Source: Kineococcus sp. NBC_00420 (GTDB taxonomy: Bacteria; Actinomycetota; Actinomycetes; Actinomycetales; Kineococcaceae). Taken from it: DNA of 64,000 bases. A program made the position numbers and the translations under genes. Below, one piece after another: positions 1 to 64,000 of the stretch. The stretch's first letter is position 1. The number at the start of each line of letters is the position of its first letter. The stretch spans positions 3,658,001 through 3,722,000 of the forward strand of contig NZ_CP107930.1 of NCBI RefSeq assembly GCF_036021035.1, written 5' to 3'. The notes under the pieces were generated by a model. That model ran no database searches and had not been told where the DNA came from. It saw only the letters and a program-made list of their open reading frames with translations.

Positions 1-525
1 GCCGTCGTCGCGCTGGCCCCGAACGTCGTGCCGGCCGCGCCGCTCGCCGTCCCCGCCGACACGACTCTCGTCGAGCACACCGTCGCGGCCTCCCCGGCGG
101 CCCGGGCGGTCACCGTCGTCTCCCGCACGAAGCGGCCCACCGGCGACCGGCCGGCGCTGGCCGAGGCCGAGGTCGTCGTGGTCGGCGGCCGCGGTGTCGA
201 CGGGGACTTCTCCGGGGTCGAGGAGCTCGCCGACGTCCTCGGCGCGGCCGTCGGCGCGACCCGCGTCGCCACCGACGAGGGCTGGATCGGGCACGAGGCC
301 CAGGTCGGGCAGACCGGCGTGACCATCTCGCCCCGCCTCTACATCGGCCTCGGCGTCTCCGGCGCCGTCCACCACCGCGGGGGGATGGACGCGGCCGGCA
401 CGGTCGTCGCCGTCAACAACGACCCCGACGCCCCGATCTTCGAGTTCGCCGACTACGGGATCGTCGGCGACCTCGGCGAGGTCGTCCCCGCGCTCGTGGC
501 GGAGCTGCGGGCCCGCCGCCCCTGA
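1..525 (+). CDS. etfA: Electron transfer flavoprotein alpha subunit, C-terminal part (5' end outside window)
   Basis: The gene enters from the left edge in frame 1 and its last 174 codons are visible. They hold the FAD-binding C-terminal domain of EtfA/FixB: the GGRGV segment, the RVATDEGW-type stretch, the [15 protein letters not shown] motif that contacts FAD, and the [22 protein letters not shown] segment typical of the family's end. EtfA works with EtfB, passing electrons from acyl-CoA and other dehydrogenases to the quinone pool. etfB is expected just upstream but is not visible. The gene converges on the next one with only 13 bp between stop codons. The family call is very secure. Confidence 0.96.
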
Positions 526-538
526 CCGCGGGGCGGCG
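514..538. terminator. Hairpin between convergent etfA and esterase gene
   Basis: A 9-bp perfect GC stem (CGCCGCCCC at 514-522, GGGGCGGCG at 530-538) with a 7-base loop overlaps the etfA stop codon and ends just before the stop of the opposing gene. The position fits a bidirectional terminator, but there is no T-tract, so this is inferred from structure and location only. Confidence 0.4.
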
Positions 539-1645
539 TCAGGTCGCCGGCGCGAACCCCGGCGCCGACCCCAGCCAGGTCAGCGCCTGCGGGACGATGC
601 CCGCCCAGATGCTGGTCCGGTGACCGCCCTGCTGCTGGGTGACGAGGGTCATCGTGGTGGGCCCGTGCACCGCGCTCGCGAGCGCCTGGGTGCTCGGCCA
701 GGACAGCCCGTCCTCCTTCGACGCCAGCGCCCACAACCGCACGGCCGGCGGGTTCTGCTTCGCGAGGGCGACGAGGTCGTAGCGCTTCGCCGGGGGGCTG
801 TCCGCGGAGAACGGCTTCCAGGACCCCAGGTCGAGGCGTGAGTAGCCGCCGAAGGCGATCGCTGCGCTGAAGCGGTCGGGGTGCAGCATGGCCATCTCGT
901 TGGCGCACCACCCACCCATGGACAGTCCGATGGTGGCCCACGACCTCGCCTGCCTGCTCACCGTGTAGTGCTGTTCGACGTAGTCCGGGACGTCCTGCGA
1001 CAGCCAGGTCTCCAGCTTCGGCTGCCCGTCCCCACCGTCGACGCACTCCGTGTCGCGCCCGGCGGGCACCTCCAGCGTCGGGATGACCACCACGGACGCG
1101 GCCAGCTGGTGCGCGGTGACCGCGGCGTCCAGCGAGGGCAGCAGGTGCATCGCGTCGAGCCACTGCTCCGGGGTCCCCGGGTAGCCGTGGAAGGCCTCGA
1201 TGACGGGGTACCCCCCGGCCGGGGCGGGGGTGGTGCCGTACCCGGTGGGCAGGACCACCAGGGCTTCGGCCGTGGTGCCGGAGCGGGGACCGGGGACCTG
1301 GGCCCGCCAGACCCTCCCGTCGTAGCCGTCGAGACGGACGGGGGCGGCCTCGGACGCCTGGGCGGTGGCCGACCCGCTGGCCGACCCGCTGGCCTGCGTG
1401 GTCGTGACGACCTGCTGGGTCCCGAGGAGGTCCGCCCAGTCCGAGAACAGGCCGAACTGGGCGTTGACGACGAGGAAGACGGCCATGAGGACGCTCACGT
1501 TGACCCCGAGCAGGGCCACCGAGCGTCCCAGGACGGCGAGGAACCCCCGCCGGGCCAGCCCCCGCCAGCAGACGACCAGCGCCACCGTGGCCACCACTGC
1601 GACGCCGATGGCGATCCACCTCGTCAGCGGATCGTCGAGACCCAC
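539..1645 (-). CDS. Membrane-anchored alpha/beta hydrolase, esterase D family
   Basis: The predicted protein of 368 residues begins with two hydrophobic segments (about residues 9-27 and 40-62), then a Ser/Ala/Thr-rich linker, then an extracytoplasmic esterase domain. The GLSMGG nucleophile elbow puts the catalytic serine near residue 242; a GGHRTSIW segment near the C-terminus would carry the histidine. This fold matches the esterase D/mycolyltransferase-like superfamily, whose members act on acyl esters at the cell surface; the substrate cannot be read from sequence. I chose the GTG at 1645 because a G-rich Shine-Dalgarno-like stretch precedes it and the hydrophobic N-terminus starts right after it. 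A longer reading from 1753 would run into the next gene and adds no recognisable sequence. Confidence 0.8.
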   Translation of the reverse strand: MGLDDPLTRWIAIGVAVVATVALVVCWRGLARRGFLAVLGRSVALLGVNVSVLMAVFLVVNAQFGLFSDWADLLGTQQVVTTTQASGSASGSATAQASEAAPVRLDGYDGRVWRAQVPGPRSGTTAEALVVLPTGYGTTPAPAGGYPVIEAFHGYPGTPEQWLDAMHLLPSLDAAVTAHQLAASVVVIPTLEVPAGRDTECVDGGDGQPKLETWLSQDVPDYVEQHYTVSRQARSWATIGLSMGGWCANEMAMLHPDRFSAAIAFGGYSRLDLGSWKPFSADSPPAKRYDLVALAKQNPPAVRLWALASKEDGLSWPSTQALASAVHGPTTMTLVTQQQGGHRTSIWAGIVPQALTWLGSAPGFAPAT

Positions 1646-1724
1646 CCCACACCCCCCGTGCCAGAACCGGCGCGTGGTGCGCCGGGACCACCATCGGTCA
1701 CCACAGGCGGAGGAGTGCCCTTTC

Positions 1725-2516
1725 TCAGCGATCTCCCGGCGAACCGGCAGCACCCTCCGAGCCGGCGAGCACGTCCAGCACGGCGTCCGCGATGGCCCGG
1801 TGCCCGGCGGCGTCGGGGTGGTCGCCGTCCGCGGCGAGCAGCGTCGTGGGGTCGCCGGTCCCGTCGACGCCGTGGAACACCGGACGCAGGTCCACGAAGA
1901 GCGCCTTGCTCCCCACCGCGGCAGCGAGGCGGTCGTCGAAGGCGTCGGTCAGGGCGACCTGGTCGTGCAGCTCGGCCGGGGTGTACTCCTGCTCGGCGAC
2001 CTCGCCGTCCAGGCCGACGGCCCAGTAGTCGAGGACCACGACCCGGGCCCCGGTGGCCCTGAGCTCGTCGACGGTTCCCGCCAGCGTCGCCACCACCCGC
2101 TCGATCGTCGCGTCGGTGTCGACGGCTCCCGCGGTGGAGGTCGCGAGGTCGACCTGTTGCACGAGGTCGTTGGCCCCGGCCTGCAGGAGCACGACGTCCG
2201 GCGCACCGAGCCGGGGTCCCTCGTCCGCCGAGAGCTGCTGCAGGACGGAGTCGACGTCGGTCGAGGTCGCGCCGCCGCTGGCCCGCTGCACCACGTCGGC
2301 CTCGCCCTCGGGCGCGAGGCCGTCGGCGACCAGGTCCGGGAACGCGGTGCAGCCGCAGACGTCCCCCGCCGGCACGGAGTCGCCCAGGGACAGCAGGCGC
2401 AGGGGGGCGGAGGACGAGGCGGCGTCGTCGGGACCGGCGCAGGCGGCCGCGCAGACGGCCAGCAGGAGGGCGACGGTCCGGGAGGTGCGCGGGGAGCGGG
2501 CCCGCGGGAAGCTCAC
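1725..2516 (-). CDS. SGNH/GDSL-family hydrolase, lipoprotein
   Basis: The 263-residue protein has a basic N-terminus, a hydrophobic stretch and a lipobox ending at Cys26 (LLLAVCAAAC), so it is likely a lipid-anchored exported protein. The mature part carries the SGNH blocks in order: LLSLGDSVPAG (Ser near residue 47), the glycine block, AGANDL (Asn) and DGDHPDAAGH (Asp/His dyad) near the end. The family cleaves ester bonds in lipids, carbohydrates or peptidoglycan-linked acyl groups, but the substrate is unknown. It starts at a GTG at 2516 with only a weak ribosome site. It lies just upstream of the membrane esterase on the same strand, so the two may be co-transcribed surface hydrolases. Confidence 0.85.
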   Translation of the reverse strand: MSFPRARSPRTSRTVALLLAVCAAACAGPDDAASSSAPLRLLSLGDSVPAGDVCGCTAFPDLVADGLAPEGEADVVQRASGGATSTDVDSVLQQLSADEGPRLGAPDVVLLQAGANDLVQQVDLATSTAGAVDTDATIERVVATLAGTVDELRATGARVVVLDYWAVGLDGEVAEQEYTPAELHDQVALTDAFDDRLAAAVGSKALFVDLRPVFHGVDGTGDPTTLLAADGDHPDAAGHRAIADAVLDVLAGSEGAAGSPGDR

Positions 2517-2604
2517 CCGCCCACTGTGGCACCGGCTCGCGCCCCGCGCTCGGGACCGGGTCCCGGTTTGCCTGGTGCGCGCCCCCGTCGTAGGTTCGCC
2601 CCAG

Positions 2605-2687
2605 CCATCCAGAGCGACCGAGAGACCTGGCTCGTCGACGTCGCAGCAACCACCCCGCGGGGAAGGTGCTACCGCCAGGACCGATGG
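2605..2687 (+). promoter_or_regulatory. SAM riboswitch (SAM-I/SAM-IV superfamily), translational type
   Basis: The segment has the S-box core. P1 is CCATC (2605-2609) with GATGG (2683-2687). P2 is GCGAC (2614-2618) with GTCGC (2640-2644), with an inner CGAG/CTCG helix. The conserved AGCAACC follows P2, then a P3 hairpin (CACC 2651-2654 with GGTG 2665-2668) and the AGGTGCTA element. The P2 loop CCTGG (2626-2630) is complementary to CCAGG (2675-2679), the expected pseudoknot. The 3' strand of P1 overlaps the GGGAG ribosome site (2686-2690) of the next gene, so SAM binding should hide the site and shut off translation. The exact subclass is not settled. Confidence 0.88.
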
Positions 2688-2699
2688 GAGAACCGTTCT

Positions 2700-4028
2700 G
2701 TGAGCACCCTGCACGACACCGTCCTCGCGACGCCCAGCGAACCCCTCGTCCGCCGCCGGGCGGCGCTGGGGAGCTTCGTCGGCACCACCATCGAGTGGTA
2801 CGACTACTACCTCTACGGCACGGCCGCGGCGATCGTCCTCGGCCCGCTGTTCTTCCCGAACGTCGGTGGCGCGGTCGGCGTGATCGCCGCGTTCGCCACC
2901 TACGCCGTGGGTTTCGCCGCCCGCCCCCTCGGCGGTGCGGTGGCCGGTCACATCGGCGACCGGGTGGGCCGCAAGGCGGTCCTCGTGGCCTCGTTGCTGG
3001 TCATGGGGATCTCCACGGCGGCCATCGGTCTGCTCCCCACCCACGACCGGATCGGGGTGTGGGCCCCGGTCCTGCTGGTCGCGGCGCGACTGCTGCAGGG
3101 TTTCTCGGCCGGGGGTGAGTGGGGCGGGGCCGTCCTGCTCGCCGTCGAGCACGCCCCCACCGGCCGGCGCGGTCTGTTCGGCGCGATCCCGCAGATGGGT
3201 TCCGCGGCCGGCATGGTCCTGGCCAGCGGGGGTTTCTGGCTCACCCGCACCCTGACCTCGAGCGAGAACTTCCTCGCCTGGGGGTGGCGGATCCCGTTCC
3301 TGGCCAGCGCCGTGCTCGTCGTCATCGGGTTGGTCATCCGGCTCAAGGTCACCGACTCCCCGGCGTTCACCGCGCTGCGCGAGGCCGACGCGACGTCGCG
3401 CCGACCGGTCGCCGAGGTGCTGGCGACGAACAAGCGCGGGGTGCTCCTGACGACCGGCATGCGGTTGGGCCAGAACGGCGCCTACGTCCTCTACACGGTG
3501 TTCGCGCTGAACTACCTGACCAACCACGTCCGCGAGGACGGGGCCGACGTCGGGCTGCTCGCCGTCCTCGTCGCCTCCGTCGTGAGCCTCGCCGCCACCC
3601 CGTTGTGGGGTCTGCTCTCGGACCGGGTGGGTCGCAAACCCGTCTACCTGTTCGGGTCGGTCCTCACCGCGGTGTTCACGGTGCCCGCGTTCCTGCTGCT
3701 CGACACCGGCTCCACCGTCCTGATCGTGGGCGCGATGGTCATCGCGATCAACCTCGGTCACGACAGCCAGTACGGCGCGCAGGGCGCGTTCTTCGCCGAG
3801 CAGTTCGACAGCCGCACCCGCTACAGCGGTGCGTCCCTCGGGTACTCCATCGGCGCGGTCCTCGGCGGCGGTCTGACCCCGCTCATCGCCGCGTCGCTGC
3901 TGGCCGCGGGGAACGGTTCGCCCTGGATCGTCGCGGGGTACCTGAGCTTCCTCGCCGTCCTCACCACCATCTCGGCGGCGCTCACCCGCGAGACCGCGCA
4001 CCGACCTCTGGAGGGACTGTCCCGTTGA
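2700..4028 (+). CDS. MFS transporter, metabolite:H+ symporter (MHS) family
   Basis: The 442-residue protein begins with the MHS hallmark FVGTTIEWYDYYLYG in the first membrane segment and has 12 predicted membrane helices with the GDRVGRK-type loop repeated in both halves (GHIGDRVGRKAV near residue 85, SDRVGRKPV near 310). Relatives import dicarboxylates, shikimate, betaine or sulfonium compounds by proton symport. The GTG start at 2700 sits 9 bases after GGGAG, which the upstream SAM riboswitch can mask. The next gene overlaps its stop codon, so both are under SAM control. That context, not the protein itself, suggests the cargo is an organosulfur compound or methionine precursor. Confidence 0.9.
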   Translation: MSTLHDTVLATPSEPLVRRRAALGSFVGTTIEWYDYYLYGTAAAIVLGPLFFPNVGGAVGVIAAFATYAVGFAARPLGGAVAGHIGDRVGRKAVLVASLLVMGISTAAIGLLPTHDRIGVWAPVLLVAARLLQGFSAGGEWGGAVLLAVEHAPTGRRGLFGAIPQMGSAAGMVLASGGFWLTRTLTSSENFLAWGWRIPFLASAVLVVIGLVIRLKVTDSPAFTALREADATSRRPVAEVLATNKRGVLLTTGMRLGQNGAYVLYTVFALNYLTNHVREDGADVGLLAVLVASVVSLAATPLWGLLSDRVGRKPVYLFGSVLTAVFTVPAFLLLDTGSTVLIVGAMVIAINLGHDSQYGAQGAFFAEQFDSRTRYSGASLGYSIGAVLGGGLTPLIAASLLAAGNGSPWIVAGYLSFLAVLTTISAALTRETAHRPLEGLSR

Positions 4029-5386
4029 GTTCTGAACCGTTGCGCCTCAACGCCTTCGCCATGGCCTGCGTCGGCCACCAGGCCGCGGGGCTGTGGTCGC
4101 GACCGGAGGACCGCAGCGCGGACTACCGGACCCTCGCGCACTGGACGAACCTCGCCCGACTCCTCGAGCGCGGGGGTTTCGACGCGCTGTTCCTCGCCGA
4201 CGTCCTCGGCACCTACGACGTCCACGGGGGATCGCGCGACGCGGCGGTCCGCGCCGCCGTGCAGGTCCCCGTCAACGACCCGCTCGCCGCGGTGTCGGCG
4301 ATGGCCGCGGTCACGGAGAACCTGGGTTTCGGTCTCACGGTGACGACGACGTACGAGCAGCCGTACTCCCTGGCCCGCCGGCTCACGACGCTGGACCACC
4401 TCACCGGCGGCCGCGTCGCGTGGAACGTCGTGACGGGCTACCTCGACTCGGCCGCGAAGAACCTCGGTCTCACCGCCCAGGTCGCCCACGACGAGCGCTA
4501 CGAGGTCGCCGAGGAGTACCTGGAGGTCTGCTACAAGCTCTGGGAGGGTTCCTGGGAGGACGACGCCGTCGTCCGCGACGCCGGGCGCGGGATCTACGCC
4601 GACCCGGCCAAGGTCCACGACATCGACCACCACGGGAAGTACTTCGACGTCCCCGGGGCGTTCCTCTGCGAACCCTCACCGCAACGGACACCGGTGATCT
4701 TCCAGGCGGGTTCTTCGCCCCGCGGGCAGGAGTTCGCGGCCAGGCACGCGGAGTGCGTGTTCATCATCGCGCCGACCGCGAAGATCGCCCGCAGGTCCGT
4801 CGACTCCCTGCGCGAGCAGGTCGAACGCGCCGGTCGCGACCCGCGGTCGGTGCAGGTCCTCGCCGGCCTCACCACGGTCGTCCGCAGCAGCGACGAGGAG
4901 GCGCACGCGCTGCTCGCCGACTACCGCGAACACGCCAGCCGCGAGGCCGCCCTCGCGTTGTTCGGGGGGTGGACGGGCGTCGACCTCGCCGGTCGCGCCG
5001 CCGACGAGACCCTGCAGCACGTGACCACCGACGCGAACCGGTCCGCCCTGGCGAGCTTCACGAACGACCCCGACCGGGAGTGGACGATCGACGACCTCGC
5101 GCAGTTCGTCTCCGTGGGGGGTCGGGGTCCGGTCCTCGCGGGTTCCCCGCAGACGGTCGCCGACCACCTCGAGGAGTTCGCGGCGGAGGCCGACGTCGAC
5201 GGGTTCAACCTGATGTACGCCACGATGCCCGGGACCTTCGTCGACGTCGTCGACCACCTCGTCCCCGAACTCGACCGGCGCGGTCGCACCGCCCCGAAAC
5301 CGGCCCCCGGGACGACCCTGCGGGAACGACTCGGCGGCGGGGCCCGGCTGCCGGGCACCCACGTGGGCGCCGGTTTCCGTCGCTAG
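4025..5386 (+). CDS. FMNH2-dependent LLM-class monooxygenase, NtaA/SnaA/DszA family
   Basis: The 453-residue protein is a luciferase-like TIM-barrel monooxygenase. It shows the family's RVAWNVVTGYLDSAAKNLG segment near residues 130-150, a KYFDVPGAF stretch and the QAGSSPRGQEFAARHAE motif of the NtaA/DszA branch. These enzymes use FMNH2 from a separate reductase to oxidise nitrilotriacetate, dibenzothiophene sulfone, dimethyl sulfone and similar compounds. Translation starts at TTG 4025, whose last bases form the TGA of the transporter gene, with GGAGGGA at 4010-4016. Co-transcription behind a SAM riboswitch argues for release of sulfur from an imported organosulfur compound. No flavin reductase gene is adjacent. 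Confidence 0.9.
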   Translation: MSSEPLRLNAFAMACVGHQAAGLWSRPEDRSADYRTLAHWTNLARLLERGGFDALFLADVLGTYDVHGGSRDAAVRAAVQVPVNDPLAAVSAMAAVTENLGFGLTVTTTYEQPYSLARRLTTLDHLTGGRVAWNVVTGYLDSAAKNLGLTAQVAHDERYEVAEEYLEVCYKLWEGSWEDDAVVRDAGRGIYADPAKVHDIDHHGKYFDVPGAFLCEPSPQRTPVIFQAGSSPRGQEFAARHAECVFIIAPTAKIARRSVDSLREQVERAGRDPRSVQVLAGLTTVVRSSDEEAHALLADYREHASREAALALFGGWTGVDLAGRAADETLQHVTTDANRSALASFTNDPDREWTIDDLAQFVSVGGRGPVLAGSPQTVADHLEEFAAEADVDGFNLMYATMPGTFVDVVDHLVPELDRRGRTAPKPAPGTTLRERLGGGARLPGTHVGAGFRR

Positions 5387-5437
5387 GTCCTACTAGAAAT
5401 CGGGTCAGGGTGCCCGAACGGTGGCCGATGGACCACC

Positions 5438-7021
5438 GTGACCCGTCTACGTGACTTGAACGTCGCTTCCAAGCTGTTCGCCGGCTTCGGCGTCGTCTGC
5501 CTGCTGCTCGCCACCGTGGTGGGGGTGGGCTGGGCGAAGCTCAGCTCCTCGCAGGGGAACCTCACGACGATGTCGTCGTCGGGTCTCGCCTCGGTGCAGT
5601 CGATCCTCACCGTGCAGGTGGAGTTCCTGCAGGCGCGCATGGACGTGACCAACGTGGCCCTCACCTCCGACGCCGCGGCCAAGCAGAGCGCGCTGGACGC
5701 CGTGACCGCCGACGACACGGCGCTGGACGCTGCCTGGGCCACCTACCTCGCCTCCGGCCCGGCTGCGAAGGCCGCCGACCGGGACGCCTTCGCCGCCAGC
5801 CTCAAGCAGTACCGCGACGCCCGCGTGCAGCTCGTCGCCCTGGCCAAGGGTGACGACCGGGCCGGGTACATCGCCTACCGCACCGCCAGCATCAGCCCGG
5901 TCGCGAAGCAGATCACCGACGAGCTGAAGACCATGACCGCCAGCGAGCAGCAGGCCGCGGTGGACATGGCCGCCGCCGGCGCGTCCGCCTACCGCACGGC
6001 CGTCGCGCTGCTGCTGGCCCTCGGCGCCGTCGCGATCGCCGTCGCGGTCGTCGTCGCCGTCGTGGTCTCCCGCTCGGTCGCCCGGCCCCTGGCCCGCACC
6101 CTCGTGGTCGTGCAGGGCATGGCCGAGGGCCGCCTCGACCAGCGCGTCGGCATCGTCAGCCGCGACGAGGTCGGCCGCGTCGCCGGTGCGCTCGACACCA
6201 CCATGGACCGCCTCGCCGACTCCATGCGCCGGATCAGCGCGAACGCCTCCGTCCTCGCGAGCTCCTCCGAGCAGCTCGACGCCGTCGCGACCCGTCTCTC
6301 CGCCGGGGCCGAGGAGGCCGCCGTGCAGACGCAGGTCGTCTCGGCCGCGACCGAGGAGATCTCGGCCAACATCGGCACGGTCGCCGCCGCCGGCGAGGAG
6401 ATGACCGCGGCCATCCGCGAGATCGCCACCAGCACCGCCGAGGCCAGCTCCACCGCCGCGGACGCCGTCTCGGCCGCGGGCGTCGCGGGGGAGACCCTCG
6501 AACGCCTCTCGGTCTCCAGCCGGGAGATCGGCGAGGTCGTCAAGCTCATCACCTCCATCGCGGAGCAGACGAACCTGCTGGCGCTGAACGCCACCATCGA
6601 GGCCGCCCGTGCCGGGGAGATGGGCAAGGGCTTCGCCGTCGTCGCCGGTGAGGTGAAGGAACTGGCCCAGCAGACCGCGCGGGCCACCGAGGAGATCGTG
6701 GCCAAGGTCGGCTCCACGCAGGCCGACGCCTCGGCCGCGGCCGCCGCGATCAGCCAGATCACCGACGTCATCGCCCGCATCGACGGGTTGCAGTCGACCA
6801 TCGCCGCCGCCGTCGAGGAGCAGTCCGCGACGACCTCGGAGATGGTCCGCAACGTCACCGAGGTCTCGTCCGGCTCGCAGGAGATCGCCTCGAACATCTC
6901 CGGCATCGCCGCCTCCGCCGACGAGACGACGGCCGGGGCGACCCAGACCGCCGACACCGCCGGCGAGCTCTCCCGTGCCGCCGCCGAGCTGAACGACCTG
7001 GTGGGCGCCTTCCGCTTCTGA
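5438..7021 (+). CDS. Methyl-accepting chemotaxis protein (chemoreceptor 1)
   Basis: The 527-residue receptor has TM1 at about 11-32, a roughly 155-residue four-helix-bundle-type extracytoplasmic domain, TM2 at about 188-210, a HAMP domain (about 211-263) and a cytoplasmic signalling coiled coil. The hairpin tip is present in the segment with [21 protein letters not shown], where CheA and CheW bind. It ends in DLVGAFRF without a CheR-tethering pentapeptide. Start GTG 5438 is chosen because [14 protein letters not shown] matches the N-terminus of the second receptor at 15676; the ribosome site is weak. The ligand is unknown. It is monocistronic and converges on the phosphatase gene. Confidence 0.95.
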
Positions 7022-7025
7022 CGCC

Positions 7026-7070
7026 GACCCGCCCGTGGTCCTGTCGGGGATCGCCGCGGGACCGCGGGTC
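7026..7070. terminator. Imperfect hairpin between convergent chemoreceptor and phosphatase genes
   Basis: GACCCGC (7026-7032) pairs with GCGGGTC (7064-7070) and the inner GGTCC (7037-7041) with GGACC (7059-7063), leaving a 4-base bulge and a G-rich loop. The outer strand reaches into the phosphatase stop codon. There is no T-tract, so the terminator role is inferred from the convergent layout. Confidence 0.35.
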
Positions 7071-8400
7071 AGCGGGTGGCGGAGACGTCGCGCACGGCGA
7101 GGACCGCGCAGTCGTCCTCGCTGTTGGCGACGTGCTCGGTGACCAGTTCCCCGAGCAGCGTCTCGACGTCCTCGGTGTGGGTCCGCTCCAGAGCGGCGCG
7201 CAGCACGACGATGCCGTCGCCGACGTCCCGACCGCGGCGTTCCACGAGGCCGTCGGTGTAGAGGACCAGCGTCGCCCCGGGCGGCCAGGGGATGTCGTGG
7301 TCGTGACGGGGCCGGCCGGGGGCCACCCCCAGCGGGAGGTCGGGTTCCGCGACCAGGACCGTGCTGCGCCCGGCCGCGTCGACCAGGACGGGCGGCGGGT
7401 GACCGGCCGTCGTCCACCACAGCCGCCGCGTCGGGCCGGGTGGGTCGAGGCGGGCGACGATCAACGTCGCCAGGGTCTCGTCCCCGAGCGCGGACAGGAC
7501 GTGGTCGAGGCGGCTGACCAGCGCGGCCGGCGGTTCCTCCGGCCGGTCCACCGCCAGGGCCCGGAACATCGACCGCACCCGTCCCATCCGGGCCGCCGCC
7601 TCGGTGTCGTGGCCCGCGACGTCGCCGATGACCAGCAGGACCCCGTCGTCCGGCGGGGCGATCGCGTCGTACCAGTCACCCCCGACCTGCTCGTCGGTCG
7701 TGGACCAGGGCAGGTAGCGGCTCGCCACCGCGAGGCCCGGCAGCGCGGGCAGTTCCGGCAGCATCGCCGCCTGCAGGGTGTGCGCGACGTCGCGGCGCTC
7801 CCGGTACAGCTGGGCCCGCCGGGCCGCCTGCGCGGTCGCGTCGGTCACGGCCGTCACCAGGACCACCTCGTCCTCGGTGAGGGTGCGGTCGACGTCCCAC
7901 GCGAAGGTCACCGAGCCGATGCGGTACCCGTCGGAGATGGTCATGGGCAGCACGGCCCCGGAGCGCAGCCGGGCGCGCTCGAACGCGTCGCGCCCGTGCG
8001 GGAACATGGCGACGAGGCTCGCCAGGGAGTCGAAGACCAGTCGGCGACCGGCGCGGGCGACGCGGTGCGCGGGGGTGTCCAGGTCGAGGGGGAGCCGCAG
8101 CCAGCGCTGCTCGGTGTCGTCGTCGAGCTGGCCGAGGGCCGGCGTCAGCAGCCAGGGCCCGTCGACCAACGACACGGACACGAAGCTCGCCCCGAGGTCC
8201 GCGTGCATGACGTCGCGCACCGCGAGGGCGACGTCCTCGACGCTGTCGGTGCGGGCCAGGGCGCTCGCCAGGCTCAGCAACGTGCCGGATCCCCGGTCCT
8301 CGCGGACGGGGGTCTCGGACGTGGTCAGGCCCACACGCACCTCCGCCGTCCGCCGTGCGCCCGTGGTGGCCTCCGCGACCCCACCGTCCCTGGCAGTCAC
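7069..8400 (-). CDS. GAF domain / SpoIIE-type (PP2C) serine phosphatase
   Basis: The 443-residue soluble protein has a GAF-like sensor domain (about residues 40-185) followed by a SpoIIE/RsbU-type PP2C phosphatase domain (about 195-438). The phosphatase metal motifs are visible: EQVGGDWYDA near the domain start, VIGDVAGHDTEAA, TTAGHPPP, and LVLYTDGLVERR before the final NSEDDCAVLAV. In the family these enzymes dephosphorylate anti-sigma-factor antagonists, releasing an alternative sigma factor after a signal is sensed by the GAF part. No anti-sigma or antagonist gene is nearby, so the partner is unknown. The GTG start at 8400 has a G-rich stretch about 11 bases upstream. Confidence 0.92.
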   Translation of the reverse strand: MTARDGGVAEATTGARRTAEVRVGLTTSETPVREDRGSGTLLSLASALARTDSVEDVALAVRDVMHADLGASFVSVSLVDGPWLLTPALGQLDDDTEQRWLRLPLDLDTPAHRVARAGRRLVFDSLASLVAMFPHGRDAFERARLRSGAVLPMTISDGYRIGSVTFAWDVDRTLTEDEVVLVTAVTDATAQAARRAQLYRERRDVAHTLQAAMLPELPALPGLAVASRYLPWSTTDEQVGGDWYDAIAPPDDGVLLVIGDVAGHDTEAAARMGRVRSMFRALAVDRPEEPPAALVSRLDHVLSALGDETLATLIVARLDPPGPTRRLWWTTAGHPPPVLVDAAGRSTVLVAEPDLPLGVAPGRPRHDHDIPWPPGATLVLYTDGLVERRGRDVGDGIVVLRAALERTHTEDVETLLGELVTEHVANSEDDCAVLAVRDVSATR

Positions 8401-8479
8401 TCACAGTCGACCCCCGTCACGCAACCACCGGTCGTCCAGCCGGCGCCCAGCGCGTGAGCCCGAGCCCTACGCTGCGCGC

Positions 8480-9115
8480 GTGGTCACCACCGAGCAGGTG
8501 CTCGCCCTCGCCGCGACGAGCCTCGTCGTCATCGCCGTCCCCGGCCCGAGCGTCCTCTTCATCGTCGGCCGCGCCCTCGCGCACGGGCGGGTGACGGCCC
8601 TGGCCGGCGTCCTGGGCAACTCCCTGGGCAGTCTCGTCGCGGCCCTCGTGATCGCCGTCGGACTGGGTCCGGTGCTGCAGCGCTGGGACACCGCGCTGGA
8701 GGTCGTGAAGCTCGCCGGGGCCGCGTACCTGGTGTGGCTGGGGGTCCAGGCGCTGCGCGGAGCCGGTCACGTCGGACAGGACACGGTCGTCGGTTCAGCG
8801 CGGACCCGCGGGCGCGAGGTCCGGGCCGGGCTGGTCGTCGGCCTCAGCAACCCCAAGGTGTTCGTGGTGTTCGCGGCGATCCTGCCCCAGTTCGTGGACC
8901 GCTCCGCCGGGTCGCTCACCGGTCAGATGGTCCTGCTCAGTCTGGTCCCCATCGGCATCGGCCTGGTCTGCGACAGCACCTGGGGTCTGGTCGCGTCCCG
9001 CGTGCGGACGGCCTTCGTCGGACGCCCGCAGCGGCTGCGGACGGTGACCCGCGTCGGAGGAGCCTCGATGATCGGACTGGGCGTCCTCACCGCCGTCACC
9101 GGCTGGCACCGCTGA
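8480..9115 (+). CDS. LysE/RhtB-family amino acid exporter
   Basis: The 211-residue membrane protein has about six hydrophobic segments and the family signature [18 protein letters not shown] close to the N-terminus, followed by the GLGP and [15 protein letters not shown] segments and the [18 protein letters not shown] motif in the middle. LysE/RhtB proteins export basic or neutral amino acids or related small metabolites across the cytoplasmic membrane. The exact substrate is not predictable. The GTG at 8480 is chosen because the first membrane helix begins a few residues later. It is divergent from the phosphatase gene with about 80 bp between starts. Confidence 0.9.
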
Positions 9116-9179
9116 CGGAACGTCGCGCGACCGGTGCGCGTTGTGCGGGGCAGGTAGGAGAGCGCGGGGAGAGGACAGG

Positions 9180-10064
9180 ATGCACCGGCACCACAACGGG
9201 CTGAAGACCGCCGTCCTGTTCGGGGTGATCTGGGCGGTCCTGCTGCTCATCGGCGGGTTCCTCGCGACCTCGTTCCGCAGCTCCGGCATCCTCGTCGTCT
9301 TCGTCCTCATCGGGCTGGGGACCTCGGCCTACGGCTACTGGAACTCCGCGAACCTGGCCCTGCGCTCGATGCGCGCCCGCCCCGTCTCCGAGGCCGAACA
9401 ACCCGGGATGTACCGGATCGTGCGCGAGCTCTCCACCGCCGCGCGCCAGCCGATGCCGCAGCTGTACGTCTCGCCCACCATGGCGCCCAACGCCTTCGCG
9501 ACCGGCCGCAACCCCCAGAACGCCGCCGTCTGCTGCACCGAGGGCATCCTGCAGCTCCTGGACGAGCGCGAACTCCGCGGCGTCCTCGGCCACGAGCTCA
9601 TGCACGTCTACAACCGCGACATCCTCACCTCCTCCGTGGCGGGGGCGCTCGCGGGCGTCATCACCTCGATCGCGCAGTTCGGGGTGTTCTTCGGGTCGGT
9701 GTTCGGGGGCGGACGCGACGACGAGAGCCGCGCGAACCCGTTGGCGCTGCTGCTGCTGTCGCTGATGGCGCCGCTCGCGGCCACCGTCGTCCAGCTCGCC
9801 ATCTCACGGACCCGCGAGTACGACGCCGACGAGGACGGGGCCAAGCTCACCGGCGACCCGCTGGCGCTCGCCTCGGCCCTGCGCAAGCTGGAGCTGGGTA
9901 CGCGTCAGTTGCCGCTGCCGCCCGAGCGGGAGCTCGTCAACGCCAGCCACATGATGATCGCGAACCCCTTCCGCGCGCAGGGCGTCGCGAAGCTGTTCTC
10001 GACGCACCCGCCGATGGCCGAGCGGATCGCCCGCCTCGAGGCCCTCGCCGGCTACCGCCGCTGA
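9180..10064 (+). CDS. htpX: Zinc metalloprotease HtpX
   Basis: The 294-residue M48-family protein has two N-terminal membrane helices (about 11-30 and 35-52), the zinc-binding HELMH motif with His138, Glu139 and His142, two more hydrophobic stretches (about 152-175 and 186-208), and the third ligand in [11 protein letters not shown] at Glu213. HtpX is a membrane protease for quality control of damaged membrane proteins. The ATG at 9180 follows a strong purine-rich site (GGGGAGAGG). The ending with [16 protein letters not shown] is typical. It sits alone, convergent with the next gene. Confidence 0.96.
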
Positions 10065-10090
10065 CCTGCCCGTCACCGAGCCGGCCGGGA

Positions 10091-11050
10091 TCAGCCGAGG
10101 CGGGCCTCCAGCCAGGTCCGGAACAGCGGGAAGACCTGCCCGTCCGGGTCCTGCGGGTCGGTGTGCGAGACGCCGTCGAGCAGGTGCAGCTCCACCGCGT
10201 CCCCGGCGGCGCTCGCGGCGGCGTCGAACTCCTGGGCCTGGGAGTACGGGACCGTCTGGTCGCCCGTCCCGTGCGCGACGAACAGCGGGAAGCCGAAGGG
10301 CACCCGCCGCGTCGGGTCGCCGATCGCGTAGCGGTCGTCGACCTCGTCCGGGGTTCCCCCGAACAGCGTCCGCACGTTGACGTCGCCACCGTCGCCACCG
10401 AGCGCGGTGGGGTGCAGCACCCCGGACATCGACGCCGCGAACGCGGGCACGACCCGCGGTGAGGCACCCGGGGCGTCGGCGGGCAGACCGGCCCGGGCGG
10501 CCGCCCACATCGCCAGGTGACCGCCCGCGGAGTGCCCGACGAAGCACACTCGCCCGGTCGGCAGCGAGTGCTGGGCGGCGGCCTCGGCGGCCATGTCGAC
10601 GGCCGTGGCGACGTCGCTGAACGTGCCCGTCCAGCCGCCGCCGTCGCCGTTGCCGCGGTAGTCGGTGTTGAGCACCGGCCAGCCGCCGCCGACGAGGTCC
10701 GCCACCAGGTCGTTCAGGTCGCGGCGGTCGGTGGTGGCGTCCCAGCCACCCCCGTGCACGACGACGACGATCGCGTCGCGGTGCTCGCCCGGCGGCAGCC
10801 ACAGGTCGCTGACCTGGCGGGGGTGGTCGCCGTAGCGGTACTCGCTGCGCTGGGAGACGTCGAGCCCGGGCGGGACGAAACCGGCGTCCGTCTCCGCGTC
10901 CGGCGTACCCGTGTCCGTGGGCGTGGCGGTCTCCGTGGGGGTGGCCGTGGTGGCGCTCGCCGGGGTGGTGGGGGAGTCGTCGCTGCACGCGCCCAGCGCG
11001 CCCCCGCTCAGCGCGAGGCCGATCACTGCCCGGCGGCGCAGCGGACCCAC
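10091..11050 (-). CDS. Secreted alpha/beta hydrolase (BD-FAE/lipase-like), Tat-type lipoprotein
   Basis: The 319-residue protein starts with RRRAVIGLAL followed by a lipobox ending at Cys22 (LGAC), which together suggest Tat export and lipid anchoring. A Thr/Pro/Ala-rich linker (about 26-55) precedes the hydrolase domain. The oxyanion HGGGW motif, the GHSAGGHLA nucleophile elbow, the acidic residue in AHGTGDQTVP and the histidine in DGVSHTD form a full catalytic set. It is close to the carboxylesterase/arylformamidase-like group; the substrate is unknown. The start GTG at 11050 lies one base short of the yajQ stop codon, so it is probably translated from the yajQ transcript. Confidence 0.88.
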   Translation of the reverse strand: MGPLRRRAVIGLALSGGALGACSDDSPTTPASATTATPTETATPTDTGTPDAETDAGFVPPGLDVSQRSEYRYGDHPRQVSDLWLPPGEHRDAIVVVVHGGGWDATTDRRDLNDLVADLVGGGWPVLNTDYRGNGDGGGWTGTFSDVATAVDMAAEAAAQHSLPTGRVCFVGHSAGGHLAMWAAARAGLPADAPGASPRVVPAFAASMSGVLHPTALGGDGGDVNVRTLFGGTPDEVDDRYAIGDPTRRVPFGFPLFVAHGTGDQTVPYSQAQEFDAAASAAGDAVELHLLDGVSHTDPQDPDGQVFPLFRTWLEARLG

Positions 11051-11051
11051 C

Positions 11052-11543
11052 TCAGCGGTAGTTGACGAACTGGAGGGCGACGTCGAGGTCGGAACCCTTG
11101 AGCAGCGCGATGACCGCCTGCAGGTCGTCGCGGTCCTTGGAGCTGACCCGCATCTCGTCGCCGGTGATCTGCGACTTCACGCCCTTGGGGCCCTCGTCGC
11201 GGATGATCTTGCCGATCTTCTTGGCGACGTCCTGGGCGAGGCCCTCCTTGAGCTCGGCGGTGATCCGGTACTCCTTGCCCGACGGGACCGGGTCGGAGGT
11301 GTCCAGCGCCTTCAGCGACACGCCGCGCTTGATGAGCTTGGTCTGCAGCACGTCCAGGACGGCGTTCACGCGGTCCTCGGAGTTGGCGACCATGAGGATC
11401 GACTCCCCGCTCCACCGGACGTCGGCGCCGACACCCTTGAAGTCGTAGCGCTGGGCGATCTCCTTGGCGGCCTGGTTGAGGGCGTTGTCGACCTCCTGGC
11501 GGTCGATCTTGCTGACGACGTCGAACGACGACTCGCTGGCCAC
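11052..11543 (-). CDS. YajQ family nucleotide-binding protein
   Basis: The 163-residue protein matches the YajQ/UPF0234 family over its whole length: [20 protein letters not shown] at the start, the QRYDFKG motif, and the ending [12 protein letters not shown]. Members bind nucleotides or RNA, and some bind cyclic di-GMP and act as signalling proteins. The GTG at 11543 follows an AGGAGGA ribosome site 7 bases upstream and gives the usual family length; a longer reading to 11588 is unneeded. It is divergent from the tRNA cluster and nearly abuts the lipoprotein esterase downstream. Confidence 0.94.
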
Positions 11544-11578
11544 GCGGGGTTCCTCCTGGGGTTCGTGGGGGGCTCGGT

Positions 11579-11608
11579 TTCCGAGCACCGCTCATGTCTT
11601 GCTATCGT
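11579..11608 (+). promoter_or_regulatory. Possible promoter of the tRNA cluster
   Basis: A TATCGT hexamer (11603-11608) lies 18 bp after TTCCGA (11579-11584) and about 30 bp before tRNA-Tyr. The -10 match is fair and the -35 is weak. The 18-bp spacing is the same as in the better ribosomal promoters of this window. Confidence 0.4.
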
Positions 11609-11637
11609 CTCACCGTCGCCAGCTCGCTGGTGGCACT

Positions 11638-11719
11638 GGCGGGTTGCCCGAGTGGCCAAAGGGAGCGGATTGTAAATCCGCCGGCGTAGCCTACGTTGGT
11701 TCGAATCCATCACCCGCCA
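11638..11719 (+). tRNA. tRNA-Tyr (GTA)
   Basis: The 82-nt cloverleaf has acceptor GGCGGGT (11638-11644) paired with ACCCGCC (11712-11718), a GTA anticodon in the loop of TTGTAAATC, a long class II variable arm and the T-loop GGTTCGAATCC. The long arm and anticodon fix it as tyrosine. The CCA end is not encoded. Confidence 0.96.
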
Positions 11720-11730
11720 CGTCGCGAGTC

Positions 11731-11765
11731 CGCGACCCGGTGCCGGTCTCCGGCACCGGGTCGCG
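11731..11765 (+). terminator. Strong hairpin after tRNA-Tyr
   Basis: A 16-bp perfect stem (11731-11746 with 11750-11765) with a 3-base loop follows the tRNA by 11 bases. There is no T-run behind it. It may terminate the tRNA-Tyr transcript or serve as a processing signal before tRNA-Thr. Confidence 0.5.
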
Positions 11766-11813
11766 TCATGTAGGGTCGTCACCGGCCGTACACGCGGCAG
11801 CACAACCAGTTTG

Positions 11814-11885
<72 letters not shown>

Positions 11886-11914
11886 CGCAACCGGCGGCTG
11901 GGCCCGCCGGACGC

Positions 11915-11987
11915 GGCGGGGTAGCTCAGTTGGTAGAGCAAGCGGCTCATAATCGCTGTGTCGCCGGTTCAAGTCCGGCCCTCGCTA
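11915..11987 (+). tRNA. tRNA-Met (CAT), elongator type
   Basis: The 73-nt cloverleaf has acceptor GGCGGGG (11915-11921) paired with CCTCGCT (11980-11986) using two wobble pairs, an anticodon loop CTCATAA giving CAT, and T-arm GCCGG/CCGGC. The first acceptor pair and the lack of the three GC pairs below the anticodon loop argue for an elongator rather than the initiator. It lies 29 bp after tRNA-Thr. Confidence 0.94.
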
Positions 11988-12005
11988 CAGCGCACGACAC
12001 GTACC

Positions 12006-12034
12006 GAGCGGCCGCCCTCCGTGGGCGGCCGCTC
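12006..12034 (+). terminator. Hairpin after the tRNA cluster
   Basis: A 12-bp perfect stem (12006-12017 with 12023-12034) with a 5-base loop follows tRNA-Met. It separates the tRNA cluster from rpmG, whose likely -10 (TACCCT, 12067-12072) lies downstream. No T-run is present. Confidence 0.5.
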
Positions 12035-12162
12035 GTCGCGCGTTCGGGCGCTTGCCGCACGTCGCGTACCCTGGTGGGGATCGGCGGAGCGCGCGCCCGC
12101 CCGTACGTCCGCAGTGCGACGAACCTTGTCGTACGACGAATCCTGAGGAAGAGGCACCCGCC

Positions 12163-12330
12163 GTGGCCAAGACCACCGACGTCCGCCCGAAGATCACCAT
12201 GGCTTGCACCGAGTGCAAGGAGCGGAACTACATCACCAAGAAGAACCGCCGCAACGACCCGGACCGCCTGGACCTGGCCAAGTTCTGCCCGCGCTGCGGC
12301 AAGAAGACCACGCACCGCGAAACCCGCTGA
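12163..12330 (+). CDS. rpmG: 50S ribosomal protein L33
   Basis: The 55-residue protein reads from GTG 12163 after a GAGGAAGAGG site. It carries the zinc-ribbon form of L33, with CTEC near residue 14 and CPRC near residue 44 holding the four cysteines, and the [10 protein letters not shown] core. L33 sits near the E site of the large subunit. The place between tRNA-Thr/tRNA-Met and a MaoC pair is the standard actinobacterial context. Zn-containing copies are often paired with a zinc-free paralogue elsewhere in the genome. Confidence 0.96.
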
Positions 12331-12368
12331 CACCAGCACGTCCGTTCCGGATCGGGGAGCACGCACCT

Positions 12369-12830
12369 GTGACGACCGTCAACGTCGACGAGTCCTTCGC
12401 GGGGCGTGTCTACCCGGCCTCCGGGACCACCACGGTGAGCGCCGACACGGTCCGGGCCTTCGCTCGGGCCGTGCGGGCCGCCCACCCGGTCCACCACGAC
12501 ACGGCGGCCGCCCGTGAACTCGGCTACGCCGACGTCGTCGCCCCGCCGACCTTCGCGGTCACGCTGGCCCAGGTCGCGGAGAAGCAGTTCGTGGCCGACC
12601 CGGCCGCGGGCATCGACTTCTCCCGCGTCGTCCACGGCGAGGAGCAGTTCCGCCACCACGCCCCCATCGTGGCCGGTGACGAACTCACCGCCGAGGTGCA
12701 CGTGGACCGCGTCCGCGTCGTGCGCGGCAACGCGATGATCACCACCCGCACCGAACTCGCCCGCACCGACGGCACCCCCGTCACGACGGTGACGTCGATG
12801 CTGGTCGTCCGCGCGGAGGACCCGGCGTGA
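12369..12830 (+). CDS. MaoC-like dehydratase subunit, HadA-type (N-terminal domain)
   Basis: The 153-residue hotdog-fold protein resembles the HadA/FAS1 dehydratase-region family: it has the YPASGTTTVSADTVRAFARAV start and the DVVAPPTFAVTLAQ segment but lacks the catalytic Asp-x-x-x-x-His motif, as HadA does. HadA pairs with HadB to form the (3R)-hydroxyacyl-ACP dehydratase of type II fatty acid elongation. GTG 12369 follows GGGGAG by 9 bases, and its stop overlaps the start of the next gene (GTGA), so the two subunits are translationally coupled. The precise acyl chain substrate is not known. Confidence 0.88.
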   Translation: MTTVNVDESFAGRVYPASGTTTVSADTVRAFARAVRAAHPVHHDTAAARELGYADVVAPPTFAVTLAQVAEKQFVADPAAGIDFSRVVHGEEQFRHHAPIVAGDELTAEVHVDRVRVVRGNAMITTRTELARTDGTPVTTVTSMLVVRAEDPA

Positions 12831-13243
12831 ACTTCGAGGACACCGAGGTCGGCACCGAACTCCCCGCCGCCCGCTACGAGCTCTCCCGCGACGACCTCCG
12901 CGCCTACGCCGAGGCCTCCGGGGACCACAACCCGATCCACCTCGACGAGGCGACCGCGACGTCCGTCGGCCTGCCCGACGTCATCGCCCACGGGATGCTG
13001 ACCATGGGCCTGGCCGGTTCCGTCGTGGCCGACTGGGCCGGGGACCCGACCGCGGTGGTCTCCTTCGGCACGAGGTTCACCGCCCCCGTCGTCGTGCCCT
13101 CCGCTGAGCCGGCCGTCGTCGAGGTCGCCGGCACGGTGCTCACGCGCGACGAGTCCGCCCGCACGGTCGAGGTCGACCTCACCGTGACCCACGCGGGGAC
13201 GAAGGTCCTCGGGCGCGCCCGGGCTGTCGTCCGCCTGCCGTGA
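12827..13243 (+). CDS. MaoC-like dehydratase, HadB-type catalytic subunit
   Basis: The 138-residue hotdog protein has the hydratase motif YAEASGDHNPIHLDE, with the catalytic aspartate and histidine, and the DVIAHGMLTMGLAGS helix. It is the expected catalytic partner of the upstream HadA-like subunit, together dehydrating (3R)-hydroxyacyl thioesters. No third HadC-like gene follows; instead an MFS gene overlaps its stop codon through GTGA. I infer the heterodimer from gene order and family knowledge. Confidence 0.9.
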   Translation: MNFEDTEVGTELPAARYELSRDDLRAYAEASGDHNPIHLDEATATSVGLPDVIAHGMLTMGLAGSVVADWAGDPTAVVSFGTRFTAPVVVPSAEPAVVEVAGTVLTRDESARTVEVDLTVTHAGTKVLGRARAVVRLP

Positions 13244-14472
13244 GCACCCCCTCGCCCGCAGCCCTGCGGGCGAGGACGGCCGTGTACGCGGCCTTCGTCC
13301 TCAACGGCTTCTTCATGTCGACGTGGGTGGCCCGGATCCCCTCCGTCCGCGACACCCTGGGCCTGTCCAACGGCGGGATGAGCCTGCTGCTGCTGGCCTT
13401 CTCGCTCGGCTCCGTCCTCGCCATGCCGATCGCGGGGGCGGTCGTGCTGCGCTTCGGGCGGGCCCGGACCGTCTTCGGCGGCTCCGTCGTCGTGGCCCTC
13501 GGCCTGCTCGTGGTCTCCGTCTCCGTGGACGGCTTCGGCTCCGTGCCCCCGACCGCGCTGGGGTTGTTCGCCGCCGGGGCGGGCGTCGCCTCCTGGGACG
13601 TCGCGATGAACGTCGAGGGGTCGGCCGTCGAGCGCCGCCTGGACCGCGCGATCATGTCCCGCTTCCACGCGGCCTGGAGCCTCGGCAGCGTGGCCTCCGC
13701 CGGGGTCTCCGTGCTGCTGCTGAAGGTCGGGGTGCCGACCTGGACGCACCTCTGCGCCGTCGCGGTCCTCGTCGTGCTGGGGACGACGGTCCTGACCCGG
13801 TCCTTCCTCGGCGAGGCCGCCCCGGCGACCACCGGGGAGCAGCCGCGGGCGGGGATCTCGCTGGGGCAGGCGTGGCGCGAACCGCGCACCCTGCTCATCG
13901 GGGTCCTGGTGCTCTGCATGGCCTTCGTCGAGGGCACCGCCAACGACTGGCTGGCGCTCGGCCTCATCGACGGTCACGACGTCTCGCACTCGGCGGGCGT
14001 CGCCGGGTTCACCGTCTTCGTCGTCGCGATGACCTGCGGGCGACTCGTCGGGCCGGTCGCCCTGCAGCGCCTCGGCCGGGTGCCGGCCCTGCGGCTCAGC
14101 GCGGGCGTCGCCGCCGTCGGCGTCGGCGTCTTCGTCCTCGCCCCGAACGTCACGGTGGCCGTGGTGGGTGCGCTGCTCTGGGGCCTGGGCGCCGCGCTCG
14201 GGTTCCCGACCGGGATGAGCGCCGCCGGTGACGAGGAGACCAACGCGGCCGTCCGCGTCAGCGTCGTCTCCTCCGTCGGGTACACCGCCTTCCTCGCGGG
14301 CCCGCCGCTGGTGGGTCTGCTCGCCGACCGCACCGGGGTCGTCCACGCCGTGACCGCGGCCGCGGTGGCCTCGGTGGTCGCGCTCTTCGTCGCCGCGGCG
14401 GCCCGCCCGCACGCCGACGGGGTCGCCCTCGGCGCGGGCGGCGCGGCCGCGGGGGGCAAGCTGTCCTCGTGA
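13240..14472 (+). CDS. MFS transporter
   Basis: The 410-residue membrane protein has about 12 hydrophobic helices. It shows FVLNGFFMSTWVARIPSVRDTLGLSNGGMSLL at the start, GRARTVFGG after helix 2, and DVAMNVEGSAVERRLDRAIMSRFHAAWSLGS in the central part, a pattern shared with the fucose permease-like branch of MFS carriers with no fixed substrate. GTG 13240 overlaps the preceding stop, and its own stop overlaps murB, so it is within one tightly packed operon. Whether it imports or exports cannot be said. Confidence 0.88.
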   Translation: MSTPSPAALRARTAVYAAFVLNGFFMSTWVARIPSVRDTLGLSNGGMSLLLLAFSLGSVLAMPIAGAVVLRFGRARTVFGGSVVVALGLLVVSVSVDGFGSVPPTALGLFAAGAGVASWDVAMNVEGSAVERRLDRAIMSRFHAAWSLGSVASAGVSVLLLKVGVPTWTHLCAVAVLVVLGTTVLTRSFLGEAAPATTGEQPRAGISLGQAWREPRTLLIGVLVLCMAFVEGTANDWLALGLIDGHDVSHSAGVAGFTVFVVAMTCGRLVGPVALQRLGRVPALRLSAGVAAVGVGVFVLAPNVTVAVVGALLWGLGAALGFPTGMSAAGDEETNAAVRVSVVSSVGYTAFLAGPPLVGLLADRTGVVHAVTAAAVASVVALFVAAAARPHADGVALGAGGAAAGGKLSS

Positions 14473-15536
14473 CCCACCTGCTCGCCGACCTGACCACCCT
14501 GCGCGTGGGGGGACCCGCCCGGAAGCTCGTCGAGGCCCGCACCGATGCGGAGGTCGTCGAGGCCGTCGCTGCGGCGGACGCCGCGGGGGAGCCCCTGCTG
14601 CTGGTCGCCGGCGGGTCGAACCTGCTCGTCGCGGACGCGGGGTTCGACGGCACCGTCGTGCACGTCGCGACGCAGGGCGTCAGTGTCGCCAGCGAGGACG
14701 CCTGCGGTGGCGGCGTCGTGACGGTCGCCGCCGGCCACTCCTTCGACGCCTTCGTCGCGACCGCGGTGCAGCGCGGGTGGGCGGGGGTCGAGGCGCTGTC
14801 CGGCATCCCCGGGTCCGTCGGCGCGACGCCCGTGCAGAACGTCGGGGCGTACGGACAGGACGTGGCGCAGACCATCGAGACCGTCCGCACCTGGGACCGG
14901 CTCGAACGCCGGCAGCGCACGTTCGTGGCCGCCGAGCTGGGGTTCGGCTACCGCACGTCCCTGCTCAAGCGGTCGAGGGTCGCGCTGAACGGCCCGCACC
15001 CCGAGAGCCGCTACGTGGTCCTCGACGTGACGTTCCAGTTCCCCCTCCGGGCGGCCGCCTCCGAGGTCGCCTACCCCGAACTCGCGCGCCGGCTCGGGGT
15101 CGAGGTCGGCGCCCGGGTGTCCTCGGCCGCGGTCCGCGCGGCGGTGCTCGAACTCCGCGCCGGCAAGGGGATGGTCTGGGACCCGGCCGACCGCAGCGAC
15201 CACGACACCTGGAGCGCCGGGTCCTTCTTCACCAACCCGCTGCTGCGCCCCGACCAGGCCGACGCGCTGCCCACCGACGCCCCGCGCTTCCCGGGGGGCG
15301 ACGGGCTGGTGAAGACCTCGGCCGCGTGGCTGATCGACCACGCCGGGTTCGGCAAGGGCTTCGGTGCTCCCGGCCCCGCGACGTTGTCGACCAAGCACAC
15401 CCTGGCGATCACCAACCGGGGCGGGGCCACCGCGGCCGACCTGCTGGCGCTGGCGCGGACGGTCACCGACGGGGTCGAGGCCCGGTTCGGGATCCGCCTG
15501 GTCAACGAGCCCGTGCTGGTGGGCACCTCGCTCTGA
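14469..15536 (+). CDS. murB: UDP-N-acetylenolpyruvoylglucosamine reductase
   Basis: The 355-residue flavoenzyme reduces UDP-GlcNAc-enolpyruvate to UDP-MurNAc in peptidoglycan synthesis. It shows the FAD-binding core TTLRVGGPARKLVEA and VAGGSNLLVAD, the GIPGSVGATPVQNVGAYGQ loop, the catalytic serine in SAGSFFTNP, and the catalytic glutamate in RLVNEPVLVG near the C-terminus. The GTG at 14469 shares bases with the MFS stop codon. The location beside a HadAB-like pair and upstream of an adenosine deaminase and aminotransferase matches a well-known actinobacterial order. Confidence 0.97.
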   Translation: MTHLLADLTTLRVGGPARKLVEARTDAEVVEAVAAADAAGEPLLLVAGGSNLLVADAGFDGTVVHVATQGVSVASEDACGGGVVTVAAGHSFDAFVATAVQRGWAGVEALSGIPGSVGATPVQNVGAYGQDVAQTIETVRTWDRLERRQRTFVAAELGFGYRTSLLKRSRVALNGPHPESRYVVLDVTFQFPLRAAASEVAYPELARRLGVEVGARVSSAAVRAAVLELRAGKGMVWDPADRSDHDTWSAGSFFTNPLLRPDQADALPTDAPRFPGGDGLVKTSAAWLIDHAGFGKGFGAPGPATLSTKHTLAITNRGGATAADLLALARTVTDGVEARFGIRLVNEPVLVGTSL

Positions 15537-15675
15537 GCCCGGCCCGCAGGACGTCACCCGGACGGTCTACAGGACGTCGTGGACCGTACCGATGACCGAG
15601 GGGTAGTCGACAGGTCGAACCCCCGGTCTCCTGCCACGTGGGGAACCCGTACGTCCACCCCGGAAGGCCGTCGCC

Positions 15676-17265
15676 ATGAAGTCCCTGCGTGATCTGAAGG
15701 TCGCCTCCAAGCTGTTCGCCGCGTTCGGGATCGTGTGCCTCCTGCTGGCCGCGGTGGTGGCCCTGGGCATCTCGCGACTGGGTTCGTCGCAGGCCAACCT
15801 GGACACCGTGTCGACCTCGGCCATGGCTTCCGTCCGGACCATCGGCGCGACCAAGAACGACTTCTCCGACACCCGCATCGACCTGCTCAACGCCGCCGTG
15901 GCCCCGGACGTGACCACCACCGACGCGGCGCTGGCGGCCATGAAGGACGACGACGCCGCCTACGACGCCTCCTGGGCGGCCTACCTGACGACCTCCCCGG
16001 CCGCCTCCGAGGCCGACCGCGCCAAGGTCCAGGACCTCATGGCCCAGTACCGCAGCACCCGCGAAGCCCTGGTTCCGCTCGCGCTCGCCAACGACGTGAC
16101 GGGCTTCTACACCACCCGGGAGCGCACCTCCACCCCGGTGGTCACAGCCCTCAACGCCCAGCTCGACGTGATAGCCACCACCGAACAGGACGCCGCCAAG
16201 GCTCTGGCGGCCTCGGGTGGTCGCGACTACCGCACCGCCGTCACCCTGCTGCTGGTCATCGGTGCCCTCGCGCTGGTGATCGCCGTCGTCGTCGCCGTCG
16301 TCGTCGCCCGCTCCATCGCACGTCCCCTGGCTCGCACCCTCACCGTCGTCCTCGGCCTGGCCGACGGCCGCCTGGACCAGCGCGTGGGCATCGACACCAA
16401 GGACGAGGTCGGCGAGCTCGCCGGCGCCCTGGACACCACCATGGACAAGCTGACCGCGACGATGCGCGCCATCAACGCCTCGGCCGCGACCCTCGCCGCC
16501 TCCAGCGAGGAACTGACCACCGTCGCCACCCAGCTCTCCTCCGGCGCCGAGGAATCCGCCACCCAGACCCAGGTCGTCTCCGCCGCCACCGAAGAGATCT
16601 CCGCCAACATCGGCACCGTCGCCGCCGCCGGGGAGGAGATGACCGCCGCCATCCGCGAGATCGCCACCTCCACCGCCGAGGCCTCCTCGGTCTCCGCCGA
16701 CGCCGTGTCCAGCGCGTCGCAGGCCTCGGAGATCCTGGACCGCCTCTCCGCCTCCTCCCGCGAGATCGGCGACGTCGTCAAGCTCATCACCTCCATCGCC
16801 GAGCAGACCAACCTCCTCGCCCTCAACGCCACCATCGAAGCCGCCCGCGCCGGGGAGATGGGCAAGGGCTTCGCCGTCGTCGCCGGGGAGGTGAAGGAAC
16901 TGGCCCAGCAGACCGCTCGGGCCACCGAGTCCATCACCACCCGGGTGGCGGCCACCCAGGCTGACGCGACCGAGGCCGCGTTCGCCATCGGCGGCATCAG
17001 TGAGGTCATCGCCCGCATCGACGGGTTGCAGGCCACCATCGCGGCGGCGGTGGAGGAGCAGTCGGCGACGACGTCGGAGATGGTCCGCAACGTCACCGAG
17101 GTCTCCTCGGGGAGTCAGGAGATCGCGCTGAACATCTCCGGCATCGCCGCCGCGGCGGACCAGACCACGGCGGGGGCGACTCACACCGCCACCACCGCAG
17201 GTGAGGTCTCGCGCGCCGCGGTCGAGCTGAGCGGACTCGTGGCGGCGTTCACCCTTCCCCGCTGA
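15676..17265 (+). CDS. Methyl-accepting chemotaxis protein (chemoreceptor 2)
   Basis: The 529-residue receptor has the same plan as the receptor at 5438: TM1 about 11-32, an extracytoplasmic four-helix domain, TM2 about 188-211, HAMP about 211-263 and a long signalling domain with the [21 protein letters not shown] hairpin tip. HAMP and signalling parts are nearly identical between the two while the sensing domains differ strongly, so they probably arose by duplication and sense different ligands. ATG 15676 follows GGAAGG with fair spacing. No CheR-binding tail is present. It is monocistronic, with a 139-nt gap behind murB. Confidence 0.96.
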
Positions 17266-17282
17266 CCCACGCGGACGGGTTC

Positions 17283-17705
17283 CTACTGAGCCTGCGCCCG
17301 GCCCGGGGGTTTCGGCGCCGGAGGACCGGGGCGACCCCGGCCGACGCTGACCAGCGCGGCGCGCACGACGTCGAGCGCCTGCTCCGGGCTCAACCCCGAC
17401 CCCAGGGCCCGTTCGACGAACCCCTCCGCCGCCCAGCGGACGTCCTCCTCGACGGTGACCTGCGCCGCGACGACCGTCCCCGTCCGTCGTCGTGACGTGA
17501 CAGTCCCGGCCGCCTCGAGCTCGCGGTAGGCGCGTTGCACGGTGCCGACCGCGAGGCCGAGGTCCGCGGCGAACGTCCGGGCTGCGGGGAGGCGGTCGCC
17601 CTCGCGCAGGGCGCCGGTGGTGGCGAGCGTGGTGATCTGCTCGCGGATCTGCTCGTAGGCCGGGACCGCGGACTGGGTGTCGACGGACAGTTCCAGAGAA
17701 CTCAC
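17283..17705 (-). CDS. GntR-family regulator, YtrA subfamily
   Basis: The 140-residue protein has a winged helix at about residues 12-80 (YEQIREQI, LPAARTFAADLGLAVGTVQRAYRELEAAG, the TSRRRTGTVV wing) and a short helical tail ending in Pro/Arg-rich residues, the plan of YtrA-type GntR repressors that lack a large effector domain. These commonly repress their own operon together with membrane transport genes. The GTG at 17705 overlaps the TGA of the upstream membrane-protein gene, so both belong to one operon. The 9-bp inverted repeat before that operon (18627-18650) is the likely operator. Confidence 0.9.
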   Translation of the reverse strand: MSSLELSVDTQSAVPAYEQIREQITTLATTGALREGDRLPAARTFAADLGLAVGTVQRAYRELEAAGTVTSRRRTGTVVAAQVTVEEDVRWAAEGFVERALGSGLSPEQALDVVRAALVSVGRGRPGPPAPKPPGRAQAQ

Positions 17706-18613
17706 GCCGTGGTGACACCCACCGCGACGGGGTTGCGGAGGCCACGGGCGGGAACGGCCAGCACGACGAGACCGACGAGGACGATGGACAGGCCGCCCAG
17801 GCCGAGGGGCTCGACGAGCCACTCCAACGGTCCGACGGGCATCGGCTGGTCCGCCGGATCGGGGTTGACCGTGAACTCCAGGCCGTAGACCGCGGCGAAG
17901 TGGGACCACAGCAGGACGAGGACCCCGGCGGTCGCGAGCAGAGCCGCGCTCGTGACCCGCACCACGCGGTGGGCGCTGGTGCGGCGGAGACCGTCGTCGA
18001 CCCACGCGGGAGCCGTCGGCACGGCCGGCCGTGCCGGTACCCGGTGCAGGACAGCGCCGGTGACGACGATCGCGGTGAACGCCGCCACGAGCACCGGCAG
18101 GGCGATGGCGCCGCCGGGGAAGAGCCCGCCGGACGCCAACCCGTTCCCCCGCTCCCACACGTACTGCGACGACGCTCCGTTGACCACGATCCCGCCCACG
18201 CAGGCCGCGAGGACGACGGATCCCGCGAGAGCACCGAGGACGGTCAGGACCGGGGGAGCGCTGTCCCCGATCGACCGCGTGACGACCTTGGCGCTGCGCA
18301 CCCGCCCGGTCGGCCGGGGGTGAGTGGTCTCGTGCAGGTAGGCCACCACCGCGTGGAGGGCGGCTCCGACGAGCGGTCCGGTCAGCACCAGGGCCGGGGA
18401 GTGCGAGAGGAGTCCGACGGCCACGACCACCACGGCGGTGCCCAGCCCGGTGGTGACGCCCACGACGGACGACCGTGCGTCCCGGAGGCGGGCCTCGGCA
18501 GCCGGGAGCGGTAGCTCCCAGGGGTGTGCGGCCCGGCGCACGGACACGAGGGCCGCGGCGGCACCTCCCAGCAGGACGATCAACGGCACGAACACGACGA
18601 GCCCACCGAACAC
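17702..18613 (-). CDS. Seven-helix membrane protein of unknown function, partner of GntR regulator
   Basis: The 303-residue protein has seven predicted membrane segments (near residues 2-25, 49-69, 72-93, 120-145, 168-190, 222-248 and 270-290) and no recognisable catalytic or ATP-binding motif. I do not recognise the family; similar hydrophobic proteins are often encoded with YtrA-type regulators. It starts at GTG 18613 with GGGAGG 5 bases upstream. It is the first gene of a two-gene operon, and a clear palindromic site lies 13-37 bases ahead of its start. A transport or sensing role would be guesswork. Confidence 0.8.
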   Translation of the reverse strand: MFGGLVVFVPLIVLLGGAAAALVSVRRAAHPWELPLPAAEARLRDARSSVVGVTTGLGTAVVVVAVGLLSHSPALVLTGPLVGAALHAVVAYLHETTHPRPTGRVRSAKVVTRSIGDSAPPVLTVLGALAGSVVLAACVGGIVVNGASSQYVWERGNGLASGGLFPGGAIALPVLVAAFTAIVVTGAVLHRVPARPAVPTAPAWVDDGLRRTSAHRVVRVTSAALLATAGVLVLLWSHFAAVYGLEFTVNPDPADQPMPVGPLEWLVEPLGLGGLSIVLVGLVVLAVPARGLRNPVAVGVTTA

Positions 18614-18626
18614 GGATGCCTCCCGA

Positions 18627-18650
18627 ACTCAATGAATCAACTCATTGAGT
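18627..18650. promoter_or_regulatory. Inverted-repeat operator before the membrane protein-GntR operon
   Basis: ACTCAATGA (18627-18635) is followed after 6 bases by its exact reverse complement TCATTGAGT (18642-18650). The site is AT-rich in very GC-rich surroundings and lies just upstream of the GGGAGG site of the membrane-protein gene and 3 bp from the adenosine deaminase stop. It is the natural binding site for the GntR regulator encoded by the same operon; binding is inferred. Confidence 0.75.
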
Positions 18651-18653
18651 CAA

Positions 18654-19709
18654 TCACATCGCGAGGGATTCCGGGGTCTCTTCGCGCGACGAACTCAGCA
18701 GCCAGTCGCCCACCTCCGCGTGCAGGGCTCGCTTCACCTCCGCCGGGGCCCGCGAGGCGCTGATCGACGCCTTCGCGAGCCCGGCCAGCCCCTCGTCGTC
18801 GAACCCGTGGTCCTCCCGCGCGCTGCGGTACTGCGCGGCGAGGCGGGGCCCGAAGAGCAGCGGGTCGTCGGCCCCGAGCGCCACCGTGGCTCCGGCGGAC
18901 ACCAGCTGCCGCAACGGAACCCGCTCGAGGTCGGGGTACACCCCGAGGGAGACGTTGCTCGTCGGGCAGACCTCGAGGGCCACCCCGGCCGCGATGACCC
19001 GGTCCAGCACCGCCGGGTCCTCGCCGCTGCGGACGCCGTGGCCGAGCCGGTCCGGGTGCAGCTCCCGCAGGGTCTGCGCGACGTGGTCGGGGCCCAGGAG
19101 CTCGCCGGAGTGCGGGACGCAGGCGAGCCCGGCGTCGCGGGCGATGTCGAAGGCCCCGGCGAACTCCGAGGTGTCCCCCCGCCGTTCGTCGTTGGACAGC
19201 CCGAACCCGACGACCGTGCCCGGCCCGTCGCCGGCGTGGCGGGCGGCCAGTCGGGCCAGGGTCCGCGCGTCCAGCGGGTGGCGGATCCGGCTCGCGGCGA
19301 CGACGACGGCCACCGCGGTCCCGGTCAGCGCGGTCGCGTCGCGGGCGGCCTCGAGGACGATCTCCAGCGCCGGGGTGATCCCGCCGACGTGTACGGCGTA
19401 GGAGGTCGGGTCCACCTGCAGCTCCAGCCACCGCGACCCCTCGGCCGCGTCGTCGGCGGCGGCCTCCAGCACGATCCGGCGCATGTCGTCCGCGGTCCGG
19501 ACGCAGGCGCGGGCGGCGTCGTAGAGCCGTTGGAAGCGGAACCAGCCGCGTTCGTCGGGGGAGAGGGTGATCATCGAGGACGAGCTCAGCTGGGTGGGCA
19601 GCCGGATCCGGTGGCGCTCGGCCAGGTCGAGCAGGGTCTGGGGGCGCATCGACCCGGTGAAGTGCAGGTGCAGGTGCGCCTTGGGCAGGGACTCGACCGT
19701 GCGTGTCAC
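18654..19709 (-). CDS. Adenosine deaminase family protein
   Basis: The 351-residue TIM-barrel hydrolase has the zinc and catalytic residues of the family: KAHLHLHFTGSMRP (His14, His16), HSGE (His200, Glu203), RLGHG (His224), the CPTSN motif and GADDPLLFG (Asp281, Asp282). It deaminates adenosine or a close purine analogue, feeding purine salvage; substrate preference among adenosine, adenine and related nucleosides is not fixed by these motifs. The GTG start is at 19709. Its neighbours murB and the aminotransferase gene are conserved in actinobacteria, suggesting this is the backbone copy. Confidence 0.93.
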   Translation of the reverse strand: MTRTVESLPKAHLHLHFTGSMRPQTLLDLAERHRIRLPTQLSSSSMITLSPDERGWFRFQRLYDAARACVRTADDMRRIVLEAAADDAAEGSRWLELQVDPTSYAVHVGGITPALEIVLEAARDATALTGTAVAVVVAASRIRHPLDARTLARLAARHAGDGPGTVVGFGLSNDERRGDTSEFAGAFDIARDAGLACVPHSGELLGPDHVAQTLRELHPDRLGHGVRSGEDPAVLDRVIAAGVALEVCPTSNVSLGVYPDLERVPLRQLVSAGATVALGADDPLLFGPRLAAQYRSAREDHGFDDEGLAGLAKASISASRAPAEVKRALHAEVGDWLLSSSREETPESLAM

Positions 19710-19760
19710 GCTCCGTGAGTCTGCCAGGACGAACCGCCATCCGTCCTGGTCAGGGGGTCC

Positions 19761-20393
19761 TCACGGTGGTGGCAGCAGCCCACGCTGGGTCGCGATCGTC
19801 ACGGCGTGGGTGCGGTCGTCCACGCCGAGCTTCGCGAAGGTCCGCAGCAGGTGCGTCTTGACCGTCGCCTCCCCGATGAAGAGCTCCCGGCCGATCTCGG
19901 CGTTCGTCGACCCGCGCGACACCGAGCCCAGGACCTGCAGCTCCCGCGGGGTCAGCGACTCCTGGACGGACCCCCGCAAGCGCGCCCTCCACTTCGCCGC
20001 GACCGGCGGGGCCAGCACGGTCTCACCCCGCGACGCAGCGCGGACGGCGTCGAGGAGCTGGGCCAGCGGGGTGTCCTTGAGCAGGTAGCCGGTCGCCCCG
20101 GCCTCGACGGCCCGGACGATGTCGGCGTCGGTCTCGTACGTCGTCAGCACGAGCACGTGGACCTCCGGGTGGGCGCGCCGGATCTCCGCCGTGGCCGTGG
20201 CGCCGTCCACGACGGGCATCCGCAGGTCCATCAGCACGACGTCCGGTCGCAGTCTCGCCACGGCATCGAGGGCTTCCCGACCGTCCGCGGCGCCGCCGAC
20301 GACCTCGAGGTCGTCGGCCGTCGCGAGCAGCCCCTCGATGCCCCCGCGCACGACGGGGTGGTCGTCGACCACGAGCACCCGCACCGACCTCAC
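19761..20393 (-). CDS. NarL/LuxR-type response regulator
   Basis: The 210-residue protein has a receiver domain (residues 1-120) with the acidic pair Asp10-Asp11, phosphoacceptor Asp56 in VVLMDLRMP, the LTTYE threonine and the LLKD lysine, and a LuxR-type helix-turn-helix (about 145-205: SLTPRELQVLGSVSRGSTNAEIGRELFIGEATVKTH). GTG 20393 overlaps the kinase stop codon. As the last gene of an ABC-transporter/kinase operon it probably controls that operon in response to a signal at the membrane. Confidence 0.96.
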   Translation of the reverse strand: MRSVRVLVVDDHPVVRGGIEGLLATADDLEVVGGAADGREALDAVARLRPDVVLMDLRMPVVDGATATAEIRRAHPEVHVLVLTTYETDADIVRAVEAGATGYLLKDTPLAQLLDAVRAASRGETVLAPPVAAKWRARLRGSVQESLTPRELQVLGSVSRGSTNAEIGRELFIGEATVKTHLLRTFAKLGVDDRTHAVTIATQRGLLPPP

Positions 20394-21571
20394 GCCGGGA
20401 CCTCCACCGGCACGGCGACCAGCAACCGGGTACCGCCACCGGGTTCGCCGACGACCTCGAACACCCCGCCGGCCTCCTCGACCCGGCGTCGCATGCCGGC
20501 GAGGCCGAAACCGCTCGCGGCGACCACGTCCTGCTCGGTGATCCCCACCCCGTCGTCGTGCACCTCCAGCGTGGCCGTGCCGTCCGCGTTGACGAGGTGC
20601 ACCTGGACCCTGCGCGCCCCGGCGTGCTTGCGCACGTTGCCCAACGCCTCCTGCGCAGCCCGCAGCAGCACGACCTGACGGCCCGCGGACAACCCCCGGA
20701 GGTCCTCCGCCACGACCACGTCCACGGCCACACCGCTCTCCCGGGACACCCGCTCGGCGAGACGGTGCAGCGCCTCGGCCAGCGTCGTGTCCTCGAGGTC
20801 GACCGGGCTCATCGCCGCCACCAGGGTCCGGGCCTCCGCCAGCCCCGCCCGCGCGGAACCCTCGATCAGTTCCAGCTGCGCACGGGTCGGGCCCGGCGGG
20901 GCGGTCGCGGCGGTCGACTGGGCCAGCAGCACGATGCCGGTGAACCCCTGGGCGAGGGTGTCGTGGATGTCGGCGGCCAGCCGGGCCCGCTCGGCGGCGA
21001 CTCCCGCCGCGTGGTGCGCCGCGGCCAGTTCCGCCCGGGTGCTCTCGAGCTCGGTGATGAGCGCTGCCCGTTCCTCGCTCTGCGAGACGACCTGCCAGAT
21101 CCAGATCCCGAGGACGCACGTGAAGGCGGTGCTGACGAGCATCGACACCGCGATGTCGACCGTGCGCGCCGAGTCGCCGTAGCCCAGGGTCATCCCGGTC
21201 AGGCCGGCCAGTGCGACAGCCACCGTCCACAGCGTGCCCTCGCGGCGGGAGCCGGTGAGGAACCAGGTCTGCGGGAAGGCGACGAAGAGCAGGAAGCTCA
21301 GCGTCGGGGCGCCGGTCAGGGCGACGGTGAGACCCACGACCAGCACGGCGAGGTAGATCCGCGAGCGCCGGTCCCGCACGCGGGCCGCCCGGGGCCCGAG
21401 CAGCACGTACGTCAGCGCGACGACCCCCACCGCGACGGCGGCGCGGAGCCGGTGCTCGTCGTCGCCGATCAGCAGCACCAGGGCGGCGATGACCACGAAC
21501 AGGCCGAAGGCGGCGTGCCAGCCGGGCACGCTGCGCACCCACCACGAGGTGGTCGCGGGGTTCCTGCTCAC
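20390..21571 (-). CDS. NarL-family sensor histidine kinase
   Basis: The 393-residue kinase has six N-terminal membrane segments (within about residues 17-160), a short coiled coil, a HisKA_3 dimerisation domain with the phosphorylated His203 in LAADIHDTLAQGF, and an HATPase domain with AAQEALGNVRKH, HDDGVGI, SGFGLAGMRRR and GGGTRLLVAV. There is no large extracellular domain, so the signal is likely sensed in the membrane or through the ABC transporter encoded upstream. Start GTG 21571 follows an AGGAG site; 44 bases separate it from the permease gene. Confidence 0.94.
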   Translation of the reverse strand: MSRNPATTSWWVRSVPGWHAAFGLFVVIAALVLLIGDDEHRLRAAVAVGVVALTYVLLGPRAARVRDRRSRIYLAVLVVGLTVALTGAPTLSFLLFVAFPQTWFLTGSRREGTLWTVAVALAGLTGMTLGYGDSARTVDIAVSMLVSTAFTCVLGIWIWQVVSQSEERAALITELESTRAELAAAHHAAGVAAERARLAADIHDTLAQGFTGIVLLAQSTAATAPPGPTRAQLELIEGSARAGLAEARTLVAAMSPVDLEDTTLAEALHRLAERVSRESGVAVDVVVAEDLRGLSAGRQVVLLRAAQEALGNVRKHAGARRVQVHLVNADGTATLEVHDDGVGITEQDVVAASGFGLAGMRRRVEEAGGVFEVVGEPGGGTRLLVAVPVEVPA

Positions 21572-21615
21572 CGGCCAGCGCTCCTGAGGTGTCCCCACCC
21601 GGTCATCGTGCCCGC

Positions 21616-22464
21616 TCACCGGTCCTTGCGGGTCCAGCGGAAGGACCGCAGGCACAGGAGCAGGCCCAGCACGACCCAGGCGGCCATGATCAGCGCTCCC
21701 GTTCCCAGTCCCCAGCTCCCGCCCGGTTCCGCCGCCGCGGCGCTCTCCGGCAGCAGCGCCGCCCGCAGGCCCTGGGCCATCCACTTCAGCGGGAAGACCT
21801 CCGCGACGGCGAGCATCCAGCCCGGCAGCGACGCGAGCGTGAAGAAGACCCCCGAGAAGAACTGCAGCACGATGACCACCGGGGCCGTCACCGCGGTCGC
21901 CGACCGGGCCGAGGCCGGGACGGCCGAGAACGCCACGCCCAGCACCGTGCCGGCCACCGTCCCCAGCGCGAACACCCACCCGAACCGGGCCCAGTGCGTC
22001 AGGTCGCCCGGCCACGGCACGCCGTAACCGACCCGGGCCACCACCAGCAGCAGGGCCACCTGGACGATCGAGGTGGTCAGCACCATCCCGACCTTGCCCA
22101 GGACGTAGGCCAGCGCGGGGACGGCCATGCCCCGCAAGCGCTTCAGGGTGCCGTCGTCGCGTTCGCCCGCGATGCCGACGGCGAGGCTCTGGAAGCTCGT
22201 GAGCATGATCCCGGTCGCGACGATGCCGGCCAGGAAGTAGTGCGAGAACGGCGTCCCGTCGGGCAGTTCCTGGCCGCCGAAGATCGACCCGAAGATGACC
22301 AGCATGACGATCGGATAGGCGAAGACGAAGGCCATCGCGTCGCGCTCGCGGACGAACTGCCGGATCTCCAGGCCGGTGCGCGCCAGTGCGATGCGGGCCG
22401 TCGAGGGGCGACCGTGGACGCTGCCGACCCGGAGCCGGCCGGCGCAAACCTCGGGGGCGCTCAC
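21616..22464 (-). CDS. ABC-2 type exporter permease
   Basis: The 282-residue membrane protein has six hydrophobic segments and the ABC-2 pattern: an early helix (AFVFAYPIVMLVIFGSIFGG), the ERDDGTLKRLRGM connecting loop, and the VVIVLQFFSGVFFTLASLPGWM region before the last extracytoplasmic loop. It forms the channel for the ATPase encoded just before it, with start and stop overlapping through GTGA. Systems of this layout export lipids, antibiotics or peptides; the cargo is unknown. Confidence 0.92.
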   Translation of the reverse strand: MSAPEVCAGRLRVGSVHGRPSTARIALARTGLEIRQFVRERDAMAFVFAYPIVMLVIFGSIFGGQELPDGTPFSHYFLAGIVATGIMLTSFQSLAVGIAGERDDGTLKRLRGMAVPALAYVLGKVGMVLTTSIVQVALLLVVARVGYGVPWPGDLTHWARFGWVFALGTVAGTVLGVAFSAVPASARSATAVTAPVVIVLQFFSGVFFTLASLPGWMLAVAEVFPLKWMAQGLRAALLPESAAAAEPGGSWGLGTGALIMAAWVVLGLLLCLRSFRWTRKDR

Positions 22465-23327
22465 CGCCGGACCCCGTCCACGAGGGCCAGGTAGGCGTCC
22501 TCCAGCGTGGGCCGGTGGACCTCCAGACCGGGCAGCTCGCCGTCGACGAGGAGCTCGGGGCGCGCCAGCAGGTGCCGCACCAGGTCGCCGGGCCGGTCGG
22601 TGCGCTCGACCCGTGCGGATCCCGACTCGCTCCAGTGCACCGTCGCCCCCAGTCGCAACCGTCCGCCGAGGGTGGACGGGGTGGAGGTCTCCACCACCCG
22701 ACCGCCCACGACGACGGCGACGCGGTCGGCCAGCGCGGCGGCCTCGTCGAGGTAGTGGGTGGTCAGCAGGATCGTCGTGCCCTCGGCCTGAACACCGCGG
22801 ACGAGGTCCCAGAAGTGGCGTCGCGCCTCGGGGTCGAAACCCGTCGTGGGCTCGTCCAGGAAGAGCAGCTCGGGGCGGCCGAGGATGCCCAGCGCGACGT
22901 CGAGCCGTCGGCGCTGCCCGCCGGAGAGGGCTCGGATCCGTTGCCGTGCAGAGCCTTCGAGTCCGACGAGGGCGATGACCTCGTCGGGGTCCCGGGCGTC
23001 GAGGTGGTAGAGGGCGAAGTGGCGCACGGCCTCGCGCACCGAGAGGTCGGCGGCGTCGGTCGCCTCCTGCAGCACGATGCCGAGCCGTGCCCGCCAGGCG
23101 AGGCCGGCGGTGGCCGGGTCCTTGCCGAGGACGTCGACCTCACCGCCGTCGCGCGAGCGGTGCCCCTCGAGGACCTCGATGGTGCTCGTCTTGCCGGCCC
23201 CGTTCGGGCCGAGCAGGGCCACGCACTCGCCGGGATCGACGTCGAGGTCGATCCCGGCGAGGGCGAGCGTGCCGTTGGGGTAGCGCTTGGTGAGTCCGCG
23301 GACTCGGACGGCGGGCAGGGGGTTCAC
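22461..23327 (-). CDS. ABC transporter ATP-binding protein (drug/antibiotic export type)
   Basis: The roughly 288-residue ATPase has Walker A GPNGAGKTST, a Q-loop at VLQEAT, signature LSGGQRRRLDVALG, Walker B LLFLDEPTTG and the H-loop TTHYLDEA, followed by a C-terminal tail typical of DrrA/CcmA-like ATPases. It leads a four-gene operon: ATPase, permease, histidine kinase, response regulator. I chose GTG 23327 with a G-rich lead because it places the N-terminus directly ahead of the RVRGLTKRYPNG segment; the GTG at 23366 is the alternative. Confidence 0.92.
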   Translation of the reverse strand: MNPLPAVRVRGLTKRYPNGTLALAGIDLDVDPGECVALLGPNGAGKTSTIEVLEGHRSRDGGEVDVLGKDPATAGLAWRARLGIVLQEATDAADLSVREAVRHFALYHLDARDPDEVIALVGLEGSARQRIRALSGGQRRRLDVALGILGRPELLFLDEPTTGFDPEARRHFWDLVRGVQAEGTTILLTTHYLDEAAALADRVAVVVGGRVVETSTPSTLGGRLRLGATVHWSESGSARVERTDRPGDLVRHLLARPELLVDGELPGLEVHRPTLEDAYLALVDGVRR

Positions 23328-23384
23328 CCCCCGAGGGTGACGGCTCGAGCGTCCCCGCGGGTCCACCGGACGGTGTACCCGCGC

Positions 23385-24641
23385 TCAGCGCACCTCGGCG
23401 AGGAGGGCCTGGATGCGCTCGACCCCGGTCACGAGGTCGGCGTCGGCGAGGGCGTAGGACAGGCGCAGGAACCCGCTCGGACCGAACGCCTCACCCGGGA
23501 CGACGGCCACCTCGGCCTCGCTGAGGATGAGTTCGGCCAGCACGGCGGACGAGGTGATCTCGGTGCCCCGCAACGTCTTCCCGATCAGGTCCTCGACGCT
23601 GGGGTAGGCGTAGAACGCGCCCTGCGGCAGGGGGCAGCGCACGCCCTCGATCGCGTCGAGCATCCGCACCATCGTCGTGCGACGTCGGTCGAAGGCCTCC
23701 CGCATCGCGGCGACGGCGGTCAGGTCACCGGTGAGCGCCTGGACGGCTGCGCGCTGCGACACGTTCGCGACGTTGGAGGACAGGTGCGACTGCAGGTTCG
23801 CGGCGCCCTTGACCACGTCGGGCGGCCCGATCAGCCAGCCCACGCGCCAGCCCGTCATGGCGTAGGTCTTCGCGACCCCGTTGACGACGATGCAGGTGTC
23901 GGCGAGCTCGGGGACCTCCACGGGCATCGAGGCGGCGCGCACGCCGTCGTAGACGAGGTGCTCGTAGATCTCGTCGCTGACGACCCAGACGCCGTGTTCG
24001 AGGGCCCAGTGACCGATCGCGCGGACCTCCTCCGGGGAGTAGACCGCGCCGGTCGGGTTCGAGGGGGAGCAGAACAGCAGCGCCTTGGTGCGGGGCGTGC
24101 GGGCCGCCTCGAGCTGGTCGACGGTCACCTTGTAGCCCTGCTCCAGGCCGGCGAAGACCTCCACGGCGACCCCGCCGGCGAGGCGCGCGGCCTCGGGGTA
24201 GGTCGTCCAGTACGGCGCCGGCAGCAGCAGCTCGTCACCCGGGTCGAGGATCGCGGCGAAGGCCTCGTAGACGGCCTGCTTGCCACCGTTGGTCACCAGG
24301 ACCTGGGCGGGGGAGACCTGGTAGCCGGAGTCGCGCGCCGTCTTGGCCGCGATCGCCTCCCGCAGGACGGGCAGCCCGCCGGCGGGGGTGTAGCGGTGGT
24401 TGGCCGGGTCGGTGCAGGCGGCGACGGCGGCGTCGACGATGGCCTGCGGGGTGGGGAAGTCCGGCTCGCCCGCGCCGAAGCCGATGACCGGGCGACCGGC
24501 GGCCTTCAGCGCCTTCGCCTTGGCGTCCACGGCGAGGGTCGCGGACTCGGCGATGCCCGCGATGCGGGCCGAGACGCGGTGGCGCGCACCGGTGGGGGCC
24601 GTGCCGGGCGGAGGACTCGTCTGGGCGGTCACGCAGGTCAT
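23385..24641 (-). CDS. Class I aspartate aminotransferase
   Basis: The 418-residue PLP enzyme follows the AspAT Ib pattern: [59 protein letters not shown], and [16 protein letters not shown] with the PLP lysine at Lys258. It swaps amino groups between aspartate and 2-oxoglutarate; some relatives use prephenate. ATG 24641 follows a GAGGGGTGGAAGG stretch; a GTG at 24632 is possible. Its place next to tRNA-Trp, secE and nusG is conserved in actinobacteria. Confidence 0.94.
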
Positions 24642-24689
24642 CCTTCCACCCCTCGGCGTGCGGCCGTGGAGCCTCGGAGCCCGGACGGG

Positions 24690-24720
24690 TTCGACGGTGA
24701 GCCCCGGCGTCACCTATGGT
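24690..24720 (+). promoter_or_regulatory. Possible promoter of tRNA-Trp
   Basis: TTCGAC (24690-24695) and TATGGT (24715-24720) are 19 bp apart and about 60 bp ahead of tRNA-Trp, divergent from the aminotransferase gene. Both hexamers are only fair matches. Confidence 0.35.
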
Positions 24721-24781
24721 GGTCGTGGCGGTTCTCGAACCGTCGAGGTTTCGCACGCCCTCCGGGGCGGCGCAGCCGTTC

Positions 24782-24854
24782 AGGGCAGTGGCGCAATTGG
24801 TAGCGCACCGGTCTCCAAAACCGGCGGTTGTGGGTTCGAGTCCCTCCTGCCCTG
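24782..24854 (+). tRNA. tRNA-Trp (CCA)
   Basis: The 73-nt cloverleaf has acceptor AGGGCAG (24782-24788) with CTGCCCT (24847-24853), the D-arm GGCGCAATTGGTAGCG, anticodon CCA in GTCTCCAAAAC, and the T-loop GGGTTCGAGTCCC. The site just ahead of secE is the classic one for tRNA-Trp. No CCA end is encoded. Confidence 0.97.
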
Positions 24855-24934
24855 CGAGCACCACCCGTGCTCCCGGTCCTCCGGGAGGCACGTCCGTACG
24901 TGAGCGACACACGACAGAAGCGGGGCAGCGCGAG

Positions 24935-25168
24935 GTGAGCCAGACGACGAAGGCCACGGCGGAACCCGCCGAGGCCAAGAAGCGCAACGGTCTCCTGCTG
25001 TTCCTGCGTCAGGTCATCGAAGAGCTGCGCAAGGTCGTCTGGCCCACCCGCCGGGACCTGCTGAGCTACACCGGAGTCGTGCTCGTCTTCGTCGTGGTGA
25101 TGATGCTCTTCGTGTCCGCGCTGGACTACGGCATCGGCAAGCTCGTCCTGCTGGTGTTCGGGTCCTGA
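24935..25168 (+). CDS. secE: Preprotein translocase subunit SecE
   Basis: The 77-residue protein has a charged N-terminal part, the amphipathic [22 protein letters not shown] motif that clamps SecY, and one membrane helix (about 45-65). It is the single-helix SecE of actinobacteria. The GTG at 24935 gives a family-typical length, though the ribosome site is only moderate. It is followed at once by nusG, as almost universally, and the pair is probably co-transcribed. Confidence 0.95.
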
Positions 25169-25233
25169 CGAACGTCAGCGCGCGCCAGCCTGGTGCGTTG
25201 CGAGTCCCGATCCCGAAGGAAGCAGGTCAGCAC

Positions 25234-26193
25234 GTGTCGGAGCAGTGGGGTCCCTCGGACGACGACAAGTCGGACGAGCAGTACATCGCGACCCAGACCT
25301 ACGACGCCGCGGACGTCCAGGCGGACGCCGAGGCCGACGTGGAAGCCGACGCCGAGCAGGCCGCGGACACCCCCGACGAACCGGTCGCCGACGCGATCGG
25401 TGCCGTCGAGGGCGACGAGGGCGACGAGGGTGACGAGGCCGGCGACCTGAACGCCGAGGTCGAGGACGTCGCGGAACCGGTCGGGGGCGAGTCGCCTGAC
25501 GGTGCGTCCGTGGACGCCGAGGGCGCAGAGGTCGAGGTCACCGAAGGCGAGGCTGCCGGAGGTCTCGACGCCGGTGAGGGCGAGGTCGACGAGGTCGAGG
25601 AGTTCCGCAAGAAGCTCCGTCGTGCACCCGGTGAGTGGTTCGTCATCCACTCCTACGCCGGCTACGAGAACCGCGTGAAGACCAACCTCGAGACCCGCAT
25701 GACCTCCCTCAACATGGAGGACTACATCTTCCAGGTCGAGGTGCCCATGGAAGAGGTCGTCGAGGTCAAGAACGGCACCCGCAAGAACGTGCGCCGCGTC
25801 CGGATCCCCGGCTACGTCCTCGTCCGCATGGACCTGACCGACGAGTCGTGGGGCGCCGTCCGGCACACCCCGGGGGTCACCGGTTTCGTGGGCAACACCC
25901 ACCAGCCGGTCCCGCTGTCCAACGACGAGATCTTCTCCATGCTCGCGCCGACGTTGCCGTCCAGCGAGAAGGCCGGCGAGAAGAGCGCCGGTGGTGGCGC
26001 CGCCGCCGCCCCGACGAAGACCGTCGACTTCGAGGTCGGCGAATCGGTCACCGTCATGGAAGGCCCCTTCGAGACCCTCCCCGCGACGATCTCCGAGATC
26101 TCCACCGACCGCGCGAAGCTCACGGTGCTGGTCTCGATCTTCGGCCGCGAGACGCCGGTCGAGCTGAACTTCAACCAGGTCGCCAAGATCTGA
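25234..26193 (+). CDS. nusG: Transcription termination/antitermination factor NusG
   Basis: The 319-residue protein has an acidic low-complexity extension of about 120 residues rich in Asp, Glu and Ala, then the NGN domain (from about 134: [19 protein letters not shown], ending with the GFVGN segment) and the C-terminal KOW domain ([19 protein letters not shown]). NusG binds RNA polymerase and links it to Rho or the ribosome. The long acidic N-terminus is an actinobacterial trait, here on the long side. GTG 25234 follows a purine-rich GAAGGAAGCAGG stretch. The gene ends in a strong terminator. Confidence 0.96.
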
Positions 26194-26208
26194 CGCACTG
26201 CTCTCCCG

Positions 26209-26247
26209 CGAGACGCCCTCACCCCGAGCCGGGGTGGGGGCGTCTCG
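26209..26247 (+). terminator. Intrinsic terminator of secE-nusG
   Basis: A 17-bp stem (26209-26225 with 26231-26247, one G-T pair), a 5-base loop and TTTT at 26248-26251 follow the nusG stop by 15 bases. It is the clearest Rho-independent terminator in the window, and its T-run doubles as the start of the next promoter's -35 element. Confidence 0.85.
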
Positions 26248-26249
26248 TT

Positions 26250-26279
26250 TTGGGGGCAGGGGGAGTCCTCCCGTAGACT
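26250..26279 (+). promoter_or_regulatory. Promoter of rplK-rplA
   Basis: TTGGGG (26250-26255) and TAGACT (26274-26279) are separated by 18 bp. The -35 begins in the terminator's T-run. The start would fall near 26286, at the foot of the leader hairpin. Confidence 0.65.
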
Positions 26280-26283
26280 GATC

Positions 26284-26332
26284 GACGGCCACAACACGTC
26301 GTCGCCCGAACCGCGGGCACCGAACGGCCGTC
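26284..26332 (+). promoter_or_regulatory. Structured leader of rplK-rplA, candidate L1 control site
   Basis: GACGGCC (26284-26290) pairs with GGCCGTC (26326-26332), enclosing a second stem GCCCG (26304-26308) with CGGGC (26314-26318) and unpaired purine-rich arms. A two-stem element with an internal loop just ahead of the ribosome site resembles r-protein L1 binding sites that regulate the L11 operon. The regulatory role is inferred. Confidence 0.5.
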
Positions 26333-26356
26333 ACGCATCCGAGGAAGGGATCGCTC

Positions 26357-26788
26357 ATGCCCCCCAAGAAGAAGGTCTCCGGGCTCATCAAGCTCCAGAT
26401 CAAGGCCGGCCAGGCGACCCCGGCCCCGCCGATCGGGCCCGCGCTCGGTCAGCACGGCGTGAACATCATGGAGTTCTGCAAGGCGTACAACGCGCAGACC
26501 GAGTCCCAGCGCGGCAACGTCATCCCGGTCGAGATCACGGTCTACGAGGACCGCTCGTTCACCTTCATCACCAAGACCCCGCCGGCCGCCGAGCTCATCA
26601 AGAAGGCTGCGGGCGTGGAGAAGGGCTCCGGCGAGCCCCACGTGAAGAAGGTCGCGAACCTCACCAACGCCCAGGTGCGTTCGATCGCGGAGCAGAAGCT
26701 GCAGGACCTCAACGCCAAGGACGTCGACATGGCCGCTCGCATCATCGCGGGCACCGCTCGGTCCATGGGCATCACCGTCTCCGACTGA
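26357..26788 (+). CDS. rplK: 50S ribosomal protein L11
   Basis: The 143-residue protein shows the L11 pattern: [34 protein letters not shown] in the N-terminal domain and the RNA-binding C-terminal domain with [22 protein letters not shown] and [14 protein letters not shown]. It forms the GTPase-associated stalk base with 23S rRNA and L10. ATG 26357 follows GAGGAAGGG. It starts the L11-L1 pair. Confidence 0.98.
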
Positions 26789-26879
26789 GCTGTCGCACCC
26801 GACACCCAGCGGTAGTTCCAGTGGCAGGGCCGCGCGCGGTCCGTTCGACCACGACCCTCAACGATCCAGAGGAGCAGAA

Positions 26880-27596
26880 GTGAAGCGCAGCAAGGGTTAC
26901 AAGGCCGCAGCCGAGAAGATCGACTTCGACGAGCTGTACGCACCGCTCGACGCCGTCAAGCTCGCCCGCGAGACGTCGCTGGTGAAGTACGACGCCACCG
27001 TCGAGGTCGCGTTCCGCCTCGGTGTGGACCCCCGCAAGGCCGACCAGATGGTCCGCGGCACCGTCAACCTGCCGCACGGCACCGGCAAGACCGCCCGCGT
27101 GCTGGTCTTCGCCGTCGGTGACCGCGCCGCGCAGGCCGAGGCCGCCGGCGCCGACATCGTCGGTGGCGACGAGCTCATCGACGAGGTCGCCAAGGGGCGC
27201 CTCGACTTCGACGCCGCCGTCGCGACCCCGGACCTCATGGGCAAGGTCGGTCGTCTGGGCAAGGTGCTGGGCCCCCGTGGTCTGATGCCGAACCCGAAGA
27301 CCGGCACCGTGACCATGGACGTCGCCAAGGCCGTCACGGAGATCAAGGGCGGGAAGATCGAGTTCCGCACCGACAAGCACGCCAACCTGCACTTCGTCAT
27401 CGGCAAGGCGAGCTTCGACGACACCCAGCTCGTCGAGAACTACTCCGCCGCGCTCGACGAGGTGCTGCGCCTCAAGCCGTCCTCCTCCAAGGGCCGCTAC
27501 CTGCGCAAGGCCACCATCACCACCACGATGGGCCCGGGCGTGCCGGTCGACCCCGCGCTGACCCGCAACCTCACCGGGGAGGCGACCGTCAACTGA
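26880..27596 (+). CDS. rplA: 50S ribosomal protein L1
   Basis: The 238-residue two-domain protein carries the L1 signature ([24 protein letters not shown]) and [13 protein letters not shown]. It builds the mobile stalk at the E site and commonly represses its own operon by binding the mRNA leader. GTG 26880 sits after AGAGGAGCAG. A 91-nt gap separates it from rplK. Confidence 0.98.
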
Positions 27597-27615
27597 CGCG
27601 TCGCTGAACCACCCC

Positions 27616-27652
27616 GCAGGGGCGGGATCCCGTTCCGGGGTCCCGCCCCTGC
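27616..27652 (+). terminator. Terminator-like hairpin after rplA
   Basis: A 15-bp stem (27616-27630 with 27638-27652, one wobble pair) with a 7-base loop follows the rplA stop by 19 bases. No T-run follows. It separates the L11 and L10 operons. Confidence 0.6.
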
Positions 27653-27685
27653 GTCGTGCGGTCAGGACCACCCGTCCACGGCGTG

Positions 27686-27691
27686 TAGTCT
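27686..27691 (+). promoter_or_regulatory. Probable -10 of the rplJ-rplL promoter
   Basis: TAGTCT (27686-27691) precedes the conserved start of the L10 leader by about 8 bases and matches the -10 of the rpsL promoter in this window. No good -35 is visible 17-19 bp upstream. Confidence 0.45.
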
Positions 27692-27698
27692 TGTCCAG

Positions 27699-27858
27699 TA
27701 CCGAAGACCGCCGGTCGCTACCCACACCTCTGGTGCAGAACCTCTGGTGCTGGTAGCTGAAGGCCCCGCAGTGCGGGCGACCTGCGCAGGTGAGCAAGAG
27801 CTTCGATCGTGGCCCTGGTGGCCGCCCTCCGACGCCCCGCGCACCTGCGCCGGGGCGT
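27699..27858 (+). ncRNA. L10 leader with terminator/antiterminator
   Basis: This roughly 160-nt leader holds the CCGAAGACCGCCGG start and the CTCTGGTGC repeats of actinobacterial L10 leaders, where the L10(L12)4 complex binds. Near the end, ACGCCCCG (27832-27839) and CGGGGCGT (27851-27858) form a terminator stem followed by a T-rich stretch. Its loop CACCTGCGC (27842-27850) is exactly complementary to GCGCAGGTG (27784-27792), so the two structures exclude each other. Autoregulation by L10 is established for this leader class; the attenuation mechanism here is inferred. Apart from the leader, the 315-nt gap between rplA and rplJ holds only the promoter and the preceding hairpin. Confidence 0.75.
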
Positions 27859-27911
27859 TTCGTGCTTTCGGGGTCGACCGGTTTCCCCCGAGACGAGGAA
27901 GGAGGGCACAC

Positions 27912-28484
27912 ATGCCGAAGCCCAGGAACATCGCCGCCGTGAAGCAACTCACGGCTCTGTTCCAGGAGTCCAACGCCGCGGTGCTCACCGAGTACCGGGG
28001 GTTGTCCGTCGCGCAGCTCACGAACCTGCGGACGGCGCTGGGTCCTGACACGACCTACGCGGTCCTGAAGAACACGCTGACCAGCATCGCCGCGAAGGAG
28101 GCCGGAGTCACGGCCTTCGAGGGGCAGCTGTCCGGCCCCTCCGCGATCGCCTTCATCACCGGTGACCCGGTGGAGGCGGCCAAGGGTCTGCGTGACTTCG
28201 CCAAGGCCAACCCCCAGCTGATCGTCAAGAGCGGCGTGCTCGACGGCCGCGCGATCAGCGCCGACGACGTCAAGGCCCTGGCCGACCTGGAGTCCCGCGA
28301 GGTTCTCCTCTCCAAGGTCGCCGGTGTCCTCAAGGCCACCCAGTCGAAGGCCGCGTCGCTGTTCCAGGCGCCGCTGTCCAAGACCGTCCGCACCGTGGAA
28401 GCGTTGCGGGAGAAGCAGGCTGCGGGCGCCCCCGCAGAGGCTGCTGCGGACGAGGCCCCCGTGGCCGAGACCGTGGACGCCTGA
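27912..28484 (+). CDS. rplJ: 50S ribosomal protein L10
   Basis: The 190-residue protein has the N-terminal rRNA-binding domain ([42 protein letters not shown]) and a C-terminal helix for L7/L12 dimers, ending in an Ala/Glu-rich tail. It anchors the L12 stalk and represses its operon through the leader above. ATG 27912 follows GAGGAAGGAGGG. Confidence 0.98.
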
Positions 28485-28554
28485 GCTCCCAGCTCCCACC
28501 CCCCTGCCCGCGCAGCGAACCGCGGGACCCACACACTCAGGAAGGACCGCCCTC

Positions 28555-28938
28555 ATGGCGAAGCTCAGCACCGACGAGCTGCTCGACGCGTTCAAGGAAC
28601 TCACCCTCATCGAGCTCTCCGAGTTCGTGAAGAAGTTCGAGGAGACCTTCGACGTCACCGCCGCCGCCCCCGTGGCGATGGCCGGTGGCCCGGTCGCCGG
28701 CGCGCCGGCCGAGGCTGCTGAAGAGCAGTCCGAGTTCGACGTCATCCTCGAGGCCGCTGGTGACAAGAAGATCGGTGTCATCAAGGAGGTCCGCGCGCTG
28801 ACCTCCCTCGGCCTCAAGGAGGCCAAGGACCTCGTCGACGGTGCCCCCAAGCCCGTCCTCGAGAAGGTCGCCAAGGACGCTGCCGAGAAGGCCAAGGCCC
28901 AGCTCGAAGCCGCTGGCGCCACCGTCACCCTCAAGTGA
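28555..28938 (+). CDS. rplL: 50S ribosomal protein L7/L12
   Basis: The 127-residue stalk protein has the dimerising N-terminal domain ([22 protein letters not shown]), an Ala/Gly/Pro-rich hinge and the factor-binding C-terminal domain ([39 protein letters not shown]). It recruits EF-Tu and EF-G. ATG 28555 follows AGGAAGGA. Confidence 0.98.
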
Positions 28939-28972
28939 CCCCCGCCCGGGGCTGACCCGGGTCGCTACGCCC

Positions 28973-29006
28973 CAGGGGCGGTCGGACCTCGGTCCGGCCG
29001 CCCCTG
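28973..29006 (+). terminator. Strong hairpin between rplL and rpoB
   Basis: A near-perfect 16-bp inverted repeat (28973-28988 with 28991-29006) has a tiny centre, so the true loop takes a pair or two from the stem. It lies 34 bases after rplL and well ahead of the rpoB promoter. It may attenuate rplJL readthrough into rpoB, lowering polymerase relative to stalk protein. Confidence 0.65.
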
Positions 29007-29214
29007 CGGCGTTCCCGGACGACTTCCGGGGCCGGTTCGGCGAGTTGCCCACACGCCCGGGGGGTCGCCTTGACGCGGACGCGTCGGGGGGACATCCTCA
29101 TCTCGGTCGTCAACACGACCGCCTGCTCGTCCCGACACCGTCGTCGGGGCCGACGTCGCCGTCGGGGGGCTCGCGGTCACCGGCGCGCGGCGCCCGGATC
29201 GCCAGATCCGGGGG

Positions 29215-29244
29215 TTGGACAGTCGTGCCCATCGGGGGTACTCT
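29215..29244 (+). promoter_or_regulatory. Promoter of rpoB-rpoC
   Basis: TTGGAC (29215-29220) and TACTCT (29239-29244) are 18 bp apart, leaving an untranslated leader of about 95 nt. It is one of the best sigma70-type promoters here. The rest of the 409-nt gap between rplL and rpoB holds only the preceding hairpin and no gene. Confidence 0.75.
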
Positions 29245-29347
29245 GCTGTTTTGCGCTGCCCAGAGTCATATAGCCGGTCGTCGCCGTGGGAACGACCGAG
29301 CGGGGCGGGTAGTGCACAGAGTTCGCAGGCCCGTGGAAGGACCACTC

Positions 29348-32848
<3,501 letters not shown>

Positions 32849-32854
32849 CGGGGT

Positions 32855-32882
32855 GCGGGCCGGGGGAGTACCCCCGGCCCGC
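32855..32882 (+). terminator. Hairpin between rpoB and rpoC
   Basis: A perfect 12-bp stem (32855-32866 with 32871-32882) with loop AGTA starts 6 bases after the rpoB stop. No T-run follows and rpoC clearly belongs to the same operon, so it more likely protects or processes the mRNA than ends it. Confidence 0.45.
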
Positions 32883-32962
32883 CACCGCCGGACGAACGGA
32901 GCCCCTGAGGGGTTCCACGGACAGAGTCAGACCTCGGAACACACGACAGAAAGAAGATTCCG

Positions 32963-36844
<3,882 letters not shown>

Positions 36845-36855
36845 GCAGTCCCACC

Positions 36856-36897
36856 GGGCCGTTCCCCTCCCCCCGCAGCGGGGGAGGGGAACGGCCC
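36856..36897 (+). terminator. Terminator-like hairpin after rpoC
   Basis: A perfect 18-bp stem (36856-36873 with 36880-36897) with a 6-base loop lies 12 bases after rpoC and can be lengthened by outer GCAG/CTGC pairs. It lacks a T-run, but its size and place before the rpsL promoter argue for termination. Confidence 0.65.
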
Positions 36898-36933
36898 CTC
36901 GGTGGGGGCTGCCCGAGCGTCCCCCACCTCGTT

Positions 36934-36963
36934 TTGACCATCGCCAGACGCGGCGGGTAGTCT
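36934..36963 (+). promoter_or_regulatory. Promoter of rpsL-rpsG-fusA-tuf
   Basis: TTGACC (36934-36939) and TAGTCT (36958-36963) are separated by 18 bp, the best sigma70-type match in the window. Transcription should begin near 36970, giving a leader of about 170 nt. Confidence 0.8.
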
Positions 36964-37034
36964 CGTGTCCGCTTGACACGAGCGCGCCCGCAGCCCGGTG
37001 ACAGGACGTCACCACCGCGGGACCTCGACCGAAC

Positions 37035-37058
37035 GACACGCCCGACCTCGTGGGTCGG
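37035..37058 (+). promoter_or_regulatory. Conserved leader hairpin ahead of rpsL
   Basis: The segment GACACG-CCCGACC-TCGT-GGGTCGG folds into a 7-bp hairpin with a short loop. Apart from one loop base it is the same as the segment at 41905-41928 ahead of rpsJ, although the surrounding leaders differ. It is probably a shared regulatory or RNA-processing element of the two operons. Confidence 0.6.
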
Positions 37059-37140
37059 CGGGGGTCGAGCGCCGCCCACGACGGGTAGCGCGTCCCGATG
37101 ACATCAGCCGACACACAAGATCGAAAAAGACGGAGACAGG

Positions 37141-37515
37141 GTGCCCACCATCCAGCAGCTGGTCCGCAAGGGCCGGGAGGACAAGGTCGTCAAGACCAAG
37201 ACGCCCGCCCTGAAGGGCAGCCCGCAGCGACGCGGCGTGTGCACGCGCGTGTACACAACGACCCCGAAGAAGCCGAACTCGGCTCTGCGCAAGGTCGCCC
37301 GCGTCAAGCTGACGAGCGGCATCGAGGTCACCGCCTACATCCCGGGCGTCGGCCACAACCTCCAGGAGCACTCGATGGTCCTGGTGCGTGGCGGTCGAGT
37401 GAAGGACCTCCCCGGTGTCCGCTACAAGATCGTCCGCGGGTCGCTCGACACGCAGGGCGTGAAGAACCGCAAGCAGGCCCGCAGCCGCTACGGCGCGAAG
37501 AAGGAGAAGAGCTGA
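37141..37515 (+). CDS. rpsL: 30S ribosomal protein S12
   Basis: The 124-residue protein has the S12 core [18 protein letters not shown] and [17 protein letters not shown], with the lysines whose change gives streptomycin resistance both wild type. It lies in the decoding centre. GTG 37141 is 5 bases after GGAGACAGG. Its stop is followed by rpsG after 1 base, so the two are coupled. Confidence 0.98.
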
Positions 37516-37516
37516 C

Positions 37517-37987
37517 ATGCCGCGCAAGGGCCCCGCACCCAAGCGTCCCCTCGTGGTGGACCCCGTCTACCAGTCTCCCCTGGTGACGCAGCTCGTGAAC
37601 AAGATCCTCCTCGACGGGAAGAAGTCCGTCGCCGAGTCCATCGTCTACGGCGCGCTCGAGGGCGCCCGTGAGAAGACCGGTGGCGACCCCGTCGTCGTGC
37701 TGAAGCGCGCGCTGGACAACGTCAAGCCTGCGATCGAGGTCAAGTCCCGCCGCGTCGGTGGTTCGACCTACCAGGTGCCCATCGAGGTGCGCCCCACGCG
37801 TTCCACGACGCTGGCGCTGCGCTGGCTCGTGGGCTACTCGCGTCAGCGTCGCGAGAAGACGATGACCGAGCGTCTGCTCAACGAGATCCTGGACGCCTCG
37901 AACGGCCTCGGTGCCGCGGTGAAGCGTCGCGAGGACACCCACAAGATGGCCGAGTCGAACCGGGCCTTCGCGCACTACCGCTGGTGA
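37517..37987 (+). CDS. rpsG: 30S ribosomal protein S7
   Basis: The 156-residue protein matches S7 throughout: [50 protein letters not shown] and NRAFAHYRW at the end. It nucleates head assembly of the small subunit at the mRNA exit. ATG 37517 lies 1 base after the rpsL stop. Confidence 0.98.
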
Positions 37988-38067
37988 CCCCAGCGCCTGG
38001 CACGGTCGGTTCGTCCGACCGTGCCGGCCGACTCACCCCCTCGATCCCAGGGAAGAGGCAGTAAACC

Positions 38068-40170
38068 GTGGCACAGGACGTGCTGACGGACCTGACCAAG
38101 GTCCGCAACATCGGCATCATGGCTCACATCGACGCCGGCAAGACCACGACGACGGAGCGGATCCTCTTCTACACGGGGATCAACTACAAGATCGGCGAAG
38201 TGCACGACGGCGCGGCCACGATGGACTGGATGGCGCAGGAGCAGGAGCGGGGCATCACCATCACCTCCGCAGCCACCACCTGCTTCTGGGAGGGCACCCA
38301 GATCAACATCATCGACACCCCGGGCCACGTGGACTTCACGGTCGAGGTCGAGCGCTCGCTGCGCGTCCTCGACGGCGCGGTCGCCGTCTTCGACGGCAAG
38401 GAAGGTGTCGAACCGCAGTCCGAGACGGTGTGGCGGCAGGCGGACAAGTACGACGTCCCCCGCATCTGCTTCGTCAACAAGATGGACAAGCTGGGCGCCG
38501 ACTTCTTCTTCACCGTCGACACCATCAAGGACCGCCTCGGTGCGGAACCCCTCGTGATGCAGCTCCCGATCGGTGCCGAGAACACGTTCTCCGGCATGAT
38601 CGACCTCGTCTACATGCGTGCCCTCACGTGGCACGGTGAGGTCCAGATCGGTGCGGACTACACCGTCGAGGAGATCCCGGCCGACCTGCAGGAGCAGGCC
38701 GAGGAGTACCACGCGAAGCTCGTCGAGCGCGTCGCGGAGACCGACGAGGCCCTCCTGGAGAAGTACCTCGGCGGCGAGGAGATCACGCCCGAGGAGATTA
38801 AGGCTGCGGTTCGCAAGCTGACGATCAACTCCGAGCTGTACCCGATCTTCTGCGGCTCCGCGTTCAAGAACAAGGGCGTGCAGCCCATGCTCGACGCGGT
38901 CATCGACTACCTGCCCTCGCCGCTCGACGTGAAGCCGATGGTGGGTCACAAGGTCGGCGACGAGTCCGTCGAGATCATCCGCAAGCCCGACGCGACGGAG
39001 CCGTTCTCGGCTCTGGCGTTCAAGGTCGCGGCACACCCCTTCTTCGGCAAGCTGACCTACGTCCGGGTGTACTCCGGCGTGGTCGCGGCCGGCTCCGCGG
39101 TCGTGAACTCGACCAAGGGGAAGAAGGAGCGCATCGGGAAGCTCTTCCAGATGCACTCCAACAAGGAGAACCCCGTGGACGAGGCCCGTGCGGGTCACAT
39201 CTACGCGATGATCGGCCTGAAGGAGACGACGACCGGGGACACCCTCTCCGACGCCGCCCAGCAGGTCGTCCTCGAGTCGATGACCTTCCCGGAGCCCGTG
39301 ATCTCGGTCGCCATCGAGCCGAAGACCAAGGGCGACCAGGAGAAGCTCGGTACCGCGATCCAGCGCCTGGCCGAAGAGGACCCGACCTTCCAGGTCGAGC
39401 TCGACCAGGAGACCGGTCAGACGATCATCAAGGGGATGGGCGAGCTCCACCTCGACATCCTCGTCGACCGGATGAAGCGCGAGTACAAGGTCGAGGCCAA
39501 CGTCGGCAAGCCCCAGGTGGCTTACCGCGAGACCATCCGTCGGGCGGTCCTCAAGGAGGACTACGTCCACAAGAAGCAGACGGGTGGTTCGGGCCAGTAC
39601 GCGAAGGTCCAGGTCTCGATCGAGCCGATGGACACCGCTGACGGCACGTTCTACGAGTTCGTGAACGCCGTCACCGGTGGCCGTGTCCCGCGTGAGTACA
39701 TCCCCTCCGTGGACCAGGGCATCCAGGAAGCCATGCAGGAGGGTGTCGTCGCGGGTTACCCGCTCGTCGGCATCAAGGCCTCCCTCAACGACGGTGCGGC
39801 GCACGACGTCGACTCGTCGGAGATGGCCTTCAAGATCGCCGGCAAGATGGTTCTGCGCGAAGCTGTCCGCAAGGCGCAGCCCGTGCTCCTCGAGCCGGTC
39901 ATGGCCGTCGAGGTGCGCACGCCCGCCGACTACATGGGCGAAGTCATCGGCGACCTGAACTCCCGCCGTGGGCAGATCGAGTCCATGGACGACGTCAGCG
40001 GGGCCAAGCTCGTCAAGGCCACCGTCCCGTTGTCGGAGATGTTCGGCTACGTCGGCGACCTCCGGTCCAAGACCCAGGGCCGCGCGGTCTACTCGATGCA
40101 GTTCTCCAACTACGCTGAAGTTCCGCGGAACGTGGCGGAAGAGATCGTCAAGAAGGTCCGCGGGGAATGA
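38068..40170 (+). CDS. fusA: Elongation factor G
   Basis: The 700-residue GTPase has G1 [15 protein letters not shown], switch [11 protein letters not shown]4 NKMD and the domain IV loop GGSGQYAKV region and LEPVMAVEV core of domain V. It drives ribosomal translocation. GTG 38068 follows AGGGAAGAGG. It is the third gene of the str operon. Confidence 0.98.
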
Positions 40171-40188
40171 CCCGCTCCTGACAGACCC

Positions 40189-40218
40189 GGGGGAGCGGTC
40201 CACCAGGACCGCTTCCCC
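40189..40218 (+). terminator. Hairpin between fusA and tuf
   Basis: A 13-bp stem (40189-40201 with 40206-40218, one G-T pair) with loop ACCA follows fusA by 18 bases. With no T-run it may limit rather than stop transcription into tuf. Confidence 0.5.
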
Positions 40219-40327
40219 ACCCTGCACGACCCCTGGACCACCACCGCGTGGGCCAGTGACCAGCCAGGTCACCCACCCACCCGTTGACCGGGTCGGGAAG
40301 AAAACGATAGTCCGAGGAGGACCCCCA

Positions 40328-41521
40328 GTGGCGAAGGCGAAGTTCGAGCGGACCAAGCCGCACGTCAACATCGGCACGATTGGTCACATCGACCACGGGA
40401 AGACGACGTTGACCGCGGCGATCACCCGCGTGCTGCACGACAAGTTCCCGGAGCTGAACAAGGCCTCGGCGTTCGACCAGATCGACAAGGCCCCTGAGGA
40501 ACGTCAGCGCGGCATCACGATCTCGATCGCACACGTCGAGTACCAGACCGAGGCGCGTCACTACGCCCACGTCGACTGCCCGGGTCACGCGGACTACATC
40601 AAGAACATGATCACGGGTGCGGCCCAGATGGACGGTGCGATCCTCGTGGTCGCGGCGACCGACGGCCCGATGCCGCAGACCAAGGAGCACGTCATCCTGG
40701 CCCGCCAGGTCGGCGTTCCCTACATCGTGGTCGCGCTGAACAAGGCCGACATGGTCGAGGACGAGGAACTCCTCGAGCTCGTCGAGATGGAGGTGCGTGA
40801 GCTCCTCACGTCCTACGAGTTCCCCGGTGACGACCTCCCCGTCGTCCGCGTCTCGGCGCTGAAGGCGCTCGAGGGCGACGCCGAGTGGGGCGAGAAGCTC
40901 ATGGAGCTCATGGACGCGGTCGACACCGCGATCCCCGAGCCCGAGCGCGCCATCGACCAGCCGTTCCTGATGCCGATCGAAGACGTCTTCACGATCACCG
41001 GCCGCGGCACCGTCGTGACCGGGCGCATCGAGCGTGGCGTCCTGAACGTCAACCAGGAGGTCGAGGTCGTCGGCATCCGTCCGACGTCCGCCAAGACCAC
41101 CGTGACCAGCATCGAGATGTTCAACAAGATGCTGGACAGCGGCCAGGCCGGCGACAACGCCGCCCTGCTCCTGCGTGGCCTCAAGCGTGACGACGTCGAG
41201 CGCGGCCAGGTCGTGGTCAAGCCCGGCAGCATCACGCCGCACACCGAGTTCGAGGGCCAGGCGTACATCCTGTCCAAGGACGAGGGTGGCCGTCACACGC
41301 CGTTCTACAACAACTACCGTCCGCAGTTCTACTTCCGGACGACCGACGTCACCGGCGTCGTCTCGCTGCCCGAGGGCACCGAGATGGTCATGCCCGGCGA
41401 CAACACTGAGATGAAGGTCGACCTCATCCAGCCGATCGCCATGGAAGAGGGCCTGAAGTTCGCCATCCGTGAAGGTGGCCGCACCGTCGGCGCCGGCCGG
41501 GTCGTGAAGATCCTCAAGTGA
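40328..41521 (+). CDS. tuf: Elongation factor Tu
   Basis: The 397-residue GTPase has G1 [22 protein letters not shown] and domains 2 and 3 ending in [14 protein letters not shown]. It delivers aminoacyl-tRNA to the ribosome. GTG 40328 follows the strong GAGGAGG site. It is the last gene of the str operon. Confidence 0.99.
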
Positions 41522-41528
41522 GTTGATC

Positions 41529-41557
41529 CGTCGGGGGAGGTCCACCCTCTCCCGACG
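41529..41557 (+). terminator. First hairpin after tuf
   Basis: An 11-bp stem (41529-41539 with 41547-41557, one wobble pair) and a 7-base loop start 8 bases after the tuf stop. With the next hairpin it makes a tandem terminator-like region. Confidence 0.5.
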
Positions 41558-41576
41558 GGACGCTCCGCCAGACGGA

Positions 41577-41602
41577 GGGGCGGGTCCACTCGGACCCGCC
41601 CC
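41577..41602 (+). terminator. Second hairpin after tuf
   Basis: A perfect 11-bp stem (41577-41587 with 41592-41602) with loop ACTC is followed by TTCGTCGT. Together with the first hairpin it probably ends the str operon. Confidence 0.6.
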
Positions 41603-41668
41603 TTCGTCGTGCAGCGCAACGCGTTGCAGACCACGCAGTAGCCACCACCGTTGCTGCCGCTGACTCGA

Positions 41669-41699
41669 TTCGCCAACGGCCCCCTCCGTCTGGCAAACT
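41669..41699 (+). promoter_or_regulatory. Possible promoter of the S10 operon
   Basis: CAAACT (41694-41699) resembles a -10, with TTCGCC (41669-41674) 19 bp before as a weak -35. The hairpin at 41718 begins about 12 bases after the expected start. A perfect 12-bp palindrome GCAACGCGTTGC (41616-41627) lies upstream. Confidence 0.4.
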
Positions 41700-41717
41700 G
41701 TCGGAGTTGCCGCGCCG

Positions 41718-41766
41718 CTGGTCCGCGCCTGGATCACGATTCCACCCGATCCGGGGACCGGACCAG
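41718..41766 (+). promoter_or_regulatory. Structured 5' part of the S10 leader
   Basis: CTGGTCCG (41718-41725) pairs with CGGACCAG (41759-41766) and encloses GGATC (41731-41735) with GATCC (41748-41752). It is the first folded element of a roughly 290-nt untranslated leader with no gene inside. Control by a ribosomal protein such as L4 is a reasonable guess only. The rest of the 476-nt gap between tuf and rpsJ holds the two hairpins after tuf, the possible promoter and the shared motif at 41904. Confidence 0.45.
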
Positions 41767-41903
41767 GACCACGGAGCGTCAACCGCGAACGTCGAACGTC
41801 TCGTACGGGCGGCGGACGGTTCACCTGGACCTCCAGGGCAACCTGAACAGGACGACAGGACCAATCCGGGCAACCGGGAGACGGTGAAGATCGTGCGAAA
41901 GCG

Positions 41904-41928
41904 CGACACGCCCGACCTCGGGGGTCGG
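41904..41928 (+). promoter_or_regulatory. Conserved leader hairpin ahead of rpsJ, shared with rpsL
   Basis: The segment has the same CGACACG lead, CCCGACC/GGGTCGG stem and loop as the element at 37035, differing in one loop base. It lies about 70 nt before rpsJ, compared with about 80 nt before rpsL, so its distance from the coding region is similar. This points to a common control or processing element. Confidence 0.6.
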
Positions 41929-41997
41929 AGCACCAGCAGGTGCACCGCGCCGTGCGCGAGTCAGTAGCGGTACGAAGAGAGAGAGTCAGACGACGCC

Positions 41998-42306
41998 ATG
42001 GCGGGACAGAAGATCCGCATCAGGCTCAAGGCCTACGACCACGAGGTCATCGACAGTTCGGCGCGCAAGATCGTCGACACGGTGACCCGGACGGGCGCCT
42101 CGGTCGCTGGGCCCGTGCCGCTGCCGACCGAGAAGAACGTCTACTGCGTCATCCGCTCGCCGCACAAGTACAAGGACAGCCGCGAGCACTTCGAGATGCG
42201 CACACACAAGCGCCTCATCGACATCATCGACCCCACGCCGAAGACCGTCGACTCGCTCATGCGACTCGACCTCCCGGCCGGTGTCGACATCGAGATCAAG
42301 CTCTGA
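41998..42306 (+). CDS. rpsJ: 30S ribosomal protein S10
   Basis: The 102-residue protein matches S10 fully ([53 protein letters not shown]). It is part of the small-subunit head and, as NusE, of antitermination complexes with NusG and NusB. ATG 41998 follows a GAGAGAGAG stretch. It opens the S10 operon. Confidence 0.98.
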
Positions 42307-42320
42307 GGGATTCCAACACC

Positions 42321-42980
42321 ATGAGCGACAGGCAAGTGCGAGGGGTGCTCGGCACCAAGCTCGGCATGACGCAGCTGTGGGACGCGGACAACCGCATCGT
42401 CCCCGTGACCGTCGTCAAGGTCGAGCCCAACGTCGTCACCCAGATCCGCACCACTACCGACGACGGCTACGAAGCCGTCCAGCTGGCCACCACGGCCATC
42501 GCGCAGCGCAAGGCGAACAAGCCTGCTGCCGGCCACTTCGAGAAGGCCGGCGTCGCGCCGCGCCGTCACCTGGTGGAACTGCGCACGACGGACGCCGCGG
42601 AGTACTCCCTGGGACAGGAAGTCACCGCTGAGGCCTTCGCGGCCGGCGCCACCGTCGACGTGGTGGGCACCACCAAGGGCAAGGGCTTCGCCGGTGTCAT
42701 GAAGCGTCACGGCTTCCACGGCGTCGGCGCCTCCCACGGTGCGCACCGCAACCACCGCAAGCCCGGGTCGATCGGCGGCTGCGCCACCCCGGGTCGCGTG
42801 TTCAAGGGCATGCGCATGGCCGGCCGCATGGGTGCGGCTCGCCAGACCACCCAGAACCTGACCGTGCAGGCCATCGACGTGGAGAAGGGTCTGCTGCTCA
42901 TCACGGGCGCGATCCCCGGTCCCCGCGGCGGCCTCGTGCTCGTCAAGAGCGCGTCCAAGGCGCGCGTGAAGGAGGCCTGA
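42321..42980 (+). CDS. rplC: 50S ribosomal protein L3
   Basis: The 219-residue protein has [12 protein letters not shown] at the start, [19 protein letters not shown] and [23 protein letters not shown]. It binds near the peptidyl transferase centre and starts large-subunit assembly. ATG 42321 follows GAGGGA. Confidence 0.98.
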
Positions 42981-42985
42981 GCCTG

Positions 42986-43690
42986 ATGACAACCGAAACC
43001 GCTCAGACCGAGGCCATCACCGTCCCGCTGCGGACCGTCGACGGCGGCAGCAACGGCACCGTCGAACTCCCCGCGAAGGACTTCGGCCGCCAGGCGAACA
43101 TCTCGCTGATCCACCAGGTCGTGACCGCGCAGCTCGCGGCGGCACGTCAGGGCACGCACTCGACGAAGCGTCGTGGCGAGGTCCGTGGTGGCGGCAAGAA
43201 GCCGTACAAGCAGAAGGGCACCGGCCGCGCCCGTCAGGGTTCGCTGCGCGCCCCCCAGTTCACCGGCGGCGGGATCGTCCACGGGCCCAAGCCCCGCGAC
43301 TACTCCCAGCGCACCCCCAAGAAGATGAAGGCGGCCGCTCTGCGCGGTGCCCTCTCCGACCGGGTGCGTCACGACCGTCTGCACGTCGTCGAAGGCCTCG
43401 CCTCGGGTGACGCCCCCTCGACGAAGACCGCGCGGACGCTCATCGCCACGCTGTCGGGTCGCAAGAACGTGCTCGTCGTGCTCACCCGCGACGACGAGGT
43501 GGCGGTCAAGAGCCTCCGCAACCTCGACAACGTGCACGTCCTGCCCCAGGACCAGCTGAACACCTACGACGTCATGAAGAGCGACGACGTCGTCTTCACC
43601 CGCGCGGCGCTCGACGCCTTCGTCGCGGGGCCGCCGACGGGTCGCAGCGCGACCGCGGTGGCAGCGGAGTCGGAAGGGAGCACCCTGTGA
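42986..43690 (+). CDS. rplD: 50S ribosomal protein L4
   Basis: The 234-residue protein has [54 protein letters not shown], the long loop reaching into the exit tunnel. In many bacteria L4 also represses the S10 operon. ATG 42986 follows GGAGG. Its stop overlaps the rplW start. Confidence 0.98.
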
Positions 43691-43998
43691 GTGCCATCGG
43701 TGGAACCCAGAAGGACCCGCGCGACATCCTGCTCGCGCCGGTCGTCTCGGAGAAGAGCTACGCGCTCATCGACGAGGGGAAGTACACGTTCCTGGTCGAC
43801 CCGGGCGCGAACAAGACCGAGATCAAGGTCGCGGTCGAACGCGTCTTCGGCGTCAAGGTCTCGTCGGTGAACACCGCGAACCGGCAGGGCAAGAGCCGGC
43901 GCACCCGGTACGGCACGGGTAAGCGCAAGGACACCAAGCGGGCCATCGTGACGTTGCGCGAGGGCACGATCGACATCTTCGGCGGCTCGGTCGCCTGA
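43687..43998 (+). CDS. rplW: 50S ribosomal protein L23
   Basis: The 103-residue protein has the L23 core [41 protein letters not shown]. It sits at the tunnel exit and docks SRP and trigger factor. The GTG start shares bases with the rplD stop (GTGA), indicating translational coupling. Confidence 0.98.
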
Positions 43999-44054
43999 GC
44001 CTGCGGGCTCGCACGACTGCCGTAGACAACCTTCGAACCCGAGGAAACGCTGCA

Positions 44055-44891
<837 letters not shown>

Positions 44892-44906
44892 TAGGGAGTT
44901 CAGGCC

Positions 44907-45188
44907 ATGCCTCGCAGCTTGAAGAAGGGCCCGTTCGTCGACGACCACCTTCAGAAGAAGGTGGACGCTCAGAACGAGGCCGGTACGCACAACGTCATCC
45001 GGACCTGGTCCCGCCGTTCGGTCGTCACGCCGGACTTCCTGGGCCACACGTTCGCGGTGCACGACGGCCGCAAGCACACCCCCGTCTTCGTCACTGAGTC
45101 GATGGTGGGGCACAAGCTCGGCGAGTTCGCGCCCACGCGCACGTTCAAGGGCCACGAGAAGGACGACCGCAAGGGTCGTCGCCGCTGA
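44907..45188 (+). CDS. rpsS: 30S ribosomal protein S19
   Basis: The 93-residue protein matches S19 ([48 protein letters not shown]). It lies in the small-subunit head next to S13. ATG 44907 follows a TAGGGAGTT lead. Confidence 0.98.
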
Positions 45189-45244
45189 GCCTCCCGGCTC
45201 CGCGAGACAACCTTTCGAGACCGAAACCAGGAAGCAGGACAAGG

Positions 45245-45625
45245 ATGGAAGCCAAGGCGCAGACGCGGTACCTCCGCGTCACGCCCCAGAAGGCGCGCCG
45301 AGTCGTCGACCTCGTCCGGGGCAAGCAGGCCACTGAGGCCGTCGCTGTGCTCTCGTTCGCCCCGCAGTCCGCGGCGGAACCCGTTCGCAAGCTCGTCGAG
45401 AGCGCCATGGCGAACGCGAAGTTCCACGCTGACAAGCACTCTGAGGCGTTCGACCCGGCCGAGTACGTCGTCAAGGCGATCCACGTCGACGAGGGCCCGA
45501 CGATGAAGCGCTTCCGTCCCCGTGCCCAAGGGCGCGCGGGGCGCATCTTGAAGCGCACCAGCCACATCACCGTGGTCGTCGCACCCGCCGTCAAGGGCGC
45601 CAAGAAGACGAGGAGGACCCGCTGA
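45245..45625 (+). CDS. rplV: 50S ribosomal protein L22
   Basis: The 126-residue protein has the L22 fold pattern, with [20 protein letters not shown] at the start and the extended loop segment [23 protein letters not shown] that lines the exit tunnel at the macrolide site. ATG 45245 follows AGGACAAGG. The next gene begins on its last base. Confidence 0.98.
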
Positions 45626-46434
45626 TGGGACAGAAGGTCAACCCGTTCGGGTTCCGACTGGGCATCACCACCGATCACCGCAGCCGGTGGTTCGCCGACT
45701 CCACCAAGACTGGTCAGCGTTACGCCGACTACGTCAAGGAAGACGTCGCGATCCGCAAGCTCATGGCCAAGGGCATGGAGCGGGCCGGCATCTCCAAGGT
45801 GGAGATCGAGCGCACCCGTGACCGGGTCCGCGTCGACATCCACACCGCACGACCGGGCATCGTCATCGGTCGTCGTGGGGCGGAAGCCGACCGCATCCGG
45901 ACCGAGCTGGAGAAGCTCACCGGCAAGCAGGTGCAGCTGAACATCCTCGAGGTGAAGAACCCCGAGACCGATGCTCAGCTCGTCGCCCAGGGTGTCGCCG
46001 AGCAGCTCGCCAGCCGCGTCTCGTTCCGTCGCGCCATGCGCAAGGGGATGCAGACCACGATGCGTTCCGGGGCCAAGGGCATCCGTGTCCAGTGCGCCGG
46101 TCGTCTCGGCGGCGCCGAGATGAGCCGTTCCGAGTTCTACCGCGAAGGCCGTGTGCCGCTGCACACCCTCCGCGCGAACATCGACTACGGCTTCTACGAG
46201 GCCCGCACCACCTTCGGCCGCATCGGCGTGAAGGTCTGGATCTACCACGGCGACATCACCAGCCGTGAGCTCGCCCAGTCGCAGGCCGCCAACCCGCGCG
46301 CCCCGCGTCGTGGCGAGCGCAGCGACCGCCCCGACCGTGGTGCGCGTCGTCCTCGTCCCACCAGCGACGCCCCCGCGGCGGAGGCGGCCCCGGCCGCTGC
46401 CGCAGCGCCGGCGACCACCGGATCGGAGGCCTGA
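45625..46434 (+). CDS. rpsC: 30S ribosomal protein S3
   Basis: The 269-residue protein has [23 protein letters not shown], the KH domain ([26 protein letters not shown]) and the C-terminal S3 domain, followed by an Arg/Ala/Pro-rich tail. It shapes the mRNA entry. ATG 45625 uses the last base of the rplV stop. Confidence 0.98.
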
Positions 46435-46437
46435 GTC

Positions 46438-46854
46438 GTGCTCATTCCGCGCCGAGTCAAGCACCGCAAGCAGCACCACCCCACGCGGCGTGGTGCGGCC
46501 TCCGGCGGCACCCGGGTCACCTTCGGTGAGTACGGGATCATGGCCGTCGAGGGCGGTTACGTCACCAACCGGCAGATCGAGTCCGCTCGTATCGCCATCA
46601 CCCGCCACATCCGTCGTGGCGGCAAGGTCTGGATCAACATCTACCCGGACCGGCCGCTGACGAAGAAGCCCGCCGAGACCCGCATGGGTTCCGGCAAGGG
46701 CTCGCCGGAGTGGTGGATCGCGAACATCAAGCCCGGACGGGTGATGTTCGAACTGTCCTTCCCGACCGAGAAGATCGCTACGGAGGCGCTGACGCGCGCC
46801 ATCCACAAGCTCCCGGTCAAGTGCAAGATCGTGCGTCGCGAGGGTGGTGAATGA
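46438..46854 (+). CDS. rplP: 50S ribosomal protein L16
   Basis: The 138-residue protein shows [39 protein letters not shown] and the [10 protein letters not shown] segment. It contacts A-site tRNA. GTG 46438 is 3 bases after the rpsC stop, giving the usual start MLIPRRVK. Confidence 0.98.
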
Positions 46855-47102
46855 TGGCCGTCGGGACGAAGGGCCTGGGCGCCGACGAGCTGCGTGAGTT
46901 CGAGGACGCGAAGCTGGTCGACGAGCTCAAGAAGGCCAAGGAAGAGCTGTTCAACCTGCGCTTCCAGTCGGCGACCGGTCAGCTGGAGAACAACTCCCGG
47001 CTGAAGGCCGTCAAGCGGGACATCTCCCGCATCTACACGACGATGCGCGAGCGCGAGCTCGGCATCACCGAGGCGCCGATCACGAAGGAGGCTGCGAAGT
47101 GA
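46851..47102 (+). CDS. rpmC: 50S ribosomal protein L29
   Basis: The roughly 83-residue protein has the paired-helix L29 core ([51 protein letters not shown]). Two ATG codons in a row (46851 and 46854) overlap the rplP stop; either could serve. L29 lies by the tunnel exit. Confidence 0.97.
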
Positions 47103-47383
47103 GCGAGCAGACCAGCGCCGCCAGCACCACCGATCGTGGCGACCGCAAGACGCGCCGCGGTTACGTCGTCAGCGACAAGATGCAGAAGACCGTCGTGGTC
47201 GAGGTCGAGGACCGCGTGAAGCACCCGCTCTACGCGAAGGTCATCCGCCGCACCACGAAGGTCAAGGCGCACGACGAGGTCGAGACGGCCGGTGTGGGCG
47301 ACCTCGTCCTCATCGCCGAGACTCGTCCCACTTCGGCGACCAAGCGCTGGCGCGTCGTCGAGGTCCTCGAACGCGCGAAGTGA
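47099..47383 (+). CDS. rpsQ: 30S ribosomal protein S17
   Basis: The 94-residue protein has [45 protein letters not shown], the S17 OB-fold core. GTG 47099 overlaps the rpmC stop (GTGA). A strong hairpin lies downstream, setting the end of the S10 operon block. Confidence 0.98.
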
Positions 47384-47415
47384 TTCGCGCGCTCTCGAGC
47401 GCAGCGACTGACGTC

Positions 47416-47441
47416 GGGTGGGCCGCTGTCGCGGCCCACCC
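47416..47441 (+). terminator. Hairpin between rpsQ and rplN
   Basis: A perfect 11-bp stem (47416-47426 with 47431-47441) with loop TGTC lies 32 bases after the rpsQ stop in the largest gap of the S10-spc series. It has no T-run but marks the S10/spc boundary. Confidence 0.55.
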
Positions 47442-47517
47442 CCAGATTCCATGTCCGTTCGGCCAGGCTCGCCCCCTCAGCGGGTGGTCGAGAACCGGCG
47501 CGACGAAGGAGTAGAGA

Positions 47518-47886
47518 GTGATCCAGCAGGAGTCGCGGCTCAAGGTCGCCGACAACACGGGTGCCAAGGAGATCTTGTGCATCCGCGTGCTCGGTGGCTC
47601 CGGCCGCCGCTACGCCGGCATCGGTGACGTGATCGTGGCAACGGTCAAGGACGCCATCCCCGGTGGAAACGTCAAGAAGGGCGATGTGGTCAAGGCCGTC
47701 ATCGTCCGTACCAAGAAGGAGCGTCGGCGCGCCGACGGTTCGTACATCCGATTCGACGAGAACGCTGCGGTGATCCTCCGCGCGGACGGCGACCCGCGTG
47801 GCACCCGAATCTTCGGGCCCGTCGGTCGTGAACTGCGCGAGAAGAAGTTCATGCGCATCATCTCGCTGGCGCCGGAGGTGCTCTGA
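47518..47886 (+). CDS. rplN: 50S ribosomal protein L14
   Basis: The 122-residue protein matches L14 ([62 protein letters not shown]). It forms inter-subunit bridges. GTG 47518 follows AGGAGTAGAGA. It starts the spc series. Confidence 0.98.
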
Positions 47887-47888
47887 CC

Positions 47889-48260
47889 ATGGGGAAGACC
47901 CGCATCAAGAAGGGTGACCTGGTCCAGGTCATCACCCGCGTTCGCGGTCGTCGCAACGAGGACGGGACCAAGACGTCCGACCTCGGCAAGCAGGGCAAGG
48001 TCCTGGACGTCAACGGGGAGACCCAGCGCGTCCTCGTCGAGGGTGTGAACCGCATCAAGCGTCACACCAAGGCTCGTCCGGGCACGGAGGGTGGCATCGT
48101 CGAGCGCGAGGCCCCCATCCACATCTCGAACGTGCAGCTCGTCGACCCGGAGACCAAGAAGCCGACCCGTGTGGGCATCCGCACGGAGCAGGTGGAACGC
48201 GACGGTCGCACCAAGACCAACCGCATCCGCGTCGCCAAGCGTTCCGGCAAGGACATCTGA
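47889..48260 (+). CDS. rplX: 50S ribosomal protein L24
   Basis: The 123-residue protein has the KOW motif [17 protein letters not shown] and [26 protein letters not shown]. It helps start large-subunit assembly. ATG 47889 lies 2 bases after rplN. Confidence 0.98.
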
Positions 48261-48829
48261 TGACCACGACGACTGAAACCCGTGCGTTGCCGCGTCTGAA
48301 GCAGCGCTACCGCGAAGAGATCAAGGGTCAGCTGCACGAGCAGTTCGCCTACCCGAACGTCATGCAGATCCCCGGCCTGGTCAAGGTCGTGGTGAACATG
48401 GGTGTCGGCGAGGCGGCTCGTGACTCCAAGCTCATCGACGGCGCTGTCCGCGACCTGACGGCCATCACCGGTCAGAAGCCGCAGGTCACCAAGGCCCGCA
48501 AGTCGATCGCGCAGTTCAAGCTGCGCGAGGGCATGCCGATCGGTTGCCACACCACGCTGCGGGGCGACCGCATGTGGGAGTTCCTCGACCGTCTGACGTC
48601 GCTGGCGCTCCCGCGCATCCGCGACTTCCGTGGTCTCTCGCCGAAGCAGTTCGACGGGAACGGCAACTACACCTTCGGTCTCAACGAGCAGTCCATGTTC
48701 CACGAGATCGACCAGGACAGGATCGACCGCGTCCGCGGTATGGACATCACGGTCGTGACGACGGCGAAGACCGACGACGAAGGCCGTGCGCTGCTGCGTG
48801 CTCTGGGCTTCCCGTTCAAGGAGAACTGA
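48260..48829 (+). CDS. rplE: 50S ribosomal protein L5
   Basis: The 189-residue protein has the L5 pattern ([74 protein letters not shown]). It binds 5S rRNA. Its ATG uses the final base of the rplX stop. Confidence 0.98.
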
Positions 48830-48831
48830 CC

Positions 48832-49017
48832 GTGGCGAAGACCGCTCTGATCACCAAGGCCGCACGCAAGCCGAAGTTCAAGGTTCGTGGCTACACCCGT
48901 TGCCAGAAGTGCGGGCGTCCCCACGCCGTGTACAAGAAGTTCGGCCTGTGCCGAATCTGTGTGCGCGAGATGGCACACGCGGGCGAGCTGCCCGGTGTGA
49001 CCAAGAGCAGCTGGTGA
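48832..49017 (+). CDS. rpsZ: 30S ribosomal protein S14, zinc type
   Basis: The 61-residue protein is the short zinc-ribbon S14 with CQKC near residue 24 and CRIC near residue 40 holding a zinc. It sits in the small-subunit head. GTG 48832 is 2 bases after the rplE stop. A zinc-free long paralogue elsewhere in the genome would be expected by analogy with relatives. Confidence 0.97.
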
Positions 49018-49123
49018 GTGGGATCGACCTGCTGGTGACTTCTGACATCATTTCGACGACGCCGAAGGTCCGGAGCGCACACCGCGCACCGGAAACCCCG
49101 GCGAGGAAGGGCGGACGAGCCCG

Positions 49124-49522
49124 ATGACGATGACTGACCCCATCGCCGACATGTTGACGCGCTTGCGTAACGCCAACTCGGCGTACCACGACACCGTGTC
49201 CATGCCGTACAGCAAGCTGAAGTCGCACATCGCCGAGATCCTGCAGGCCGAGGGCTACATCGCCTCCTGGTCCGTGGAGGACGCCGAAGTCGGCAAGAAG
49301 CTGTCCATGGAGCTGAAGTTCGGCCCCAACCGCGAGCGTTCGATCGCCGGCCTGCGCCGTGTGAGCAAGCCCGGTCTCCGGGTGTACGCGAAGTCGACCA
49401 ACCTGCCCCGCGTTCTGGGCGGCCTGGGCGTGGCGATCCTGTCCACCTCCTCGGGTCTCCTGACCGACAAGCAGGCCAACAAGAAGGGCGTGGGTGGGGA
49501 AGTCCTCGCCTACGTCTGGTGA
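49124..49522 (+). CDS. rpsH: 30S ribosomal protein S8
   Basis: The 132-residue protein has the S8 start [33 protein letters not shown] and the RNA-binding end ([30 protein letters not shown]). In gamma-proteobacteria S8 represses the spc operon. Two near ATGs (49124, 49130) are possible. Confidence 0.97.
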
Positions 49523-49535
49523 GGGAGGAGGACTC

Positions 49536-50075
49536 ATGTCGCGCATCGGTCGACTCCCGATCACCGTCCCCACGGGCGTGGACGTGACCATCGACGGCCT
49601 CGCCGTCACGGTCAAGGGCCCCAAGGGCGAGCTGAACCACACCATCGCGTCCCCGATCTCCGTCGAACGTGGCGAAGACGGCACGCTGCTGGTCAAGCGT
49701 CCGGACGACGAGCGCGTCTCGCGCTCGCTGCACGGACTCACCCGCACCCTGCTGGCCAACATGGTCGAGGGTGTGACGAAGGGCTACGAGAAGAAGCTCG
49801 AGATCGTCGGTACCGGTTACCGCGTGACGCCGAAGGGTTCGGACCTCGAGTTCGCCCTCGGCTTCAGCCACCCGGTCGTGGTGAAGGCTCCGGCCGGCAT
49901 CACCTTCGCCGTCGAGAACAACACGCGCTTCTCCGTCGCCGGCATCGACAAGCAGCAGGTGGGCGAGATCGCCGCCAACATCCGCAAGCTGCGCAAGCCC
50001 GACCCCTACAAGGGCAAGGGCGTTCGCTACGCCGGCGAGCAGATCCGCCGCAAGGTCGGAAAGGCTGGTAAGTGA
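49536..50075 (+). CDS. rplF: 50S ribosomal protein L6
   Basis: The 179-residue protein has two tandem L6 folds with [18 protein letters not shown] and the C-terminal [25 protein letters not shown] signature. It lies near the sarcin-ricin loop. ATG 49536 follows GAGGGAGGAGG. Confidence 0.98.
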
Positions 50076-50077
50076 CG

Positions 50078-50455
50078 ATGGGTCTCTCCACTCAGCGCAC
50101 CACGAAGGGCAAGGCGGCTTCGCTCAAGCGCCGTCACACCCGAGTGCGCAAGAAGGTCGTGGGCACCGCAGTGCGTCCGCGTCTCGTCGTCACCCGGTCC
50201 GCCCGGCACGTGTTCGTCCAGGTCATCGACGACGCACAGGGTCACACCCTCGCGTCGGCCTCGACCATGGAGACGGACCTGCGCGCGAGCAGCGACGACA
50301 AGTCGGCCAAGGCGAAGGCTGTCGGCGTCCTCGTCGGCGAGCGGGCCAAGGCGGCCGGCATCGAAGCCGTGGTCTTCGACCGCGGTGGGAACCGGTACGC
50401 GGGTCGAGTCGCGGCCATCGCCGACGGCGCCCGGGAAGCCGGGTTGGCCCTGTGA
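50078..50455 (+). CDS. rplR: 50S ribosomal protein L18
   Basis: The 125-residue protein has the 5S-binding L18 core [51 protein letters not shown] 50078 is taken; a GTG at 50072 overlapping the rplF stop adds two residues and is also possible. L18 brings 5S rRNA to the large subunit. Confidence 0.95.
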
Positions 50456-50486
50456 CCCGAGCACTCGAAGAGATGAGGAACGTCTG

Positions 50487-51152
50487 ATGCCTGGACCCCA
50501 GCGCCGAGGCGCCGGTGGCGCCGGTGCGGCCGGCGGCAACAACGACAACCGTGGTGGCGGCAGCGGCGACAACCGCGGCCGTCGCGACAACGCCGGTGGC
50601 GGTCGCGACCGCGGACAGGGTGGTGCGGGTGACCGCAGCAACTTCGTCGAGCGCGTCGTGACCATCAACCGCGTCGCCAAGGTCGTCAAGGGCGGCCGTC
50701 GCTTCAGCTTCACGGCCCTCGTGGTCGTGGGTGACGGCGACGGAACCGTCGGTGTCGGCTACGGCAAGGCCAAGGAGGTGCCCGCGGCGATCGCCAAGGG
50801 TGTCGAAGAGGCCAAGAAGAACTTCTTCCGCGTCCCGCGGATCCAGGGGACCATCCCGCACCCCATCCAGGGTGAGAAGGCGGCCGGCGTGGTCATGCTG
50901 CGCCCGGCTTCCCCGGGTACCGGCGTCATCGCCGGTGGTCCCGTCCGCGCGGTGCTCGAGTGCGCGGGTATCCACGACGTCCTGTCGAAGTCCCTCGGCA
51001 GCAGCAACGCCATCAACATCGTGCACGCGACGATCGAGGCCCTCCGTGGCCTCGAGCGTCCCGAGCAGGTGGCGGCGCGTCGTGGTCTGCCCGTCGAGCA
51101 CGTCGCCCCGGTCGCGCTGCTGCGCGCCCAGGCTGCGGGGGTGACCTCCTGA
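50487..51152 (+). CDS. rpsE: 30S ribosomal protein S5
   Basis: The 221-residue protein has a Gly/Asn/Arg-rich extension of about 45 residues, then the dsRBD-like S5 domain ([44 protein letters not shown]) and the C-terminal domain ([43 protein letters not shown]). It maintains decoding accuracy. ATG 50487 follows a GATGAGGA lead. Confidence 0.97.
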
Positions 51153-51334
51153 TGGCTCGTCTCAAGGTGACCCAGATCAACTCGGGCATCGGCCGCAAGC
51201 AGAACCAGCGCGAGACGCTGCGCAGCCTCGGCCTGCACAAGATCGGGCAGTCGGTCGTCAAGGACGACAAGCCCGAGTTCCGCGGGATGGTCAACACCGT
51301 CTCGCACCTCGTGACCGTGGAGGAGGTCGACTGA
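51152..51334 (+). CDS. rpmD: 50S ribosomal protein L30
   Basis: The 60-residue protein has the L30 core [33 protein letters not shown]. The ATG starts on the last base of the rpsE stop, and its own stop likewise meets rplO. Confidence 0.97.
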
Positions 51335-51792
51335 TGGCCAACCAGGGTGAACACGTCCTGAAGCTGCACCACCTGCGTCCGGCTCCGGGTTCGAACACCG
51401 CCAAGACCCGTGTGGGTCGCGGTGAGGGCAGCAAGGGCAAGACCGCCGGTCGTGGGACCAAGGGCACCAAGGCTCGTTACTCGGTGCCCGAGGCCTTCGA
51501 GGGCGGCCAGATGCCCCTGCACATGCGCCTGCCGAAGCTGCGCGGGTTCAAGAACCCGTTCCGCGTCGAGTACCAGGTCGTCAACCTCGACAAGCTCGGC
51601 TCCCTCTTCCCCGAAGGCGGCACCATCGGTGTCGACGAGCTCGTCGCCAGTGGCGCGGTCCGCAAGGGCCAGCTCGTCAAGGTGCTGGGCACGGGGGAGA
51701 TCTCCGTGGCTCTGCAGGTGACGGCAGACAAGTTCTCGACGTCGGCGGCCGAGAAGATCGCGGCTGCGGGCGGTTCCACCACCGTTCGCTGA
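51334..51792 (+). CDS. rplO: 50S ribosomal protein L15
   Basis: The 152-residue protein has the L15 glycine-rich N-terminal part ([52 protein letters not shown]). It assembles late in the large subunit. ATG 51334 shares a base with the rpmD stop. Confidence 0.98.
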
Positions 51793-51810
51793 CCCAGCGA
51801 CGACACAGCC

Positions 51811-51853
51811 CACGCGGCGGTAGCGACGAGTGATCGTCCGCTACCGCCGCGTG
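51811..51853 (+). terminator. Terminator-like hairpin between rplO and secY
   Basis: A perfect 15-bp stem (51811-51825 with 51839-51853) extends inward by four more pairs (ACGA/TCGT) and is followed by TGCGTTTG. It lies 19 bases after rplO in a 198-nt gap, likely separating secY-adk-map from full readthrough. Confidence 0.6.
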
Positions 51854-51990
51854 TGCGTTTGTGGCGGGGTAGGGTCCTCTGTGGGCTGCGTGCGTGCGAC
51901 GTGTCGCACGTCCGGCCCAACCGTCCGATCTGTCAGTGACGAACCCGCCCTCCCCGCGCACCGCGGGGGAGTGCGGTGCAGGAGGTTGTA

Positions 51991-53292
51991 GTGCTCACCG
52001 CAATCGGTCGCGCCTTCCGGACGCCCGACCTGCGCCGCAAGCTGCTCTTCACGCTGGGGATCATCGTGCTGGTGCGGCTCGGCTCGTTCGTCCCGGCCCC
52101 AGGGGTCTCCTACAGCGCCGTCCAGTCGTGCATCAAGGCGTCGCAGTCGGGCAACGACCTGCTGGGCCTGGTGAACCTGTTCTCCGGCGGCGCGCTGCTG
52201 CAGCTGAGCATCTTCGCGCTCGGGATCATGCCGTACATCACAGCGAGCATCATCATCCAGCTGCTGACGGTGGTCATCCCGCGCTTCGAGGACCTCAAGA
52301 AGGAGGGCCAGCAGGGGACGACCAAGCTCACGCAGTACACGCGGTACCTGACGATCGGTCTCGCGGTCCTGCAGTCGACCACCTACGTGACCATCGCCAA
52401 GGACCCCTCGCGGCTCTTCGGCACGGCGTGCAACGCCCAGGTCCTCCCCGACCAGAGCGTCCAGACGATCGTGCTGATGGTCATGACCATGACCGCCGGC
52501 ACCGGCCTGATCATGTGGATGGGTGAGCTCGTCACCGAGCGCGGCATCGGCAACGGCATGTCCCTGCTGATCTTCGCCCAGATCGCCGCGGGCTTCCCCT
52601 CCGCGCTCTGGGGCATCCAGAACCAGCAGGGCTGGGGCACCTTCGTCGCGGTCCTCGCGATCATCGTCGTGGTGGTCGCCCTCGTCGTGGCCGTCGAGCA
52701 GTCCCAGCGCCGGGTGCCCGTCCAGTACGCCAAACGGATGATCGGCCGCCGCATGTACGGGGGCACCTCGACCTACATCCCGCTCAAGGTCAACATGGCC
52801 GGCGTCATCCCGGTGATCTTCGCGTCGTCGCTGCTGTACCTGCCGGCGCTGGTGGGCCAGTTCAGCGACCCGAACGCGGGCTGGGTCATCTGGATCAACG
52901 ACAACCTGACCAAGGGTGACCACCCGCTGTACATGGTCACGTACTTCCTGCTCATCATCTTCTTCGCGTACTTCTACGTCGCGATCACGTTCAACCCGGA
53001 CGAGGTCGCCGAGAACATGCGCAAGTACGGCGGTTTCATCCCCGGGGTGCGCGCCGGACGGCCCACCGCCGAGTACCTGGACTACATCCTCACCCGCATC
53101 ACCCTGCCAGGATCGCTGTACCTGGGACTGATCGCCCTGCTCCCGCTCATCGCTATCGTGCTCTTCAACGCCAGCACGAACCTGCCCTTCGGGGGCACGT
53201 CGATCCTGATCATCGTCGGGGTCGGGCTCGAGACGGTGAAGCAGATCGAGTCCCAGCTCCAACAGCGCAACTACGAAGGGTTCTTGCGATGA
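51991..53292 (+). CDS. secY: Preprotein translocase subunit SecY
   Basis: The 433-residue protein has ten membrane segments and the SecY signatures LGIMPYITASIIIQLLTVVIP in TM2 and MVMTMTAGTGLIMWMGELVTERGIGNGMSLLIFAQI. It forms the protein-conducting channel with SecE. GTG 51991 follows GGAGG at 51981-51985; an upstream GTG at 51976 adds five residues and is less likely. The stop overlaps the adk start. Confidence 0.97.
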   Translation: MLTAIGRAFRTPDLRRKLLFTLGIIVLVRLGSFVPAPGVSYSAVQSCIKASQSGNDLLGLVNLFSGGALLQLSIFALGIMPYITASIIIQLLTVVIPRFEDLKKEGQQGTTKLTQYTRYLTIGLAVLQSTTYVTIAKDPSRLFGTACNAQVLPDQSVQTIVLMVMTMTAGTGLIMWMGELVTERGIGNGMSLLIFAQIAAGFPSALWGIQNQQGWGTFVAVLAIIVVVVALVVAVEQSQRRVPVQYAKRMIGRRMYGGTSTYIPLKVNMAGVIPVIFASSLLYLPALVGQFSDPNAGWVIWINDNLTKGDHPLYMVTYFLLIIFFAYFYVAITFNPDEVAENMRKYGGFIPGVRAGRPTAEYLDYILTRITLPGSLYLGLIALLPLIAIVLFNASTNLPFGGTSILIIVGVGLETVKQIESQLQQRNYEGFLR

Positions 53293-53861
53293 CTCGTCTC
53301 GTCCTCCTCGGTCCGCCGGGTGCCGGCAAGGGCACCCAGGCCAAGCTCCTCTCCGCCCGCCTGGGGGTGCCGGCCATCTCCACCGGCGACATCTTCCGGA
53401 CCCACGTCGCGGAGCAGACCGAACTGGGCAAGACCGTCCAGGAGTACCTGGACGCCGGCAAGTACGTGCCGGACACCGTGACCAACGCGATGGTCCACGA
53501 CCGCCTCGAGCAGCCCGACGCCACCGAGGGCTTCATCCTCGACGGCTACCCCCGCACGACGGACCAGGTCCGCGAGCTCGACGAGATGCTCTCCGGGTTC
53601 GGCGTGAAGCTCGAGCACGTGCTCGAGATCACCGCGGACACCGACGAGCTCGTCCGTCGGCTGACGCACCGCGCGCTGGAGCAGGGGCGCAGCGACGACA
53701 CCGAAGAGGTCGTCCGCACCCGCCAGCAGGTCTACCTGGACCAGACGGCGCCCCTCGTGAAGGTCTACTCCGACCGCGGGCTGCTGCGCAGCGTCGACGG
53801 CCTCGGCGGGATCGCCGAGGTCACCTCGCGCCTGGTCGCCGCCCTCGGCCTCCCGAACTGA
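53289..53861 (+). CDS. adk: Adenylate kinase, short type
   Basis: The 190-residue kinase has the P-loop GPPGAGKGTQ, the AMP-binding segment (ISTGDIFR, GFILDGYPRTTDQ) and the short arginine-bearing lid (RRLTHRALEQGRSDDTEEVVRTR) in place of a long zinc lid. It interconverts AMP, ADP and ATP. ATG 53289 overlaps the secY stop. Confidence 0.98.
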   Translation: MTRLVLLGPPGAGKGTQAKLLSARLGVPAISTGDIFRTHVAEQTELGKTVQEYLDAGKYVPDTVTNAMVHDRLEQPDATEGFILDGYPRTTDQVRELDEMLSGFGVKLEHVLEITADTDELVRRLTHRALEQGRSDDTEEVVRTRQQVYLDQTAPLVKVYSDRGLLRSVDGLGGIAEVTSRLVAALGLPN

Positions 53862-53873
53862 CGCGCCGCCACC

Positions 53874-54686
53874 GTGCTCGGACGTGAACGGGTCGAGATC
53901 AAGACCCCCGAACAGATCCAGAAGATGCGTGCGGCGGGGCTGCTGACGTCCGCGGCCCTGGAGTCGGTGCGGGCCGCCCTGCGGCCCGGGATCACTCCGA
54001 AGGAGCTGGACGCCATCGGCGCGGAGGTCATCCACGCGGGTGGTGGGACGTCCAACTTCCTCGGTTACCACGGCTACCCGGCCACGCTCTGCATCTCGGT
54101 CAACGAGGTCGTCGTGCACGGGATCCCCGGCGACACCCCGCTCGTGGCGGGCGACGTCGTCTCGATCGACGGGGGAGCGGTGGTCGACGGCTGGCACGGC
54201 GACTCCGCCTTCACCGCGATCGTGGGTGAGCCGGACGACGCCGGCGACGCGGAACTGGTCGAGATCACCCGTCAGGCGCTCTGGGCGGGCATCGCAGCCC
54301 TCGACGCACGCGGGAGGGTCGGCGACGTCGGCGCGGCCGTGGAGGACGCCGTGGACGGCCGCCTGGGCATCGTCGACGGCTACACCGGCCACGGGATCGG
54401 CACGGCCATGCACATGGCGCCCGACGTCCTGAACTACCGGGTCCGCGAGAAGGGCCCCAAGGTCCGTCCCGGCATGGTGCTGGCCATCGAGCCGATGTGC
54501 ACCCGTGGGGGGATCGAGACCGACGTCCTGCCGGACGACTGGACCGTGGTCACCTCCGACGGCACCCGCGCCGCGCACTGGGAGCACACCGTGGCCGTCC
54601 TCGACGAGGGCCTCTGGGTGCTGACCGCACCCGACGGGGGCGCCTCGGAGCTCGCGGCGTTCGGGGTCCAGGTCCCTTCCGCCTGA
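53874..54686 (+). CDS. map: Type I methionine aminopeptidase
   Basis: The 270-residue metalloprotease has the metal ligands of the family: two aspartates in IDGGAVVDGWHGDSAFT, the histidine in GHGIGTAMH, and glutamates in LAIEPMC and WEHTVAV. It removes N-terminal methionine from new proteins. GTG 53874 lies 12 bases after adk. Confidence 0.98.
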   Translation: MLGRERVEIKTPEQIQKMRAAGLLTSAALESVRAALRPGITPKELDAIGAEVIHAGGGTSNFLGYHGYPATLCISVNEVVVHGIPGDTPLVAGDVVSIDGGAVVDGWHGDSAFTAIVGEPDDAGDAELVEITRQALWAGIAALDARGRVGDVGAAVEDAVDGRLGIVDGYTGHGIGTAMHMAPDVLNYRVREKGPKVRPGMVLAIEPMCTRGGIETDVLPDDWTVVTSDGTRAAHWEHTVAVLDEGLWVLTAPDGGASELAAFGVQVPSA

Positions 54687-54798
54687 CCCCGCCAGGGGCT
54701 GCGGCGCCGCCCCCCGCGGTCGGGTGCTGGAGCCGGCGCGCAGCGCCGGACGCGTCTTGTGTTGCGCCCCAGCCCACTTCAGCGGCATCATCGCCCGA

Positions 54799-54828
54799 TT
54801 TCGTCTCAGGCGCGCCGTCACGTAAGCT
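54799..54828 (+). promoter_or_regulatory. Possible promoter of infA
   Basis: TTTCGT (54799-54804) and TAAGCT (54823-54828) lie 18 bp apart in the 237-nt gap before infA. The -10 is good and the -35 is weak. A start near 54835 would leave a 90-nt leader. The rest of the gap has no gene. Confidence 0.5.
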
Positions 54829-54923
54829 TGACCGTCGGTCCGCCATGCCTCCTCGTTCGCACGTTCTGTGCTCACGAGGGCCGGGCTGATCCCGAACCGA
54901 CACTTGATGGAAAAGCGGAGGAC

Positions 54924-55145
54924 ATGCCGAAGAAGGACGGCGTCATCGAGATCGAAGGCACCGTGATCGAGGCCCTGCCGAACGCGATGTTTCGCGTCGA
55001 GCTGAGCAACGGTCACAAGGTGCTCGCCCACATCTCGGGGAAGATGCGCCAGCACTACATCCGCATCCTCCCGGAGGACCGGGTGGTCGTCGAGCTCAGC
55101 CCCTACGACCTGTCCCGCGGGCGCATCGTCTACCGCTACAAGTGA
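54924..55145 (+). CDS. infA: Translation initiation factor IF-1
   Basis: The 73-residue OB-fold protein matches IF-1 throughout ([66 protein letters not shown]). It blocks the A site during initiation. ATG 54924 follows GCGGAGGAC. Confidence 0.98.
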
Positions 55146-55206
55146 CCCACCCACTGGCCGCCGATCCCCGCTCCCCGCGGGCGGGGTCAGCACGACCGGA
55201 GAAGCG

Positions 55207-55320
55207 ATGAAGGTCAAGCCGAGCGTCAAGAAGATCTGCGACAAGTGCAAGGTGATCCGCCGTCACGGTCGGGTCATGATCATCTGCGACAACCTGCGTC
55301 ACAAGCAGCGTCAGGGCTGA
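55207..55320 (+). CDS. rpmJ: 50S ribosomal protein L36
   Basis: This 37-codon gene encodes [19 protein letters not shown] followed by a short basic end. Cys11, Cys14, Cys27 and His32 form the zinc site of the C+ form of L36. ATG 55207 follows GGAGAAGCG. Its place between infA and rpsM is the usual one. Confidence 0.97.
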
Positions 55321-55390
55321 GCTCCGGCTCACCCAGCAGTCGATCCACGGAAAGGTCACCGCACGCAGACGGTGGCACCCAGCGCAGGAC

Positions 55391-55438
55391 CCTCCGACCG
55401 CAGCACGAGCCGCGGTCGGTGACACCCCCGGTCGGAGG
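55391..55438 (+). promoter_or_regulatory. rpsM leader with two mutually exclusive hairpins
   Basis: CCTCCGACCG (55391-55400) can pair with CGGTCGGAGG (55429-55438) for 10 bp, or its inner part CCGACCGC (55394-55401) can pair with GCGGTCGG (55412-55419) for 8 bp. The two helices share a strand, so the 188-nt leader between rpmJ and rpsM may switch state. The ligand is unknown. Confidence 0.5.
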
Positions 55439-55508
55439 CCGGGGACCCGCAGGAGACGGCGGGGCAGGTCCTGCACCAGACCTCCGCGACAGATAGGGAC
55501 CATCCCGC

Positions 55509-55889
55509 ATGGCACGTCTCGTCGGCGTCGACCTCCCCCGCGAAAAGCGGCTGGAGATCGCGCTCACGTACATCTACGGCGTCGGTCGCACGCGAGCCCA
55601 GGAAACCCTGGCCGCGACGGGCGTGAGTCCGGACCTGCGCGTCCGCGACCTCACGGACGACGACCTGGTCGCGCTCCGCGACCACATCGAGGGCAACTAC
55701 CGCGTCGAGGGTGACCTCCGCCGCGAGGTGGCCGCCGACATCCGCCGCAAGGTGGAGATCGGTTGCTACCAGGGCCTGCGGCACCGCCGCGGTCTGCCCG
55801 TCCGCGGGCAGCGCACCAAGACCAACGCGCGCACCCGCAAGGGCCCGAAGCGCACCGTGGCCGGCAAGAAGAAGGCCGGTCGCAAGTAA
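55509..55889 (+). CDS. rpsM: 30S ribosomal protein S13
   Basis: The 126-residue protein has the S13 pattern [33 protein letters not shown] and [38 protein letters not shown]. It contacts the large subunit and P-site tRNA. ATG 55509 follows AGGGAC. Confidence 0.98.
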
Positions 55890-55990
55890 CCGTCGCAGTC
55901 TGACGGCGCGGTCCGCCAGCGGGCCGCCTCGCGAACCCACGGGTTCGCCCTCGATCTCAGTCGCCGCAGTACACCAGGAGCCCGGAGAGC

Positions 55991-56398
55991 ATGCCTCCCA
56001 AGAGCCGTACGGCCACGGCGACGCGCAAGCCGCGTCGCAAGGAGAAGAAGAACGTCGCGCACGGTCACGCGCACATCAAGTCGACGTTCAACAACACGAT
56101 CGTCTCGATCACCGACCCGACGGGCGCGGTCATCGCGTGGGCGTCGGCCGGTCAGGTCGGGTTCAAGGGGTCCCGCAAGTCGACCCCGTTCGCTGCGCAG
56201 ATGGCCGCCGAGGCGGCCGCGCGTCGTGCGCAGGAGCACGGCATGCGCAAGGTCGACGTCTTCGTCAAGGGACCGGGTTCCGGCCGCGAGACCGCGATCC
56301 GTTCCCTCCAGGCCACCGGCCTGGAGGTCGGCGCGATCCAGGACGTCACCCCCAGCCCGCACAACGGCTGCCGGCCGCCCAAGCGTCGGCGCGTCTGA
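55991..56398 (+). CDS. rpsK: 30S ribosomal protein S11
   Basis: The 135-residue protein has the S11 core [46 protein letters not shown] and ends [11 protein letters not shown]. It lies on the small-subunit platform. ATG 55991 follows AGGAGCCCGGAG. It is followed by rpoA with no rpsD between. Confidence 0.98.
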
Positions 56399-56407
56399 CG
56401 TCGGTGC

Positions 56408-56435
56408 GGTCCCGCAGGCCCAGGCCTGCGGGACC
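56408..56435 (+). terminator. Hairpin between rpsK and rpoA
   Basis: A perfect 12-bp stem (56408-56419 with 56424-56435) with loop CCAG lies 10 bases after rpsK, where rpsD stands in many other bacteria. No T-run follows, so it may only attenuate or stabilise the mRNA. Confidence 0.5.
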
Positions 56436-56540
56436 CACCTGATCGGACCAGTTCTCTGATCGAGTCAGACCCCGTCGGCGGACCGATGCTGACGGGCGTG
56501 CGGGGCGTCATATGGCGGACGCCCGCGGGAAGGAACCTCC

Positions 56541-57554
56541 GTGCTGATCGCACAGCGCCCCACCCTCACCGAGGACGTCGTCGACGAGTACCGCTCGCGC
56601 TTCGTCATCGAACCCCTCGAACCCGGCTTCGGGTACACCCTCGGCAACTCGCTGCGCCGCACGCTGCTGTCGTCCATCCCGGGCGCGGCCGTGACGAGCC
56701 TGCGGATCGACGGTGTGCTCCACGAGTTCACCTCCGTGCCGGGGGTCAAGGAGGACGTCACCGAGATCGTCCTCAACGTCAAGAACCTCGTGGTCTCCTC
56801 GGAGCACGACGAACCCGTCGTGATGTACCTGCGCAAGCAGGGGCCGGGCGCGGTCACCGCGGCCGACATCGCCCCGCCCGCGGGGGTCGAGGTCCACAAC
56901 CCCGACCTGCACATCGCGACGCTCAACGGCAAGGGCAAGCTCGAGCTGGAGCTGACGGTCGAACGCGGCCGCGGCTACGTCTCGGCGGCGCAGAACAAGA
57001 CGGGTGAGCAGGAGATCGGCCGCATCCCGGTCGACTCGATCTACTCCCCCGTCCTGAAGGTGACGTACAAGGTCGAGGCGACCCGCGTCGAGCAGCGGAC
57101 GGACTTCGACCGTCTCGTCGTCGACGTCGAGACCAAGCACGCCATCACCCCGCGCGACGCCGTGGCGTCCGCGGGCAAGACGCTGACCGAGCTGTTCGGT
57201 CTGGCCCGTGAGCTCAACGTCGAGGCCGAAGGCATCGACATGGGTCCCTCGCCGACCGACGCCGCGCTGGCGGCGGACCTCGCGCTGGAGATCGAGGCGC
57301 TGGACCTCACCGTCCGGTCCTACAACTGCCTCAAGCGCGAGGGCATCCACACCGTCGGGGAACTGGTCTCGCGCAGCGAGGCCGACCTGCTCGACATCCG
57401 CAACTTCGGGCAGAAGTCCATCGACGAGGTGAAGGCCAAGCTGGTCGGCATGGGCCTGCACCTCAAGGACTCCCCGCCCGGGTTCGACCCGAGCGCCGTC
57501 GTCAACGACTTCGAGGACGACGACGCGTCGTTCGCCGAGGACGAGCAGCTCTGA
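56541..57554 (+). CDS. rpoA: RNA polymerase alpha subunit
   Basis: The 337-residue protein has the alpha-NTD ([33 protein letters not shown], the dimer core) and the alpha-CTD ([48 protein letters not shown]) that binds UP elements and activators, ending in an acidic tail. GTG 56541 follows GGAAGGAAC. Confidence 0.98.
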
Positions 57555-57564
57555 CCGTCCGTCG

Positions 57565-57593
57565 CCCCTCCCCCCGCTGACGCGGGGGAGGGG
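57565..57593 (+). terminator. Hairpin between rpoA and rplQ
   Basis: A C-rich strand (57565-57577) pairs with GCGGGGGAGGGG (57582-57593) with one bulged C. The stem ends at TAAAACC just before the rplQ ribosome site, so a role in mRNA stability or attenuation is likelier than full termination. Confidence 0.4.
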
Positions 57594-57614
57594 TAAAACC
57601 GAGGAGACAACAAC

Positions 57615-58226
57615 ATGCCCACCCCCACCAAGGGTCCGCGGCTCGGCGGCGGGCCGGCCCACGAGAAGCTGATCATCGCCAACCTGGCGACGGCCCTCTT
57701 CGAGCACCGCAGCATCACCACCACCGAGGCCAAGGCCAAGCGGATGCGTCCGTACGCCGAACGCCTGATCACCTTCGCGAAGAAGGGTGACCTGGCGGCC
57801 CGCCGCGAGGTCATGAAGACGATCCGCGACAAGTCCGTCGTGCACTTCCTCTTCACCGAGATCGCGCCGGCCATGGCCGAGCGCAACGGTGGGTACACCC
57901 GCATCGTCAAGATCGGGCCCCGCAAGGGCGACAACGCCCCCATGGCGGTGATCCAGCTCGTCATGGAGCCGGTCAGCGCCAAGCAGGGTGTCGTCCGCGA
58001 GGCGGAGCGCGCCGCCGCGGCGACCGCTCCGGCGGCCGACGAGGTCGTCGTCGGTGACGAGGCCCCCGCGGCCGAGTCCACCGACGCGAACCAGGTCGAG
58101 GCCGGCAGCGTGGACCAGCCCGACACCCTCCCCGACGCGGACGCCCCGGCGACCGCTGACGAGGGTGTCGAGGTCGACGCCGCCGAGGCCGACCCGAGCG
58201 ACGAGAACACGAAGGACCAGGCCTGA
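57615..58226 (+). CDS. rplQ: 50S ribosomal protein L17 with acidic tail
   Basis: The 203-residue protein has the L17 domain in about its first 120 residues ([52 protein letters not shown]) and then about 80 residues of Ala, Asp, Glu and Pro low complexity. The tail is of a kind seen in actinobacteria. ATG 57615 follows GAGGAGAC. It lies at the end of the alpha operon. Confidence 0.97.
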
Positions 58227-58303
58227 GCGCCTCCCTTCACCCCGACGAGCCCGTCCTCCCCGACACCGGGGAGGGCGGGCTCGTCCGCGTTCCCCCCGGC
58301 GTC

Positions 58304-59137
58304 GTGCGGGTGCGACTGGACCTCGGCTACGACGGCACCGCCTTCTCCGGCTGGGCCGAGCAGCCGGGGTTGCGCACCGTCCAGGGCGAGCTGACCGCCG
58401 GGCTGGCCCGGGTCCTGCGCCTGGACCCCGCCCCCCGGCTCACCGTGGCGGGGCGCACCGACGCCGGGGTGCACGCGAACGGCCAGGTGGCCCACGTCGA
58501 CGTCCCGCGCGCCCGCTGGGACGCCGTCCCGGGCCGGTCGGGCACGGAGCCCGCAGCGGCCCTCGTACGGCGCCTGGCGGGCGTCCTGCCGCCCGACGTG
58601 CGGGTGCACCGGGCCGGGCTCGCCCCCGAGGGTTTCGACGCCCGCTTCAGCGCCCTGCGCCGCCGCTACGCGTACCGCGTCTGCGACGACCCCGCGGGGC
58701 TCCCGCCGTTGCGGCGCTTCGACGTCCTGCACCACCGCCGCCCCCTCGACCTGGGCGCGATGGACCTCGCGGCGCGCAGCCTCGTCGGCCTGCGCGAGTT
58801 CGCCGCGTTCTGCCGGCCCCGGGAGGGCGCCACGACCGTGCGGACCCTGCTGGCGTACTCGTGGACCCGGGACGGTGACGGTCTGCTCGTGGCCGACGTG
58901 CAGGCGGACGCCTTCTGCCACTCGATGGTGCGCGCCCTCGTCGGCGCCGCGCTGGCCGTGGGTGACGGCCGTCGCGACGTCGCCTGGCCCCGGCTGGTGC
59001 AGGACGCCGCGGTGCGCGACCCCACCGTCGCGGTCGTCGCAGCGCAGGGACTGACCCTCGAGGAGGTCGTCTACCCCGCCGACGGGGACCTGGCCGCGCG
59101 CGCCCACGAGGCCCGTGCGGTGCGCACGCTCCCCTGA
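58304..59137 (+). CDS. truA: tRNA pseudouridine(38-40) synthase TruA
   Basis: The 277-residue enzyme has the TruA core: [26 protein letters not shown], the catalytic aspartate in [19 protein letters not shown], the RRRYAYRV block and [18 protein letters not shown]. It modifies U38-U40 in tRNA anticodon arms. GTG 58304 is the first plausible start after rplQ; the ribosome site is weak. The truA position behind rplQ is common in actinobacteria. Confidence 0.96.
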
Positions 59138-59188
59138 GCGGGTGGCCCGGGCGGCGCGCCCGGGTGGTCGTGGGGCAGGGTGGTGGGT

Positions 59189-59689
59189 GTGCCCACGCTC
59201 GTCGTCGTCCGCCACGCGAAGGCCGATTCGCCGGTAGGACTCCAGGACATCGCCCGCCCCCTCGCCGAACGGGGGAAGGCGGACGCCGTCGAGGCCGGTC
59301 GGTGGCTCGCGGAGAACGTCGGTGGCTGCGACCTGCTGCTGACCTCGCCCGCCCGCCGGACCGAGGAGACCACCGCGCGCCTGCTGGACGGGTGGGGCGT
59401 CGCTCCGGTCGTCGTCGACGAGGAGCGGCTCTACGAGGCCTCGCTCGGTGACCTGCTGCGCATCGTGCGGGGTCTGGACACCGACCGCCCCGACGCGACC
59501 GTCGTGATCGTCGCGCACAACCCCGGCGTGAGCTCCCTCGTCGAGGCCCTCACCGGTGAGGTGAGCCAGCTGCGCACCGGGGGCATCGCCGTCGTCGCGG
59601 TGCAGGGGGAGTGGGCCGACGCGGACACCACCAGCTGCAGCCTGACCCACCAGCACACCGCCCGCGCGGAAACCGGCGGCGAGCACTAG
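59189..59689 (+). CDS. SixA-type phosphohistidine phosphatase
   Basis: The 166-residue protein has the histidine phosphatase RHAK motif at its start (PTLVVVRHAKAD), the LTSPARRTEETTARLL second block and the VAHNPGVSSLVEAL histidine motif. SixA-like enzymes dephosphorylate phosphohistidine in phosphotransfer proteins; others act on small phosphates. GTG 59189 gives the usual short N-terminus; a GTG at 59180 is an alternative. It lies between truA and an ABC-F gene on the same strand. Confidence 0.88.
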   Translation: MPTLVVVRHAKADSPVGLQDIARPLAERGKADAVEAGRWLAENVGGCDLLLTSPARRTEETTARLLDGWGVAPVVVDEERLYEASLGDLLRIVRGLDTDRPDATVVIVAHNPGVSSLVEALTGEVSQLRTGGIAVVAVQGEWADADTTSCSLTHQHTARAETGGEH

Positions 59690-59714
59690 CCACCGCACGG
59701 CAGACTGGTCGCCC

Positions 59715-61418
59715 GTGGCGGGATCTGGGAACAGCGGTGGGCACGTCGACGTCTCGGGGGTCGGGCACGAACTGCCGGACGGGCGCCCCCTCCTCGACGG
59801 GGTGTCGTTCCGCGTCGCCGACGGGTCGACGACCGCGCTGATCGGTCCCAACGGCACCGGCAAGACCACCCTGCTGCGGCTCATCGCCGGGGACGAACCG
59901 GTGCAGGAGGGCGCGATCGCCCGCAGCGGCGGGCTCGGCGTGATGCGTCAGTTCGTCGGTTCCGTCCGCGACGAGACCTCGGTGGCCGAACTCCTCGTCT
60001 CCGTCGCCCCCGAGGCCCTGCGCCGAGCGTTCGCGGCCGTCGAGACCGCCGAGACCGCGATGGTCGAGGAGGAGTCGGAGAAGTCCCAGATGCGCTACGC
60101 GCAGGCCCTGGCCGACTTCGGTGACGCCGGCGGGTACGAGCAGGAGGTCCTCTGGGACGAGTGCACCTCGGCCGCGCTGGGGATGTCGTTCGAGGCCTGC
60201 CGGTACCGGCCGGTGCGGACGCTCTCCGGCGGGGAGCAGAAGCGCCTCGTCCTGGAGGCGTTGCTGCGCGGACCCGAGGGCGTCCTGCTGCTCGACGAAC
60301 CCGACAACTACCTCGACGTCCCCGGCAAGCGCTGGCTGGAGGAACAGCTCCGCGCCACGACGAAGTCGGTGCTGCTGGTGAGCCACGACCGGGAACTGCT
60401 CTCCGCTGCGGCGGAACGCATCGTGACGCTGGAACCCGGTGCGCTGGGTGCGGTCTCCTGGACCCACGGGGGTTCCTTCGCCGACTACGGCGCGGCCCGC
60501 CAGGCCCGCGGGGAACGGCTGGAGGAACTCCGGCGGCGCTGGGACGAGGAACGCGTCAAGCTCCGCACCCTCGTCGTGACCCTGCGGGAGAAGTCGAAGT
60601 TCAACGACGGCATGGCCTCGCGCTACGCCGCCGCCCAGACCCGGCTCGCGAAGTTCGAGGAGGCCGGTCCGCCGCAGGCGCCCCCGGCGGCCCAGGACGT
60701 CCGGATGCGGTTGCAGGGCGGGCGGACCGGCAAGCGCGCCGTGGTCGTGGAGGGCCTGGAGCTGACGGGCCTCATGAAGCCCTTCGACGCCGAGCTGTGG
60801 CTGGGGGACCGGGTCGCGGTCCTCGGGGCGAACGGTTCCGGCAAGTCGCACTTCCTGCGGTTGCTGGCCGCCGGCGGCTCCGACCCCGACGCCGAGCACC
60901 GCCCGGTGGACGAGCACGTCCCCGACCCCGTCGCGCACCGCGGTTCCGCACGCCTCGGGGCGCGGGTGCGGCCGGGGTGGTTCGCCCAGACCCACGAGCA
61001 GCCCTCGCTGGTCGGCAAGACCCTGCTGGACGTCCTGCACCGCGGGAACTCCCACCGCTCCGGCCTGGACCGCGAGGCGGCCTCGCGGGCGCTGGACCGC
61101 TACGGCCTGGCCGAGGCCGCGGAACAGCGCTTCGAGCACCTCTCCGGGGGTCAGCAGGCCCGGTTGCAGATCCTGCTGCTGGAGCTGTCCGGGGCGACGC
61201 TGCTGCTGCTGGACGAACCGACCGACAACCTCGACCTGCACTCCGCGGAGGCGCTGGAGCAGGCGCTGGGGGTCTTCGAGGGGACGGTCGTGGCCGTCAC
61301 CCACGACCGCTGGTTCGCCCGCGGTTTCGACCGCTTCCTGCTCTTCGGCGAGGACGGTCGGGTCGTGGAGACACCGGAGCCCGTGTGGGACGTCAGCCGG
61401 GTCGAACGGGCGCGCTGA
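59715..61418 (+). CDS. ABC-F family ATPase
   Basis: The 567-residue soluble protein has two ABC domains and no membrane segment. Domain 1 has Walker A GPNGTGKTTL (about 44-53), signature LSGGEQKR and Walker B VLLLDEPDNYLD; domain 2 has Walker A GANGSGKSH, LSGGQQAR and LLLLDEPTDNLD, with a charged linker between them (about residues 250-320). ABC-F proteins act on the ribosome, in translation control or antibiotic protection; which applies here is not evident. The site beside rplM-rpsI invites a ribosomal role but proves nothing. Confidence 0.92.
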   Translation: MAGSGNSGGHVDVSGVGHELPDGRPLLDGVSFRVADGSTTALIGPNGTGKTTLLRLIAGDEPVQEGAIARSGGLGVMRQFVGSVRDETSVAELLVSVAPEALRRAFAAVETAETAMVEEESEKSQMRYAQALADFGDAGGYEQEVLWDECTSAALGMSFEACRYRPVRTLSGGEQKRLVLEALLRGPEGVLLLDEPDNYLDVPGKRWLEEQLRATTKSVLLVSHDRELLSAAAERIVTLEPGALGAVSWTHGGSFADYGAARQARGERLEELRRRWDEERVKLRTLVVTLREKSKFNDGMASRYAAAQTRLAKFEEAGPPQAPPAAQDVRMRLQGGRTGKRAVVVEGLELTGLMKPFDAELWLGDRVAVLGANGSGKSHFLRLLAAGGSDPDAEHRPVDEHVPDPVAHRGSARLGARVRPGWFAQTHEQPSLVGKTLLDVLHRGNSHRSGLDREAASRALDRYGLAEAAEQRFEHLSGGQQARLQILLLELSGATLLLLDEPTDNLDLHSAEALEQALGVFEGTVVAVTHDRWFARGFDRFLLFGEDGRVVETPEPVWDVSRVERAR

Positions 61419-61454
61419 CCACGCGTCGACCACGCGCTGACCGCGCGTCGACCA
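61411..61454. repeat. Four tandem 11-bp repeats before the rplM promoter
   Basis: Units CGCG(CT or TC)GACC(A or G) follow one another exactly every 11 bp at 61411, 61422, 61433 and 61444, the first overlapping the ABC-F stop codon. The two forms alternate, giving two 22-bp copies. The repeat ends 20 bp before the -35 of the rplM promoter. The period is close to one helical turn. Confidence 0.7.
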
Positions 61455-61473
61455 CGGCCGCGGCGGAGCCGTT

Positions 61474-61503
61474 TTGACCCGCGGCGTGGACGACAGGTAC
61501 CGT
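61474..61503 (+). promoter_or_regulatory. Promoter of rplM-rpsI
   Basis: TTGACC (61474-61479) and TACCGT (61498-61503) are 18 bp apart. The -35, with the preceding GTT, matches that of the rpsL promoter (GTTTTGACC). The start near 61510 leaves a leader of about 110 nt. Confidence 0.7.
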
Positions 61504-61621
61504 CGGGAGTCGTTGTGCCCACGCAGTGCCTGCCGTCAGCGCCCGGTCTCATGACCTGCGCGCTGCAGGATCTCGAGCGCGGGCCGGTCCGCAATTCGTC
61601 TCGAGGAGATGGGCAACCCCC

Positions 61622-62065
61622 GTGCGCACGTTCACCCCGAAGCCAGGCGACATCGATCACCGCTGGCTCGTCATCGACGCGGAGGACGTCGTGCTGGGCC
61701 GCCTCGCGGTGCAGACCGCGACGCTCCTGCGCGGCAAGCACAAGGCGACCTACGCGCCGCACGTCGACGGTGGCGACTTCGTCATCATCGTCAACGCCGC
61801 CAAGGTGGCCCTCACCGGCTCCAAGCGCGAGCAGAAGGTCGCCTACCGCCACTCGGGCTACCCGGGCGGTCTGAAGGCCACCAGCTACGTCGACCTGCTG
61901 GAGAAGAACCCGGAGAAGGCCGTCGAGAAGGCCATCCGCGGCATGATCCCCCGGAACTCCCTCGGTCGTCAGGTCATGAGCAAGCTCAAGGTCTACGCCG
62001 GCCCGGAGCACCCGCACGCGGCTCAGCAGCCCGTGCCGTACACGATCCACCAGGTCGCGCAGTGA
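61622..62065 (+). CDS. rplM: 50S ribosomal protein L13
   Basis: The 147-residue protein has the L13 pattern ([80 protein letters not shown]). It is an early assembler of the large subunit. GTG 61622 follows GAGGAG. It is paired with rpsI. Confidence 0.98.
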
Positions 62066-62115
62066 GCCGCGGCAGTCACACCGCCGCACACCCGGCAAAC
62101 TGAGCGAGGAGCATC

Positions 62116-62616
62116 GTGAGCACCGATTTCACCCCTGAGGTCGTCGAGGACATCACCGAGTCCGACGAGTTCACCGGCACGTACACCTCCGAGTCGTCCA
62201 CCCCGGCGACCGGCGGCAACAGCATCATCGCTCCCGGCGGGGCCACCGGCCGCCGCAAGGAAGCCGTCGCCCGCGTCCGCATCGTGCCGGGTACCGGCAA
62301 GTGGACGATCAACGGTCGTGAGCTGGACAACTACTTCCCGAACAAGGTGCACCAGCAGCTCGTCAACGAGCCTTTCCGCGTCACCGCGCTCGAGGGGTCG
62401 TTCGACGTCATCGCCCGCATCCACGGTGGTGGCTCCTCCGGTCAGGCCGGCGCGCTGCGTCTCGGTGTCGCCCGCGCGCTGAACGCGATCGACCTCGAGG
62501 CCAACCGCCCGTCCCTGAAGAAGGCCGGGTTCCTGACCCGCGACCCGCGCGCCATCGAGCGCAAGAAGGCCGGGCTGAAGAAGGCCCGCAAGGCGCCGCA
62601 GTTCAGCAAGCGCTGA
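62116..62616 (+). CDS. rpsI: 30S ribosomal protein S9
   Basis: The 166-residue protein has an acidic/Thr-rich extension of about 35 residues, then the S9 core ([51 protein letters not shown]) and ends RKAPQFSKR, whose tail touches P-site tRNA. GTG 62116 follows GAGCGAGGAGC. Confidence 0.98.
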
Positions 62617-62638
62617 TCCAGCGCTCAGCGAGTACCGT

Positions 62639-62674
62639 CACGACGGCCCCGGGAGTCCTCCCGGGGCCGTCGTG
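62639..62674 (+). terminator. Terminator-like hairpin after rpsI
   Basis: A perfect 15-bp stem (62639-62653 with 62660-62674) with a 6-base loop lies 22 bases after rpsI. No T-run follows. It separates rpsI from glmM. Confidence 0.6.
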
Positions 62675-62716
62675 TCACGTCCGGCCGGTGTCGGCCGTGT
62701 GGGGGAGGAACAGAGG

Positions 62717-64000
62717 GTGGCGCGGCTCTTCGGGACCGATGGTGTGCGGGGGCTGGCGAACGTCGACCTCACCGCCGACATGGCGCTGGGACTGGCGGTC
62801 GCCGCGGCGACCGTCCTGGTCGAACCGGGTGGCAGCGCGCACCCGCGGGCGCTCGTGGCCCGCGACCCCCGCGCGTCGGGGGAGTTCCTCTCCGCCGCGG
62901 TCGTGGCCGGTCTGGCGAGCGCCGGGGTCGATGTCCTCGACGTCGGTGTCGTGCCGACGCCGGCGCTGGCCCACCTGGTGGACACCTCCGGCGCCGACTT
63001 CGGCGTGATGCTGTCCGCCTCGCACAACCCCATGCCCGACAACGGGTTGAAGATCTTCGCCCGCGGCGGGGTGAAGCTCCCCGACGACGTCGAGGACGCC
63101 GTGGAGCGCGCATACCGCGAGGGCGGCGGGCGTCGTCCGACGGGGGCCGCCGTGGGCCGGGTCCACGCGGGACCGGACGTGGAGCAGGACGCGCAGGACA
63201 CCTACGTCGCGCACCTGCTCTCCACCCTGCCGGGCGGACCGGGGTCGCTCGCCGGGCTGCACGTGGTCGTCGACTGCGCCAACGGCGCCGCCAGCGCGAT
63301 CTCCCCGCGGGTGCTGGCCGAGGCCGGCGCCACGGTGACGACGCTGTACGCCGCGCCCGACGGGCTGAACATCAACGACGGCTGCGGCTCCACGCACCTC
63401 GAACCCCTCACCGAGGCCGTCCTGGCCCACGGTGCGGACATCGGCCTGGCCCACGACGGCGACGCCGACCGCTGCCTGGCCGTGGACGCCGCCGGTCACA
63501 CGATCGACGGCGATCAGATCATGGCCGTCCTGACCCTGGCCCTGCGCGACCGCGGGCAGCTCGTCGAGGACACCCTCGTCGCCACCGTCATGAGCAACCT
63601 CGGTCTGCGCCTCGCGATGCAGCGCGAGGGCGTCACGATGATCGAGACCGGCGTCGGCGACCGCTACGTCCTGGAGGCCCTGAGCGCGGGGAAGTGGAGC
63701 ATCGGCGGCGAGCAGAGCGGCCACGTCGTCCTGCCCGAGCACGCGACGACGGGTGACGGCGTCCTCACCGGTCTGCACCTGCTGGCGCGGATGGCCGAGA
63801 CCGGCCGCACCCTGGAGGACCTCGCCGGTGTCGTCCAGCGGTTGCCGCAGGTCCTCATCAACGTCCGGGGGGTGGACAAGTCCCGCGCCGGCAGCGACGC
63901 GGAACTGCTCGCGGCCGTCGGCGACGCCGAACGCGAACTCGGCGAGACCGGCCGGGTGCTGCTGCGCCCCAGCGGGACCGAACCCCTCGTGCGGGTCATG
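62717..64000 (+). CDS. glmM: Phosphoglucosamine mutase (3' end outside window)
   Basis: The visible 428 codons cover nearly the whole enzyme that turns glucosamine-6-phosphate into glucosamine-1-phosphate for peptidoglycan. [17 protein letters not shown], the active-site serine in [18 protein letters not shown], the metal-binding GDADRCL loop and the [12 protein letters not shown] end block are all present. GTG 62717 follows GGAGGAACAGAGG. The last residues lie past the right edge. Confidence 0.98.

Follow-up and report, generated by a model that had tools for sequence, protein, structure and literature searches.

A P4-less SAM-I-type riboswitch likely controls a transporter and flavin monooxygenase operon for sulfur scavenging in Kineococcus

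In a 64,000-nt stretch of the Kineococcus sp. NBC_00420 genome (contig NZ_CP107930.1, positions 3,658,001 to 3,722,000; hereafter the window), an RNA element that is probably a SAM-I-type riboswitch without the P4 helix precedes a two-gene operon encoding an MHS-like transporter and an FMN-dependent LLM monooxygenase (Table 1). We consider it likely that abundant SAM, acting through this switch, shuts off an operon for sulfur scavenging. As a sequence-based reading, SAM-controlled scavenging is well supported by the aptamer, the conservation of the operon, the SAM regulon of the genus and parallels in Arthrobacter and the Bacillota. The original prediction had placed a SAM riboswitch ahead of this gene pair, which is borne out by an RF00162 match over the gathering cut-off and by covariation. 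It had also described overlapping start codons, whereas the actual overlap lies between the TGA stop of the first gene and the TTG start of the second (4025, junction TTGA).

Table 1. Features of the riboswitch and operon, in window coordinates
Feature	Position	Strand	Basis
Possible promoter, TTTGCC (2567-2572), 18 nt, TAGGTT (2591-2596)	2567..2596	+	Read by eye, weak
SAM-I-type (S-box) aptamer without P4	2602..2690	+	RF00162 match and genus model R1
P1 5' strand, CCATC	2605..2609	+	Invariant with its partner in 31/31 aligned sequences and 86/86 genus switches
P2a (2614-2618/2640-2644) and P2b (2622-2624/2631-2633), kink-turn layout	2614..2644	+	Covariation in P2a
Pseudoknot, P2-loop strand CCTGG (partner 2675-2679)	2626..2630	+	Covariation
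P3, base 2645-2651/2665-2670, apical CCC/GGG	2645..2670	+	One covarying base pair
Pseudoknot, J3/4 strand CCAGG	2675..2679	+	Covariation
P1 3' strand, GATGG	2683..2687	+	Alignment (31) and 86 genus switches
Shine-Dalgarno-like GGGAG, 9 nt 5' of GTG	2686..2690	+	Sequence; first two bases inside P1
MHS-like MFS transporter, 442 aa, GTG start	2700..4028	+	TIGR00883, NF007414 and PF00083 scores
NtaA/DmoA-family FMN-dependent LLM monooxygenase, 453 aa, TTG start	4025..5386	+	TIGR03860

Aptamer class and expression platform

A covariance search of the 64 kb window with RF00162 (SAM-I; gathering cut-off 44.4 bits) gave a match of 57.4 bits (E = 1.2e-10) on the aptamer. When a 221-base stretch was searched, the E-value was 4.1e-13 and RF00162 was the best model of its clan, with one lower-scoring clan mate, so the covariance check proposed earlier came out in favor of SAM-I. 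The genus model R1, built from 31 sequences with the window aptamer among them, scores the aptamer at 103.8 bits, and the next best site in the window reaches 16.5. The SAM-I hallmarks are present: P1, a split P2, P3 and a 5-bp pseudoknot between the P2 loop and J3/4. The original prediction had named P1, P2, P3 and a P2-loop pseudoknot. The P4 helix of the SAM-I four-way junction is absent in the window, where 4 bases separate the pseudoknot strand from P1. It is also missing from all 86 switches of the genus, in which the distance from GGTGC to GATGG is always 17 or 18 nt. A P4 hairpin is found in 11 of 12 other actinobacterial switches inspected (9 among the best-scoring and 3 among the shortest listed; the exception is L245 in G042).

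In SAM-I, SAM is held by the GGUGC segment, the AU steps of P1 and the GCAACC segment. GGUGC and the AU steps are invariant among the genus switches and GCAACC is kept in 85/86; in the window aptamer, the conserved J3/4 pair lacks its second A. The loss of this A and the genus-wide absence of P4 could indicate a SAM-I variant for another ligand, for instance SAH or a thioether related to it, but we consider this highly improbable given the conserved core segments and the switches of the same build that precede metE and MetZ, both classical SAM targets. From its sequence the RNA is thus probably a P4-less SAM-I-type riboswitch, and we infer SAM as its ligand. It resembles SAM-I in score, helices, P2-loop pseudoknot and core segments, and differs in having no P4 and in targeting a transporter and a monooxygenase rather than a methionine enzyme.

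Two related classes were set aside as the primary assignment. SAM-IV riboswitches have a related core and also lack the SAM-I P4 helix (available text of PMC6890682). Unlike them, the window aptamer has the SAM-I-type kink-turn layout and by inspection appears to leave no room for P5 or PK-2, with the ribosome site and start codon directly after P1; RF00162 is the best model of the clan, and both PK-1 and the division of P2 resemble SAM-I. The SAM-I/IV class has an undivided P2, no PK-1 and a P4 (same portion of PMC6890682), whereas the aptamer has a divided P2, a covarying PK-1 and no P4.

Compensatory changes, whose absence in relatives would have spoken against the original prediction, were found in P2a, P3 and the pseudoknot in an alignment of 31 relatives that includes the window sequence. 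Two P2a pairs and two of the five pseudoknot pairs are changed on both sides (100% paired in each case), one P3 base pair is changed on both sides in 1/31 sequences, and P2b is without variation. Slid controls score much lower than the real P2a, P3 and pseudoknot pairings; one of five shuffle measures, the number of further pair types, does not rise above shuffles (reached by 179/500). Folding energies are ordinary (z = +0.88 for 117 nt and −0.23 for 89 nt), and therefore the case for the aptamer is made by the covariance model and the compensatory changes, with thermodynamic stability set aside as support.

Translational control is likely, based on the covariance model, covariation, operon conservation and the SAM regulon. 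SAM-I platforms with the ribosome site in the 3' side of P1 have been described (available text of PMC2258182), and a comparable layout is seen in other switches of the genus. The claim that the P1 3' strand covers the ribosome site holds in that the two overlap, by two of the five GGGAG bases; because P1 contains no more of the site than this, its full occlusion is not certain. An intrinsic-terminator platform was rejected at this locus, as no terminator-like site lies between aptamer and start codon. The fold of 117 nt contains an alternative hairpin, GGTGCT (2665-2670) with AGCACC (2703-2708), whose downstream half is by eye only partly kept in orthologues. Upstream of the aptamer a consensus scan returned no sigma-70 site, so the promoter, read by eye, is a weak assignment; transcription from it would begin at the aptamer's 5' edge.

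The two genes and their conservation

TIGR00883 is the best-scoring family for the transporter (404.7 bits) yet its cut-off of 443.45 is not reached, so the product, first called an MHS symporter, is here termed MHS-like. It scores 374.3 bits against the shikimate transporter model NF007414 (cut-off 538), is distant from the betaine transporter ProP model (282.6 bits, cut-off 544) and exceeds the cut-off of Pfam PF00083. The monooxygenase, correctly recognized at the outset as an LLM enzyme, belongs to the NtaA/DmoA family (TIGR03860, 535.9 bits, cut-off 279.7). Its best solved relative is the DMS monooxygenase DmoA (6ak1, 533 bits; 241/449 aligned columns identical, 53.7%); the L008 paralogue matches 6ak1 with a higher score (580 bits). 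Other solved relatives include NTA, EDTA, hexachlorobenzene, alkane and riboflavin enzymes, the alkane monooxygenase 3b9n being nearly as close (469 bits). Neither a flavin reductase nor a DMSP lyase is among the two genes of the operon, which differs from DmoA in this lack of a reductase gene and in the pairing of the enzyme with a transporter.

A close enzyme orthologue occurs in 6 of 11 Kineococcus genomes (85-88% in 5 of the 10 others), and in all six the switch, transporter and enzyme occur together. At the five other loci the switch lies 1.34-1.36 kb upstream of the orthologue and the transporter starts 4-11 nt after the switch. Of the 246 class-survey genomes, three (this one included) carry a close transporter (E ≤ 1e-120), always directly before the LLM gene. 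Arthrobacter sp. SF27 has a switch-MHS-like-LLM operon and a second switch-LLM locus; at both, the switch is followed by a start codon only after about 90 nt, so its platform is not the one described here. The survey suggested earlier thus shows that the switch-linked pair recurs in Kineococcus and Arthrobacter sp. SF27, and the pairing, which had been thought unfamiliar, is not unique to this locus. The pair also occurs without RF00162 at two Amycolatopsis loci (L014, L015) and in two class-survey genomes with no RF00162 match (G190, G241), in one of which (G241) an SfnB-like gene precedes it. We found no report joining a SAM riboswitch to these genes in the literature searched, most subscription journals lying outside its scope, and the available portions of the papers listed with both Kineococcus and riboswitches report no S-boxes in that genus.

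Related transporters (56-57% identical) are carried on Rhodococcus plasmids, the annotated one adjoining acyl-CoA genes. Rhodococcus and Shinella plasmid transporters were rejected as sulfur systems, since the fetched stretches contained nothing related to the LLM enzyme at E ≤ 1e-10. A close plasmid copy was likewise dismissed, as seven plasmid records match by megablast and none over more than 80% of the query.

SAM regulon and related systems

The 11 Kineococcus genomes contain 86 such switches (84 over the cut-off), with 5-13 P4-less SAM-I copies per genome. Twenty-five stand ahead of an LLM monooxygenase gene, 16 of them at a distance of up to 5.5 kb and 9 running directly into SfnG (one of these switches below the cut-off). 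From the side of the enzymes, 17 of 72 genus LLM genes (E ≤ 1e-60) lie on the same strand within 5.5 kb downstream of a switch, compared with none downstream on the opposite strand and two upstream on the same strand. Other switches precede MetZ/MetY-like, metFE or sulfonate-type ABC genes; some targets (L150, L183, L193) do not carry the name of a sulfur gene. In about two fifths of the genus switches, the gated element is a cysteine-type leader peptide.

This genome has six switches. Besides the one in the window, they precede metF (by eye) and metE; a rhodanese (by eye), MetZ and a weakly MetE-like gene; SfnG directly; a MetY-like gene and a weaker LLM; and an apparent ABC operon that includes genes for a DmoA-like LLM and a DszC/SfnB-like protein.

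Outside the Actinomycetota, RF00162 lies upstream of a monooxygenase relative at 10 of 15 fetched Bacillota loci. At the two loci scanned (L016, L023) an SsuE-type FMN reductase gene lies between S-box and LLM and, by eye, P4 is present and a terminator-like hairpin follows the aptamer; L016 also has an MFS transporter of another family. These operons share SAM-I control over a relative of the same monooxygenase, whereas the window operon has neither P4, terminator-like hairpin nor intervening reductase. The organosulfur systems of sulfate starvation (sfnG, msuEDC and ssuEADCB) likewise employ flavin monooxygenases for sulfur acquisition, and SfnG is under a SAM switch here. In Pseudomonas these systems are under protein regulators, SfnR and CysB among them; the window operon uses an RNA switch instead.

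Proposed function of the operon

At low SAM, P1 would open, the ribosome would bind GGGAG and the transporter would be translated from its GTG at 2700; with SAM plentiful, translation would be OFF. The overlapping TTGA junction may couple monooxygenase translation to that of the transporter. The transporter would import a small organosulfur compound, probably an anion or zwitterion, which the enzyme, with FMNH2 from reductases encoded elsewhere in the genome, would oxidize at a C-S bond to yield methanethiol or an oxidized sulfur product. A flavin reductase is encoded at genome positions 2368810-2369756. The released product could feed cysteine synthesis or the MetZ/MetY-type sulfhydrylases, before which other SAM switches of this genome stand. 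The uptake-plus-oxidation role originally proposed is supported by the covariance model, covariation, operon conservation and SAM regulon; against scavenging, DMS is volatile and should need no transporter, and the operon is missing a reductase.

As a less likely special case of this scheme, the enzyme may be a true DMS monooxygenase, with the transporter bringing in DMSP or a methylthio-carboxylate that yields DMS or methanethiol in the cell. ProP can carry DMSP, and the transporter is distantly similar to it. DmoA is the closest solved relative of the enzyme. DMS is known to be cleaved into methanethiol and formaldehyde or oxidized to DMSO (available text of PMC13352529). This narrower assignment is weakened by the lack of a DMSP lyase, the closeness of 3b9n and the higher similarity of the transporter to the shikimate model, compared with the betaine one. 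The range of solved relatives and the related transporter in an acyl-CoA cluster would also allow a non-sulfur substrate (an amino-polycarboxylate, alkane or aromatic) under accidental SAM control, which appears improbable: SAM-I ahead of LLM enzymes recurs in Kineococcus, Arthrobacter and Bacillota, with SfnG, SfnB-like, SsuA/SsuB-type and SsuE-type partners.

Such scavenging would link an MHS-like transporter and enzymes from a large family of flavin monooxygenases to methionine/SAM shortage, and would narrow the candidate substrates to sulfur compounds, testable by growth assays. More tentatively, the Kineococcus response to sulfur starvation may be largely RNA-run, with the leader-peptide switches reading SAM and cysteine in series and the window operon serving as a branch controlled by SAM only, for the uptake and opening of an organosulfur compound that this enzyme family has not so far been assigned. 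A compact P4-less SAM-I-type aptamer appears to have been multiplied into a genus-wide sulfur regulon.

A P4-less SAM-I aptamer before a transporter-monooxygenase operon

A covariance-model search with the Rfam SAM-I (S-box) family RF00162 matched the RNA upstream of the transporter gene at 57.4 bits, above the gathering threshold of 44.4 (E = 4.1e-13, in a search space of only 221 bases). The original prediction of an S-box-like RNA with P1, P2, P3 and a P2-loop pseudoknot is thereby borne out, all of these elements having been located (see table), and judged by sequence the RNA is a SAM-I-type aptamer. Only 4 bases separate the pseudoknot strand from P1, and therefore P4 is absent; the aptamer is a P4-less SAM-I variant rather than a standard SAM-I. 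SAM-IV also lacks the SAM-I P4 helix but has PK-2 and P5 (PMC6890682), for which space seems to be missing in the window aptamer.

Features of the operon and its surroundings
Feature	Position	Strand	Detail
SAM-I aptamer	2602-2690	+	RF00162 match
P1		+	CCATC/GATGG
P2		+	split, SAM-I fashion
P3		+	short
Pseudoknot	2626-2630 with 2675-2679	+	P2 loop CCTGG with CCAGG
MHS-like transporter	2700-4028	+	start GTG 2700, 9 nt after GGGAG
LLM monooxygenase	4025-5386	+	start TTG 4025, inside TGA stop of transporter gene
Chemotaxis receptor	5438-7021	+	4HB_MCP_1, HAMP, MCPsignal; about 50 nt 3' of operon
Three tRNA genes	11638-11987		3' of operon
Three tRNA genes, Kineococcus sp. TRM81007 (locus L013)	9971-10314		3' of operon

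P4 is also missing from all 86 switches found in 11 Kineococcus genomes, in which the span from GGTGC to GATGG is 17 or 18 nt (n = 86), and from loci L086 and L245. Both switches of Arthrobacter sp. SF27 are equally short between these motifs. Among 12 other actinobacterial switches inspected (9 of the best-scoring and 3 of the shortest listed), a P4 hairpin is present in 11, short in two of these, and the one without it is L245 (genome G042). Both Bacillota switches inspected have P4 (n = 2).

Compensatory changes in relatives, a check named with the original prediction, occur in six pairs of a 31-switch alignment: P2a and the pseudoknot contribute two each, and P3 and P1 one each, that of P1 being its outermost pair. 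The alignment takes, from the 86 genus switches, the six of the window group and others less than 92% similar, leaving out sequences above 100 nt outside that group. The 26 named pairs are paired in 95.5% of cells (slid controls, 28.8-51.3%), with 19 double-change cells against at most 6 in the slid controls. Four of five measures stand out in a shuffle test, 0, 8, 0 and 0 of 500 shuffles reaching the observed values; the fifth, the number of further pair types, is not above the shuffles (179/500). The five core P1 pairs do not vary among the 31 switches and therefore speak neither for nor against the structure, and the two outer pairs of P1 fail to form in 14 and 22 of them. The folding free energy of the window RNA is ordinary.

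The two genes overlap as predicted, through a stop and a start codon rather than two start codons. The monooxygenase passes the NtaA/DmoA family model TIGR03860 (535.9 bits, cut-off 279.7), and its best solved relative is the dimethyl sulfide (DMS) monooxygenase 6ak1 (533 bits, 241 of 449 alignment columns identical), followed by the alkane monooxygenase 3b9n (469 bits). The transporter's best family model, the metabolite:H+ symporter TIGR00883, falls short of its cut-off (404.7 bits, 443.45), as does the second, a shikimate transporter model (374.3 bits, 538). Flavin reductases are represented in the genome by two PF01613 matches and one SsuE-like match under cut-off; the latter gene adjoins one of the PF01613 genes (genome 2368810-2369756).

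SAM-I switches and their targets in Kineococcus

RF00162 has six matches in the window's own genome. The first switch precedes metF (by eye) and metE; the second a rhodanese (by eye), MetZ (above cut-off) and a weakly MetE-like gene; and the third lies directly before SfnG (594 bits, cut-off 382.95). The fourth is followed by a leader peptide, a MetY-like gene just under cut-offs and a weaker TIGR03860 relative (267.3 bits vs 279.7), and the fifth by a leader peptide and an apparent ABC operon (by eye) with a DmoA-like LLM (571.5 bits) and a DszC/SfnB-like protein under both cut-offs; no NCBIfam model matched its binding protein. The sixth serves the window operon.

Across the 11 genus genomes there are 86 matches, 84 above cut-off, with 5-13 per genome. 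Other matching genomes of a 246-genome class sample have one match each, five having two, under stricter filters and with few candidates scored. An LLM gene (E<=1e-60) lies within 5.5 kb downstream of 16 of the 86 switches, accounting for 17 of 72 such genus genes, and 6 further switches have a weaker LLM (cluster 10) downstream. Nine switches lie directly before SfnG (one, L149, under the RF00162 cut-off), 15 have a MetZ/MetY-type gene downstream, 9 have metE, and 7 have a sulfonate-type ABC ATPase, itself under cut-off, with an SsuA-type partner above. These groups overlap, and rest on blastp clusters with annotation of representatives only; contig ends conceal downstream genes at some switches, entirely at L148, L186 and L189. 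Targets that are not sulfur genes by name are a GlcD-like oxidase (L150, switch under cut-off) and a methyltransferase (L183, L193).

Putative leader peptides behind the switches

At ribosome-site distance, 36 of the 86 genus switches are followed by a gene 100 codons long or more. Another 36 (38 counting two seen by eye) have there a short ORF containing a late Cys codon, and 11 a short ORF without Cys, 9 of metE type; of the remainder, one is at a contig end and two (L144, L157) have no ORF under the rule used. In these two the model match overran P1, and inspection by eye shows a leader ORF with an ATG start. This ORF begins within a second copy of GATGGAG located beyond the first P1 3' strand; the second copy may offer P1 another pairing partner.

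The Cys leader ORFs span 24-51 codons and are served by the switch's ribosome site (for example L008, L011, L126-L128, L131-L133). We aligned 36 peptides, 34 with Cys and 2 without, two more Cys leaders having been dropped as identical or nearly so. The consensus is RRRHVDL, and by eye the Cys stands nine residues past an invariant Asp in 34/34 Cys leaders. The NCBI putative leader peptide model NF042934 matches 27 of the 36 at E<=0.1 (best 3e-10); two peptides scored singly were under its cut-off. Cys leader peptides are known in Actinobacteria (PMC1262725), and a translated leader under riboswitch control is known for a B12 switch (PMC11260477). The leaders resemble cysteine leader peptides, and the arrangement would putatively sense SAM and cysteine in series. 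The window operon has no such leader ORF.

The metF-metE switch (L007) gates a different ORF, of 18-22 codons and without Cys, as do the switches of eight more metE loci (L124, L137, L152, L159, L169, L181, L187, L194). At L007 its coupling to metF is suggested because its TGA overlaps the metF ATG.

Conservation of the gene pair and proposed function

A survey for the gene pair elsewhere, proposed with the original prediction, finds it in five other genus genomes, Arthrobacter sp. SF27, two Amycolatopsis loci without RF00162 (L014, L015) and the class-survey genomes G190 and G241. Close orthologues of the enzyme (85-88%) occur in 5 of 10 other genus genomes, and in all five a switch lies 1336-1358 nt ahead of the enzyme gene, with the transporter in between. 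The shared downstream tRNA trio would be consistent with the locus having been inherited vertically. In the class sample, scoring covered the six or seven best candidates of each genome; on that basis 3 genomes have a close transporter (E<=1e-120) and 13 a close enzyme (E<=1e-150), own genome included, and the transporter lies directly before the enzyme in 3/3. RF00162 has no match in G190 or G241, and the pair is therefore not dependent on SAM-I. In G241 it is preceded by an SfnB-like gene (275.8 bits against a cut-off of 430.9). In G190 (locus L203, about 2728-2834) a short ORF ending ...ITAMANICRPGPVNYAATT overlaps the transporter start and is possibly a Cys leader replacing the SAM switch.

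Among the best 80 of at least 576 named loci with an enzyme relative, 5 have a transporter relative (E<=1e-8), one distant (35%) and non-adjacent. The model R1, built from the 31 aligned genus switches, matches 13 of the 80 (E<=0.001). RF00162, run on 35 of the 80, exceeds its cut-off at just these 13 loci, which comprise 10 of the 15 from Bacillota, 2 from Kineococcus and that of Arthrobacter sp. SF27. Arthrobacter sp. SF27 has switch, MHS-like transporter and LLM in order, and a second switch before a DmoA-like LLM. For both switches the next start codon lies about 90 nt away, so the expression platform differs from the window's.

Soil bacteria, an actinomycete among them, live on DMS sulfur, and flavin monooxygenases have been identified in Acinetobacter baylyi, in a recent paper whose main text does not contain the word riboswitch (PMC13352529). 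The regulon and the partner genes argue for an organosulfur substrate here; that a transporter is present argues that this substrate is a polar compound and not DMS itself. On a Rhodococcus plasmid a related transporter adjoins acyl-CoA genes, which hints at a carboxylate-like substrate. A ribosome site lying within P1 is a mechanism already described for SAM-I (PMC2258182); the predicted cover by P1 holds for part of the site in the window and not for the whole. Most likely SAM would close P1 and hide part of the ribosome site, and at low SAM both transporter and monooxygenase would be made.
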